64,000 bases of DNA from Caenorhabditis elegans (Eukaryota > Nematoda > Chromadorea > Rhabditida > Rhabditidae). The notes beneath the pieces are model-generated. The model was not told the DNA's origin and did not search any database. It was given only the letters and a program-made list of their open reading frames with translations. Made by a program: the position numbers and the translations under genes. Shown here one piece after another: positions 1 to 64,000 of the stretch; position 1 is the stretch's first letter, and every line of letters begins with the position of its first letter. The stretch is taken from contig NC_003284.9 of the NCBI RefSeq assembly GCF_000002985.6, positions 7,874,001 through 7,938,000 on the forward strand, written 5' to 3'.

Positions 1-3000
1 CCATCCTTCGGTCCATAAAAAATACTCCACCCACCCATCAAATTTGTATGAGAGAGAATATGAAAGAAAAATGTTTGAAAAGATGTAGTGTGGAACCGAG
101 TAAAAGTCAAATTACCTTATTAATTATTTCTTCGAAAATGTGACTAAAAAATTTTTCATTCTGCCTAGTACTAGGGAACATGTTTCGGCTAAAATTATGA
201 TTGGCAATTGTTTTAATTGTCATCATTTTGAGAGAACGTATAGAGGTAGTACATCTGTTATGATTTTTGAATAAGAACCATACGTACAATGCAATGAAAA
301 CAGAACGAGAATGACAAGATTTATTTGCTGACATCGAAATTTTAAGATTTTGAGTATTTTCTGCACTTTTAAGGCATGTGAGCATTTATATCAGGTGTTA
401 GCATCAGATGTCGTATTTTTTGAAAAGATAGGTTTGAGATTCTTCTGTTGAATTAAAAGCATTTCCATAAAAATGTTTCCAAATGAGTTTATCCTTGAAG
501 TAGGAAAGATATAAAGGTTGTAGAAAAACCACACAGATATTTGAAACAGAACATAATTAAGGTAACGTTAATCAAATTTGAAATACACTGAAAACTGTAT
601 TTAATCACTGAGCTCGGGGCTCATTCTACGTTTGGAAGACTACTTCTCGCTTTCGAAATTAATGGAACATGTTAATGATAACATTTAGATTAACTAAACT
701 CGAATCAATTTGCTAACATTCCACACATTTTAAATTGACAAGAGAGACAAATTGCGGGAAGTCAAACGCAAGAGGAATTTCGAAGAAACCGCTGTTTTTT
801 ATCTGCGAAACAAATCACGGCAATCAGCTTGTAAACAACAGATGAGTGAAAAATGAGATGGAGAACAAAACATGAAAACATGATAGGGGGTCGATGATGT
901 AGCCTCTCTTCTCTCTTGAGAAGACAAGCTTCGTGAAGAACAACATTTCGTATTTCTCATTGAATTTTGTTCGTTTCTATTTTTGCGGCGCATCCCAGTT
1001 CACTTACGTCCCAATCCCTGTATTTTATTATTTGCACAAATAATTGGATGATAAGCAGAATGTATCATTTCACAGTAACAAGTCACATTTAAAAACTTAA
1101 GGTCAACGTTTTCAGTTTCTTTATCGACTTACTGTATTTCTTCCATTAGTATGGCTGCAATACTACTTTTCGAAGGTCTTCCCGCATACAATACTATAAA
1201 GGAGTGCAAGACTAATAGGGAGTGCAATACTAATTTTCAGATTATTTTTCTGAGTTGGGTATTACTAGTTTTCACTTGAAAGAATTCCGATTTTATGTGA
1301 AAATTTAGAAAATTTGATTGTTATTGCAACAAAAAAGTTCAGTTACTTTAATCTTATAGAAGTTTTGTCAAAATTGTTGCAAAATAGGAAAAATTTAGTT
1401 AAAAACTTAAAATTAGTATCTAGATCTTGAACCAAAAAAAGTAGATGCAATACTATTAGGGAGTGCAACACTAACAGGGAGTGCAACACTAACAGGGAGT
1501 GCAAGTCTAATAGGGAGGAAGAAATACGGTTTATTGTTTTAGTACTTTTTTCTAATTAAGTTTTTACTTAGATATTAGACATTTACTTAAAATTTGCAGA
1601 GCTCACCAAGCGCACACCGCCTATATCTTGGTTTTTCAAAGTCAAATTTTCATGCACAACATTTCACACTTTTTATAATGATTATCAGGAAAAATGACTT
1701 TTTGGAAAACTTTACGCAAAATAGACTATTAATATTTTTAATTTTTCAAGAAAACTTGATAATTTTTCTTCGGTTAAAAATGTTAAAATTTTTTGTTTAA
1801 AAAAGCTCACCAAAAGCTTTCAGTTGTTTTTCGTTCTCGAAAACCTGAAATGTTCACACGTGGATACCTTTCAATTATTTTTGTTTAAAAGTTGCAACTC
1901 ACTTTTTTTATTTTTTCTCAATGATGTGCCTTGGGCGGGTTTTTTTTGTCTGAAATTCAATATTTTAAAGAATTACACTAACAAATGTACAGACAATGAA
2001 ATAACAAGAGTGATTAAATAAAAAAAAAACATATATATAGTTGACTTCCATACTATTATGAAACAAAGATTTTATATTAACAGAAACGTTTCACAGGAAG
2101 TTGAAATCCCAAGACAAAGAGATTGGTGGTGTTGGGTGGGTTTTTGGAGGGAGAAAATGAAATTACGTTTGTTGGCGAATATTTGAGTAAAAAAGGCACA
2201 CACCGGGTTGAATGAAAGCGGTAAGTTCAGTTTCCCCAACAAACAAGAAGTATTTTCGTTGAGTGAGGTAAGTTTTTTGTGGGTATGAAAAGTGAAAATA
2301 TAGAAATTGCTGTTTTTGTGTTGCAGAGCTTGAGCTGCAATTGAGAGAAAGAGTTACGTTCTCAAACTTCTTCTTATTCGAAAAAATGTTGTGCTTTTGA
2401 AATTATGTGAGAAGACATTTGCCAGTCAGAAATGGGTGGGAGTTAAAATATGGGAAGGAATTAACATTGTGTTGGGGATGGACTTGTCATATTTTGCACA
2501 GAGTCTTGCAAGAATATGAATTTTCTCTTAGCTTATCGGGAATATGCTTTGACTATAGTAAAACTTGCTGGAAGAGTCTTAACAAAGTCGAGAACACTTT
2601 TGGTGTTCCTTTTTTAAGTCTAAGATAATTTTATTTAAAAAACATGAAATGATTAATGTTATAAAAAAGTATTTAAAAAACAAACTTTAATGGTTACCAA
2701 GTACAAGCTAATTATAAATAGAGTAACGACACTACTTTGGTGCTAGAATACCAAATGACATAGTGAAAAAGTTTTAAACAATTCTGAAACGTTTCAAAAT
2801 ACAGTCAGAAAGTGGCAATTGAAAAGTTATCACCACATATAATTTAGGAAATCGACAAAAAAAGTAAGTCCTAAAAGTTGTATATTCTGTATATATTTGT
2901 ATTTATTCGTATTTAAACATTCTGGGTGTTGAACCTGTAGCAGAGCCCAAAGATTAAATAATATGTTCATTTGCAAAAACTGAAAATTCAAAAAAATTAA

Positions 3001-5876
3001 TTTTGGAAAATCTTATGGTCTGTCGTTCTATATTGCAACGTTTCAAATTTTGTCGTGTCAAATGACAGAGTTATCAAAAATAAATAAACATTCACCAACT
3101 GTAGGACATCCAAAAAATATACACACCCATGCAAGCTTCTAATCTTTAGCTGAGAAACATGTAGTATTGAGAAAAGAAAAAGGAAGAAGAAGAGAAAAAA
3201 AAACAGAGAAAAGTATGAAGACCGATTGAAATGCATTTCAGATGAGTGACCGACATTCAGTATGAGAGAAGAGACAGCATGTTCTGGAACGGGCCACCGC
3301 TCACACTATATAAAGTTGATCAATAGATTTTACAACCGAATGCGTGAAAAAATTGTTTTTCTATTGTTTCATAATTTAAGAAATAATGCACAATTTGGAA
3401 GGGGTATACTTCACCCTTTGCACCTTTATAGGAAATTCCGACCGCCAGTAATTTCACGGCTCAGCGGACTCATTGGAGCTCGGAAAACGCATAAAAACAA
3501 GGTTATGATGGGATGAAAAATCCAGGTAGTGGGTGACGAGGGAAAAAAGAAATAAAGGATATGTTTGTGTGAAAGATGTAATCGTTTGTAATTACCCTGA
3601 AATTGGATCACAAAAAAGGGTTTCATAAACTAAAATTATTGGAATATTCAAACAATTTGGGCGGCGTATCAAAACTTACACACTATTATTTGGTTGGCAA
3701 TGTGAATCTACTGTGAAAAAAAGTTTTTTAATTGAAAATTACTAAATTTCGTGGAATAATTCAAATTTGGGAAAAATTAGAAACATTATTGATTTGTTTT
3801 CTCCAAAACTGTGAAAAATTCAAAATGGGTAAACTTATTAAATTGTGAGCTTGAAAAAAAAGTTATATATAGTTTTCACTTTTCCAAAAAAAAACGTTTG
3901 AAATACATTCTCTATATATATATTTTTTCCATGTGATAGTCAAACAAAAAGAGGGAACACCGGAATCACAACTGTAGCACACTCGAAAAGTTTTATAGAC
4001 TATCGGCAAATGAGAAGGCAATGCTTGGTAACTTTCTACAATAATAATCAAAATTTGAGAGAATACAGCTTGGTTGAACACCTACTCTGTATTATTAGAT
4101 GCAAACGGTTTGAAGGTACAGTACGGCTGATAGGGGAAATGATTAAAATAATTCCTATAATACTAAAAGGACTAAATGTCATATTGCAAATTTACAAACA
4201 TTGGAAATTTTTATTTCGGGTCGAAAATGGGTAAAACTGAGAATGCTTTACTTTTCGAATTATCTAAAGCAGGGGTGCGTGGCATTCGGAAATTTACGGC
4301 AATCAACAATTTTGGTAACTGCCGAAATTTCCCGCTTAGTCTATTACCAAGTTTGATGCAATACTCTAAATTAACACATTTCAAAAATGTTTCGAAGAGT
4401 TTTGACCTTGTAGCAAAATAATTATGTAGGAAATTTTACAATGGAACTACTTCACCTTTAATAACTTGTTACAAAATAAGCTTACTGAAAAAAAGTTGAA
4501 ATAAAGCCTGCCAGACATCAGCAAACATATGGCTCGGGTAGCCTGTTGCCGGCAGCAGCAGCAGCACTTGACACGCGCACTGTTTCCAATCACAAACTGC
4601 GGTGTTAAAATGATGAATGGAGTATTTGGGCTAACAAAAAGCAAAGCTGCTAACAGAGTCGATGAATGAGGGCAATGGGATAGAGAAAGAGCAAGAGTGG
4701 AATTCGGGTGGCTCATTTTGTCGTTTTGTTTCACTGCTTGGAGCAAGAAGGAGGAGAACGAGAAATGAGCAAAAAGGATGGGGCTCGGGGATGGATTATT
4801 CATTTCGTTTTGAAGCCAAAGAGTGTGTCATTCAACGCCTCTTGTTGCCAATTCAAAGCACCAAATTTGACTGGAATTGCTTTCTCGATGGATTTCAACA
4901 AGACACAGCAAAGGTCAATAGCTTCGTAAAACGGATGCAAGGGTACTGTAGCTGTGTGGGGCAACACAATTGTTAAATTGTTTTATTCTCAGGAAATGAA
5001 TATATAGTATAGAAAGCATTTATTAATTTTTCTGAACACGTTCTTGAAGGTATTGAACAATTTTTTCAATTCACATCACAGATGACTGACTTTTAACATG
5101 TTCTTTCTTCCCTAAACATCACATGGAAAAATATATTAGTGGACGTTGAAGGAAATTTTATGAATTGCGACAATGTCTGAAAATAAAATTTGCAGTTTTG
5201 AAGAGTTTTCAATATTAGCAAATAAATGTTGTTATTTTTAGTGTTGAGATATTTTGTCCCTCACTTTGGACTGTGATTTTCGTTAAAACATTAATTATCC
5301 TTAAGCTAAAATTTTTGAGTGACAGTACATTTGTGCGACTTAGGCTCCTCGCTTGTAGAAGAGAGCTGGTTAAATTCAGAAAGAAATTTTCAACACTTTT
5401 TTTCCAAGTTGGCGTCAATGAAATAGATGACTTTACTTAGTTGAAATTGATTTGTGTTAAAATTATTATTTTCCCAAATCCACAAAAATTGGGCGAAAAA
5501 AATCAGGAGCTTCCAAACTATTAATATTAATGCTTACGTTTTATCAATTAACTTTTTTGCCACTAGCCCTGCTAAATACGAATAATTCTTTCTTCTTGAT
5601 TGAAATTCTTGATTAAAACGTTTCTTTTATGATTCTGTAAATAATTTTCGTTGTATGTATATGACAGTTCTTCTTTTGTTTTCCTAGAAGTAAGGATTCG
5701 AACTTGTCTAATTGGACTGCGAACATCTTTGGAAGATCAAGTGGCTCTTGGGTTAGAAACAATTACCGTGTTGACAGTTTAGACCACTTCATTCAGAGAT
5801 AAGTTCAAAGTTTGATTTCAAGTTTACAGAAGTTTTGCAATACAGACAAGTGTTTGAGCAAAGAAACTACAATGCG
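1..5876. other. Gene-poor left flank
   Basis: I find no convincing gene. The open frames here lack exon-like composition and paired splice sites. The stretch holds the inverted-repeat element at about 1131-1530, listed separately. Positions 4500-4900 are locally GC-richer, with open frames on both strands, but no splice-linked model could be built. At 2210-2340 there are good GTAAGTT donor sequences followed by a TTGCAG acceptor, yet no reading frame joins them; an untranslated or non-coding exon is possible. Confidence 0.5.
1131..1530. mobile_element. Inverted-repeat element with internal 18-bp repeats
   Basis: The left end reads CTGTATTTCTTCC and the right end, reverse-complemented, reads CCGTATTTCTTCC, so the ends form terminal inverted repeats. 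Inside, an 18-bp unit of the type GGGAGTGCAACACTAACA recurs at about 1200-1235 and in tandem at about 1458-1515, alternating ACACTAACA and AGTCTAATA endings. No protein is encoded, which fits a non-autonomous relic. A related fragment (GTGCAAAACTAATA, then ACTAATAGAGCAAATCC) lies at about 18205-18270. Family name not assigned. Confidence 0.6.
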
Positions 5877-6069
5877 TGGGTGGCTGGTCACAAAAGTAAG
5901 TTGGTGGCTGGTCACAAAAGTAAGTTGGTGGCTGGTCACAAAAGTAAGTTGGTGGCTGGTCACAAAAGTAAGTTGGTGGCTGGTCACAAAAGTAAGTTGG
6001 TGGCTGGTCACAAAAGTAAGTTGGTGGCTGGTCACAAAAGTAAGTTGGTGGCTGGTCACAAAAGTAAGA
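5877..6069. repeat. Perfect 24-bp tandem repeat, about 8 copies
   Basis: A 24-bp unit beginning TGGCTGGTCACAAAAGTAAG starts at 5881 and repeats every 24 bases to about 6068 with no mismatch between complete copies. Because 24 is a multiple of three, several frames stay open on both strands; these are artefacts, not genes. Each copy contains AAAGTAAGTT, a near-perfect C. elegans 5' splice-site sequence. The array lies just downstream of the stop codon of the minus-strand DUF4440-like gene. Confidence 0.95.
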
Positions 6070-6101
6070 AAAAACTAGACAATTGAACGAAATTTAGTAA
6101 T

Positions 6102-6674
6102 TTAATATTTCTTGTCAATGCTGAATTCGTCGCGAATAATCTTTGGCATTTGCCCAATTTCACTTCTCCAATATTGAATGTATTCGCCCTCCCAGGTCTC
6201 GTGAGCCAAAACGGACTGCACCTTAATTTCGATATGATAAAGTGACTTTGATGGGAATTGCAGTTAACTCACGCGGTATTTGCATCGAATCGTGATCACA
6301 TTGTCAGTATGTTCAACTTTGAATTCGGAGTTCTGAGAAGACACCTTGTTCTATTACATTGGCGAATATCTATCTTTATTTTTATGCTTTACCTTTGTGG
6401 TTCCAGGTCCCAATCCTGCGTGATAAGCTTTGATTGCGCCAATAATTGAATCGACGCCATAAAAACTTCCCTTTCCGCGTTCAATCAAAACAGCACTGTC
6501 ATCGTAAAACTTTAAAAGACCTTCGTAGTCATCAGCAAAAACTGTGTCCGAATACACTTTGAATAACTTCGCAGCATAGTCGTCAACGTCTGAAAATTAC
6601 AAAAAAATGATTTACAAAAAATACTAGCAAAAACAGACAAAAAACTTACTGCAGTTTTGTGTTCTAACCTCCAT
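6102..6674 (-). CDS. NTF2-like (DUF4440-type) small protein
   Basis: Four exons join in frame: 6674-6650, 6589-6393, 6332-6273 and 6221-6102, giving 133 residues. Donors are GTAAGT, GTAAAG and GTGAGT; the last intron is only 51 bases. The protein begins MEVRTQNCNVDDYAAKLF and carries the pattern VYSDTVFADDYEGLLKFYDD followed by a GKGSFYGVDSI segment. That resembles the start of SnoaL/DUF4440 cone-fold (NTF2-like) proteins, in which a pocket is formed by a curved beta sheet after an acidic helix. It has no signal peptide or membrane segment, so it is probably cytosolic. Such small single-domain proteins are common in nematodes and the ligand or reaction is unknown. The exon model is strong; the family call rests on pattern resemblance. 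Confidence 0.85.
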
Positions 6675-6789
6675 ATTTGATACAGAAGAAATGATTCGTG
6701 ATAGGCAATGGCCAAAAAAAAAGAAGGCGGTATAAGGCGGAATTCAACTGGTTTCAAGGTTATTATCACTGCACAACCACAATTATTGT

Positions 6790-6857
6790 TTATCAAGAAA
6801 AAAATATATAAAGGAACAAGATAAGAAGAGAACTTCTTTACAATATGACCCGTCAAA
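6790..6857 (+). promoter_or_regulatory. TATA/GATA promoter-like block with mini-exon
   Basis: On the plus strand a TTATCA (reverse TGATAA) lies at 6790-6795, TATATAAA at 6805-6812, AAGATAAG at 6818-6825, then ATG at 6845 followed after 13 bases by a GTAAGT donor at 6858. GATA motifs of this kind bind intestinal ELT-family factors in C. elegans. The block faces the mir-240/mir-786 pair 1.8 kb downstream and lies about 120 bp behind the divergent DUF4440-like start. It could drive the miRNA primary transcript, the DUF4440-like gene, or an unseen short gene. Confidence 0.35.
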
Positions 6858-6859
6858 GT

Positions 6860-8634
6860 AAGTTAGTAACGGAACGGAAGAAATAAATTGTTGAGAGGAA
6901 ACGTTTAGAACGGTTATCAAAAGCATTACTTGAAATAGGATTTTGAATGAAAAGATTTTATCTATCCGACCATACCATCAATCATTAGATAAGAAGTAGT
7001 TACGGAGATTATAAATTGCTTCTAACAAAAAATAAAGAGGTTCAGAAAGAATCACCGAGATAAGATAATATCGAAAACGCTTGTGACCAGACGAAAGATT
7101 TTTCTTATTATAAAATAAAATTCTGAAAACATTGATGGTGTTTAACAAAACGGCAAAGAATAACAACTGTAATTCATTTAGTTAGTAGAGTACTTGCATT
7201 TCAAACTATTTAGTACGAATTGAATAGTTTTTTTTTAATTGCGTACAAAAACAAATCATTTCTATAAGTTTTTTTTGATTTCGAGCAAACTATTAAAATA
7301 ATTGGGTTCTCATTTGTACCATAAAACTAGAGTTATAATTGAATTATCCTAAACATTTAATCAATGAGTACACCACTCTTTCAGAGGGTAGCACAAAACT
7401 GAGAATTAATTAAACATAGTTTTTTTTCATTTGTACGAGTTCATCGACAGTTTTATATTTCCCATTCATATTCATATGCAAAGTTGCTTTGTACACAGAG
7501 CAGGTTCACAAGGTAAGACAAAAGGAAACATTCAAATATCAGAAAGGATTAGTCATATTGGTTAGAACAAAAAATGTCCTAACGGTGAACAAAAATTAGT
7601 ATACGTAGCGTTGTAAATTATCGTAAACGTTTCCCTCAAACTAAGGATAAAATGAGCGCGACAGAGAAGGTACATCCAACAATTATTATAGTATATAGTA
7701 AATAAACCAAAATAACTGTACTATAAACTGATCTGCAAGTACAATAAGAGAGAAAACATTTCTAGTATGACTTCTAATAACAATGATCATTGATAATGTT
7801 GTTGGAGAAATGAATAAATGGAACAAAATTAAGAATATTACTTTTATCTGTTTCATTTAAATAATCTTAAGCTGCGAAAAAATATGAACACCTAAAAAAA
7901 TTATATAGCTGCAAAATTGATCGATCTTATGCCTAAGAAATATTCAAGTACTTTTTTTGTGCTCTGAAAATTCTCTCGTGTTGATATCCGACAGCGTCTT
8001 CCAATATTCTGATATTTTTTCATCAAATGATTAATCTATATACAAGTTATATTTAGCTGGTGTTTGGTGCTTCTGATTTTAGTCCTCCAATTGATAAATC
8101 TTTGTTATCCATTATCGCTCATAGAATCTAAGTCAAAATGTAAATGGGAAAATATTCAGTTTTTAGGAAATTAATGAAATGTTTGTCTGATGATTTTTAT
8201 CATATTGCTGCGGTATCACTCATGCTCGAATTCCTCTCATTGCTTGCTAAACCTTCAGATGGGTTTTTTCAAACTTGGACAAGTCCCAAAAATACAATTT
8301 ATGCAATAAAATATGTAAACTTTTTTTTGTTTTATTAACATCACATAAAACGTTTCGCCAAATCAAAATCACAAGCAACGTTGCGTTTAAAGCTGATTCA
8401 ATGCAGAAGTATTGTAAAATCTAGACAATCCAATTTTTTATCACATGCTGGGCCAATCAATCATCGCTGTATGTTTTAAATGTACAGAGGCGGTCGTTGG
8501 GCTCGTCATCAGACCTTCGTGAGTCATGAGCTCCGCCTTTACTATTCTATCCACCACCTACATATATTACAGTTTCATTTGCACACGGCGGCTTGTCATT
8601 TTCCTGTCTATTGCTATTTCGTTGTTAGAAACTT
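6860..8634. other. Upstream region of the miRNA pair
   Basis: No protein gene is supported. GATA-type sequences occur at about 6985 (AGATAAGAAG), 7050-7060 (GAGATAAGATAA), 8197-8202 and 8438-8443 (both TTATCA). A tract from about 8480 to 8600 is less AT-rich than its surroundings and lies immediately before mir-240, so it is a candidate proximal regulatory or primary-transcript region. Confidence 0.4.
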
Positions 8635-8635
8635 T

Positions 8636-8712
8636 TTCAAATCGAGGATTTTGAGACTAGAATGCTTGAATTGTACTAGCATACTGGCCCCCAAATCTTC
8701 GCTTAGAAATAC
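8636..8712 (+). ncRNA. mir-240: microRNA precursor mir-240
   Basis: The 3' arm at 8682-8703 starts TACTGGCCCCCAAATCTT, which I recognise as mature miR-240. A hairpin can be folded: the 5' arm CGAGGATTTTGAGACTAG at 8643-8660 pairs, with G-U pairs, to the 3' arm, leaving a loop of about 20 nt. Mature miRNAs of this type guide Argonaute to 3' UTRs through bases 2-8, here ACTGGCC, which is the same seed as vertebrate miR-193. The mir-786 precursor lies about 100 bp downstream on the same strand, so one primary transcript for both is likely. Confidence 0.95.
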
Positions 8713-8755
8713 AGTTCACAATTATTTTAATGGTGAGTAAAGTAAGTAAAGGGAT

Positions 8756-8835
8756 AGTTCCCGATCGAATATCAGTTGGGGTATTTACAAAAAGACAAAA
8801 TTGTAATGCCCTGAATGATGTTCAATCGGTGATGA
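8756..8835 (+). ncRNA. mir-786: microRNA precursor mir-786
   Basis: The 3' arm at 8804-8826 starts TAATGCCCTGAATGATG, which I recognise as mature miR-786. The 5' arm from about 8764 to 8787 (CGAATATCAGTTGGGGTATT) pairs with it through Watson-Crick and G-U pairs, and the flanking CCGAT/ATCGG bases extend the stem. From published work I recall that miR-786 acts in posterior intestinal cells and tunes the defecation calcium rhythm through a fatty-acid elongase. Its seed AATGCCC equals that of vertebrate miR-365. Confidence 0.95.
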
Positions 8836-8839
8836 ATCT

Positions 8840-10368
8840 CATTTTTTATTGTGTTTTGGAAAATAAATTGTTAAGAATTTATTGCAAGAGAAAAATAACA
8901 TGAAACATTCTTTTCAGTTTACGTGCAGAAAAAATTGTGTTTTGCAGGAAAAGGCAGAAAAATACAGAATACGGAATAATGAAAATGTTTATTATGTTGC
9001 AAGTCTACAAAATTAGGGAACAGTACACTCAGGATAGTATGCGCAACCGTCGCGAATGTTCTGTCATGATATTAACATAAGATTATTGGATAACGCGAGA
9101 TCTGTGATCTTAATTTCAAAGCAGATCTTTGGTAAGATGATTGATAATACACAATTTGTTCTTTATGCAAAATGTTGATGTAGAGTTCAAAGAGCGTGTA
9201 GAGTTCAAAGAGCTTCATCATTGGACCCAATTGGAACGATCCCAAAAAACATGCGCAGGGAACGGTTCAACTTACCACTGTGATGTTAGTTTCGAGTAGA
9301 AAATATAATGAAAACACATAGACTTCGTAATTTGATAATATTTTTGATTACTTCTGGTGTATGATACATGCTTAGCTTCAATAGTTTGAGTTTATTGGTT
9401 TCAGCTTGTAGACTTGTGACATTCTTCAAAATTTATCAAAGGAAGAAAGTAAACATAAAATTGTAATGTTTGTCTGATTTATATTAAAAAAAGCTACGCA
9501 TTTTCAGTCATTCAAAATACACGCCTATGAATTTCAAACGTGTTTTCCTAAAACTGTGATAAAATATTTGTTATATATTTATTATTGAGATCTATATGCG
9601 TGTGTTTCTGAAAATGTAACATTTTGAAATAGGCGTTAAGTCAATAGATATATTTTAAGCCAACCGAAAAATTACCTCAAAATTAGATTTGACGTTCAGT
9701 CAGTCTGGATGCGACTGAAACTTTCCACTTAGTTTTTTTGCGCTGAAAAGATATCATGCTTATTGACTAATTCATTAGCAATATTTAAAACAATTGTTGT
9801 GATACACTTTATCATTTATGAAGTGATTTTTGTAACATGCCATTATAAAACCAATTAATACTACCAAAACCCAAACATGTGGGACCTAGGTTACTCGTTT
9901 GCGTAAGGACTCAAAAATTATTCAGACCTTCAAATTTGCTTGCAATTGAAAAAAAGTTGGAAAATCAAAAAAATTTAGATAATATTTAAATGTTTACAGT
10001 GATTTTTTGGCACTTTAATAATGTTTTCAGTCATTTTTTGGCACTTTGATAATGTTTTCAGTCATTTAGAACAAAAAAAATCCCACAGAGACAAACGCTA
10101 CGTTACTTCTATAAAACTCAAATATTTATTTCAAGTTGCGAGTGCCCTTTTGATTAGCAAGTGTTTTTTTGTGACAGAATAACACACCCGCAATTACTTT
10201 GTGTAACGAATAAACGAGAGAGCAGATTCTGCTCTTTGTCTCGAGAGCGCATTACACCCAGAGAGAAAGCAAAGAGAAAAAGATCCCATCAACAGTGAGA
10301 AGGTGCCGCGATCAGTCGAACTGATTTCCTATTTTCTCTTGTTTATTCACCTATTATTCGTGTTGACC
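8840..10368. other. Intergenic gap with a short direct repeat
   Basis: No gene seen. A 31-bp unit containing CATTTTTTGGCACTTT is tandemly repeated about 2.5 times at 9991-10068. A short direct repeat, GTAGAGTTCAAAGAGC, occurs twice near 9180-9215. The last 200 bases, with CTCGAGAGCGCATTACACCC and AGAGAGAAAGCAAAGAG, are likely the promoter or 5' UTR of the next gene. Confidence 0.45.
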
Positions 10369-13300
10369 ATGCCCAAGGCTATTGTACAAGGACTGACTCC
10401 AGATGGAGAAAAAAAGAAAGCTCGAGTGTATACAGATGGATGGTAAAGCACAATATTGTTTTTAAGCGTTAAGCGTTAAAATTGAAAACTTTCAGCTTTG
10501 ACTTTGTACATTTTGCAAATGCCAGATTATTATGGCCAGCAAAACAATACGGAAAAAAGCTGATTGTTGGTATTCATTCAGATGACGAGGTATATGTGTT
10601 TTTTGTTATAACAATCAATTATCATTTCATTTCTCTACATTTCAAATATATCAAAACTTGTGTATGTATATTGTTTTTTAGCTTGACAATAATGGAATTT
10701 TACCAATTTTCACCGATGAGGAAAGATACAGACTTATTTCGGCAATTCGATGGGTCGATGAAGTATTTATTTATTTAAAAATCAAATTTTCTACATATTA
10801 TTCTTTAGGCATTTGAAGACGCGCCATTTCAACCCGAGATGTCAACGCTAAACCAGCTAGATTGTGATATTATTGCAATACCAGGCAAGTTGGTTAGATC
10901 ATAAACTCAGAGACCCCAGATGTTGAGCCATCTGGTGTCAACTACCCACTTTTCCAGATATTAGCCACCTGACAACTGTTGAAACTGCAAGGTACGAGGA
11001 GATTCGGGGCAGCGAACGGGCAAAACAATATGTAATTTCGGAGCATGTAACGGACCAGGTACGTGCTTGATAAACAAGTTAAGCACATTAAACGCAATTT
11101 ATTGAGTAGTCTAAAATGTTGGCAATTCTCCTGGAAGGAAAAATGTAACAAGATATTATATTTTTCGTAGATGTCTCTAGGATGAATAGGTGTACTACAC
11201 CTTCAATATACGATTTCAGTACTTGCGAACATATATGTTTTTATTAACAGGATTATAAATTATTTTAGTTATTGAGAAATTGTTTGAAACATCTTCTACA
11301 GTAATTTTCAATAGTTGCTTGACAGTGTTCTTACGTCTAAGTAATTTCAACCTTTCATTTTAATAAAACCTTATCTGTATCATTTGTATAATGAAGGAAA
11401 TCGCTGGTCGTCTCATGCTTGTCACAAAAAAGCATCACATGGAAACCGATTCAATCTTGGATTTCAAAAGCGCTATTCTTCCGTTTGCCCTGGTAAGTTA
11501 TACTTCAGTTGCTTATGACAAAACACATGTTGCAGGATCCGTTGAGCAACGAGCCTGTCATATCGGTGTCCCTTTTCAAACAAAACTATACGTTTGCACC
11601 TGTCGTCATCGGAAGGAAACCGAAAGTAACAGACAAGGTGAGCTGGAGGGTTTTTAGAATAAAAAATCGCGTAAAATTATGAATAGTTGTCAAAAATTTC
11701 GAATTAAAAAAATAGGTTTCATATCAAAAAAAAAACTAGATACGGGTCCAAACATGCAATTATGTGAAAAATGAATTTGTCTCAAAACGTGAATACCCAT
11801 GTCGTAAAAATTAAAATTAGTCCAGCAAAAATTGCTCCTTTTATAAAAATTGTCTGATACTTTTTCAATTTCTTTATACTTATTTTAAAACAAACTTGCC
11901 GGAAATGATGTCCACTTTCAAACAATAAATGAAATGTTTATGAAATTGATTAAACATAACATGAAATCTTCCATTTACAAATTTTTCAAATTGCCTGTGA
12001 AATCCACATGAATCACTATCGTCATGCATCTGGTTTTCAAAAAAATATCCCTTATAAATTCCGGAACATTAAAGTATTTTTTTAATACACGGTTTCAAGC
12101 TGACTCCCCAAGCTTCACGTTATCTAAAAATATTCATAGCTATGAGAGGCTACTGACGCAAGTCGTTCAAAGTTAATTTATTATTTGCATCCTCATAATT
12201 TATAACTTGCACTACTTTCAAGTTGTTCGTAATTCTCAAGAGTACTTGAGCTTTCCTGAAAATATGACAAAGTGGTATTTTCCATGATATGTCATTACTC
12301 ATTTCTGAAATCACGTTTTTTCTTTTAAATTGAACAGGTGAAAATTGAAATCAATACCGTATGACTAGTGTTTCGAACAATCATTCCTCGAACAATCATT
12401 CCTGGAAAACGACACATTGTCTTCGCACAAAATACAATTAGAATTTCAGGTTGTTTATGTTAGCGGAGCGTTCGATTTATTTCATGCGGGGCACCTGTCT
12501 TTTTTGGAAGCAGCGAAAGATCTTGGAGACTATCTGATTGTTGGAATTGTGGGAGATGATGTAAGATTGTAGATGATCTTTGAAGTTGCAAATAAAAATT
12601 TATTTTCAGGACGTAAATGAAGAAAAAGGAACAATTTTCCCGGTTATGAACCTTCTCGAAAGAACACTGAACATATCATCACTGAAAGTAAGGAGCGAAT
12701 TTTGAAATAGTGAACGTTTTAAGATAACTGTTTCAGATTGTTGATGAAGTATTTGTTGGTGTTCCGGCAGTGACAAATTCCAAGTTTGTGAATTTGATTC
12801 GAGCATCGGTTTGGTTTTGAATTTGTTAAAAAATATAACGCTGAGCAGCTCAAATTAAACAAAATGTTCTCAAATTAAAATAAAAGGACACAGATTCACG
12901 GAAAGAATCAAATTTAAAGTAGTGACTGGTGCCAAATAAGCAAATAACGTAGTAAACTTTACCAACCTTTTTTGACAATTGTTTATTTTGTTCAAATAAG
13001 TGGTAATACAGTTTATGCCAGTTTGTTTAGAAAAAATCCTTCAAACGTCATCATGTTTTGGAAATAAAAGAATTCAATTTCGGACTCCAGGTTGTCATTT
13101 TATTTCACTGTATTTTTTCAGAAAATCGCAGTGTACTCTGAAACCCACCCACGGCGGTTTGCAGACTGCACGTATCATAGAATTATAGAAGAAGTAACAC
13201 CAGATTATGATGCAACATGTGAAGAAATACTGGAGCGAATCACGTCCAGAAAGTAATTTCATTCTTCAATTTTGCATTTTTTATACCCTTTTGAACATTT

Positions 13301-13379
13301 TTCATTCAGGATTGCATCATCGGATGACGACGAAATCGCAATGTTCAACGCAGTTCCATTGAATAACAACCAACATTGA
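10369..13379 (+). CDS. pcyt-2.2: Ethanolamine-phosphate cytidylyltransferase-like protein
   Basis: Twelve exons join in frame: 10369-10442, 10496-10589, 10682-10762, 10809-10884, 10958-11058, 11397-11492, 11536-11637, 12450-12560, 12610-12687, 12737-12808, 13122-13252 and 13310-13379, giving 361 residues (human PCYT2 is about 389). Two nucleotidyltransferase halves are visible. The enzyme family makes CDP-ethanolamine from CTP and phosphoethanolamine in the Kennedy pathway. The second half keeps GAFDLFHAGH (HAGH at residues 220-223). In the first half the expected HYGH is HFAN (residues 30-33), and the RTxGVSTT segment near residue 135 is replaced by YVISEHVTD. The second half also lacks the usual terminal CHGK-type motif. 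Intron 4 has a GC donor. The exon 6 acceptor (ATGAAG) is weak. The symbol is from memory of C. elegans naming; activity may be reduced or lost. Confidence 0.9.
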
Positions 13380-13458
13380 CTTTCAAATATTTGGAATGAA
13401 TGTGTAATTAGATGCAAGAGTTCAAGAAACTTATTTCTAGTCGAGATTTTTTTCATCA

Positions 13459-13464
13459 AATAAA
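13459..13464 (+). terminator. Poly(A) signal of the cytidylyltransferase-like gene
   Basis: AATAAA lies about 80 bases past the stop codon at 13377-13379, at a typical 3' UTR distance for C. elegans. Confidence 0.7.
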
Positions 13465-13469
13465 AATTT

Positions 13470-15236
13470 GCATCTTTTGATCTTTTGATTAATTTTTGTT
13501 TTGAACCGTTCTGCAATAATGATGTGTGTTTTTGTTGTAACGTTTTGGATGACGAAAAATAGAGAGAAAAACGGAAGCAATTGAAACAAGTCTTGAATTT
13601 CAATTGTCAGAGGGCACTTTGTCATTTGAAACAAAATATCAAGACTGCCCATGTGTTTGGTGGGTGAGGGCAACGATAGCACCGTTGTCGGTACGAACCT
13701 CATTTGAATTCCAGGCATTCTAGCACGTTGCAGTTTTTTCGAAAAAGGAGAAGAAACGTTTTTTAAAGAGTTTCTTGATGTTTCAAGTTTGCAAAATTCT
13801 AAATTGAAATATCACATATTTTCTAAAACTTGTTATACAAGATTTCAAACTGGCTTAAATTTTAGTGAAAGCATACGAGGAAAGAACAACAAAAACTCCA
13901 TTGGAAAATAGCCCAGAAGGAGGCGGAGCCTATTATTGATTTTCCTTACACCACTTTTTATTTCATTCTCAACATCGTGTATTTAAACTAAAATTACCGT
14001 ATTTATCCGTCGTTGTCTGACTTTGTGAAAAACGTGTAATAGTAATATGTAGACCATTTTCAACTGTTTCAAATAATTCTGAAAACTGTTTCTGAAAGTT
14101 GGGGAACAAACAACACTATCGAGTTCAACTCCATACCCAGTACACTGAGATTTTAAATAAACGTAATTTTTTGAATAGTATTATTTCAAAAAATAAAATA
14201 CGCACTGAAAAACAAAATCACTCGACTCAACCGAATAAGACATCATTGAAAAATCTTCAAAGAAATTACAAATAAGGTGCAACATTTTTTTTAATTGTCT
14301 CTATTTCTATGCAAACATTTCTCAGTATTAACCTTTACTCTTTCCGTGCAATTACGTTCTTCCCTATTTTTAGAAGCCTTGTTGTCTGGAACTTCGTGAC
14401 TTTTCCCTTATTGTTTTCCTCCTACGAGACCATATGACGAGTATGAATAAATTCTGCTTCGCTTTGTTCAATTTCAATTATCTCAATACACACAGTTAAT
14501 GAAATTTGCCCTTCCTTATCCCTTGTTTATCCTTTTCTAATATTGGGAAGAATGTGAAAAAAGTGTGTTTTAATTTTCGAAAGTTCAAAAGTTTCCAAAA
14601 AAAAAAAAGGTTCTTAAAGTCTAAATTAATTTGAAATCACAACTTATAAATCACAACTTATAAAGTGTCTCATATTTCAATGGAAATGTTAAATTTCTTA
14701 AAATAACTCGAACATGCGCCAACTCGACACCATTTATCTCTGGAATGAACAAAAACAATGTCGAGGCAGGTGTAACTTTTGTGACGAAATGAGGCGCAAG
14801 CCTTCCTTGCTTCGCCCCCTAGAATCCATCAATATGCGTCGGTTACCTTACTTCACCTGTTGCCAAATCCTTGATAAAGGCTCTCAAATTCATTCTTACA
14901 CCATTCTTTCTTTAACTTTTTTCAGAATTTTTAAATATTTTTTTGTGTCTTATTTTTCGATTTTTTTCAACGTGTTTCATGGGTGGAGCAACGTAACTTT
15001 TTTTTATAATTTGGTGGTCGTGTAGGCCGTATCTTAGAAACAAAAACAATAAACTCCGCCCCTTCAGGACCTTCATATGAGTAGAAGTCATCTTGTAGTG
15101 AAGTGTTCACTTTTCCAATTTTATCTTGTTTCTTTTCCAATAACTCAATTTCGTTATTATTTTTAAAGATCCAAACAATTTTTAATTAATTTTATAGAAA
15201 AACTGTCAGATTTCAGGTAAAGCAAGCGACATTTCA
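13470..15236. other. Intergenic gap
   Basis: No gene could be supported. The stretch contains poly-pyrimidine-rich segments and a doubled 15-base sequence (AATCACAACTTATAA) at about 14634-14663. The segment just before 15237, including TTTTATAGAAAAACTGTCAGATTTCAG, has an acceptor-like TTTCAG at 15210-15216 that may be an SL trans-splice site for the following gene. Confidence 0.4.
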
Positions 15237-15621
15237 ATGTTCGGTCTCAAGGAAACAATTTTCTTCTCTTTGGCAGTTTTGTGCTTTGTTGAGGCGGCGA
15301 AACGGAATGCTCAATGCGACCTGGTTTGTCAGAGAAAAATGACAATCGAATGTTGCGAATGCATCGGGTGTCATCAGGGAATGCGATTTGGAAAACGATC
15401 ACAGCCATTCAGCACTCCAGAACTTGAAGAAGCAGTTATCGGTTAGTAGTTTCAGCAAACTTTTTTTCAAAAAGTAAACATCTTTCCATTTGAGTTGTCT
15501 TTAAAAATTAATTGCAGCTGCCAATGAGTTGACTGGGATCGAACAAGCTATCGTCGAGCTGGAGCTCGAGCTTGCTGCCAGAGTCCCACCGCGTCGACTT
15601 CTCGAGAAGTACATTCACTGA
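15237..15621 (+). CDS. Secreted precursor with Cys-rich amidated GMRF peptide
   Basis: Two exons, 15237-15441 and 15518-15621, give 102 residues. Residues 1-20 (MFGLKETIFFSLAVLCFVEA) form a clear signal peptide. A dibasic KR at 22-23 is followed by a 28-residue segment (24-51) with six cysteines spaced C-x3-C-x7-C-C-x-C-x2-C. The segment ends GMRF at 48-51, then G52-K53-R54, the classic glycine amide donor plus dibasic cleavage site. The remainder (55-102) is acidic with leucine-rich helix-like repeats and no cysteine. This layout is that of a neuropeptide or peptide-hormone precursor acting outside the cell, probably with three disulfides and an amidated C-terminus. An internal RK at 33-34 could allow a further cut. 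It is neither a typical flp precursor nor an insulin; I do not recognise a named gene. Confidence 0.85.
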
Positions 15622-15658
15622 TTTCTTCTTTCCACTTCATGCCCTCCGCTCGCTTCTG

Positions 15659-15664
15659 AATAAA
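15659..15664 (+). terminator. Poly(A) signal of the peptide precursor gene
   Basis: AATAAA lies 37 bases after the stop codon at 15619-15621, which implies a very short 3' UTR. Confidence 0.75.
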
Positions 15665-15669
15665 TGCAT

Positions 15670-17258
15670 CTCTAGTAATGAATTATCTGTTTTTTCCCTC
15701 AAAATCCGAAAATTGTGATAGCTCCCCTGGCATAGACTTTATTCAAATAAAAATTTGAATACGTTAACAGATGTAAAGTGGGTGGTAATATTTACATAAT
15801 TATCTGCAAGAATGGGGATGCGTTGGAAGAGTGGACATGGAAATAAAAATATATCACATAAGACGGTGAGAATTGAGAATTAGTGTTTGTCAAAGTAAAG
15901 ATTTTAGAAGAAATCAATCAATCTGGTCTGGTTGAATGTGTTTTAAACGTTTTGAATTTTGCACAGTGATGGACAGTTTAAAACTTAGGACAGGACAGGT
16001 TGTCTAATAATGCATTTAAAAAAAAAAGATTTCAAGAACGAGTTTACCAAAAAGTGATTTCACCTAAAAGTGCCGATGAAATAACTTTCAGTTTCTTTTT
16101 TTGCATGAAAATTGTTTCTATAAAAAATATTACGTGAAACTGCTAAAAACTGTCAAATAGCGAATGATTGTAGGCAAAGAATATTTACGATTATCCACTA
16201 TTTCAAGACGTGTTAAGAGAAGAAAATTGATGAAACCTTTTGATATTTTTGGTAATACATTTTTAAAAGTTTTTTGACAGTGTTGTAAATAAATGGTTGC
16301 ATAAAATGTAAAATAAATAAATATTGATTTTTCGATTTTTTTTTTTGGCGATTTTTATAATTTTTTAATTTTTTTTTTGATTTTCAATTATTTTCAGATA
16401 GAGATTATTGACTAGAATTTGGAAAAACAAAGATCAGGGGAGGAGAAGTTTTTGACAAAATATATAATGACACAGGAAAACAGTCCGGAAAATTAAAAAC
16501 TAGAAGATTGAAGAATAATATAATTTGGAAATAAAAAATAGAGCACAAAATTAAAATAGTATTCCTCAAACTTAAAATTGTTTTTTTTACTGAATAATTA
16601 AGTAGTCGATAATCTTTCGAAGCTTGAATGTTCCAATTATTTAAGGTATGGCTGAAATACAGGTTTAATTTTTACATGTCATTGAATACTTTCTCCTTTT
16701 TCATTTGAGATATAATTCACAAAATCGCATACGACACCTGCTCATTCTTACACAATAAGCCTCTTATGTTCTCATGTGTAATCCCAGTTTAATCAGGTAA
16801 TTGCCTTTTGCGCACGTAACACGAATACATTAATACTTGGCTTAAACGCGGTCGAATTTTATTCCGGATGTCATTTGTTCGGCAGCCAAAACCACCTAAC
16901 ACGTCTATTGCCATGGTTATAGCCTTTCGAATACAGCTGTCACGGGGCACAGTGCTCTATTCTCAGTTCACATTTTTCCAGAACTCAAAATAAAGCTAGT
17001 TGTTGTAGTGAGAAAAAAACAGCTGATTTTGAATTTTCCTCACTATTTTTATTGGAATTATTAAAAGTGTATGAGAATGGTGTAACGAACCGACAGGTTT
17101 CAAATTTTCACTATTGAAAGATTCAGAAACCTCAGAGTTGACTTGTGGTCTATAGTAGATTAATTTAATTTCAAATAGTTCTAAATAGCCTACACATTTT
17201 TAAGAGTAAAGTATGGTCAGCAGTTGAAACCATTTTTATGGTTCTAAATGACCAAATA
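15670..17258. other. Intergenic gap
   Basis: AT-rich sequence with no gene seen. On the minus strand an AATAAA at 17048-17053 could terminate the following minus-strand gene. An alternative last exon of that gene could begin near 16652 after a TATTTCAG acceptor (minus strand) and would add only PYLK before a stop. Confidence 0.4.
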
Positions 17259-18391
17259 TCATAATACAATTTTTTTTGTCAAAAAAAGGTTAAAGCTGAG
17301 TTTGCGAGTAGCACATAAGAAATGTTTTCTGTAGTCAGATATCTTTTCAACTCTTACCCAGAACTCAGTGTTTCCACAGAGCTTGACACATTCCCTAGGA
17401 ATTCCAATATTGTTGAACTCCTGGTTAACTGGAACCATGTATGGCAATCCGGGGTACTGGATCATCAGTCTTGGAGCAGACGCCGTTCCATTTGGGTAGG
17501 GTGTTGGCACACCGTACTTCTGAGCTAGTTGATGAGCCATTTGAAACATGCAGCAATGTTTGTCAGTTTCCGGAGAGCTTTCCTTGGTCTCGTTTCCATG
17601 GTTACTCTTTTTGTGCAGTTCATCCCACTTTTTTGGAGATGACGACTTTCTTTTTCTCGATCCAGTGAGCTGAGCTGATGGATCCGGTTGAGTGGAAGAA
17701 ACCACTTCTGGTTGGGTAGAGTCTGGTTCCGGTACAGCTTGAGAAAGTGGAGTTCCATTAACGGCGTCTTGTGATGCTCCCAAAATTCCAGCCGCAACTG
17801 TGATGCCGGGAACATCACGAAATGCCAACTCCTAAAGAACAAGAAATTGTGTGTTGTAGATGTACCGCAAAACGGTTTTAATAGAACAGTTTGTGTAATA
17901 GTTATTCTTTAGTCTAAAAATACAATAGCATTCGCATTTCAATTAGTACTCTTACATATTTGATTAATCTGTAAAAAATTAAGTTTACATTAAAAATGAA
18001 CAGATGTTCAAAAAAAAAGCCAAAATATCAACAAAAAACAGTTCAGGTTTTGGGAAAAAAACTACTTGCTATTATATGTAAATGTTTCAGAACCCGAAAA
18101 ACTAATATGTTTAGCTCAATCAAATATTTCTTCACGTTTTGACATTAATGGGACTATTGGGACAGTTACAGAAAAGATAGGCTGTAAAAGTATTTCTCGA
18201 GAGATATTTTTGATGCGATACTAAAAAGGTGCAAAACTAATAACGACACTTTACTAATAGAGCAAATCCGGTAATTGTGTCGTACCCTGATAACTTACCA
18301 TAAGTTCTGTGACGTATGGTGCCATGATATTTGGAACAAAATATCCCATTACCGCTTGTCCGCAAGGAATCTCAACTTCTTTCTCAGTCAT
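17259..18391 (-). CDS. Unrecognised protein with nuclear-localisation-like stretch
   Basis: Two exons, 18391-18299 and 17831-17259, give 221 residues. The start ATG sits three bases after a TTTTCAG acceptor (exon from 18394), so SL trans-splicing there would give an immediate start. Upstream coding exons cannot be excluded. The N-terminal 60 residues (MTEKEVEIPCGQAVMGYFVP, then ELAFRDVPGITVAAGILG) look folded. The middle is Ser/Pro/Gln/Thr-rich with a basic SRKRKSSSPKK cluster resembling a nuclear localisation signal. A later HQLAQKYGVPTPYP and a PGLPYMVPV segment follow. A GTAAGA donor in the last exon (after GNTEFW) suggests the final 30 or so codons may really be intron. I do not recognise the family. 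The codon pattern and intron phase support a real gene. Confidence 0.7.
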
Positions 18392-19052
18392 TTCCTGAAA
18401 ATAAATATTTAAATTATCAATGATGAGGTGTGCTTGAAAGAAAGAAACGTGATACAAATGAGTAAGATAACACACATAAACAATTGAAAATTATAGCCAT
18501 GGTAGTTGAGGTGTACAACTAATTAGATCTTTCTGGCAGCCATGGAAACCAAGAAAATACTCTCAAATTATAATTTATTCACATTTGATGGACATTTACG
18601 CGTTCTCCGGTAACGTCTGTTGTGCACAGGGAAACCGTTAATTAATGAGATGAGCAGGTATGTGTCGGTGAAAATGGATTAGATGATGGTGGCAGCCTGC
18701 TGTTTTCTATTTCCTTGGTTTGTCATCTTGGTTTGGAGCAGGTTTGTGTAAATGGAAGATACAGATCATGTTGAAAGGTAGACAACGTTTGAGTGCTCTA
18801 TTTTATGTTTTTTTTTTGAAAATTGTGAAGTCTTTTTTTTATAATAAAATTCGTATTTTTGGGCCATTTTGAATTCAATAATGCAAAATGTAACGATTCG
18901 AGAAACATTGTGAAGTATTACGTGAGTAAGATTTCTTTAGTTTAGAAAAAATGAAATGGATATTCTCATGATTAACTTCAAATATGTAACTTGAAAACGG
19001 CTATCCGTGTGAATAACTTTCAGTTGGTGAAAGAAAGCAAGGCACGAAGTTT

Positions 19053-19064
19053 CACGTGACGTCA
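19053..19064. promoter_or_regulatory. Overlapping E-box and CRE
   Basis: CACGTG (19053-19058) overlaps the full palindromic cAMP-response element TGACGTCA (19057-19064). Such sites bind bHLH and CREB/ATF-type bZIP factors. It lies about 660 bp upstream of the minus-strand gene starting at 18391, so a regulatory role there is possible but unproven. Confidence 0.3.
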
Positions 19065-19426
19065 GAAACTACAGTAATCTACCATGAATGATAATTCAAA
19101 GATATATTTCTGCACTTAATCAAAAATGTCTTGTCAATTTCTCTTTTTTATCTTCTCAAGGCTGGTTATCTGAAGATTCAGATAATCAGTGGATTACAAA
19201 AATTCGCATGGAACTTCAAAAAAACTATTTATTTATAGAATTCTTGAAGGTGATTTTGAACATTTTAAGATAATAAAAAATGAGTATAAAGTTCATGTTT
19301 TTTTTAAATTTTTATTTGAAAAAAAAAAACTAAAAAAAAAAAAAATGCCACAAAAACTGTTGATTGAGCTAGAATTAAATTTTTGCGTTAAATAACTTTG
19401 TTTTCTCGGTACTTATGGGTTTCGTT

Positions 19427-19737
19427 CCCCCCCCCCCCCCCCCCCAAAATGTTTTAATTTTCTAAATTTCAATTAACCACAACTTTGGAACAATTTGTAA
19501 AAACGATTTGTAGAAATTAATGTTTTCTTCTGTACTTTTGTTCACGTTTTTAATGTGAAAGGTGGAAAATGAAATTTTAGAAACAACAAAAACCACAAAA
19601 ACGTTGACTTTTTGTAACGATTTGGAGAAATTAATGGCTTCATTTGTAGAAATGAATGCTAGTTCCGTACTTTTGTTCACGTTTCTAATTTGAAAAGTGG
19701 AAAATTTAATATTAGAAAATTAAAACATTTTGGGGGG
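19427..19737. repeat. Inverted repeat capped by a 19-C tract
   Basis: A run of 19 cytosines (19427-19445) continues AAAATGTTTTAATTTTCTAA. The far end (about 19708-19737) is its reverse complement and ends in seven Gs. Between the arms two diverged direct copies of about 80 bp occur (about 19493-19572 and 19612-19702), each ending TACTTTTGTTCACG and then GTGGAAAAT. This looks like a small non-coding mobile-element relic. Confidence 0.75.
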
Positions 19738-21160
19738 GCCCGAAAGCCAAAAGTACCGTTTTTCTTATTCAAACTTTTGGTTGTTAAGAATTTTTTGAAA
19801 TAAACAAACGAGCGTAACAAGCACTATGTAGTAGCTAGAAGGTTCCAACTGAAATCGAGATGCACATAATTAAATTTACATGATTGTAGACTTTAATTTT
19901 TCAGTCTTTGTTAATAATATTAAAGACATTCACTTGAAGTGTGTGTAAATAAATGGACTCATGAAAGGTTTCTAATAATAAAATGATTTGAAATGATGTT
20001 TTTTCATAAGTTTATAAAATGTCAAATGTTTAAAGTTAAACAACAGAGTTGATATATTTATGAAAAACAGTCGTCAGTTGGTTTTTTGACGACGTATACC
20101 GACATCGTAGATATTGTATAGTTTAGAACTACTTTATTAATAAATCGAAGTACAGTAGTCTGAGTCCTTACATTTTATTTTTGGAAAGAAACTAAACAAA
20201 ACTGAAACATTGAGATTCACAGAATTTCTAATGAACCTCACTAATAATATCAGCCGCTATCAGACTGGAAACACAACTGATGCGTTCATAGCATCCACCC
20301 AATTAGTGGGTGTGTTGCCAAAAATGTTTATTTGAGCAGAAGCTGAAGAACTGAAGAGATCAGAGTAAAGGAAGACCTGGTTTTAAAATTTTACGACAGA
20401 GGATTAAATTCAAATTTTGAAGCCACACCATTTTTATGGTTTCAAAGGATAAAAACTGAAGAAAAAAATATAAATAAGATTGGCAGCAATCAACAACATC
20501 AAGAAAAGGAGAAAAAATGTTGATTGGCCAAATTTTTTTAGGATGGATTATACTGTGATTGGAGTCTTTCCTCTCCGGATATTATTATTTTTTGTTTTCC
20601 ATTCGAACTAGTTATCATCTGACTAACAATTCTGATGGTCAGACGTTTGTTACGTCAACAATAAGATAAAGGGTTAACATATGGATATGACGGAAACAAT
20701 GTCAATTCAAAAAATTTTGTAGCCTTATGATCAAAAGCCCTATGCGTTTTCAGTCTATCGGAGTGAAATAAAATATGTGATTGCATTTTTTGTGGGGACT
20801 TTATAATTCTTTTTATCCTTTAATTCGGATTATCAAGAAGAATTTCACAAAATCCTGGAAGCCCGATTTCAAAATGCGTATCAAACAGACTTAGCCTCCT
20901 TGCATTGAATGAATATCAGGAGTTTGAATGATACCAAACGCAATTGTCCAACAAATAATTCTCTGAGTACCATTATCACACATATCAATAGGTATTTGAC
21001 ATTCAATTGATACTTTTCATTTTGAATAGACATATTCATGTTCATCTATTCAACAGAGATTTGGATGGACTCAATAAGCACAAAAGAGGTCAAAGAGGAG
21101 TAGTCACTAGATATAATCACAACTTTTGAAAATAATATAATCCTTATAGGCCCAAATAGA

Positions 21161-21220
21161 AAATCATATCCACTAAGAAAAAATCATATCCACTAAGAAA
21201 AAATCATATCCACTAAGAAA
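21161..21220. repeat. 20-bp tandem repeat, 3 perfect copies
   Basis: The unit AAATCATATCCACTAAGAAA occurs at 21161, 21181 and 21201 without mismatch. Confidence 0.9.
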
Positions 21221-21283
21221 AACATTCAAAACATTTCTTATTATGGCTTTTTTTGAGGAAAACTTCATATTTTAAGGTTTTAT

Positions 21284-21372
21284 CGTTCCTGCTCGTTCAA
21301 CGTTACCAGCCCTCGTTCCTGCTCGTTCCACGTTACCAGCCCTCGTTCCTGCTCGTTCCACGTTACCAGCCC
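21284..21372. repeat. 30-bp tandem repeat, about 3 copies
   Basis: A 30-bp unit beginning CGTTCCTGCTCGTTCCACGT and continuing TACCAGCCCT repeats three times with one base change (CAACG for CACG context) in the first copy. The frame stays open but no gene is implied. Confidence 0.85.
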
Positions 21373-21513
21373 ATTGGCACATCTACGGATCCAATCGTGC
21401 ACAGAGCCAAACGCTATCGCAGCGTCAATTCCTCTATAATCGAGTTATTCCGCTCCACTCCATTTATTTCATGCCCACAAACTTCCCAACTACCGTAACC
21501 CTGTCAATGTATT

Positions 21514-21668
21514 TTTCGTCTGCCGAAAAATAGAGTGGCAGACGAAAAATATATTGGCAGACGACAAAATAGATTGACAGACGAAAAATATATTGGCAGA
21601 CGAAAAATAGATTGACAGACGAAAAATAGATTGACAGACGAAACATATATTGGCAGACGAAAAATATA
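21514..21668. repeat. About 19-bp minisatellite, 8 or so copies
   Basis: Units of the form AGACGAAAAATATATTGGC and AGACGAAAAATAGATTGAC alternate through the stretch. Changes cluster in the second half of the unit, giving two unit types. The hydrophobic Phe/Cys-rich open frames on the minus strand here are by-products of the repeat. Confidence 0.85.
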
Positions 21669-22233
21669 ATTGCGTGGCGTGTACGCACAAATTCTAAAAT
21701 TTAGGCTTCACCTTTTTTTTTGGAAAATATCGGAGACAAGGACCAAATCGGGACCCCAACAAATAGCAGCCGCCGACATTTCACTGGTTCTTATAAGTTT
21801 AATTTGCTGCGGGCGTGGCGAGCTGACCCGTCTGCAGTGAGAATTTTGTTGATATTTGTTGACAGTTTCATTATCATCACAAGTTTTTTCATTTAAAAAC
21901 GCTTCAATATTCATCTGGTAGAAAAAAGCATAATCCGATGAATACTTGAATAAGTCTGAAAATTTTGAACATTTCAGCGGAAATAGAAATAGTCTTCTAA
22001 AACACACATTTTCACTGATTGTTTTGAAATCCTTCTGAAAAATGTCGAAAAATTAGAAAAAAACAGTTTCTGAATATCCATAAGATGTGATCGGAATTAT
22101 ATAATTGATTGGAATATCTTTCCTACCTGACTAAAAAGATCTTAGCTACAGAACTTATATCTTCTCAGCGCGAGAAAATTAAAGCAAACTTAAAATTATC
22201 AATGGATATGCAAAAAAACCATTCCCAAATAAC

Positions 22234-22239
22234 TTTATT
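22234..22239 (-). terminator. Poly(A) signal of the LAPTM-like gene
   Basis: TTTATT on the plus strand is AATAAA on the minus strand, about 55 bases beyond the stop codon at 22292-22294. Confidence 0.65.
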
Positions 22240-22291
22240 CGATCGCAAATTTTATGTATCCAAATTATAGCACATTACAGTTTAAATCAAA

Positions 22292-23748
22292 TTATGCTAC
22301 AGAGACTTGTGCCTCCGGATATGTTGGTGGTGGTGTTGGAGTGGCTTCCGATCCAAAGGCACTATTTGAATAAGATTCAAAGTGGAAGGAAAATGAGTTC
22401 TCGCGGTCTTTCAGGAAGTTGTGGAAAGAATAGATCACCTAAAAAATGGGAAAAAAAAGTATATATCATACTGTAAGTGGTGCATACCTCAGCAAAATAC
22501 GCTTGAATCAACCCTCCCAAGCAAAGGAACAGTATGAAAAGAACTGTGAAAAGTGCCAAATCTAAATGGAAACTTATATAGTTAAAACGATAGAAAAGAC
22601 GAAACTACCAGCATCAAGTTTCTCCTGTACACTTGCTGTATCGACATTTCCAACGTTTCTAGCTAAATCAATTACCATACTCGCACCGACTGCAATTGAG
22701 ATGAGGAAAATGAACAGAACTATTATAGAAATTGCAATGGATATGACCTGAAACAAAACAAGAGAGTTAGGTACTTTCAGTGACTGAAAAATACTTATTG
22801 TTTTTTTCAAGTGAGTAATAAAATCGAAAATTTTCCGTCCAAAAAATTTCAATAATCAATTTACTATATACATATAAAGCGCGTGTCGTTCCGTCACTAT
22901 GTAGTTTGATCTCTGATCATTTTGGGAAACCTTATGCTAAATCCGCAGCAGATATCGATCGAGGTCCGCGATAGACACCGTATATCTAATGTGTTTTCTC
23001 AAAAAAGTCGGGGGCCGCGCCGTAGGTGCGTTCCACGGCTGGTTTAATATAATTTAGCAAAATACCTTTTGTATATTCAGGAATAATATAGAACAACATT
23101 TATTTCCTCTATTAGTCTTGCAGGCTCCAATAGTCGGGCACACCTATTGCTTTGCACACTATGTCTGTAAGTATTGCCCCGCCGTGTTAACAGATCAACC
23201 TTACTTTACAAGCATTTTCTAAAACCATGCTCATTTGAAAATAAATCTTTCATGCTAGTTTAATCAATAAAATATTGCCCTAAATTTGTTGCTTACCTGG
23301 AAAAATAGATATGGATATAAATAAAGTCGCTTTTCCTTCCACACGCCAAAGAGCAGACTTCCAAATATGACAATTGAAAATGCAGTGCTAAAACGACGAG
23401 TATATTTCATTCAACAGACTTATCATACCTCATACAAGTATATACAAAGACTGTGGAGCTTCTGGTAAAACTGAAGATGATATTAACAGCGGTCAATATG
23501 TTCACTAGAATTGCAACAATTCTTGCTCCTTTCTGAAAAGTATAAAATGAGAAAAAAAACATAGTTTAAGTTTCATTCAAGAATTTTTAATTTTCGTTCT
23601 AATAGAACTTTATTACCTTAATATGTAGTTGCCCGCAAAGACATTTATATTTTTTATCATTCTGATCGAATGGAACTCGGTTAGCAGTAGCGGCCATATG
23701 GAAGTCAGGATAAAAGTCATCGAAATATTCGTCGCTCACTCCTCGCAT
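22292..23748 (-). CDS. LAPTM-like four-helix membrane protein with PPxY tail
   Basis: Six exons join in frame: 23748-23617, 23532-23429, 23387-23297, 22747-22609, 22561-22488 and 22438-22292, giving 228 residues. A short soluble N-terminus with YKCLCGQLHIKKG precedes four hydrophobic helices: GARIVAILVNILTAVNIIF, STAFSIVIFGSLLFGV, ISIAISIIVLFIFLISIAVG and LFTVLFILFLCLGGLIQAYF. The tail ends with PTPPPTYPEAQVSVA, which contains a PPxY motif (PPTY). The Cys-rich lead-in before helix 1, four helices and a terminal PPxY match lysosome-associated LAPTM proteins, whose PPxY recruits NEDD4-type ubiquitin ligases for sorting. A late endosomal or lysosomal membrane location is inferred. The 550-bp intron before exon 4 holds GC-rich sequence (GTCGGGGGCCGCGCCG at about 23005). 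A closer relative among nematode four-helix families is possible. Confidence 0.85.
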
Positions 23749-23759
23749 TGGGCTGGCAC

Positions 23760-24307
23760 AAACAAAGGGGCAATGCTCCGTATTTGATCAACTGCGTTTG
23801 CATATTCGCCGTGTCACCAGTACTGGTGCCTAAAAAAAGATTCACACAGTATATGGGACGAGATTCGTGGAAAATGATGATCGATTTATTTTTTAATAAA
23901 AGAAAAGAAACATACATCAGCCTTGTTTGCAGATATATTTCGCAAGAGTGGATATCCGTTGAAAACAAAAGTGCTTTATATGGTTTTTTTGTAGGGAAAC
24001 TATTTGGATTGAAAATTGTGGCGTAAAAACAAATGAACATTTTGGGATATTTAAAAAAAAAATTTTATGGACATTCACCTCTAATATTTCAGTTTCTATC
24101 AGTTTTTCAGCTCGAATAGTGTTAGACCCTGTCATACTTTTGTTTTCACGAAATGTTCCATTATAACATTATTCAACAAATTGGAAAACTCTTACGGACT
24201 CGATGAAACAAGTCAGGATGGTTAGAGGATATGAAGGTACAACTAGGATAATTCTCACAGATTGTCATTTTCAGAAACAATGAAGATCACACAATCAAAA
24301 AAGTTTA
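23760..24307. other. 5' flank of the LAPTM-like gene
   Basis: This gap separates the start at 23748 from the tRNA at 24308. Open frames on both strands run through it, but neither shows protein-like composition. I see no clear TATA box. Confidence 0.4.
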
Positions 24308-24379
24308 TTCCGTTGCGGGGAATCGAACCCCGGCCTTATGGGTGAGAGCCATAAATCCTAACCACTAGACCACAACGGA
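24308..24379 (-). tRNA. tRNA-Glu (anticodon CTC)
   Basis: Read on the minus strand, the 72-nt gene starts TCCGTTGTGGTCTAGTGGTT and ends with a fully paired acceptor stem (TCCGTTG with CAACGGA) and discriminator A. The anticodon loop is GGCTCTCACC, anticodon CTC. The T-arm GGGGTTCGATTCCCC and D-arm are intact. No intron. It should decode GAG codons. Confidence 0.95.
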
Positions 24380-27300
24380 GATGGGAAAGTTATATCAAAG
24401 TGTCGTTCTCCAAGAAGCAGACGTTGATTACATTTTTTCCTTGTACTTCAGGCCAGCTTTGTGATAAAAAAGTCGTCATTAAAAACTAATTTTCCGTGTT
24501 CTTGTTCTGTAATTAAACGCAGGCTGCTACCTTCGTTGTGTTTTATTAATCTTCCCTATACTGTTACCCATACGACCCGAGTTCTACACATTTTTGTTTG
24601 AACCCAATACGTTCAAAGTTAACAAGAACTAACAATAAGTATAGTTTTTTGTTTAAGTAATCTTATGAACATTGAATTATTTCTCGTTACATTTGTTCTT
24701 TCTCTGCTCGCAACAAAAAAGTTCGGGAACAAAAAGCGTCATGAAAGTGTAATTAGCCTTAATTGCTGTTACTCATCCTTTTTTCTTCGAGACTTGAGCA
24801 TTTTTGCGTGCTTAAGAAAGACGGCTAATGCTTCCTTTCTTCTATTTAGAATACTTTTTTCCTTGGCGGTGTCGTTGACGCACACACCCGAAGAATTGTT
24901 TGCCAATGTGGGCTCACAAATTCCGAGTATAAAAAAATGTTTCTAAAAACACTCAATAAAATATTATTTTATTTGTTTTTTTTTGGAATTCGTCTTTCAC
25001 ACAAACATTTGTTTTTTCAAAAAAAAAAAATTATTTTTGAGTCCCATTTTTTATGTCACTTATTTAAAAGCTGATATTTAACTCACCATTTACATTATAA
25101 ATCTGGACAACCTCAAAGTGTCAAATAGTATTCAATCATCTGTCCATTTGACGATTAATCTCTTTACTCCCCAAAATTATGGAGTTCAAAACTGCCAATT
25201 TGTTGACACGTTATACATATGTTTAAGAAAATGCACTTGATACCACAAGCAAGTGCAAATTTTCGAAGTGTTCCCGCATTCAAAATGTCTCTTGAACTCG
25301 AGAGAAGACAGAAAATGCAGATACTACACGTTGGTTGGTTTTTTAGTCTACTCCTACGCACACAGTTCACTTTCATCTGAAAAAAAGATATCAAATTGCT
25401 ATCTTCCAGAGATTCAATGAATGTCTGCTCTCTCAAGTTAAAAAGTCTTTAATTCATTGAGCACGTCAAGCGATTCGCTTCGTCTAACACTCTATAAAAA
25501 TTTATTTCATTTGAAGAGTTTCTTCCGTCTAAAATAATAGCGCATATAGTTAGGTAAAGAGTAAAAATCAAGTATGATAAATTATTCATAATAACCCCCG
25601 TTGACAGCATACTATTCAATGCAGACTCCACTTTTTTAGTTTTCTAGAATGTCTGATATATACTGAGTTATTTTGTTTCGTTGAAAAACAATTTTAGGAA
25701 AAAAGCTAAATAAATGTCAATTTATTCAAAAGAAATCAAAAAGTTATGAATTATTTGTTTTCTCTCAAAATTTAATTCATTATTCAACCTTTTCGAGGTT
25801 GTAAAGTTTATAAAAAAGAATTAAAATATAAAATTCAACTACGCAGCTGGACATAGAATAAGGTTTTCTTGAAAAACTTATTCGAATGTTTTAGCACACT
25901 GGTTGAAAATACAGAGGCTCCCTATGATTTTCCAGTCATTTTAAATTTCGGAAAAACAAATTTTTGGTAAAATATTGAAATTATCTTTTAGAAGCATTCG
26001 TTAAAGGTATTCTACTTTGTTTCGTACTTACTAGGGGCAATCATTCTAGAAGTTTTTTGGATTTTTTTCTTTGAAAAAAAGTCTGAAAATTTTATTCCAT
26101 TCTATCATCAAAAATAATTCAGGGTTTTACCAGAAATATAAAAGGTTCCAAAAATGTTCAAGAATGTTAACTTACCCAAAGCGCTAAAAATCATATAAAA
26201 TCCGTTAAAAAATCATAATTTTGAGAGGATATTACTCAAACATTTGAGAGCTTTGCAATTCCAAAGATTTTCGTTTTCCGCAAGGCCTCCAAACGCATGC
26301 TGTCTATCTCTCCTTTGCCTTGTCAATCTTTTCTTATTCATTTTCTTAGTACTCTTACAATAATCCCTCCCCACACATGTTCGTCACACTTGACGGCTTT
26401 CTTTAAAGATTAACGCTTCATCCACCTTGTAGTCATTATAATTAAAGTAGTCAGTTTCCTATCGAAAATGTAAAAGTTTCCAGCCAATAAGTTTGCGTGA
26501 AATTTCGTCTATGTCCCCCTTACGTGTTATATCTTTATTTGCACATGCATGTATCTTGCCATTTTCATGTTTTCTTGACATTGAAATCCTATTAAGCTTT
26601 TTCCCGTTCTTTGCTTTTTGTGTGCGTTTTTTCTTCTTAAAATCTCAAAATTAGAAAGGCGTCATTCTACTTATTTAATTTTTATTATTAAACAAAAATT
26701 ATCACTAATTACACAAACTCAACAGGTCCAATTCAACATTTTTTCAATGATTTTTTTTCGTTTTTTTTTCCCCGTTAGATCCCTTATATATGTTAGACTT
26801 CCATTAAAAGTAGTAAAATCTTAGAAAAGAACAAAATGAGAAGAAAACTCACTAGAGTGAAGCGTAATGGAAGTGCTCATTTCTGTTTTATGACGCAAAT
26901 AGTAAGACGAAAAAATAAGAATGACCGGCTTGGCTATTTTTAGTTGTGGTTTCTTTTTCCAATCACGGTTCACTGTGTTGCAAAATTTTTCATTGCAGTT
27001 CAATTGGTTTTTTAGTGTTAGAAGTATCTATTAAACACTTTGACTACATGCAAAGAAATTGATGTTTAAAAAAGTTCTATACATAAATTCTTATTCTAGA
27101 CGAGATTCATCGGTTATACCCGGTACCTTGTGTGGAATTGTTTTGTTGAATGGTTCAGATAACTGAAATGGAGTTGTACGTTTTTTTTTCTAAATCTACG
27201 CAGAATCTACTTAAAATTGTCCAAAATCACCAACAACAATAACAAATAAGGAAAGTTTTTGAGTTCTAAATATGTGGAGTAGCGCTTGTGGATAAGATAT

Positions 27301-29281
27301 GATTGCAATTCGTTTATCAGTTTTTCACTCCTGGATTTTTTTCATCCCTTTATAATTAATAGGCCTGTTAAGTTTGAATTTCACTAATTGATAACCAAAA
27401 AAAAAGTAATTAGGAAAGAACTGAACTAATTGAATAACTTTTAAACGCATTTCGGTAGAGTTAAAGAATACTATTTGAATATTCTATCAAGTATCTAGTT
27501 TTTTTTAAAATTTAATATAGCTAATGTATTTTTGATTGTATTATATACGCTGTACAAAATGTGATTTCTGAATCATTTCACACTGTCACACGTTACATTT
27601 GCAACATTTGAAAGTTTTATACGACCTCCCATTTCTCAAAGAGCCCATTCTTTCTTCTCAGCTTTTCTTCCCTGACATCATGATTGCCCTCTTCCTTTTG
27701 CTTCCTTTTCTTCCAAAACTGCAAACATGCAAGGAATAAAAGATGAATTGGAGAACTATGATGATCTGAAGATTCTATTTTTCATTAAATTCAGATTTAA
27801 AGAAATTAGAAAAAACTTTCCGAAGCCATAAACCAGCAGTGCCATTTTCAGTTTTAAATTTTTCGTTGTCTACTTTCCTCCGACTAGTTTCATTTTTCAC
27901 GTCCCTCAAATCCACTTTTCTTCTGTTTTCCCATGGGCCAAGAGTTTTGCTTTTAACTCCGCGTTTTCGTTATTTTTTTCAGCTGCATTCTGCTATTGTG
28001 CGTCTGTTCCCCGTTGAAAAACTGATAACGATATGTGCGTGTGTCTGTTTGTTGGCTCGAGCTGGCGTGATATGATAAAAGTCTTATGCCCGTACAAATA
28101 TTTTATAGTCAACCATTTTTCCTCCCCTTTTCCGGTATTCGTTCGTGTCATAATACTAAGAACTATGAATTTGCTCCTAACGTTTTTAGAAAGCTCCTAC
28201 GCCTTTATTCTGCATAATATTACCAGGAAGTTGTTCTAAAAAGTTTAAATTTCTCTTGTTTTCCAACAATGCTGAATATGATGAGATTTTTTTCCATTCT
28301 GTGACCGTGTAAAATCATAACTGTAACAAAAAATGCCTTTGATATTCAAATCTAGTGGCTTTTGCGACATTTTTTCCCGAAAAACATGCAGTGCAATTTT
28401 CATAAAAGCTAAAGCTGACAATTTAATTTTGTACACGCTCTGTTAATAATTTTAACTAAAAAAACAAAGTTTACAGTATCTCCTTTATTACAAGCATTTT
28501 TTTTAATAGTTTGATGTTGGCTGTACAATTTTATTTAATTCATACTTTCCAACCAGTTCATTCGCTTTATTTTTAATTTATTTTTCCGTGAAAAATGCCT
28601 AAAATTTACAAAAAGTGCGCCTGATTTGGCCTCGCAAAGAAGGAAGTGAGTTTACTCGCTTTCTTAAACGAGACATGTTTTTCAAACTTATAATTAACTT
28701 AGTCTGGCGTAAAGCTTAAAGCTCAACTTCTATTGTTTGAAACACCGATCTAAATGTCTTTCAATGCAATTTTTGTCTACAAGGTTTTGGATTTGTCCTA
28801 AAAGTGGTTTTTACCACACTTTGGGCACTTTTTAATAAAAATAAAATGTTCTTATTCTTCATGCGGCGATAACAAAAACTAAATTTGCTTGGCACTTTTG
28901 ATGTTTCGTGTGACGCAGTGTCGTGCTCTCAATATCCAAATTAAAACATTAAGCTAATGAAAAACATTAGAAGGTTATGAGTTTTTTTTTCTGGGATTTG
29001 TTAGAAAACGTCATTTCCGCCTACATACTTTACGGGGTTCAAGACAAGAATTACGACTATTTTTGGTTTGGATTAGATGTGTTCCATTAAATGCTGATCC
29101 TAAAAAATCGTGCAAAAAGTTTTTGCTCATGTACTTCCAAGACGTTTTGTTTTTAATTATTGATGTATACTTCTCTATAAAACATTTCTTTGAACAGTTT
29201 TTTTTTTTTTTTCTTCTCTTCCATTTCTGATTTTTATTTGTTATTGTTTTCTGCACATTTTCGTACTCAAATACATTTCAG
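24380..29281. other. 4.9-kb gap without a convincing gene
   Basis: The longest open frames (for instance 25164-25436 minus) lack splice-linked partners or recognisable motifs. Pyrimidine-rich stretches dominate 26250-28450. I see nothing functional that I can support, beyond possible upstream regulatory sequence for the plus-strand gene at 29323. Confidence 0.4.
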
Positions 29282-29322
29282 ATTGGGTGCTCAGTGAGCC
29301 CGTCTCACTTGGCTTATCAACT

Positions 29323-31466
29323 ATGTTTTCGCTGCCATGTGAGGGGCCTTTTGGTTGTTTTGATTATCATGGAGCAAAACTGTTGTGCATTGACGAAGCG
29401 AAGAATTTGGTAAGAGCGACACAAAGTATTTGCAGATGCTAAAAAACGAGTTACTTCTAAAAATAATTTAAAAAAAATTTAGTTCCTGAATTACAGGTTT
29501 TGATCTCACAAACAGATGGCACCGATGTGGAAAAATATACATTACCGAGCAGTTTGAGTAAAGATTCCTACGTATGGGTCAAGACGTGTTTCATTAATGG
29601 GTAAGTCGTCGAAATGTTATATTTTTGAAATTAGGCAACAAAGAAGCATTACGAACAAGAAAAAGGGTAGTCAGAAACTTTTCCAGACCATTCGATTTCC
29701 GTAAATCTGCTCCAAAAAGGGAGTTTTACAGATAATTGTAAAGGATTAAGAACCTAGTTATATTATATTTTTAGGCGTTTCCTTCTTGGCCTACTCAAAT
29801 CTCACGAGGACAATTCATTTCACTTGATGACAATCAGCCTCAATCACGATCAAACATGCACTGTTATTAAGCATGTACCGACCAAAATAATCAGTCATGG
29901 ATTACGAGTAAGACCATTGATTGTCTCCCATTATTCACCTGCTTCAATTAATTTTTTTCAGGTTGAAGCCCACCGTAGTATGAGCCAAATTGTGTTCAGC
30001 ATTTGTAACACGAAAGTTTTGGTTAAGAGACCAATTTTGAGAGCTAGCGATAGACAAAGTTTTATGAGGCAATTGCGGCAAGAAGCCGAGAAAACAAACG
30101 GGATAAATGGAGACGTGGAAAAAATTGTTGAGGAAGTGATTGTTGAAGAGAAGATTCAAGAAATAACAACAACAACAGTGCCACTTGATGATGAGAAGAA
30201 AATGATTGAGAGTGTTTTACTACTGGTTAAAGTTGAGATGGACGGGGATATTATTCCGACAATATTGTCGACGGGAAGAAGAAGATATGGGATTAAAATT
30301 CATAGAACAAGAAGTATTCGCGAGTTCAGAAGAACTATTAGCACAAAATTCATGACAAGGTACGTTCTTTGGTAATTCTAGTTGTACGATCCGTGACTGG
30401 TACTTTGTAATTGTTGATACCTAAAATATACAACTAAAAAAGATGATCTCAAATATGACAAAATTACCTTTTTTGCAATGTTTTACTTAATTAAAAAATA
30501 TACCACGTCTTAAATCGTTTGGGGAGGAATTGTTTGAAACCGCACATAATTTTTGAAATCGGCAAAAAAATATTTGTTTATTCTTCAGTTGTTCGTATTT
30601 AAAAACTGTAGAAGTTTAAATTTGCAGCAGTTCCTGAAATAATTGAAAAGGTTCACAATTTAGAACATTTGGCAATTTAAACCAAACTTTGAGTGTAGTT
30701 TTTAAAACATCTATATTTTTGGTGTGTTCAATTAGATCAATTAGATTAAATAGATACGGTCATTGAAAATTTTAATAAATGCATTTGAATTTGATGGACA
30801 CTGAACAATCATCAGTAAACTAATAAATTATTTCAGATGGAAATGCGTCGTACCGATTCAAAACTCATGTGAGCCATTTCTCTGGGGTAATAACGCTTGT
30901 ATCATATCCCGTGACAACCCAACATGTTTCTACCTTGCACACACTATTCTCAATCCAAAAAGTGGCTTTATCGCATCTCTCCTACACAAATTGAGCCATC
31001 GGTTTAGGTAACCATCATTGCTAGTTCATTTTGTGTACTAGAAATTGTTATATTTTAAGAGCACACACTCCTGTGACAGAACCAATTCAAAGTTCAATAC
31101 GAGGTCAAGGTCCACCGCCGGATTTGATATGGAGCAACATTGACATTCTCTCCGGGATGCCAACATTTCTCACAATGGTTTGTATGGAGGGATAACTGAT
31201 TGAAAAAATTTTTTCTTCAGAGTGTGCAAACATTGAAAATGGTCAAATGGCAAGTATTCAGAGATGTTTACGGTCACTTCAACTGGAGAAAAACTGAATT
31301 AGACATTGAGGGGCCAGAAGGAACTTGCCGTATTCTCTTCAAATGCAACTCCGAAAACAATAATTCTTCCGACTTTACAATAAGATTTCAACTCCAAAAG
31401 TCCGATGGAAAATCACACTTCTATCATTTTTCAATCCCGCGGATTGTTGTGCAAATCTCTTCATAA
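29323..31466 (+). CDS. Unrecognised 418-residue protein
   Basis: Seven exons join in frame: 29323-29409, 29497-29600, 29775-29907, 29962-30359, 30837-31007, 31060-31177 and 31221-31466. The ATG lies 41 bases after an ATTTCAG acceptor at 29281, which suits SL trans-splicing and decides the start. There is no signal peptide or membrane span. The N-terminal third alternates short hydrophobic strands (KLLCIDEAKNLVLISQTDG, RFLLGLLKSHEDN), as in beta-propeller or beta-sandwich proteins. Residues about 155-180 are an acidic helix (VEKIVEEVIVEEKIQEI), followed by a basic RRRYGIKIHRTRSIREFRR segment. The C-terminal part has several Trp/Phe strands (WKCVVPIQNSCEPFLWGNN). I do not recognise a family; probably nematode-specific. 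The gene itself is well supported by seven consistent splice junctions. Confidence 0.88.
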
Positions 31467-31474
31467 AATATAGT

Positions 31475-32350
31475 TCTTGAACATTTTGTTGTAATTGAAA
31501 ACAATTATTTTTCAAAAAGTTTTGTCCGGTGTGACCGGTATGCATCTCATTTATTCGGTTCGTAAACTTTGAAACCTTTGTTAGACGAGTCATTTTTGAA
31601 ACTATTAAGAGGACAATTAATTTAATAAGCATGGTATTAATTGTTCTAATTTCTAACATATGTATTTTTAAAAATTATTTATTAATTTTACTAGCTGTTC
31701 ATGGATAAACAATAACTTATTTGTTTTTAAAAAAAAAACAATTTTTTTTTAATAATGAATTTGAAGTTATTTTAGGCCCATCTTTCGATGAGTCATCCAA
31801 AATTTGTGTACCGGGGAGCAGTGACATACTTGGATAAGTATATACATCTAAACAGGTATGTATATGGTACACGGAGTGCAATGGTCACTGAAATGTCGCT
31901 CCTACATGAACTACGACTACTATATGAATCGTAAAACGATTCGGCGGCTTATCAACCGCCTTCAAAAATGTGATTCTAGGAGCGCGGATTTACGGGAAAT
32001 GTGCAGCCGACGAATTCTGTGCTGGCGTGCACCGCTATGCTTTGCACGCAAACGCAACCACCGCACGACGAGTCGGATCAATTTCCCACTTTTTGAGGTA
32101 AATATCGAAACTAGCTTCAAGCAACTCAAATGCTTCCATGATTTCTTAAACATTTTTTCACGGGAAGACAAAAAAGTGAAAAATTTTGAAAAGTGGTCAA
32201 GCCACTTTTGGGAACGGTCCGTTTGAAAATGTGAAATTGATGATAGGGGCTGTTAAAAAACGACGTTTTCCATCTTTTAAATTTCTTGAACAGCAAAAAA
32301 ATTTTAGCTTTAGAGACAAAATTTACTTTTATTAATTAAAAACAAAAAAT
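31475..32350. other. Coding-like remnant region
   Basis: Between 31785 and 32097 there are two open, codon-like segments in different frames. Frame A reads MSHPKFVYRGAVTYLDKYIH from 31791 and stops at 31937. Frame B, 31941-32095, contains STAFKNVILGARIYGKCAAD and continues to a GTAAAT donor. No splice pair joins them sensibly. This could be a decayed gene, a gene fragment moved by duplication, or chance open sequence. Confidence 0.35.
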
Positions 32351-32357
32351 GTAAAAA

Positions 32358-32409
32358 ACCCCGTCCTTATGGGTGAGAGTTATAAATCCAAACCACTAGA
32401 GCACAACGG
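32358..32409 (-). pseudogene. Truncated tRNA-Glu pseudogene
   Basis: On the minus strand TCCGTTGTGCTCTAGTGGTTT and the following anticodon arm match the tRNA-Glu at 24308-24379 with several changes (for example GAGAGTT for GAGAGCC on the plus strand). The T-arm and 3' acceptor half are missing. It cannot fold as a complete tRNA. Confidence 0.85.
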
Positions 32410-32584
32410 AGATGGCAGCTTGCATTAAATTCACTGCAGAAGAGTAGGCCTATTGCAGATTACACTGATTGTCACGGAAAATTATATTTGGTGGAGACAT
32501 TACAATCCGGCCAGACGCAAGCCACAGTGAAAAAGTTTACACCTGTAACATTGAGAACGGCACTATGAAAGAATTTCTCCCGTC

Positions 32585-32656
32585 TCCGTTGTGGTCTAGT
32601 GGTTAGGATTTATGGCTCTCACCCATAAGGCCGGGGTTCGATTCCCCGCAACGAAA
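32585..32656 (+). tRNA. tRNA-Glu (CTC), acceptor-stem variant
   Basis: The gene is identical to the minus-strand tRNA-Glu at 24308-24379 except near the 3' end, where CAACGAA replaces CAACGGA. That makes an A-C mismatch at the second acceptor pair (2-71). The anticodon CTC, D-arm and T-arm are intact. The 5' flank also shares the short TCTCCGT context. It may be functional with weaker charging, or an early pseudogene. Confidence 0.85.
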
Positions 32657-32812
32657 TACTTTTTTCAATCACACAAATTTTTCATAGAAATTTTGTTGAC
32701 ATTAAATTCAACTTGGGAATGCTAAAATTACGGAGATAAACTTAAATTGTAAAGAGGTTAAAGTTAAATTTACGGTAAATTCATATTTTCTGAAAAGATA
32801 CCATCTCTCAAA

Positions 32813-33119
32813 TGATTGAATATTCTGCAGCTGCCATTCTTGAACCCTGTATATAAGATACTATCCCAAAACTAAAGTTACTGCACTTTTCGGAGGAGCA
32901 AAATCTCAAATCCAGGAATTTGTTAGATCGATTTGGTTGGTCATTGTTGGAATCTTGGCATTCATGACTACTGGAAAAGATGATGTTGATACCACCACCA
33001 CTCAAAACATGATCTTCACTTCGCCAGTCAATGTCGATCTCGAATCCTGCTCGGCTGATCGAGTCACGGCTGCGTCCGCACCTGCCGATGAAAAGAAGAT
33101 TTCCTCTAATCAAATCTAA
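32813..33119 (+). CDS. Possible small membrane protein or gene fragment
   Basis: An open frame runs from 32844 to a stop at 33117-33119. It encodes KSQIQEFVRSIWLVIVGILA, then a Thr-rich DDVDTTTTQN segment and an acidic/basic tail ending SSNQI. WLVIVGILAF could span a membrane once. The composition looks coding, but the first in-frame ATG (32964) comes after the hydrophobic stretch. The upstream ATG at 32813 (MIEYSAAAILEPC) is in another frame, and no good acceptor joins them. Either a 5' exon was missed or the gene is frameshifted. Confidence 0.35.
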
Positions 33120-33129
33120 AATATTTCCC

Positions 33130-34021
33130 ATTCGCTTTTCAATTGTTGAAAATTGTTATCAAATACTTGATAACAAAGAATGATCTATTAATAAGAATAT
33201 TCAGAAAAATATGGAGTGAAAAATACTCAAAAAAAAAGATTGAAATTTCTTTTGCCAATCAATTTGTTTGTGTTCCACAAAATACTTTCCCGCTTCCGTG
33301 TTGATATATTCAATTAGACGTTCGGGTAACTGTAAAATCTTAAATATACATTTGAGAAAAATGTTTCAATACTGTTTAGCATTTGTCGTTTAATAGCGAT
33401 TAACGAAACTCCAAACTTGGAAATCTTAGATGATCTCTCAAAAATGTGGAAATTTTCAGAACCTTAAAAAATATTGTTCACTTTTTTATGCTGATTCATG
33501 GCGTCTCAAATCTTTTCTAATGGTTTTTTATCGGCTACTTTTTTGACGTTTCAATTATTTTTTAAAGCTTTTTAAAACCAAAAAATGTAAAATGAAGAAA
33601 ATTCTGTAACTCATTTTATTTCTGAGCTCATGAAAGTGGAATTTAATTCTAAAAGAATAGAGAACATATATTTTTAGATTAGACTTGTCTCATCAAAAAA
33701 ATTAAAGTTTTAAAAACCTAGAAAATATGTTTATCTCTGCAGAAAAGGTATAGAAATTATAGAAATATTATAACAATATAGTTCAGTGTCTTTATTGGCG
33801 TAATATCAAAATGATTTTTTTAACCTGAGAATTTGAAAATTATGCTATCGTTTTTAGACAAAAAAAATATTTTTTAAGATACACATGTACCGTGTTTTAT
33901 ATTTATACATGGCAGTTTGCTGTCCCAATTTAAATGTTTAATGCTTCAAAACTCTTTTTTTCTAAATATAATAATTCATTGAAAACTCAAAAAAGACGTA
34001 AGGCAAAAATAAGTGTATATA
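33130..34021. other. Intergenic gap
   Basis: AT-rich sequence with no gene seen. It lies 3' of the minus-strand chitin-binding gene, whose 3' UTR must fall in its right-hand part. Confidence 0.45.
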
Positions 34022-37000
34022 TTAATATGACTTATACGCAGAACTTGTAGTTGGGGCCACATATGAAGCTGTAGTAGTTGTGGTTGCATCTTGTGCTTCA
34101 GTGGTTGTCTCGTACGGTTTGTGAGTAGTGGTGGTTGGAGTCTCTACATCGCGAGAGGGAGTTGTTGCTGGTTCTTCATACTGTGTAGCGGTGGTGGTAT
34201 ATGCAGCTTTGTAGAGAACCTTTCCAGTAGTCGTTGTTTGAGGTTGATACGGGGCTGCAGTCGTGGTTGGAGCTGGCTGCTCAAATCTTTTGGTGGTGTA
34301 AGTTGTGTAACTAGATGTGACTTCAGCAACTGGAGGTATGTAATCATTGCCACAGTCCTTATTGGTGCTCTTATAATTACAAGTTTGCGTGTCCCCATTG
34401 TACACCAATGGAGCAATACAAGTTCCAGACTGAAAAGCATATATTATTTTTGAATGTATATATTTTAATAAACTCACAAAGGCTCTTCCGTTGTCACAGA
34501 CAATGTAATGTGGGGAGCACATTTTGAGGTGGTGGAGTCCGTTAGATCTGATCGTGCAGAAATCACTTGGCACTCTGAAAGTAAATGTTTCATCAGAGCA
34601 GTAACATGACAAAATCTTACGCTGGAGGTGTTCTGTCTAGAGTGGTTGCAATTGAGCATTCCTTTGCGTCAATTGGGAATACACACTTTTCGGATTCCTT
34701 GGAGAATTTGAGACTGTTCGGGCAGCTCATCTAAAAAATTTTGCGAAATACTGAACAACATTAATCGGAACATACCTTACGAATCTGTTCATCAATGCAG
34801 GAAAAGTAATATGAGGAGCACCCAGCAGAGTAATAACCATCTGATTTTCCAAAACAAGCATTCGAATCGATTATGTCAGATCCTTTGCCGCTAAAATTAT
34901 TAAAATGAAAGTTGAAAGTTCTTTAAAAAACTAAGTTCATTAGGTACGATTACATTAATCCACCACATCAAATTCAGTACTCCGATATGCTTACATTTTG
35001 CATGTATCCACGGTGTGTTTGTAAGCACACATTCCATTCTTTTCGTTGTAAAAAAGTCCGGGGGCACATGAGGAAATAAGTGAACGACCTGCAATTAATA
35101 ATTGCTTACTTTCAGATAACTTGTGATTTTGCACAGTCTAACCTTGCATGCATTGAACGTAGTCTTGTGAGCAGTACGGAAGAGCATAGATTCCATCAGG
35201 ACGTCCGGAGCAGGAGAACGCCTTTGCCAACGGTGTGGTGTCTACTGGTCCTGGAGTTGTGGAGGTGTAATCAATGTTTGGGTAGTTGTAAGTTGTATAT
35301 TTTGTCGTGCCTGGTTGCTCTGCTGCTGGTGTTGTAGAAGGAGTTGGCTTGTATTCTGGGCAATCTTCGACATGCTCCTTGTAGTCACATCGATTGTTCA
35401 ATTTGCTGTAAAACAATCCTGCGGGGCAACGATTAATTGTAGTCTCAAAGTTGTTGCACGAGATGTAATAGTCCTCACAATCAAGACCGTAGTTTCCATT
35501 TTCGAGTCTTTCACAGAAAGCAGCATGCTGTGGCGATGGAGTGGTCACGGATGGATTGTACGCTTTGGTGGTGCTTTGAGAGTATCCATAGTTTTGATAT
35601 GAAATGACTGGTTGCTCGGCAGCTGGTGTTGCGTCTGTAGTTGGTTTGTACTCTGGACATCCCTCCACATTTTCCTTCACGTCACATTTATCTTGTAGAC
35701 GACTGTAGTACAATCCTGACGGGCAAGGGAACTTGAATGTTTTACGATTGTAGCATTTGATCAAGTATTTTTCGCAGTCAAATCCATAGTTTCCATCATC
35801 ACGTTTTGCACACATTGCAGCGTATTTTGGGGATAGAGTTGTTGTGAAGATTGTTGATGTGTATTGTGGTGCGTACCCTGGAGTAACCGGAGTATATTCA
35901 ATTGGAGCATATCCTTGGGTGGTACTTGGTTGTTCATATGGTTTGCTGGTAGTTTTAGGGTAGGAGTATGATGGAGTGGTGGTTGGTTGGTACCCTTGAC
36001 AATCTCGGACATTCGTACTGTAATCACATTCTCCGACATATGGATTGAAGATCAGATTTGCTGGACATGTAGTTGCAACGACTTGTCCGTTTGCGCAAAT
36101 GTAGAATACGCTCTTGCAGAGACCAGAGGCATGGTTTCCATCAGCGAGGTGTTTGCAGGAAAAGCTGGAAAGTATAATTATAACTGGAACACTTTTGACA
36201 AAAATGTTGTAAGCTCTTAGGGGGAATTTTTGTTTGAAATAGATTAAAATGGTTTCCGCTGCTTAACCTAAAACATTAATTGAAAAACCTTTAAAAAAAT
36301 TTTCCTTGAAATTATACAATATACTTCTTACTTTTAAATTGGATAAAATTCGTAATTGAACAATATCTCAAATTTTTTGCCGCTTTTTTAAATCAGATTT
36401 CAGCTATTTGCATAATCTCAGATAGTCTCAAATTATTTGAAAAAAATAAACTAGAACATTAAAAATAACACAGCTGTGTCTTTACACATTAGAAGTTTTC
36501 CAACTAAAGGAACGCAATTTTTGTCGGAAACTGTCTGATTGAGAAAATTTCTAAAAACTTTCATTCAGTTTCCAAGATGTTTGTTAAATTTCAAATACCT
36601 CCAATAGCATTTTTGTGACAGACACTGTCATTGAAGATATTTTATGAATCTAATTCCTTGAAAAAACTGGAAAAAGTTAGATGTCTATTTCAGGAACTCC
36701 CAATTGAGTAAAATTGAGTAAAAATTGAGTAAAAAAAAGCTGCTAAAATTTTTATAGTGATCTAGTCCAAAGAGGGAGTTTTTTCCTTGAAATTAAAAAA
36801 CTCACTCGTCCAAAGCAATTGTAGTTGTGACTGGAGCCTGAGTAGTGTATGTAGCTTTTGGTTGTTCATATCCAACAGTGGTCGGAGCCTTGGTGTAAAT
36901 TGGACGTCCGTAAATCGTTGATGGCCGTTCAGTGTCTCTTGGTGGCTGTGTGTACGGCTTTGTTGCTGGTTGTTCAGTGGTTGTGTACACTACGGACGAC

Positions 37001-39930
37001 GAGTATCCAATTGTAGTAGTTGGAGTGTCTTCACCTTTGTAAATTTGAGATGGTTCCATGTAGTTTCTGAAATTTTGATTTTATAACTTTTCAAACAATT
37101 TGAGATTGGTACTTTTCACAGTTTTCAGCAAAATCACAGGTGCCAGTAGCTTTGTTAAAGACTAGATCGCCAGGACAGTCATTCGCAAAAGCTCTTCCAT
37201 CGTGACAAGTGAAGAAGCTTTTGGTGCATGCTTCCTTGATGTACTTTCCGTTTGGTTTTCCGGTACAGTCAAAGTCTACTTTCACTTCAGCTGGTCTCTC
37301 GTTATAGGCTCCTCCGTGATTGTAAAGAACAGGTACATCTTCTGGTTTTCGTGGCTCTCTAAATTTTGTTTTTAGATTTGACTTATTTATATCATATTTA
37401 TGAGAAGATTATTACGAAAGTAAATCAACTTCCGATTCAGATTTTTTCTTGAGTAAACCTTATGACAGGGAAACTGACAAAAACTCCAAACCTATACAGT
37501 AACAAATTTCAATTTGAAATGAATATTCAACTTACAGACAAATTGCTGCGAATTCGCAAGCTGACACTCTTGTGTCGAATACAAGATTATCCGCGCATTG
37601 AATAACCCGACCAACTCCGTTGTCACAACTCAAAAATGATGCGTGGCACTCTTTGATTCCAAAGATTCCGTCTCTATTTTTGCAATCTCCGTGTACTGCT
37701 GGATTGTATCTGACTGTTGAAGAGAAGACAGGTGAAGGTGTAGCTTCAGTTGGAACATATGGGGCAGCAGTTGGATTTTGTGGTGGTGGATTTGGTGGAG
37801 CTGCTGATGTCGAGCGTGGGACGTAGGTTGTTCTTGGTGGGGAATAGACTGGCGCGGAAGCTGGAGCATATGGGGTTGGATCCACTGGAGCTTCAGCAAT
37901 TGACCCATAAGAAGAAGAAGAAGTAGTGGTTTTTGGTGCTCTATACGAAGTTTCGGAGCTGAAATAAATTACCCAAAAGTAAGTTTTGTTAAGTTTTCTT
38001 CATTTACACAACAAATTTGATCAACTCACCCGTTATATTCTGGACAATCTTTCACAGACTCTGGAAAGTCACACAGGTTTTGGTCCAAAACGTAGATTAG
38101 CTTTTCTGGACAAGTTTTTCTGAACAGCTTTCCATTCGAACACTGCCAGAAATATGGGGAACACTTCACGTTATCAGTGAAATGCATGTCTCCAGTAACT
38201 TTACAGTCCAATCCTTAAATAAACATTTTTAATGATAATAATACTAGTAAGGCCGAACCATTGTGCCCATTTTCAAATTCTTTGGTAGTGACGATGTAGT
38301 TATCCGAATCATATGTTGGTGAAGCATAGGCAGCAGCTGCTTGATCTTTAACTCCTCCAGAAGCATTACAGTTGGTGTGGTAATCGCATCGCTTGAGAAT
38401 TGGAACGTATACTTGCTGGTATGGACACCTTCAAATTGATTATGTGTTTTCTTTAATAAGTTTTCTGCACTTGAAACTAACTTTCTCATGTAAGATATTC
38501 CATTTGCACACTGATAATAGTTTTCATTACACACAGTCTTGTCCAGTGCATAATCCCCACTAAGTCTGCCCACACAATTTATCGAACTGAAATTTTTCAA
38601 TTAAAATATTTCAGAAAAAATAATTTTCCAATAAAACTCACACGGCCTTTTGGCGGACATTGAGTGTTACACGATCACCTGTGGCACAGAGATGGTTGCT
38701 AGAACGACGCTCACAACGTGCTAATAAGCGGTCAAAATAAAGACCCTCTGGGCATGACTGCTCATATTCAACATTCTGAAAATTATATAAAAAATTTTAA
38801 TTAAATTCAGATTTATGGTTTAAACATTCCCTTACAATAGTTTTCCATTACTTTGAAGTGGTCTCAAAAGAAATAAGAAAAGAAAATAAATATTTGTTTC
38901 ATTAAAAAATGGTATCAGCTAGAGATGCGTATGGGTCGTAATGGGTCGACTCGCCTATTTCACAGTTATTCTTTTTTTTCTCACAATGGCTCGCTTTTTG
39001 TCGCTTTTTTTTCATTTTCAAAGTATCATGAAAATTTTCGAGCTAAAAAAATTTGGTATTATCTTTAAAATTCGAAAATTTGAATTGCAAATTTTTATGA
39101 CTGTTCTATTGCAAAATATGTGACGTGAAAGGTACAAATATTGCAAATCGTTATAGTATATTTTTTAAAGATGTAAGTTGAAAAATTTAATGTCTGACTT
39201 TGGCATGAAATAGTATTTTTTCGATAAAATAATGAAAATAATGATCCCTCCAAAAAATTTAGCTGCCCCGATCCAGGTTCAGCAAAGTTATGACGTTTTG
39301 AAAGTGACTAAAACACCTTTTTACAAAATTTCAAAATTTTCAAAAAAAAAACATTTTTTTCTAAAAAGAGGAAAAAATGTTTGCAAGTTGTTTTAGCTCA
39401 CAACTCTCAAGAAAACCCACAAACTAATCTACCAGAAAAAGTACTTTTTGGAATTTTGCTCAAGGTATGTGGTTTTTTGTCCGTGGTGAGAAAAAACGTG
39501 TATGATATATGCTTTTCACTGTTTTGGATAAGTTAAAACAGTTTTTATCGATTTTCAGAAAACAATTTTTTTTTTTGAAATTTTAAAAGTTTTTTTTTTG
39601 GTAGGTCAAGAAATTTTTTCGGCACTTTCAAAACATCATAACTTTGCTAAACCTGGACCGGGGCAGCTAAATTTTTTGGAGGGATCATTATTATCACTCT
39701 TTTATCGAAAAAATACTATGTCATGCCAAAGTCAGACATTAAGTTTATCGACTTCCCTTGTAAAGCTCCAAAAGAAAACTCACGTTGACACACTGAAGAT
39801 ACTTTGAGCTGCAACCAACAGCATAAAGCCCGTCACCATCCGGGCATGGTGGTCCTTTCGGGTTCAGAACATTTTTGGCGTCCGCCGAGATGAGGATGAC
39901 AGCCGCCGCAAATATTGAAAGCTGTCGCAT
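34022..39930 (-). CDS. Secreted protein with eleven chitin-binding type-2 domains
   Basis: Fourteen exons join in frame: 39930-39784, 38775-38642, 38586-38482, 38428-38259, 38213-38030, 37958-37536, 37358-37113, 37066-36806, 36164-35143, 35088-34995, 34890-34776, 34730-34621, 34574-34478 and 34429-34022, giving 1171 residues. Residues 1-18 (MRQLSIFAAAVILISADA) are a signal peptide. Eleven six-cysteine peritrophin-A/CBM14 domains follow, starting near residues 29, 95, 187, 339, 414, 558, 676, 778, 881, 938 and 1008. Each has a C-x-G-x-Y start, a CxNG-type core and a final Cys pair. Linkers are Thr/Pro/Tyr-rich and suit O-glycosylation; the last 100 residues are such a linker. These proteins cross-link chitin in extracellular matrices such as eggshell, pharyngeal cuticle or gut lining. 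I recall the C. elegans locus name C39D10.7. Domains 7 and 8 are close duplicates. The exon 4 acceptor (TTTGAAG) is weak. Confidence 0.93.
39170..39765. repeat. Long inverted repeat inside intron 1
   Basis: The left arm (about 39187-39305) starts TTTAATGTCTGACTTTGGCA and includes GATCCCTCCAAAAAATTTAG, CTGCCCCG and GCAAAGTTATGACGTTTTGA. The right arm (about 39622-39745) is its reverse complement with roughly one change per ten bases. The arms lie about 320 bp apart inside the 1-kb first intron of the chitin-binding gene. This is a non-autonomous mobile-element relic. Transcribed, it would fold into a long hairpin. Confidence 0.85.
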
Positions 39931-40005
39931 CTAAAAAATAAAAAGAAAATTGCGAGAAGAAAATTTGAAAGAAATGTGAATGATTGTTTATCTGAAACAC
40001 AATGC

Positions 40006-40069
40006 TTTTATATTGTCAATCTGTTCTGTCTTGGATGGTGGGCGGATTTTGTTCTGCTCTTATTGATAA
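40006..40069 (-). promoter_or_regulatory. TATA box and TGATAA upstream of the chitin-binding gene
   Basis: On the minus strand TATAAAA lies at 40012-40006, about 76 bases before the ATG at 39930. A TGATAA (plus-strand reading) lies at 40064-40069 and an AGATAA (minus reading) near 39987-39992. GATA sites of this form are typical of intestinal and epidermal ELT-factor targets. Confidence 0.55.
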
Positions 40070-41816
40070 AAAGCTAGAAAACCTGTAGATTGGAATTCAG
40101 ATATTGATCAAAAGCCCAATCCATCAGATATTTATTAATAAATAAAAGAATATCAAGCACTAAAAAAGAAAAATGAATCAACGAAACATTCACATTCTTT
40201 TCTTTGCAAGTATAGTGTTCAATCTAGAAAGAATAAGTACCTCGAAAACTGAGATCTTATTTTATTTTCGTTTTTCCTTATGACAATCTCTAAGTTTACC
40301 GGGTGACCCGGAATGAACGAATTGACGTATCCAGTCAATAGTAATTACGAGATTATTGACTGTTTACCACAAGAAAACACGACTTGCAAATCGTGCAAAA
40401 GTTCGGACAGCCTTGGAAACGGATGATGTTCGATGCGCATGTGTTTTTGTAGAAAAAAAACGGATTAGAAAGATATTTCCGGAAACTATAGTATTTTTCT
40501 GGCATTGTCAAAATTAACCTGGTTGTAGAATAATTATATCTTCTTAAAAAGTACCTTATCGACGAAACAACATGAGATTTACAAACGAAATATTCAATAA
40601 AGTAGCGAATATAATTATAATTAATTGCTGAACATGTTCTGGGTAAGTTTTTTTTGAATCTCTAATATAACGATTAAAAACTGAATTTAACATAAAATCG
40701 TTTGTAGCCAAAAAGAGTAAATGTGAAATAGTAGTAACACAAATAATGTTTCAACCGTAATTTTCCTTCATAGTTTAACATGTTTCACTTAAAATTTTAT
40801 TTTAACTATTTTTATTTACATTGTTAAATATCGCAACCAGTTAATTATCACGAGTGTTTATTCCAGGTTATTTAATTAGTCACACTAATCAATTTGAAAC
40901 ATACAATTTTAAAATAATCAATCTGCATTATTCAATTCGCATACCCTTCTCGAAACAGTTCTGACGTAGTGACCTCTTCGAGCCTCACCATTGCTCTTCT
41001 CGATCCCGCCCACAGTTGATATCTCTTATCATTTGAATCTTCCGGCAGCATTTGTCCTGGAAGAAAAATGTTCATTTCCTGATGGGAAAATTTTCAAGCG
41101 AGAACAACTATTGCACAATCTGTGATATTCTAACATTTTCCGCATTGCTGTCAAAAATGATATCACTTATAAGAAGTATGAGTATACATGAAATCATTAA
41201 TTCCATTCCAGGTGAGATGGAAGTTGAAACAGAATTAGAAATTAAAGAAACGTTATATATTTGGAAATTATTCATAGTCTTGTTACAATTAAAAATTAAA
41301 AAAAACTGTCTGTTTTCTAGACTACAATAAAAGAAAATGAGACTTTTTTTCGAAAAATAAAAAAGTTTGAAAATACATTCAATTTGTTAATGTATGAAAA
41401 CGTATTTGAAACTGCTTTACTAAATTCAATAGGGTATTTATTTCAGCTAAAAATTCAATATATAACCTCAACTAGTGTCAAAAATATGTCTTAAAAAATG
41501 TTTCTTAAAAAAAACAACTTCCATCCAGTTTCTCTTCGAATTTTTCAATTCATTTTATAAATTTATTCAACTTTAATTGTTAAGTTTGTAATATAGAATT
41601 ATACATCTACAGTTATTTTTACTTTAAAACGTTCATTGTCGTGCCGAAATGACAACTCAATATTATTGGATTATCAACCATCTTAGAATATCTTAAATGA
41701 TATAATATAAGCATATTCTACCAAACATCCAGCGTAATTATCATTCCTGTACGTTTGACCCCTTCCAATTGGTAGAAGACAGGTCACACCATGTGGTATT
41801 ACTTTCCAGCTGCTGC

Positions 41817-41848
41817 TGACGTCATGTTTGCTACGTCACGGGCCACGT
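41817..41848. promoter_or_regulatory. CRE-like cluster
   Basis: TGACGTCA (41817-41824) is followed within a few bases by CTACGTCACGGGCCACGTAA, giving a second CRE half-site and an E-box-like ACGT core. Several ACGT cores sit in about 30 bases. It lies about 1.9 kb upstream of the minus-strand chitin-binding gene. Confidence 0.35.
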
Positions 41849-43384
41849 AAGTAACCCAGGCCGCACAAGAATAAATATACTTGCATCATTTTGCACCAAT
41901 TGAGAAATTGCTCCGATAATTATATTTGAATTTAAACCCCCGATTTTCTTTTTCAGAAAAGCAACTTTAAAAGCAGAGTAGGCCACAATTACCAAAGTAT
42001 TAGATTTATAAAATCTAAAAATGTCAAATTTAACAAGATTATATAAAATCACATCAGATTTCAAATCAGTTGATCCCTTTTCTGTTCAAAATTCACTCTT
42101 ATTCTTGAAATTTTATGAAAGGTCATTTCCTTATAAATTGCGTGCCAATTTTGCGACTACAAGCCGAAAAATGCGTAAATTTTCGAAATTCCTGTTCGCG
42201 CAAGACTTCACTTTACCTCGAATATCTTTGTTTCTCATTGACAAATGGATTTCAATGACGTCATGAGGTTGCATAAGTGTACTTTTTCGCATATCCGTTT
42301 TAGTCGGTCGGGCAGAGAAGAAAGAGAAAAGCGTATGACTCATCTAGGTTATAGGTATGCAAGTGTTTCACAACATTTAGTTTGCATTATTAACAGTCGA
42401 TGAAATTTTTAATGAGTTTTTTTGAATAAAACAACTTAATTTTTCTCATTAACCAAATAGTTAGCATTCATTCAAAAAGTCCCCCGTTCAAAAATTTATT
42501 CAACGTAAGAGTCAGTTCATTTCAGAAATGTTTGATTAAATAAACTGTTCAAACTATTTCTGCCGTTCTCTGATATTCTAAGGAACAGATAGAACCATGA
42601 AAAACGCCGGCATCACAACAGCCAAGCCGGAACAGAGAACAATTTATACTTTGTGTAAACCCAGCTTTTTATCGAAACAAAAAATTCGCCGAGTTTCAAA
42701 AAGATTAAAGTTGTTTTACGAACAGTATAAACTAAACATGTTTGAAAGTTCACTGGCATTGAAAATGTAATTCTAATCGGATACAGGACATGCAAACAAC
42801 TGTTAAACAAGTCGTTATATCTAACTGAAAGCCACAATTTAAAACTAAAAGTAACATTATTTAATAGCACTTCAGATTGAACCAAAATACAGTAAGGTAG
42901 TTTGTGATTTTTTCAAATATATAGATTCTTCAAACGACCAAGTTTTTAAAAGTGACTTTTTGAAGAAAAAAGTCAGAAACAAATCATATAGTTACTATTT
43001 AATTATATTCGTGTATTACAGATAATCACGTTAATTTGTCAGAGCTCTATTCCAGCTTCTGCGACAAAAAAAGTTGGGTAGATTTTTAGGTTTAGCAAAA
43101 TTTGACTCATTTTTCGAAGTTTTAAAAATTTTTTAAATATTTAATATAAGTTTTTTCTAAAAACACACTATAAAAACAACAAAGTTTTTTTAAGAAATCA
43201 AATCATTAAATTCGGCCGTTTGGTCCCATTTGGAGTTTTTACGTAAAACATTCACAAACACTACTCCCACTTTAACACTTATAATTTTTTCGAACAGATC
43301 AAAAAAAAATGTTTTCAACTCTATGCTTTGTTTTAACTTTACCAAATTTATATTACAAACCCCTCATATTTTACTGCGTAAAAG

Positions 43385-44875
43385 AGTAGGTATGTAGTTT
43401 GTTATTCTCTAGTAATAGTTCTTGATCACACTCTTCCCAACTGATTAATGGTTTTTTATTCTACCTCGTGCCCTTGTTTTTTATTTCTTATACGTATCTA
43501 TATACATAACTAATCTCAAATTACTGCATGGTTTGCATTAATCAAAAAAAACACTGCTTTATACTTTATACAAGCAGATGATTCGTTATAAAGAATCAAT
43601 TCACACATGTTCGTAGATGAGCTACAAAAGATATGTTTGTGAAAGAGAAGGAGATGTATGAAAAAAGTTCTGTCACCACGAAAAAATGCTGTGCCTAGTA
43701 CTTAGAACAATTGGTGTAATCTGGTGGTCGTTTTCAGGAGAAAAAAACGCAAGTTCTCGGCGATAACCTGCAAGTTTGAAGCAGCAATTGTTTCAAGAGA
43801 GTGTAAACTAATGGATGTTTTTTTGTTGATAGATTGCGGAAAGAGATTAGATAATTAATTGCGTTCTCCAGCGGTTTTCGAGATGAACAATTGTTAAATC
43901 GGTGAAAATAACAATTGCTTCAATGTGTCTGAAATTAAAAAAAACAATATTGACTCTGACGTCTTCTTTGTTTTGGGGGCGGGATATAACCATTACCAAA
44001 GATTACCAAAGTCTATTTACCAAAATGTAATTACCAAAATCTAGTTACCAAAATCTAATTACCAAAATCTAGTTACCAAAATCTAATAAAGTTTTTGAAC
44101 TTTTGAAAATGTTGAAGCCTAAAAGCTTTAAAAAGCTTTTAAAAAATCTTTATTAATAGTGAAAAAAGATTGATTTGAAAATTACAAACATTATCCATTG
44201 CTGAAACAGCCGATTGCCGCTAATTTTATATTACTGCTCTTTAAAATACACGGATTTTAATGAACGCGGCCCGGCATTAAAAATTTTTTATCGTGTGTTA
44301 TCTGCTTCGATTTTTTGAAAACCTATATATTTATGAAAGTTTACAATGGCTTGCACCGTAATAAAATTCATAATTTTCTAGATCAAATATGTTTAAAAAT
44401 TCATTCGGTTTTTTGATAAACATTTGGATACCGTATTTTCCATGTTGGAACCACACTTATTCATTTTGACTGTCTATAACTTGATTGCTTTCAGTTTTAT
44501 CAGAAAATGTCTCAGATAAAAATTTTCCACGTACTTATGAAGAATCTGTTTTTGTGGCTATGACCACTAGATTCGAGATATAAACTGTCAAAGTGGATTA
44601 AAAATGGTGAAGATCAATATGATAGCTTAATTTAAAGTTGTTTGGTTGTACCACACTATTCATTGATTGAATGATTTGTTCCGAGAATTTAGTACATTGT
44701 AATGCAATATTCTTTAAACTTGGCTGAAAGTCCCTTCTAACTTTTTCAATACTCTTTTTGGAAAAAAACGTAGTTTTTGTTTTCCTCTAGTTATAGTACA
44801 TGATCATATTCTGTCAAACTGATGAATGGTTTTTTATTTTTCCTCGTGCTCTCTTGTTTCAAAACATCGGCATTA
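43385..44875. repeat. Diverged direct duplication
   Basis: The segment at about 43410-43490 contains TAGTAATAGTTCTTGATCAC, then CAACTGATTAATGGTTTTTT and CCTCGTGCCC. It recurs at about 44790-44870 as TAGTTATAGTACATGATCAT, CAAACTGATGAATGGTTTTTT and CCTCGTGCTC. Spacing is about 1.38 kb. No protein frame is shared. Confidence 0.65.
43990..44096. repeat. TTACCAAA-type degenerate tandem repeat
   Basis: ATTACCAAAATCT and GTTACCAAAATCT units of about 14 bp alternate, seven or more copies, with earlier copies more diverged. Confidence 0.8.
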
Positions 44876-46982
44876 ACTATTGCTTCCAAACCACACAAAT
44901 GCTCGTTGAGCGTATCTAAAACTTTTTAAGCAGCATAGAGTGCATCAATCTGTTTCTGATAAAGATTGGCGCAATAATGCTAGATAAACCCTGTATAAAA
45001 ACGCCCACAGCCAATTTTTTTGTTACATCAATCGGATCTGACGAAGGTTGTGACGGGCAGAAATATGGCCTGAAATAGGAAGCTTCTGACCGATTATCTT
45101 TAAATAAGGCTGGAACAGACGGATGTCAAACTTCAAAAACAATAGAAACATTGGAAGGAAATGACGACAATAGAGATTCAGCAAAATTTTGTTGCTCACG
45201 TCATTTAATGTGGTAGTAACGGTTCTGGATTTGTTATTATCATGAACTCAAAATATGCCAAAAATAAAAATTTCATAACGAAACTTCACAAGAAAAGATG
45301 AAAAAAAAATCATTGCTGTTCAAAATTTGAAAAAAACTACCGCATTTTGTTCGAGTCACCTTTTCTTTTGTTTTAATTTGTATTTACAACATGAAGGTAA
45401 CATAACAGACTGAAGATGTGTGATTAACGACCGAAATATAAAAAATAGGACAACAATCAGTAACAAATTAATTTCCGGACGCTGTTTCATGAGAAAAGTG
45501 GAAAATCTCGAGATCTTACCTAAAAATAGATTCAACCACTTTTTCGTGACGAAGAAGTGACCAAAGTTGGAGATAAACGTTTTTCTCGAAATTTGGAACG
45601 CCATAACAAATTTTTAAAACAATTGTTGAGAAATTTCATTAATAAGTTTGTTTATTTGAGCACATTTCGATTTTACTTTTACGTACAAAATCGTTCAAAC
45701 CCATTATTCAATACAAGTGAAATTTTTTTTTGTTCAATGTAGAGCATAGTATAACTCAACTTCACTATAATTTCAAGACGATAAACTTATGTTTATAGCC
45801 CCATTCCCCCGTTTAAGTATTCTTAAGTCTGAAGGTTGTTATATTGTGTTTCTAGAATCAACGTATCACTAAATGAACTTGCACTTTTCCACTTCTTTGA
45901 TGTCGTATGCTTGGATTAGTTCGGGTTTCAAAAGAACAGCATGACTTAATAACGTCACATAAAACGGCCTTGTTATATTTTGAAATAAGCCGAGCAAAAA
46001 GTTTATTAGGTTGTGAAGCGAATCGATCTCTTTCTCTTCATTACGTAGAATGGTAGTATGTGCACTTTCAATATGAACATATGAACACATTATGGAAACG
46101 TTGATTGTTATTGAAGCGACATAAGACTTACCAAAAATTGTTACGTTTTAAATGTCATTCTACATTTTGATAAAAACGTTTGAAATTTGAATCATAAAAA
46201 GTTCGTCCGAAAAGTGCTTAACCGTGAAAAAGCAAAATTTTAGAAATTGCTGTATAAGTTTCAGATTGATTCGTGACATCCCGGGTTTGTATTGACACGG
46301 TTTGAAATTGTATCAAAAACATTTTATGGCTATTCAAAGTTTAAAAAAAGGTCAGCTGAGACTTCTACTTTGCCAACTTTTTAGCTCCGCAGCGGTCGGA
46401 AATTTTTTGTTCCTAAAATTAGCACCTACTTAAGCGATAGGTACATTTTAGGTTGATGCTCTTGCCAAATGTGTGTTTCCTTTGAAAAAAGCTTTATTAC
46501 AAAATAAAAACGCGTGCTAAATGGCCAAAATATGCATTAAAGGGCAATACTTACATAAAAACAGTTTTTCGATCAATGTCTATTTTTGTCTATTTTGATT
46601 ATAATAGCAGTGTTCAAAAATATTACGAAACGTTTTCTCCAATCCTTTCCAAGTGTCTTTCAGTTTCAGAAAAGTACTAAAGTTGATTGGTAAATAAGAA
46701 CAAATTAATGTTCTGCCGAAGCGTCACAGAAAGTTCAAAATCATAGTATGTCATTTTGAATTTTTAACTCATATTTTTAGAGTCACCACAAAAGTTCAAT
46801 AGTTACTGAATTCATAAAGCACCATGTATCTCAAACATTTTCCCAATAAAATAAAAATTTTCAAAAAATTAACTGTATTTTTTCTCGCGTTGAAAATTGT
46901 GTTTTGTGCAGTTTCCCGTCACAGTTTGTCTTTTTCTGGTGTTTTACATTATCGAATCTAAAAGAACTCACAACATTCCTCA

Positions 46983-47546
46983 TCAATTCAAAACCCCACG
47001 CTTCCCTGCGAATCCGCTTACATCACAAAATGTAATCTGTTGAGTCTCATCATCAAAGTTCATCTTAAAATTTACAAAATCTTGGCATTTGATGATGTCA
47101 TGGTTTTCATAATATTTTATGTTTTTATCCTGAGATTGTATTTGTCGAAATTTGGTAGTATTGAAGGGCTTCTGGAACCGGATTATTCGTTTAATCTTTG
47201 CCCGATATAAACATGGCATCCAAAAAGTTTTCATAAAAATAAGACTTCGGAACAAATGTTCTTGTGTAAATCCCTCGAGATTAAGAGTAATCAAAGAATT
47301 ATTATTTATAGTCGTATCTGGAATCACAGTTTTCCAGATAAAGAGAAACAATGCGGATAATGAATGGATAATCTCCCAGAATTGTACTTGACTGAATATT
47401 ATTATCAGAGATTCTTGTTTCTGATGATCCTTTCTGACTTTGTAAAATATGATGATATCATTCAAAAACGATGAGCAATGGCCCATTTTCAGTTCTAAAT
47501 GTATACTTCTGATAATGAGGAAGCGATGTTTCTCAACAGAAACCAC
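46983..47546 (-). CDS. Uncharacterised 187-codon open frame
   Basis: An unbroken minus-strand frame of 187 codons, long for chance in this AT-rich gap. It has no signal peptide. Composition is Ile/Phe/Lys-rich, with a hydrophobic FWEIIHSLSALFLFIWK and a C-terminal DDETQQITFCDVSGFAGKRG. No homologous family is recognised and no flanking exons are clear. It may be a decayed gene or a chance frame. Confidence 0.25.
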   Translation of the reverse strand: MVSVEKHRFLIIRSIHLELKMGHCSSFLNDIIIFYKVRKDHQKQESLIIIFSQVQFWEIIHSLSALFLFIWKTVIPDTTINNNSLITLNLEGFTQEHLFRSLIFMKTFWMPCLYRAKIKRIIRFQKPFNTTKFRQIQSQDKNIKYYENHDIIKCQDFVNFKMNFDDETQQITFCDVSGFAGKRGVLN

Positions 47547-50500
47547 ACTGATTCGAGTCGAATTTCAAGGTTGAATGAAGTTTTTAAGAACATAGCTCTA
47601 GAACACATCAAATATATAATACTTAAACATGGAATTTCAATGAATCACCATCTCACGAAACAGTAATACTCAATCCCAAAAAACTATGTTGATTGTTATC
47701 TTGAGTACAAGACGTTCTCAATTTGTTCTGATGCAGGCTAAAAAACACTGCTGCCAATTCTCCTGAAAAATTTTACACTGAGCTTGTTGAACTTCAATAT
47801 AGGTCTGGTTTATAGAAAGTTCGGGTCCATTCGGGCAGTTAAATTGAACATTTGAAGTGTTTTTTAGCAATTTTCATAAGAGGCAACTATGTAGTTAAAA
47901 GTGGAGTACCGAAATCGGAGACTTTGCTTTTTGGATCTAAAGTAGCATAGAACCTACTAAACATCGTAATGCGTCGTTCTGAGAGTTTCTGCTAAAAAGT
48001 TAATTGCTTATTTTCAGCTGAAATCTCAATTTTTTAATTTGTCAATGCACAACTTGCGGAAATAAGTGTTCATGGTTTACTTGATTATTTTTTCGTGCAT
48101 ATTTTGTTAATTATAAAAACGTTTAAAAATAAAAGACCAAAAATAAAATGAAAATTGATATAAAATAGCATTTTTTTTTCAGAAGTTTTCAGAACGTCAC
48201 ATTACAAAATTCCGTTTTGGGCCGTTTTGGTTATGAAAAAAGTTAAGAAATATTTAAGTTTCAGATTTCGGTACACCACCTTCAAGTTAACGATTACTTT
48301 TTGGTAATAACTTATGTTTTAATATTTACTTGTTAGATTCTTGTAAATTTTCCACAAAGGTTGATTGTTGTCCGAATCAATAAAACAACTTGTCAAAAAT
48401 CGCTGAAAATTAGGTTCCGCTGTTATTGAATCCCCTTTGGAAAATAACTGTTCCGGTTGGTACATAATTTATTCACTCTCAAAATGCCATTGTTTCCACC
48501 TGTTCAATATCAGAAAAAAATAAGGTCGGTACAGAGAATAGATCTTTGGAAAACTGTTTTGAAAAATAAGAACAAAAATTCCTAGCTCCCACTATCTTTT
48601 TGTGCCACTGCTGATATGTTCCCGCTTATCGTTGAAGGTCTAAGACGGCGTCCAAACTGAAGAGCTGTGCAAATTGTAAGAATGCAGAAATCCTCTGCAA
48701 ACCCCAAACAAAGCAATGGGAGATCAAAAAACGGCTGTCCGCAGTGCAGTTCTGCTTGCAGAGCTAACAATCCTCATCTGGGCAGCGTACCGCCAGTATT
48801 TGTTGTCAAACCTAGCTGGCAGCTTCGTTCCAATTGAGAAGAGTCTAAGTATGCGGTAAATATATGCATATGGTTCCTATGACTTTTGGGTCAAATTACT
48901 ATTTATAGCGTTTGTTTTATTGAGTCGTGTTTTTTCAAAGAAATTGAAATCGAATCTATCAACTTGAAAATGAACGCCGTGGATTTTTATTCCAATTTTT
49001 CATATAAACATCCTTCCAATTTATATCCCAAAATGTGTCATAATGAATACCTGACACAAAAGTAGATAAAAGTACTAAATGTGAGTGGTCGAAAAAGTTG
49101 CATTCATAAAGTGAAATTCTTCAAAACTTCAAAGATTATCTCACAGGATCAGTAGGTCTTGAAATCCAAAATCCATGGATTTGAGACTCGAAATATTCAT
49201 CAACTGGAGTGATACTTTGAGCTACAGTATTCCAACAAAAGTGAAGGCAGACAGGCATTCGGATATTATTATTTTTAGGACATTATAATTCGAACATTTC
49301 CAAAAAAGTTTCTTCGAATTTCAAAATGTCAGACGTCTGAAGCAATTATTTGAAGATTATATACAATTCGGGACACTCGTTCAAGAATAGAACATTGAAC
49401 CACAAGACAATCACATTACGCTGTGGAACTTTGAGAATGCTAGTCTAAAACACAAAATACATATCAGAAACTTTGTTTTAAAAACAACAGATTTTTCTGG
49501 ATAAATTTCAGTTATTGCGGTCGTCGTCACTGTTCATAAAATGAATGAAAGGAAACTTATACAATTTAAAGATTGGGAATAACACAAAAAGTAGGTTCGT
49601 AACAGAAAATAATACTTCGCTTTTTGTTTAGACCACTACTAACTATGTAAGTTTTACTTCAGGTAGATACGTTTTTTGACAATAAACAATAGTCTCGGTT
49701 AAGTTTGACCACGGCCGAAAACAATAATTGCCCAAGTCTTGCCCAAATTCAAAAAACAAGTTTTACAAATTTTTAAACCATGTTCATATTTTTGGGCAAA
49801 ACTTTGGCGCGCAATTGTCGACTGAGTGAACAATGTTCTACTGTCAGTCTTGCACTTTTTTCGGATTTTGAGAATTGTGGTATGTCAAGATTTTTGATTA
49901 CTCAAGAAAAATATATTAATTCTAGTTTCTACGTGTGGATCTTTTACAACTTTTTAAATTTTGTGCCCCTTAGTCACTTAGCCCAACTTCTCATGACCAG
50001 TCAAAGTTCAACAAAAATCCGGAAATGAAATGCAGTGGAACTAAAAATAAGAAATGCATAGTTCAGAAGTTTTTGAGCATTGACCGGATGGGCATCAGTG
50101 AAGTGAAACCTAGCCAGGCTCGAGTTTTTTTCAAATACACACGGTGCGTGGGTCGTATAAAAATAACTTTATATTGCGGGTTCAAACAGACTACAAGGCG
50201 TCTAGATAAATGTGGGGGTCTGTAAAAAATTTAACCGTGCAACGTCATTCGAATTAGTTCCAGTTCCAGTTAAAGTTTTAAAGGGGCGAAGTAGCTTTTC
50301 TGCTTTTTTGAATAATTTGTTAACTTTAAAAAATCCCCAAATTATCAAACCGCTTACTGACACAGCGCGAAAACATTTTCAGCTAAAAAAAGCAAAAACC
50401 ACAACATGCAAAAAGGTTGCTAATTAAATATAAACAATTTGACGACCACTGCGTTGGTATTATTTTTAGAGTTTCCTTTAATAAAAATTGATATGAAAAA

Positions 50501-51403
50501 TTTTTAGATGTCTTATAGTAAGATGCGCGAGTTGGATATTCAATTTAAAAAAACCGATTTCCAAACTTTTGTTTGCGACCCTACCCACATTTTAGCAAAA
50601 TTCCTTCTAGGATCAAAGGAAAATCTTTTTGATTTTTGATAATTCTACTATGACTCGTATATGAAGTTCAGTCTTTAGTCTTGCCGGAAGTTCAACATTC
50701 AATTTTAATGTACATCCGGAATGAGGTATACTTTAAAAATTATTACGTGAACCCTATTAGGCAAGGCAAATCTTCTCGTCTGAAATAACTTTCACTAAAA
50801 ATCGAACATCAAAGTCTTAACCACTGTTCATATTGAGTTGCAATCCAATAAAAAAAATTATTAAGAGTAACACCGAATGATATTTTCCCAGTCTGTCTAG
50901 ACTACCTATTTAAAAAATCGTGCGAAAGGTTACAGGAATGCAACTATAAAGTTTTATTCTATGAATATCATGTCTATTCTTTAAAAAAATCCATCTGTTG
51001 GGTTATCTCATTTGCAGGTTCTTAGAAGTTTCTAAAAACTTTATATTAATAACGCCTACTGCTAATGGCTGTTCTAGGGACAATTTTTATAGATAAAATT
51101 CAGACCAAATACTATGGCAGAAAAATTAGATTCTATGTAAATTTGCAGTCGTTACGTGATTTGCTACGATTTTTCCCAGTATCACCTAATTACGAGCCAT
51201 CCGCCGTTTTTGCTTGACTGGTTCCTCCAGTTCTTGATCAAACTCGTACGAAGCACATTAGGATGTTCTCATCCGACGTCATAATCTGCATATGCTTAGA
51301 TCTCCGCCCCTTCACAGAAGCAGAAGAAGACAATGGGGCGGGAATGCATATACGGATAGAACTGACTCCCGCTCCATTTAGGCCCGCCCTCTAGTAGCGG
51401 TCC

Positions 51404-51410
51404 TATAAAA
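51404..51410 (+). promoter_or_regulatory. TATA box of zig-4
   Basis: TATAAAA lies 59 bases before the zig-4 ATG. GC-rich boxes (GGCCCGCCCTC at about 51381 and CTCCGCCCCTTC at about 51302) stand just upstream. zig-3 has the same arrangement. Confidence 0.65.
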
Positions 51411-51468
51411 GGCCCGTTCAGGAGTACAACGACAACACAGTTCATTCAATTGTTTGACCTCCGGTGGA

Positions 51469-52353
51469 ATGTTCGCTATTGCCCTTCTCTCATTTTTAGT
51501 TGTCCTTATCAATGCACATCCTCCAATGCATGCGGAAGTAAGTTGAGAGTCCCGATTTTATTTTATTGTTTGATTCCAGCAATTTAATATCTAAATTAAA
51601 TTATTTTCAGATGCACTCAGCTGTTGTTACTCTAGCTAATGAGATAGATACAAACTATCTCACCTCGCCAGCAAAGATAAAAATCGTGGCGCCATTGGAA
51701 AGCGCGCTGATTCCTGGAGGAGAAACATATCAATTGCGATGTGATATAATGTCCACTCCTGCTGCTACCATTCATTGGAAGTTCAATGGAAAGTTGATCC
51801 AGGGAAGTAATGAATTGAATGTCGAAGAGAAGTTGCTGAACTTTGGAAAAGCAATTGTTGACACTGGAATTGTTGCCTCCATACTCACCATCCAGTGCCC
51901 ATCAGCTGAAAACTCAGGAACATACAGTTGTGTCGGATACAATGGACATCAAACAATAGAAACGGTTGCCGAAGTCGAAATTGGTATGTTGTATAAAACC
52001 TGAAGTAATTTGGATAAATATTTAATTTTTCAGAAGGAGAAGCTTCGGGGTGTAGATCAAATCACAAATCCGCACCTGAAATTGTTTTCTGGACTGATTC
52101 TCGTTTTGAGATGACTGGAAACGTGGCCACCCTTGTCTGCCGCGCAAATCAGCAAGTCGACTGGGTATGGATGTCCAACGATGAGCTTGTAAAGAACAAT
52201 GACAAGTTCACGGTTCTTTCAAATGGAGATCTCGTTATCAAAAACATTGTATGGGACGATATGGGAACATATACTTGTATAGCAAGAAACCAATTTGGAG
52301 AAGCTCGCCAAGAAACATTCCTTTACCCAACCGCGAAAAAATCTTCTTTCTAA
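51469..52353 (+). CDS. zig-4: Secreted two-immunoglobulin-domain protein ZIG-4
   Basis: Three exons, 51469-51537, 51611-51983 and 52034-52353, give 253 residues. Residues 1-17 (MFAIALLSFLVVLINAH) are a signal peptide. The two Ig domains show the Cys-Trp-Cys signature: C67-W79-C130 (LRCDIMS, IHWKFNG, GTYSCVGY) and C183-W191-C228 (ATLVCRA, VDWVW, GTYTCIARN). There is no transmembrane segment or GPI signal, so it is secreted. From the literature, zig genes are small secreted Ig proteins made by PVT and other neurons that keep ventral-cord axons in position after development. zig-3 lies 4.4 kb downstream in the same orientation with identical sizes for exons 2 and 3. The symbol is recalled from the protein sequence. 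Confidence 0.95.
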
Positions 52354-52668
52354 ATTTATCACTTTTCACTCATTTCATAATAATTCCGCGTATTTCCCAA
52401 AGACATTAGAAATGTCACAAAACATTGTTTTCACGTTTTCCCTTCTTCCCAAAAAATGCTCCATTGTTCGAATTCAACCGATCTTTGATTTACTAGTATG
52501 TGTTCTCCCCGTGAATCCTTTTTGATATCCTATAATTTCGTTAATATGATTCTCAGATTCTCAGACGAACAATGAATATTCCTCCTTGTAAAAATGACAA
52601 TTATCTTGTTAGAGACATTCACAGACAGGTTTCAAAGATATTACACACAAGTTTGTATAAAAATCTGA

Positions 52669-52674
52669 ATAAAA
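52669..52674 (+). terminator. Poly(A) signal of zig-4
   Basis: AATAAA lies about 315 bases beyond the stop codon at 52351-52353. Confidence 0.5.
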
Positions 52675-54349
52675 ATCTGAGTCATCTTGGTTTTCGGGCG
52701 GGGTAGCGCCATTGAGGGAATTGTTAAAAACACCTCCTATGGTACCAAGTGTTATTGTTAAACGTTTAAAAACTGTCCTGAAAAATGTTTATTGATAAGT
52801 CGCAATTACTGACTACTGAGTGAGTATTTGCCATATTTTAAAAGACGTCAATAAAAAATTTTCCTCTAAATTTTTTTCATTTTTTTAATACTCTCCGCAA
52901 ATTATGAGCCTGGAGAAAACGTAACTTGTGAAAGTTTAATGTTAAGAAATAAACGTTGATGAAAGTCAGCATTTTGTGCTAAATTTTATACATACAGTGC
53001 GCACACCCCTCCAATTTGGAGGATTTATAGCGTTTCAAGATATTTTTTTTAGAAAAGTGTTAGTTCAGTTTGATAGCAAATGTTGAAAATCTATGCTCCC
53101 CAATTCTTATAATGATATCTCAAAAATCACGGAACGGTCACAATATCGGAAAAATGGCAGTCCAACTTCTATAGCACCACCTCTGTTTTTTGACAAATTT
53201 CGGTATAATCGGGGTTTTCTTCGTAATTAAATAATTTATTTTGTGAATAACTACACACCAAACTTCACCAAAACTTTTCAAAAATGTTTCACAGCGGCTC
53301 CAAATTTCCAAGGTAAAAAGTTAATTCTAAATTTGGATATTTATTGACTTAATCATAACTAAATTAACATTAAAAAACTCTCTATAAATGACAAAAAAAA
53401 ATGCAATGAGGCTTTAATTAAGAAACATTTTAAAGAAGTCTCATTAGGAAATTCGGTGTTTGGAGCCATTTTGACCCTATTGAACCGAACAATTTTAATC
53501 AATTCTTTCTTCTTTAAAAAAAGAGAGCAATTACGTCCGAGAAGAAAATTTTTCCAAATTCTGAAAACTTTTTTTGAATGAAAAATCTTGTTCACTTTTC
53601 GATTTTCATGCATTCCGGAAGAAAAATTGGCTCAGAACATGTTTTTTTATTGAGAATCCACAGATGACACATTCCGGTATCAATTATTCACTAATAACAT
53701 GACTTATGAAAATGCATTGCAAATGTAATTACTTGTGTTCTTTGTTCAGTTATTGTATGATTTCATGATGTACTTTTAAGGATGGCAACGTCATTCATAT
53801 TTTCCATGGTATACATTTTTTACTCATAATGAAAGTTTGAAGAATGGACCAAAAATTGTAAACTGGTGGGGATGTCTGCAGCTTTGACAGCCGTTCTCCC
53901 CTCCCCCACCCTCCAACTGTTTCAGTTATTTTATCAGAAAAATCAACCAGTCTATATTACAACATAAACGTTTCACGAATGCTATCAATCACTTCTTTTT
54001 GTTTTTCTAGCACACAATGGCACATTGAGACACGAACATGGCACACTGAGGTACGAACACCTTGAAACCGGATATTGCTTGATATTAACAAGCCGGGTTT
54101 GAAAGCCAGAGTTCCGGAGTTCGCTGAGCTCACACGGACTAGTACGAATGAACCGGAAGCCCGTTTGGGAGAATTAACTTCAAAACATCAGCAAAAAAGA
54201 GGGGAATTATTTTTTTATTGGGCTACCAAAATAGATACCAAAAATTAGTACATTTTATCAAGGAAAAATCATAAACTTACAACTAAACCATTTTTTCATA
54301 CTTTGATAGTTAACCAATAACTATTATAATGATTTAGAAACGTTATGTA

Positions 54350-54646
54350 CCGTATATTCTCTTTTAGTGCGGCATGCTGAAGACTGCCGTACTACTGGAG
54401 ACCTCCGCAATAATTTTCGGGCATTTTTTATTAACGGTAAACTAGGACACAAGTTTTCAAAAACAAAACCAATTTACTTTCTTCGAGCATTTTTGTGCTT
54501 CAGACGTCGATTTGCTTGGCATTTTTGATCTAAACATCGCAAAAACAAGTTGCAAAAGAAAAATACTGCTAAAAAAATAAATAAACAGAAAAACAGCGAC
54601 GGGTCTCGCAACGAAACAGGGTGCCGCACTAATAACAAATATACGG
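54350..54646. mobile_element. 297-bp TIR element flanked by TA
   Basis: The left end CCGTATATTCTCTTTTAGTG (then CGGCA) is matched by the reverse complement of the right end, CCGTATATTTGTTATTAGTG (then CGGCA). Both ends abut TA (54348-54349 and 54647-54648), the duplication expected of Tc1/mariner-type transposons. No transposase frame is present, so it is non-autonomous. Confidence 0.8.
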
Positions 54647-56707
54647 TAATCGAGCGATTTTGGTTACCGATTGACATATGATGTTCAAAATCTAGGCTTT
54701 ATCTGAAACCATTTACCATAAGTATGAGGTACTTTCTATTAAATTTTTAAAGTAGACAAGTTTTAAACGTCGCCAGTGTTTTGAAAAACGCGTTTAACAT
54801 GTCCCCACTGTCAGTTAGGTTGCATTTTCAGACTCAGAAAATGATCACTTCAAAGCCTTAAATTGTAAAATAACCTGTATCGTGTTTGTGCCCGAATCGA
54901 CCGAAAAATGCTGTAACACCGAGAAGTTGCCAAAATTTGAGATTTTAGCTAAAAATAGGCCATTTTTTCCAAAACTTCGAGCGGTCATAACTTTTTTTTG
55001 AAAAATTTTCAGAACGTCTTATTACGAAATGTATGATTTAGACTGTTTCAATGCATGTTTTTGGCGAGAAATGGTCAATTTTACAAAGCTATTGGATTTT
55101 CGAAAATTAGTTTTGCATCTCTACTCAATTAAAAGTTAGAAAATCTATTCATTTTGCATTTTTAAAATTCCTGCTGATACCAAAAATATTTCGATGAGTA
55201 TATTCCAATTTGACCAATTCTATCTTTTCCCACTGTCTCAAAAAACATATTTTCTTTTTCTCAAACGTGATAAACAGGTTTAATTTGAAATTCAGAAAAT
55301 GAACAAAATAATTTTTCGAGTAAAATCTTTACATAGAGTTACATAGAACACTCCCTATTAATAGATGTGAAAGATTAATAAATTATATTCGAAGAGTTCT
55401 TATACGATTTTTGGAATGCCCTCTCTAAATTCACCAAATTGAACTATTTGGATAACAAGTTGATCGGTTAATCAGCTGAAAAACGGAAAGAAAAGCATAA
55501 GACAAATAGTTCATAATTTATTTTTAGTCAAATATTTTATTAGTTGTTTTATAAATATCAGCTGGTTAGCTATGCTAATCAAGGGAAGCGGCGGATCAAC
55601 GAATAAAAACGGTACATTCATCTCATTCAATAATGAAAATAAAATGAAATAAATAAAGATAAAGAACATTCTTTTTGAAAGTCGCATATTTTTATAATGA
55701 AATGCCTTTTCATTGATGTTGAGTGCTTTTGAAACCAGAGAAAAAATTTGGATAAAGATTTATTTTCTAAGAAGTCTTGGATTTATTTCATGATTTTTTA
55801 AGAAATCGCTAAACCTTTTGAGTTCCAAGTCCCAAGTATCAAAATTAAAAATTGTCTTGATTTTAACATTTTATTTTAACTTGATTAACTTATTTGGCAT
55901 TTATGGCTTTGGAATGTGAACTTTTGTCATTTTTATGGGGAGCTCAAAACACATAAATAATTTTTTACTGTAAAACCTTTCGTTGTTTGAAGGAAAACTG
56001 ACGGTTCTTTATTTTTTAACCCAATGGGGCTCAAATCAACTGATTTTATAATGAGAGTTTTCAAAGTTTTTAAAAAATGTTTTATACAGGTTCAAAAATT
56101 TTGAAAAATGCAAATGTTATCTTTACTTACGTAATTTGGTAGTTTATCTCACACTATTTTCTTGGTTAAAGAACATTTAAGGCCGATAGGTAACTAAGTT
56201 TGGTCGTTTTTGGTTACCCATCTGCGTGTAACGTTTTTTTATTCAACATAATAACGACATGGGAAGAACGGCAAAAAATGCATTACAGGTTGATATTCAA
56301 AGCTAATCTCCAATCGCAGCGACACTCAATGGTTAGCGAAATTGGAGATTTAAGCTGTTTAGAATTTTTAGGTAGTCTCATTACGAAATTTGTGTATTCG
56401 CGCACATTTTGAGTAGATACACTCCAAAAACCTGGAACTGATACTCCTCCTTTAATTTTTTGTCAAATAACCACATTCTCCATATTTAACAATTATATTT
56501 TACACTTCCTGGCTACTTCCAGTACAAGAACCATACCAACATGTTCGGTCGTTATCAATCGGATTTGTGAAGTCTCTCAAAAACGTTCTCTTTCACTTCA
56601 TAATCAGCTTCCCACCTTTCGAAACTCCGCCTTCAATTCGCCAGTAAAAGCAGAACATTCCGTTGGGCGGGCAAAACAAATACGCTCCTCCCACATTATC
56701 GAGATAC

Positions 56708-56714
56708 TATAAAA
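56708..56714 (+). promoter_or_regulatory. TATA box of zig-3
   Basis: TATAAAA lies 83 bases before the zig-3 ATG. GGGCGGGC at about 56665 and CTCCTCCCAC at about 56685 stand upstream, mirroring zig-4. Confidence 0.65.
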
Positions 56715-56796
56715 GAGATACCGAAGTGGAATTCTTTACGAACTAGGTTCCAATTCGAAAACTACTTTTGTTAAACTATATTTTGCATTTGGAAAA

Positions 56797-57653
56797 ATGC
56801 TGCTCATCTGCATATCTGTCCTTGCTGCAATTTCAGCTCATCCATTGTCATCAGGAGAGGTAAGTCAAAACCATCTGATTAATTAAAAATCATTCACTTT
56901 TCCAGATGCGTGCAGCAGTCTCAAATTTGGTTCGAGAAATCGACTCCACTCATCTAACTACTAAACCATCCCTGAAAATAATTGAAGGTCTTGAAGACAA
57001 CACAGTTAGCACTGGCGAGAGCGTAACTCTTCGATGTGACGTACTGTCCACACCGACTGGAGTCATTTACTGGGAAAAGGATGGCCAACGAATCCAGGGA
57101 GATAAAGAGCTTAATGTTTTTGAAAAAGTATTGAACGCTATGGGTCCTACAGTCGAGTCAGGTATCATCACCAGTAGCTACCAAATCCCATGCGCAAATC
57201 TCCATCATATTGGATCCTATAAGTGTGTAGCCACAAATGGGCACGATACCGTCGAAAGCTCTGCAAAAATCTCAGTTGGTTAGTTGAATATAATTTCTAT
57301 TAAAACATTCTTAACTTAAAAATTTTCTTGCAGAAGGACAAACTGTTAAGTGTAAATCAACGCGCCGCTCAGCCCCAGTAATCACAATGTCTACTGAATC
57401 CCGATTTGAACTTCAAGACAATGCAGCTACTCTTATCTGCCGTGCTGATCGTAGAGCCAATTGGAATTGGATGTTCGAAGACAAGAAAATAGATTTTGAC
57501 AGCGGCCGATATGAACTACTTCCATCCGGTGATCTTCTCATCCGGAAAATCCAGTGGTCAGACATGGGTTCATACTTTTGCATTGCTCATAACAAGTATG
57601 GAGAGTCCCGTGGTGAAACCTTCTTGTATCCCACCAAAAAACATATTGCTTAA
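56797..57653 (+). CDS. zig-3: Secreted two-immunoglobulin-domain protein ZIG-3
   Basis: Three exons, 56797-56859, 56906-57278 and 57334-57653, give 251 residues. Residues 1-14 (MLLICISVLAAISA) form the signal peptide. The Ig signatures are C65-W77-C128 (LRCDVLS, IYWEKDG, GSYKCVA) and C181-W189-C226 (ATLICRA, ANWNW, GSYFCIA). Exons 2 and 3 are 373 and 320 bases, exactly as in zig-4, and the proteins align without gaps after exon 1, so the pair arose by tandem duplication. Like its neighbour it lacks any membrane anchor and should act outside the cell. From published genetics zig-3 and zig-4 both contribute to maintaining ventral-cord axon position. Confidence 0.95.
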
Positions 57654-57789
57654 TTTATTTTGTTGGTATCCTTAAATTTATTTTTACATCCTGTTGAATT
57701 GTACCCCTAACTTATCTAGTCGTTTTTCCTTACAAACCCGTGAACAGATCTCACTTACAACACTTGATTCTATGCATATTTTGTTCCCT

Positions 57790-57795
57790 AATAAA
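57790..57795 (+). terminator. Poly(A) signal of zig-3
   Basis: AATAAA lies about 137 bases beyond the stop codon at 57651-57653. Confidence 0.75.
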
Positions 57796-60700
57796 AGTTT
57801 TCATTTTGATTTAAAAAAAAAAACAATTATTTTGTTGGAACATTGAACAAAGCACAAACAATACAAACAAATCATATCGTATGTTTTTTCCTAATCTAAG
57901 ACTATTCACTGTTGGTTATCATAATTCATTTTGCCATCCACAGCAGAGAAAATGGTAAACAATATGAATCTTTCTAGTCTGGCGTTTGTATAACCAAGGA
58001 ATAATTTTTTATTTAAAGTTGTTTCCCTGTGAAAAACCCAGAATGAAACATAATCAAGTTTCAACGAGCATCTTGATTATTTCCATAGTGATTTGAAAAA
58101 AGCACGGATTAAGTGAATAAGCCTCAGTATTCGTCAATTTTCTCAAATTCTCACTCAAACTGGATAGCAAAATGTACCATTTATACAGGTGACGGTGTAA
58201 TTTGTGTTTACGTCACTAGTACACAAATTTCACCTGGTTCTGTTTATTTAATTGTGAGCTTTTCAATAATCCACATAACCTTTTTCCCTACTCTAAGAGT
58301 ATAGTATTCGTGTATGGTTGTGAAAACGTAAAAATAAATAAACTAGAGTATTATATATGTCGAAATACGGTTCCGATAGTTTTGCAACGCGTAGGTATGT
58401 TTGTTATATCAATTTTAAGGTTAAATACGTCATCTTCATAATTTTTCTTGATATCTTTACCTTGTCACACATTAACATAAAAAGAAACCTAATTTTTGTT
58501 TGGTGATGTCTTCTGTCCTTTCACGTTGTTTTCTTTTTGATATTTCTGTATCTGTGCGCTTCTATTCTTGTCTAATTAGGAGATCGCCTTGTTGCAGGTG
58601 ATATGAAACACATGTGAACTTTCCAGTGGACAATTTGGTCAGCTGTTGTTTCTCTACTTTTGTGGAGAAGTGACCTCGCCAATGATCTTGTCACGAGAAA
58701 GTCACGAACCAGATTTTGGATGAATGTTGGCAGTGATCCTTTATATACTAGAGTGAATGGTACACTTCTTAACCTTCGATCATGTTCATTTGATGAAAAC
58801 AACTGACTACTTCTAAGTTACTCTGATACGTGAACGGAAATGAAGGAACATGCGGACAGCACACATATGTGCAGGAAATTAAGTTGAGCATTGTGATTAT
58901 CCGGTCTACAGACGTCACCGAACTATTATAGCATTGCTTATGTTCCTAACGAACACTTCCAAAATCTTGATAAGGAGGGATAAAAATCGAAGTTCCGGAT
59001 AAAAGTCAGATCTTCTAAAAGTCTTTAAGACGAAAAGAAGCTTGATTTCATCTCAATCACATTAAACCATTTTTTTAAGCAAAAACCAATTTCTTTGATT
59101 TGTATTTGGTACACTCTAGAAATTAACAATCATGTGCACATGTCGGCTCTTGGAGGAACATCTTTCGAGTGTCTTTTTTTAATTTAGACACAAAGTGTCT
59201 TAAAACCAGAACACAATCCTTCTCTCTTTACAGGTGATAAAAGAAAATGTTATTTTTACTACCAAATGAATTACATTAGTTAGATATACTAAAAATTTAT
59301 TTTAGGCGCAGATGGAAAATAAGTCTTCTTGGAAACTACAGACTTTTGCTCAAACTAAAAAGTAATACTTGATCAAAAGATTAATATATTTTGAATACGA
59401 TTTAGGGGTTTGTATGGTTGTTCTCGTTTAAAAATTCCGTTCAAAATCAAAAGTTTGGAGTTTGTCCGTACTAAGAAAGCTCACCAAAATAGAAAAAAAT
59501 TGGAATTTGATCAGATTCGTTCTTACATGCGCCTTTTGAGTTTCCAGTATAAAGGGTATTACTGTAAGGTAGCAATTCCTGGCAAATTTGTAAGTGGAAT
59601 ACTGTGTTACATGTACACTATTGTACGCAAAAGGTGTTGTTTCTAGACTTTTAGTGGAAGCTTTAAAACTTACCAAAGATTATTTAAAAAATTATTTCAA
59701 GCTTTTTGCATGTTAAAAAGCCCTAAAATATGAAAATACAAAAAAACAGTATTCAATCTAAAAATTAGAGAAAAATACCTTTTTTTATGAACTTTCAAAA
59801 TGATGAATGGCAAAACGAAGCAACTGCCAACAAAACATTTCAATCATTTTTTCAAACATTTTATTTTAATATTTGATAACTTTAGAATTATTTAAAATTT
59901 TAACACTTTCCTATTTTTAAGAAAATCAAAAAATATCCTTACTCCTGATTAAAAAACTATATATCTACACTAATAACATAAAAATTTATGAATTGTTTTA
60001 TTTTTAATTTGAACGCATTTCTTCACAAGTTATTCAACAAATAGTTCCATATGCGCCAAAGTTCTAAAAATGTAGAGTTTCCAAATTCACAAGATAGGCA
60101 AATGTTGAAATTTTCTGCACAACACTGGTACCAGCAGCTGATATATTTTCTGTGCATACAATATTTAAAGATGTTTCAGAAATTCGGAAATGTGAAATAA
60201 ACATTAAAAACTATTCAAAAAGTTTTTGAGAGCAATGTTTTATCCAACAAAAAACTTCTACTTTGATTTGAAACTTCAATAGATGTTTTTTTTAAATGGT
60301 ATTGGCAACACTTAAAATGTGAATTTCTACATTTTTCTTTGTTCTCCCCAAAATTTTATTTCATAAATCAAAGATACATTTGCATGCTATTTTTGGCTTG
60401 GTGTCTAAAGCACCACTCGATTACAGGGGCGAAAATTGCTTAAAGATATCCAGAGGGATTTTCATATACTTTGAAGATTGAGTCTGATTTTTGTCCAAGC
60501 GATTTGCAGTTTTTAATACTGCACAAGCTTGCTCATTTCTTGAAAAATCTATGAAATAAAAACTTTATTGATAACAATATTTCATTCACCTGATGTTACA
60601 CAAAGCAGCTCAATAACACGATTAAATTGAACTGAATGATAACGGATTTAAGTTAAGTTCACAGGTGTGACATGGCTGTTTTGAGGTTTCCAAAAATTTT

Positions 60701-61510
60701 TACGTCAGCTATGATCTACATCATAATCTAATATAAACTATACAGCACAAAACAGAATGAAATTTAAAAATTTTTTTAACAATTAAAAAGAATTTAAAAC
60801 AATTTATGTAAACGAGAAATATGAATTCAGATATATATGAGGTGAAAACATTGTACCCCTGGAATTTTCTAGTTGATCCAAAACTATGCACTCCATGTTG
60901 AACATATTACTAATAATTGAAATATATAATAATTTAAGGAACACTTATAGCATATTTTGTTCACAAATTTCATGAAGCAACTCATGTTCTAGACTTCTCT
61001 CAACTAATAATTAGTTTTAGATGCCTTTAACACAACGTAGCAGACAAGTTTTAATACATTTCTAACGCTTGAACTCTCACGTGGTGTTCTGACGTCAGTT
61101 ACCAAAAAATGCCCTTGTCAATTTGAACGGTTTTGTGTCTGCAATTTCCTTATTTGATTAAAATTTTCTGGTGAAATTGTAAGTACTTTCTCTCATTCTG
61201 ATAAATTTTTCTAGGGGCGCATGTGACTTTAGGTATTGAAACCAGGAAGGAGAACACAATTGAAATTTTGATTAAAAATAACGCTCGAAAAGGGCAAAGT
61301 GGGAGTAATGGGAATAAGTAAACAAGGCATTAGTTAACCTTGAAGAATTCTAATTGACCTAGAATTTCATTCTAAAACTGTAAACAAACAATTGGAAAGA
61401 AATCGGGAACGAACACAAAGTCGAAACGTCATCTTTGAGAAACAACTATAGCTAAATTTGGTGAATCAAGGATTTATTCGTATTGGGGGATCATTATTTG
61501 AAACGTTAAA

Positions 61511-62035
61511 GGTGAAGTAGCGGCAATGGGGAAATAGTTAATACGCCACTTCTATTGTTCAAAAATTATTAAATGTCATAGTTAAACTTTTCAAAAAATT
61601 TTTTAAAAATTTATTTCCTTTCAAAAAGTAGTAATTGCTAGTTTGTGCCTTTTTTTTTGGAAGTTGGCGATCAAAATTTTTTTTTCTAATTTTATGATTT
61701 ACTAAGTTAAATTATTAATATATTGTAGGGATTCGAACATGAGGCAGTGCTATAGTTTTTGAAAAAATGTTGCCTACAGTCAGTCAACTTTTTGACTTTC
61801 GAAAAAAAAAATCTTTGAATATTGGCATTTGTAACACGAGCAAACCATACAACTTTAAGGATTTTTTATTTAAATTATGGTCGACTACCAAAAAAAGTGG
61901 TAAAAACTGATTAATCACCACTTTTGAAACAAAACAAAACATTTTAAAATCAGTTTGAAAAGTTTTTCAATAATTTCTACACATTTTGGTACAATAGGAC
62001 TGGTTTTCAAAATTTCCCCACTGGCTCCAACTTCA
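61511..62035. mobile_element. Diverged inverted-repeat element
   Basis: The left end GTGAAGTAGCGGCAATGGGG followed by AAAT resembles the reverse complement of the right end, TTGAAGTTGGAGCCAGTGGG followed by GAAAT. The arms are short and diverged and there is no coding capacity. No clear target duplication was found. Confidence 0.45.
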
Positions 62036-62884
62036 ATTTACTAATTTATTACTTACATATAAGTTACATAATTATAAATTAGTTCAAAATATAATTTACA
62101 AACATGTATTTAGGAATTTTGCATTTAAGGAGCTAATTTTTTCAAATTCAATACTGTATTTTGAATATAATGCAATTATGCGGATAAAAATTTTAACTTG
62201 CATTCTTATTAACACATTCACAGCCAAGGAAAAAGTCTTCAAAAGTGCAAAAAAAAGTTTAGTTTTAAACCTGCAAAGAACAGACTGAGCTTATATAATG
62301 CCCCTTAATTTAACTTCAGTCAAGTGGAACAAAATTTCGTACAGAAACCGTAAAAAAAAGTTAAGAACGCACATCACACAGGTGTTCAAAAGTTTCAAAA
62401 ATTAAATTGGTGAAAATAATCATAAAGAATCGCATAAAGGTATACTATACAAACTCGGGATGGGTGGTCCTTGCCGGCATTGCTGATTATTGAAAATCTA
62501 AAGAACCCACTGTCTCCTAATAGTCAATCATAAAAAATATGCAATTTTTCGATTGCCACCCCCACCCTGATACAAAAGTGTTTTCTCACGTCTTTTGAAA
62601 TTTCCACGCTTGAATCAAGAAGATTTTTGACAGTGTGGTCCAAAAAAGGCAAGTACCAACAGACTTTTAATAACTATATTACCTTTAACCTGCCGAGTTC
62701 GTCTTAAATTAAAATCATAAAATATCTCCGAACAAAAGATTTGGGCAAAAATGTGTTGTTTTTCCTTCACAGAATTTTGCTGATACCTTTGTGTTTTTCT
62801 TTTCAATAAACTCAATTAAAAATGTTTTACAAAATGTTGTTGTACATGCTGTTGTTGTTGGTGTAAAATGTTGTGCATGTCCAC

Positions 62885-63271
62885 CAGGGGTGGGCGGCTA
62901 ACCGTTTTTTTCGTCTAACGGCTAATTCGGCTTAAGCCGATTTTCAAAATTTTCGGCTAACGGCTAATTCGGCTAATATTAGCCGAGTTAGCCGGTCGGC
63001 TGCAATTCGGCTAATTCGGCTAACTTTATCAGTTTCAGATTTTTTTTTGTTGATTCAGCAAGTTTTTCACTAATTTTGTGGGTTATCAAGTAAGTAACAA
63101 TAATTCATTTGGTAACAGAAACAAAAACACACTGAAAGCAATTATAATAATTTGTTGTTAGCCGAATTAGCCGAATTAGCCGAACGAGTATTTCGGCTAA
63201 TTCGGCTAATGTCTGCTAAAATCGAAACTCGGCTAACGGCTAATTCGGCTAATATTAGCCGCCCACCCCTG
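62885..63271. mobile_element. 387-bp hAT-type non-autonomous element
   Basis: Both ends read inward CAGGGGTGGGCGGCTAA, a typical hAT terminal inverted repeat. Each end is flanked by the identical 8-bp sequence ATGTCCAC (62877-62884 and 63272-63279), the target duplication length of hAT transposases. Inside, GGCTAATTCGGCTAA units and their reverse complements AGCCGAATTAGCCGAA form long internal inverted repeats around a unique AT-rich centre. No transposase frame is present. Confidence 0.95.
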
Positions 63272-63873
63272 ATGTCCACTCGTTTTCATGGTTTAAGTTT
63301 ACAAAATCATCTTATCCAAAAATTATTTTTTATTACTTTTGGTCTCAGTAATTGATTATTGGGGCACAAAATGCACCAAATCACAACCCACAAGATCAAA
63401 CCATTCAATTAAAACGATGAAATTGATCGTACTCAAAGTAAACAAGTCCGCAATTTCCGTTTCAACCTTGGAAAATTCTGCTTCAATTGACCTAAATTAT
63501 GATACTTAAATGGTAAACAAAGAAACTTGCACCTTTCGGTGAAAGATTATCAAAGGTACTTTTTACTTTTTCATTGGGTGGGTGATAACATTTGCAGGTT
63601 AATGTAGTTTGTGCATTGATTCAATTATCCGGTTTCAGCGAAAATTATAGTTTATTTTTTAATAATGTTGAATCGCAAATTGAGAAGTACACTAGAAAGT
63701 ATACAAAATGGATCTCGCTAAAAACACGGCACACAAAAGAAACGAATAGTTGAATAAATATACATAAACCGTCAATAGATGGTACAGTAGTAAGTTCCCC
63801 TACGAGTCAAATAAGAGCTTACTAGATTGACGGTGAAAAATGCGGAATTGTCAGAAACTGATGGTATCTTTGT

Positions 63874-64000
63874 TTATCGTTTGATTTGTAAAACTTGTTT
63901 TGCTGCACATTTGAGAGTATCATCCTTGTTTGAGAAACTGAAAATAGAAAATAAAGTAATACATAGAGAAAGATTTATACGAATGCCTACCGCAGCTGGA
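63874..64000 (-). CDS. 3' end of a gene running off the window
   Basis: Two partial minus-strand exons are visible. One is 64000-63991, ending in a GTAGGC donor. The other is the last exon, 63937-63874, which begins after a TTTTCAG acceptor and ends RYFS-unlike but clear FSNKDDTLKCAAKQVLQIKR and a TAA. Joined in frame it reads QLR then that segment. Too little is present to name a family. The rest of the gene lies to the right. Confidence 0.65.
   Translation of the reverse strand, partial: PAAVGIRINLSLCITLFSIFSFSNKDDTLKCAAKQVLQIKR

Follow-up and report, generated by a model that had tools for sequence, protein, structure and literature searches.

What does the small gene at 15237-15621 on the plus strand encode? 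Its predicted product carries six closely spaced cysteines between a dibasic KR pair and a GMRF-G-KR motif, which raises the question of whether a single Caenorhabditis elegans peptide could bear both a disulfide-bonded body and an amidated RF terminus. We studied this locus within the window, that is, the whole stretch of 64,000 nucleotides that was analyzed. The reading that we favor, with a probability of roughly two in three, is that of a neuropeptide gene for which no paralog was detected. Its product would be cut at KR, amidated through Gly52, and braced by at most three disulfides, and it would act on a GPCR in the manner of an RFamide neuropeptide.

Gene Structure and Coding Evidence

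The splice model, derived from the window sequence, gives a complete two-exon gene (15237-15621) for a precursor of 102 residues; all its features given below lie on the plus strand. Exon 1 (15237-15441) encodes the signal peptide, a KR pair, the Cys-rich segment, GKR, and the start of the tail. It is followed by a phase-1 GT..AG intron of 76 bp (15442-15517) and by exon 2 (15518-15621), which encodes the remaining tail and ends with the TGA at 15619-15621. Of the three frames of exon 2, only the one set by the splice is open, and an unspliced reading runs into a stop one codon beyond the final whole codon of exon 1. Upstream, a TTTCAG (15211-15216) that may function as a trans-splice (SL) acceptor is found 20 nt 5' of the ATG, with no intervening ATG. 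On the other side, a candidate polyadenylation signal, AATAAA (15659-15664), lies 38 nt past the stop.

The composition follows the same boundaries, with GC fractions of 0.449 in exon 1 and 0.548 in exon 2 versus 0.263 in the intron and 0.335 in the window. Of the 99 codons scored, 43 are optimal codons (0.43), against a background in the flanking DNA with a mean of 0.25, a standard deviation of 0.053, and a maximum of 0.394 (942 overlapping pseudo-windows). The share is higher in exon 2 (20/33) than in exon 1 (23/65). The phase of the splice, the GC content of the exons, and the choice of codons all support 15237-15621 as a real gene.

Precursor Anatomy

Residues 1-21 (15237-15299) form a signal peptide as judged by hydropathy and the -3/-1 rule, with the top 11-residue hydropathy (2.95) reached at residues 8-18; cleavage is likely after A20 or A21 (VEA/A or VEAA/K). 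The dibasic KR follows at residues 22-23 (15300-15305). The predicted mature peptide (residues 24-51, 15306-15389) reads NAQCDLVCQRKMTIECCECIGCHQGMRF, with six Cys in the spacing C-x3-C-x7-CC-x-C-x2-C and a GMRF end. In the precursor as a whole, Cys is found at positions 16 (inside the signal peptide), 27, 31, 39, 40, 42, and 45. Next come the putative amidation donor Gly52 and the dibasic K53-R54 (15390-15398), and then a C-terminal tail of 48 residues that starts at Ser55, has its exon 1 portion at 15399-15441, and contains one RR (94-95). The KR at 22-23 lies where signal peptidase is likely to cut and is for that reason weaker evidence for a convertase than the GKR. Amidated and closed by three disulfides, residues 24-51 have a computed monoisotopic mass of 3211.32 Da, corresponding to an [M+4H]4+ ion at 803.84.

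On retranslation, the coordinates, letters, Cys spacing, KR at 22-23, and GMRF-G-KR given in the first-pass annotation all proved correct. Its view of the product as an RF peptide that is secreted, rich in Cys, and probably amidated holds as well.

A single-sequence AlphaFold model of the precursor reached a mean pLDDT of 49.8 and a pTM of 0.21. Its residues 21-50 score 39-42, which makes the model uninformative on Cys pairing. The best-predicted part is a helix in the tail (residues 61-90, pLDDT 67-70). One could ask whether the 48-residue C-terminal segment is the functional part, leaving the Cys-rich part as a pro-region. The tail is encoded mostly by exon 2, with its stronger codon bias, and combines the best-modelled region with its own RR. 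However, the helix comes from a low-confidence model, the tail has neither a Pfam family nor a paralog in its own genome (see below), and six Cys set between KR and GKR are more specific than a spacer would be. We thus find a functional tail very unlikely and continue with residues 24-51 as the predicted neuropeptide.

Within this segment, the longest of the inter-Cys loops holds another basic pair, R33-K34, which could split the peptide, to judge from its letters. The outcome would be a MTIECCECIGCHQGMRF-amide of 17 residues with four Cys (computed mass with two disulfides, 1954.74 Da) or a somewhat insulin-like peptide of two chains held together by disulfides. The place of the pair in the longest loop suits such a cut, Table 2 of PMC4196577 lists 10 sites where RK flanks an FLP, and a 17-mer would fit the FLP range of 5-24 residues. 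RK is nevertheless a minor cleavage site, and dividing the Cys two and four would require inter-chain bonds or separate pairings. Cleavage adjacent to a disulfide Cys is unusual for the common convertases (PMC4237046), a rule that is not decisive here, because the cut would fall three residues past Cys31. All in all, we regard a second cut as unlikely, and an undivided 28-residue neuropeptide remains the reading that we pursue.

Comparison with the FLP Family

FLPs are defined by a C-terminal Arg-Phe-NH2, encoded as Arg-Phe-Gly between basic residues, among which the pair KR is used most often (108 sites in Table 2 of PMC4196577). Precursors of 66-184 residues give rise to peptides of 5-24 residues, and two small exons make up the simplest flp genes (PMC4196577). 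The GMRF-G-KR and the upstream KR agree with this definition, amidation being predicted from the sequence, and so support the reading that we favor. The 102-residue precursor lies inside the size range and has a signal peptide by hydropathy and the -3/-1 rule. The predicted peptide, on the other hand, is 28 residues long and would shrink to 17 only through a cut at RK 33-34; that it exceeds the 5-24 residues of the listed FLPs counts against the reading that we favor. The gene thus resembles those of FLP precursors in its signal peptide, KR flanks, RFG before a dibasic site, and small two-exon layout, but differs from them in the length of its predicted peptide and in the presence of six Cys.

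In the accessible text of PMC4196577, the 15 named peptides of single-FLP genes include none with Cys and none with a GMRF end. The string GMRF is absent from that text as well, Table 1 of the review aside. The first-pass annotation had set the peptide apart from the flp products as short and Cys-free molecules. That separation is justified by length and Cys content and not by definition, since the published FLP definition, with its RFG between basic flanks (PMC4196577), applies to this precursor as well.

Comparison with Cys-Rich Peptide Families

Cys-rich peptides that are amidated are already known from several families. ITPa has six Cys and is amidated, and nematode members of the ITP/CHH family have been reported (PMC12611267). 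ITPa counts 73 residues versus 28 here, a size outside that of the family, and no Pfam family, ITP/CHH included, matched at E<=10, a search in which the HMMER filters discard most weak matches. The CCWamide/agatoxin-like peptides have eight Cys, an amidated aromatic C-terminus, and a short precursor (PMC8557429). The peptide described here is similarly Cys-rich and ends in an aromatic residue (F51-G52-KR), with amidation predicted. In the agatoxin-like precursors, the mature peptide is C-terminal and encoded in the last exon, with an intron inside the preceding basic codon, whereas here it lies wholly in exon 1, is followed by a tail, and the phase-1 intron interrupts that tail. We therefore rejected membership of this family on three counts: six instead of eight Cys, the position in the precursor, and the position of the intron. 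Finally, ambulacrarian orexin-type peptides have six Cys and are amidated, with a dibasic site following (the ArOXP1 precursor has 112 residues), and allatotropin-type peptides and their receptors have apparently been lost in nematodes (PMC4772807). The likeness to the orexins is one of layout only, namely six Cys, predicted amidation, and a dibasic site.

These examples bear on the claim, made at first sight of the sequence, that disulfides together with an RF-amide terminus are unusual, and show it to be overstated in one respect. Disulfides combined with amidation are found in ITPa, the CCWamide/agatoxin-like peptides, and the ambulacrarian orexins, precedents that speak for the reading that we favor. 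The RFamide tail on a six-Cys head is the unusual feature that remains.

Fly trissin has six Cys in a peptide of about 28 residues, spaced C-x2-C-x3-C-x3-C-x7-CC, and it is not known to be RF-amidated. The peptide predicted here shares with it the number of Cys, a similar length, and the core C-x3-C-x7-CC. The other two Cys precede the core in trissin and follow it here, and the full trissin spacing is absent. Because these Cys lie on opposite sides of the core and trissin is not known to be amidated, we do not claim membership. The first-pass annotation granted a trissin likeness in general layout only; the shared core takes it slightly further. The passages of the trissin literature covered here name no nematode trissin. 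Nor did the insulin profile match (no Pfam family at E<=10, in a search that is weak for short divergent peptides).

The order C-C-CC-C-C is also that of inhibitor cystine knots, in which Cys I pairs with IV, II with V, and III with VI. The order is present here, and the AlphaFold model has a pLDDT of only 39-42 over residues 21-50. This order, with its six Cys packed into 19 residues, and the CIGCH motif, which is similar to the heme/metal motif CxxCH, would suit a secreted Cys-rich effector with an antimicrobial, channel-acting, or metal-binding role instead of a GPCR ligand. Against such a role, loops 4 and 5, of one and two residues, are very short for a cystine knot, the cytochromes matched in the PDB (see below) are not significant, and the combination of a convertase site, an amidation site, and an RF terminus indicates signalling. 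The peptide is also not strongly cationic, because residues 24-51 contain as many acidic as Lys/Arg side chains (three each). An effector is in our opinion quite unlikely, and a neuropeptide is still the reading to which the processing sites point.

Search for Relatives

Searched against its own genome (100,286,401 bases, seven contigs), the precursor matched only its own exons, whether taken whole or as the mature part or the tail alone. No Pfam family matched the precursor at E<=10, a threshold at which the HMMER filters discard most weak matches, and the region 14500-16500 had no Rfam match at gathering scores. Viral contigs yielded four pattern stretches and prokaryote genome contigs 73 stretches, none of which was confirmed as a relative. 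Among PDB sequences at E<=10, the whole precursor matched two cytochromes (E 3.5 and 7.3) and the mature part one (E 7.6). Since these matches are not significant, we rejected kinship with cytochromes; they probably arise because CIGCH resembles CxxCH.

In the main text of the open-access literature, we found no paper with a GMRFamide neuropeptide or with letter strings of the precursor. The passages covered in papers on nlp genes, trissin, agatoxin-like peptides, and other Cys-rich peptide hormones did not show the peptide either. The window covers 7,874,001-7,938,000 of a contig taken to be the X chromosome, and the peptide gene occupies 7,889,237-7,889,621. The X-linked nlp genes include nlp-53, nlp-57, nlp-61, and nlp-76 (PMC10077061). 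The genes nlp-64, nlp-66, and nlp-67 are X-linked as well (PMC10077061) but allatostatin-C-like (PMC8764417). The peptide gene may be known already under the name of an X-linked nlp gene.

Rarity of the Layout

How often would such a layout occur by chance? As controls, we used 150 random windows generated by a third-order Markov model (9.6 Mb) and 20 grid-chosen stretches of 10 kb from elsewhere in the genome (200 kb). The six frames of the window contain the exact six-Cys spacing a single time; none of the Markov windows and none of the genomic stretches has it. The same counts (one, 0/150, and 0/20) were obtained for a looser layout consisting of a dibasic site, at least six Cys, and a Gly-dibasic site, whereas its four-Cys form is found in two of the 20 genomic stretches. 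Open windows of 20 residues with at least six Cys, counted with overlap, number 50 in the 200 kb of genomic control and eight in the 64-kb window. Cys density alone is thus common in the genome; what is rare is its combination with processing sites. As the layout was chosen after its sighting, these counts show how rare it is but do not amount to a clean test.

The searches and counts also bear on whether the locus is a chance open frame or a decayed gene. For this speaks the lack of any relative in the Pfam, PDB, viral, and prokaryote searches. Yet start, splice sites, phase, and stop are intact, composition and codon bias are those of coding DNA, and the layout is missing from all the random windows and genomic stretches. 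Chance or decay is to us scarcely credible beside a functional neuropeptide gene.

Genomic Surroundings

A same-strand gene upstream spans 10370-13379 (limits set by eye), and its two tested exons match a cytidylyltransferase-like Pfam family; we take it to be probably an ethanolamine-phosphate cytidylyltransferase. Because the ATG of the peptide gene lies about 1.86 kb past the upstream stop (13379), an own promoter is probable and an operon disfavored. Downstream, an open frame of 190 residues runs on the minus strand (17259-17831); no Pfam family matched it at E<=0.01.

Farther along, minus-strand frames at 35141-37408 encode CBM_14 chitin-binding domains and Thr/Pro-rich stretches, a locus at 35-37 kb that we assume to be C39D10.7. 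Two pairs of Ig-domain exons of like layout, about 5 kb apart (51542-52353 and 56879-57653), are presumably zig-3 and zig-4. These names of flanking genes would place the peptide gene on cosmid C39D10. In the papers examined under that cosmid name, C39D10.7 is named and the peptide gene is not.

The window also holds several tandem repeats. A perfect array at 5879-6068 (24-bp unit, 7.9 copies, 100% match) repeats VAGHKSKL in frame. Two near-perfect minisatellites lie close together, one at 21283-21372 (30-bp unit, 98% matches) and one at 21524-21666 (57- or 19-bp unit, 93 or 88% matches). Around the peptide gene itself, the repeats comprise three direct families and eight inverted pairs, which are AT-rich and chance-like.

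Proposed Function and Significance

The favored reading, a neuropeptide gene, suggests the following course. The signal peptide, observed as a hydrophobic segment and presumably cleaved, would take the precursor into the secretory pathway, where an EGL-3-type convertase could cut at the observed K53-R54 site. The mature N-terminus would be fixed at or near the KR at 22-23, a site likewise present in the precursor. An EGL-21-type carboxypeptidase would then strip the KR, and an amidating enzyme would convert Gly52, yielding a 28-residue peptide with a -GMRF-NH2 end and up to three disulfides. After release from dense-core vesicles, the exposed RF-amide tail may serve as the message that engages an RFamide-type GPCR, and the disulfide-bound head may provide stability and receptor selectivity. 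The 48-residue tail of the precursor would be a spacer or a sorting propeptide.

Going one step further, we tentatively propose, at less than even odds, a hybrid class of neuropeptides in which a disulfide-knit head is joined to the RF-amide message of the FLPs, addressing RFamide or orphan GPCRs with a selectivity set by the head. If such a class exists, FLP and NLP libraries, made up of short linear peptides, could have missed its Cys-rich RFamides. Should the gene turn out to be an already annotated nlp gene, the value of the finding would be smaller and lie mainly in a ligand that needs folding and amidation before assay.

If made as predicted, the peptide would unite the design of the short linear RFamides with that of the Cys-rich peptide hormones, two designs that are usually separate. 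Some peptide GPCRs of C. elegans are still orphan (PMC7615469), and the peptide would be a candidate ligand for them. RFamide receptors such as DMSR-1 and DMSR-7 have been reported to be promiscuous, and a peptide of this kind would test whether a folded head narrows that promiscuity.
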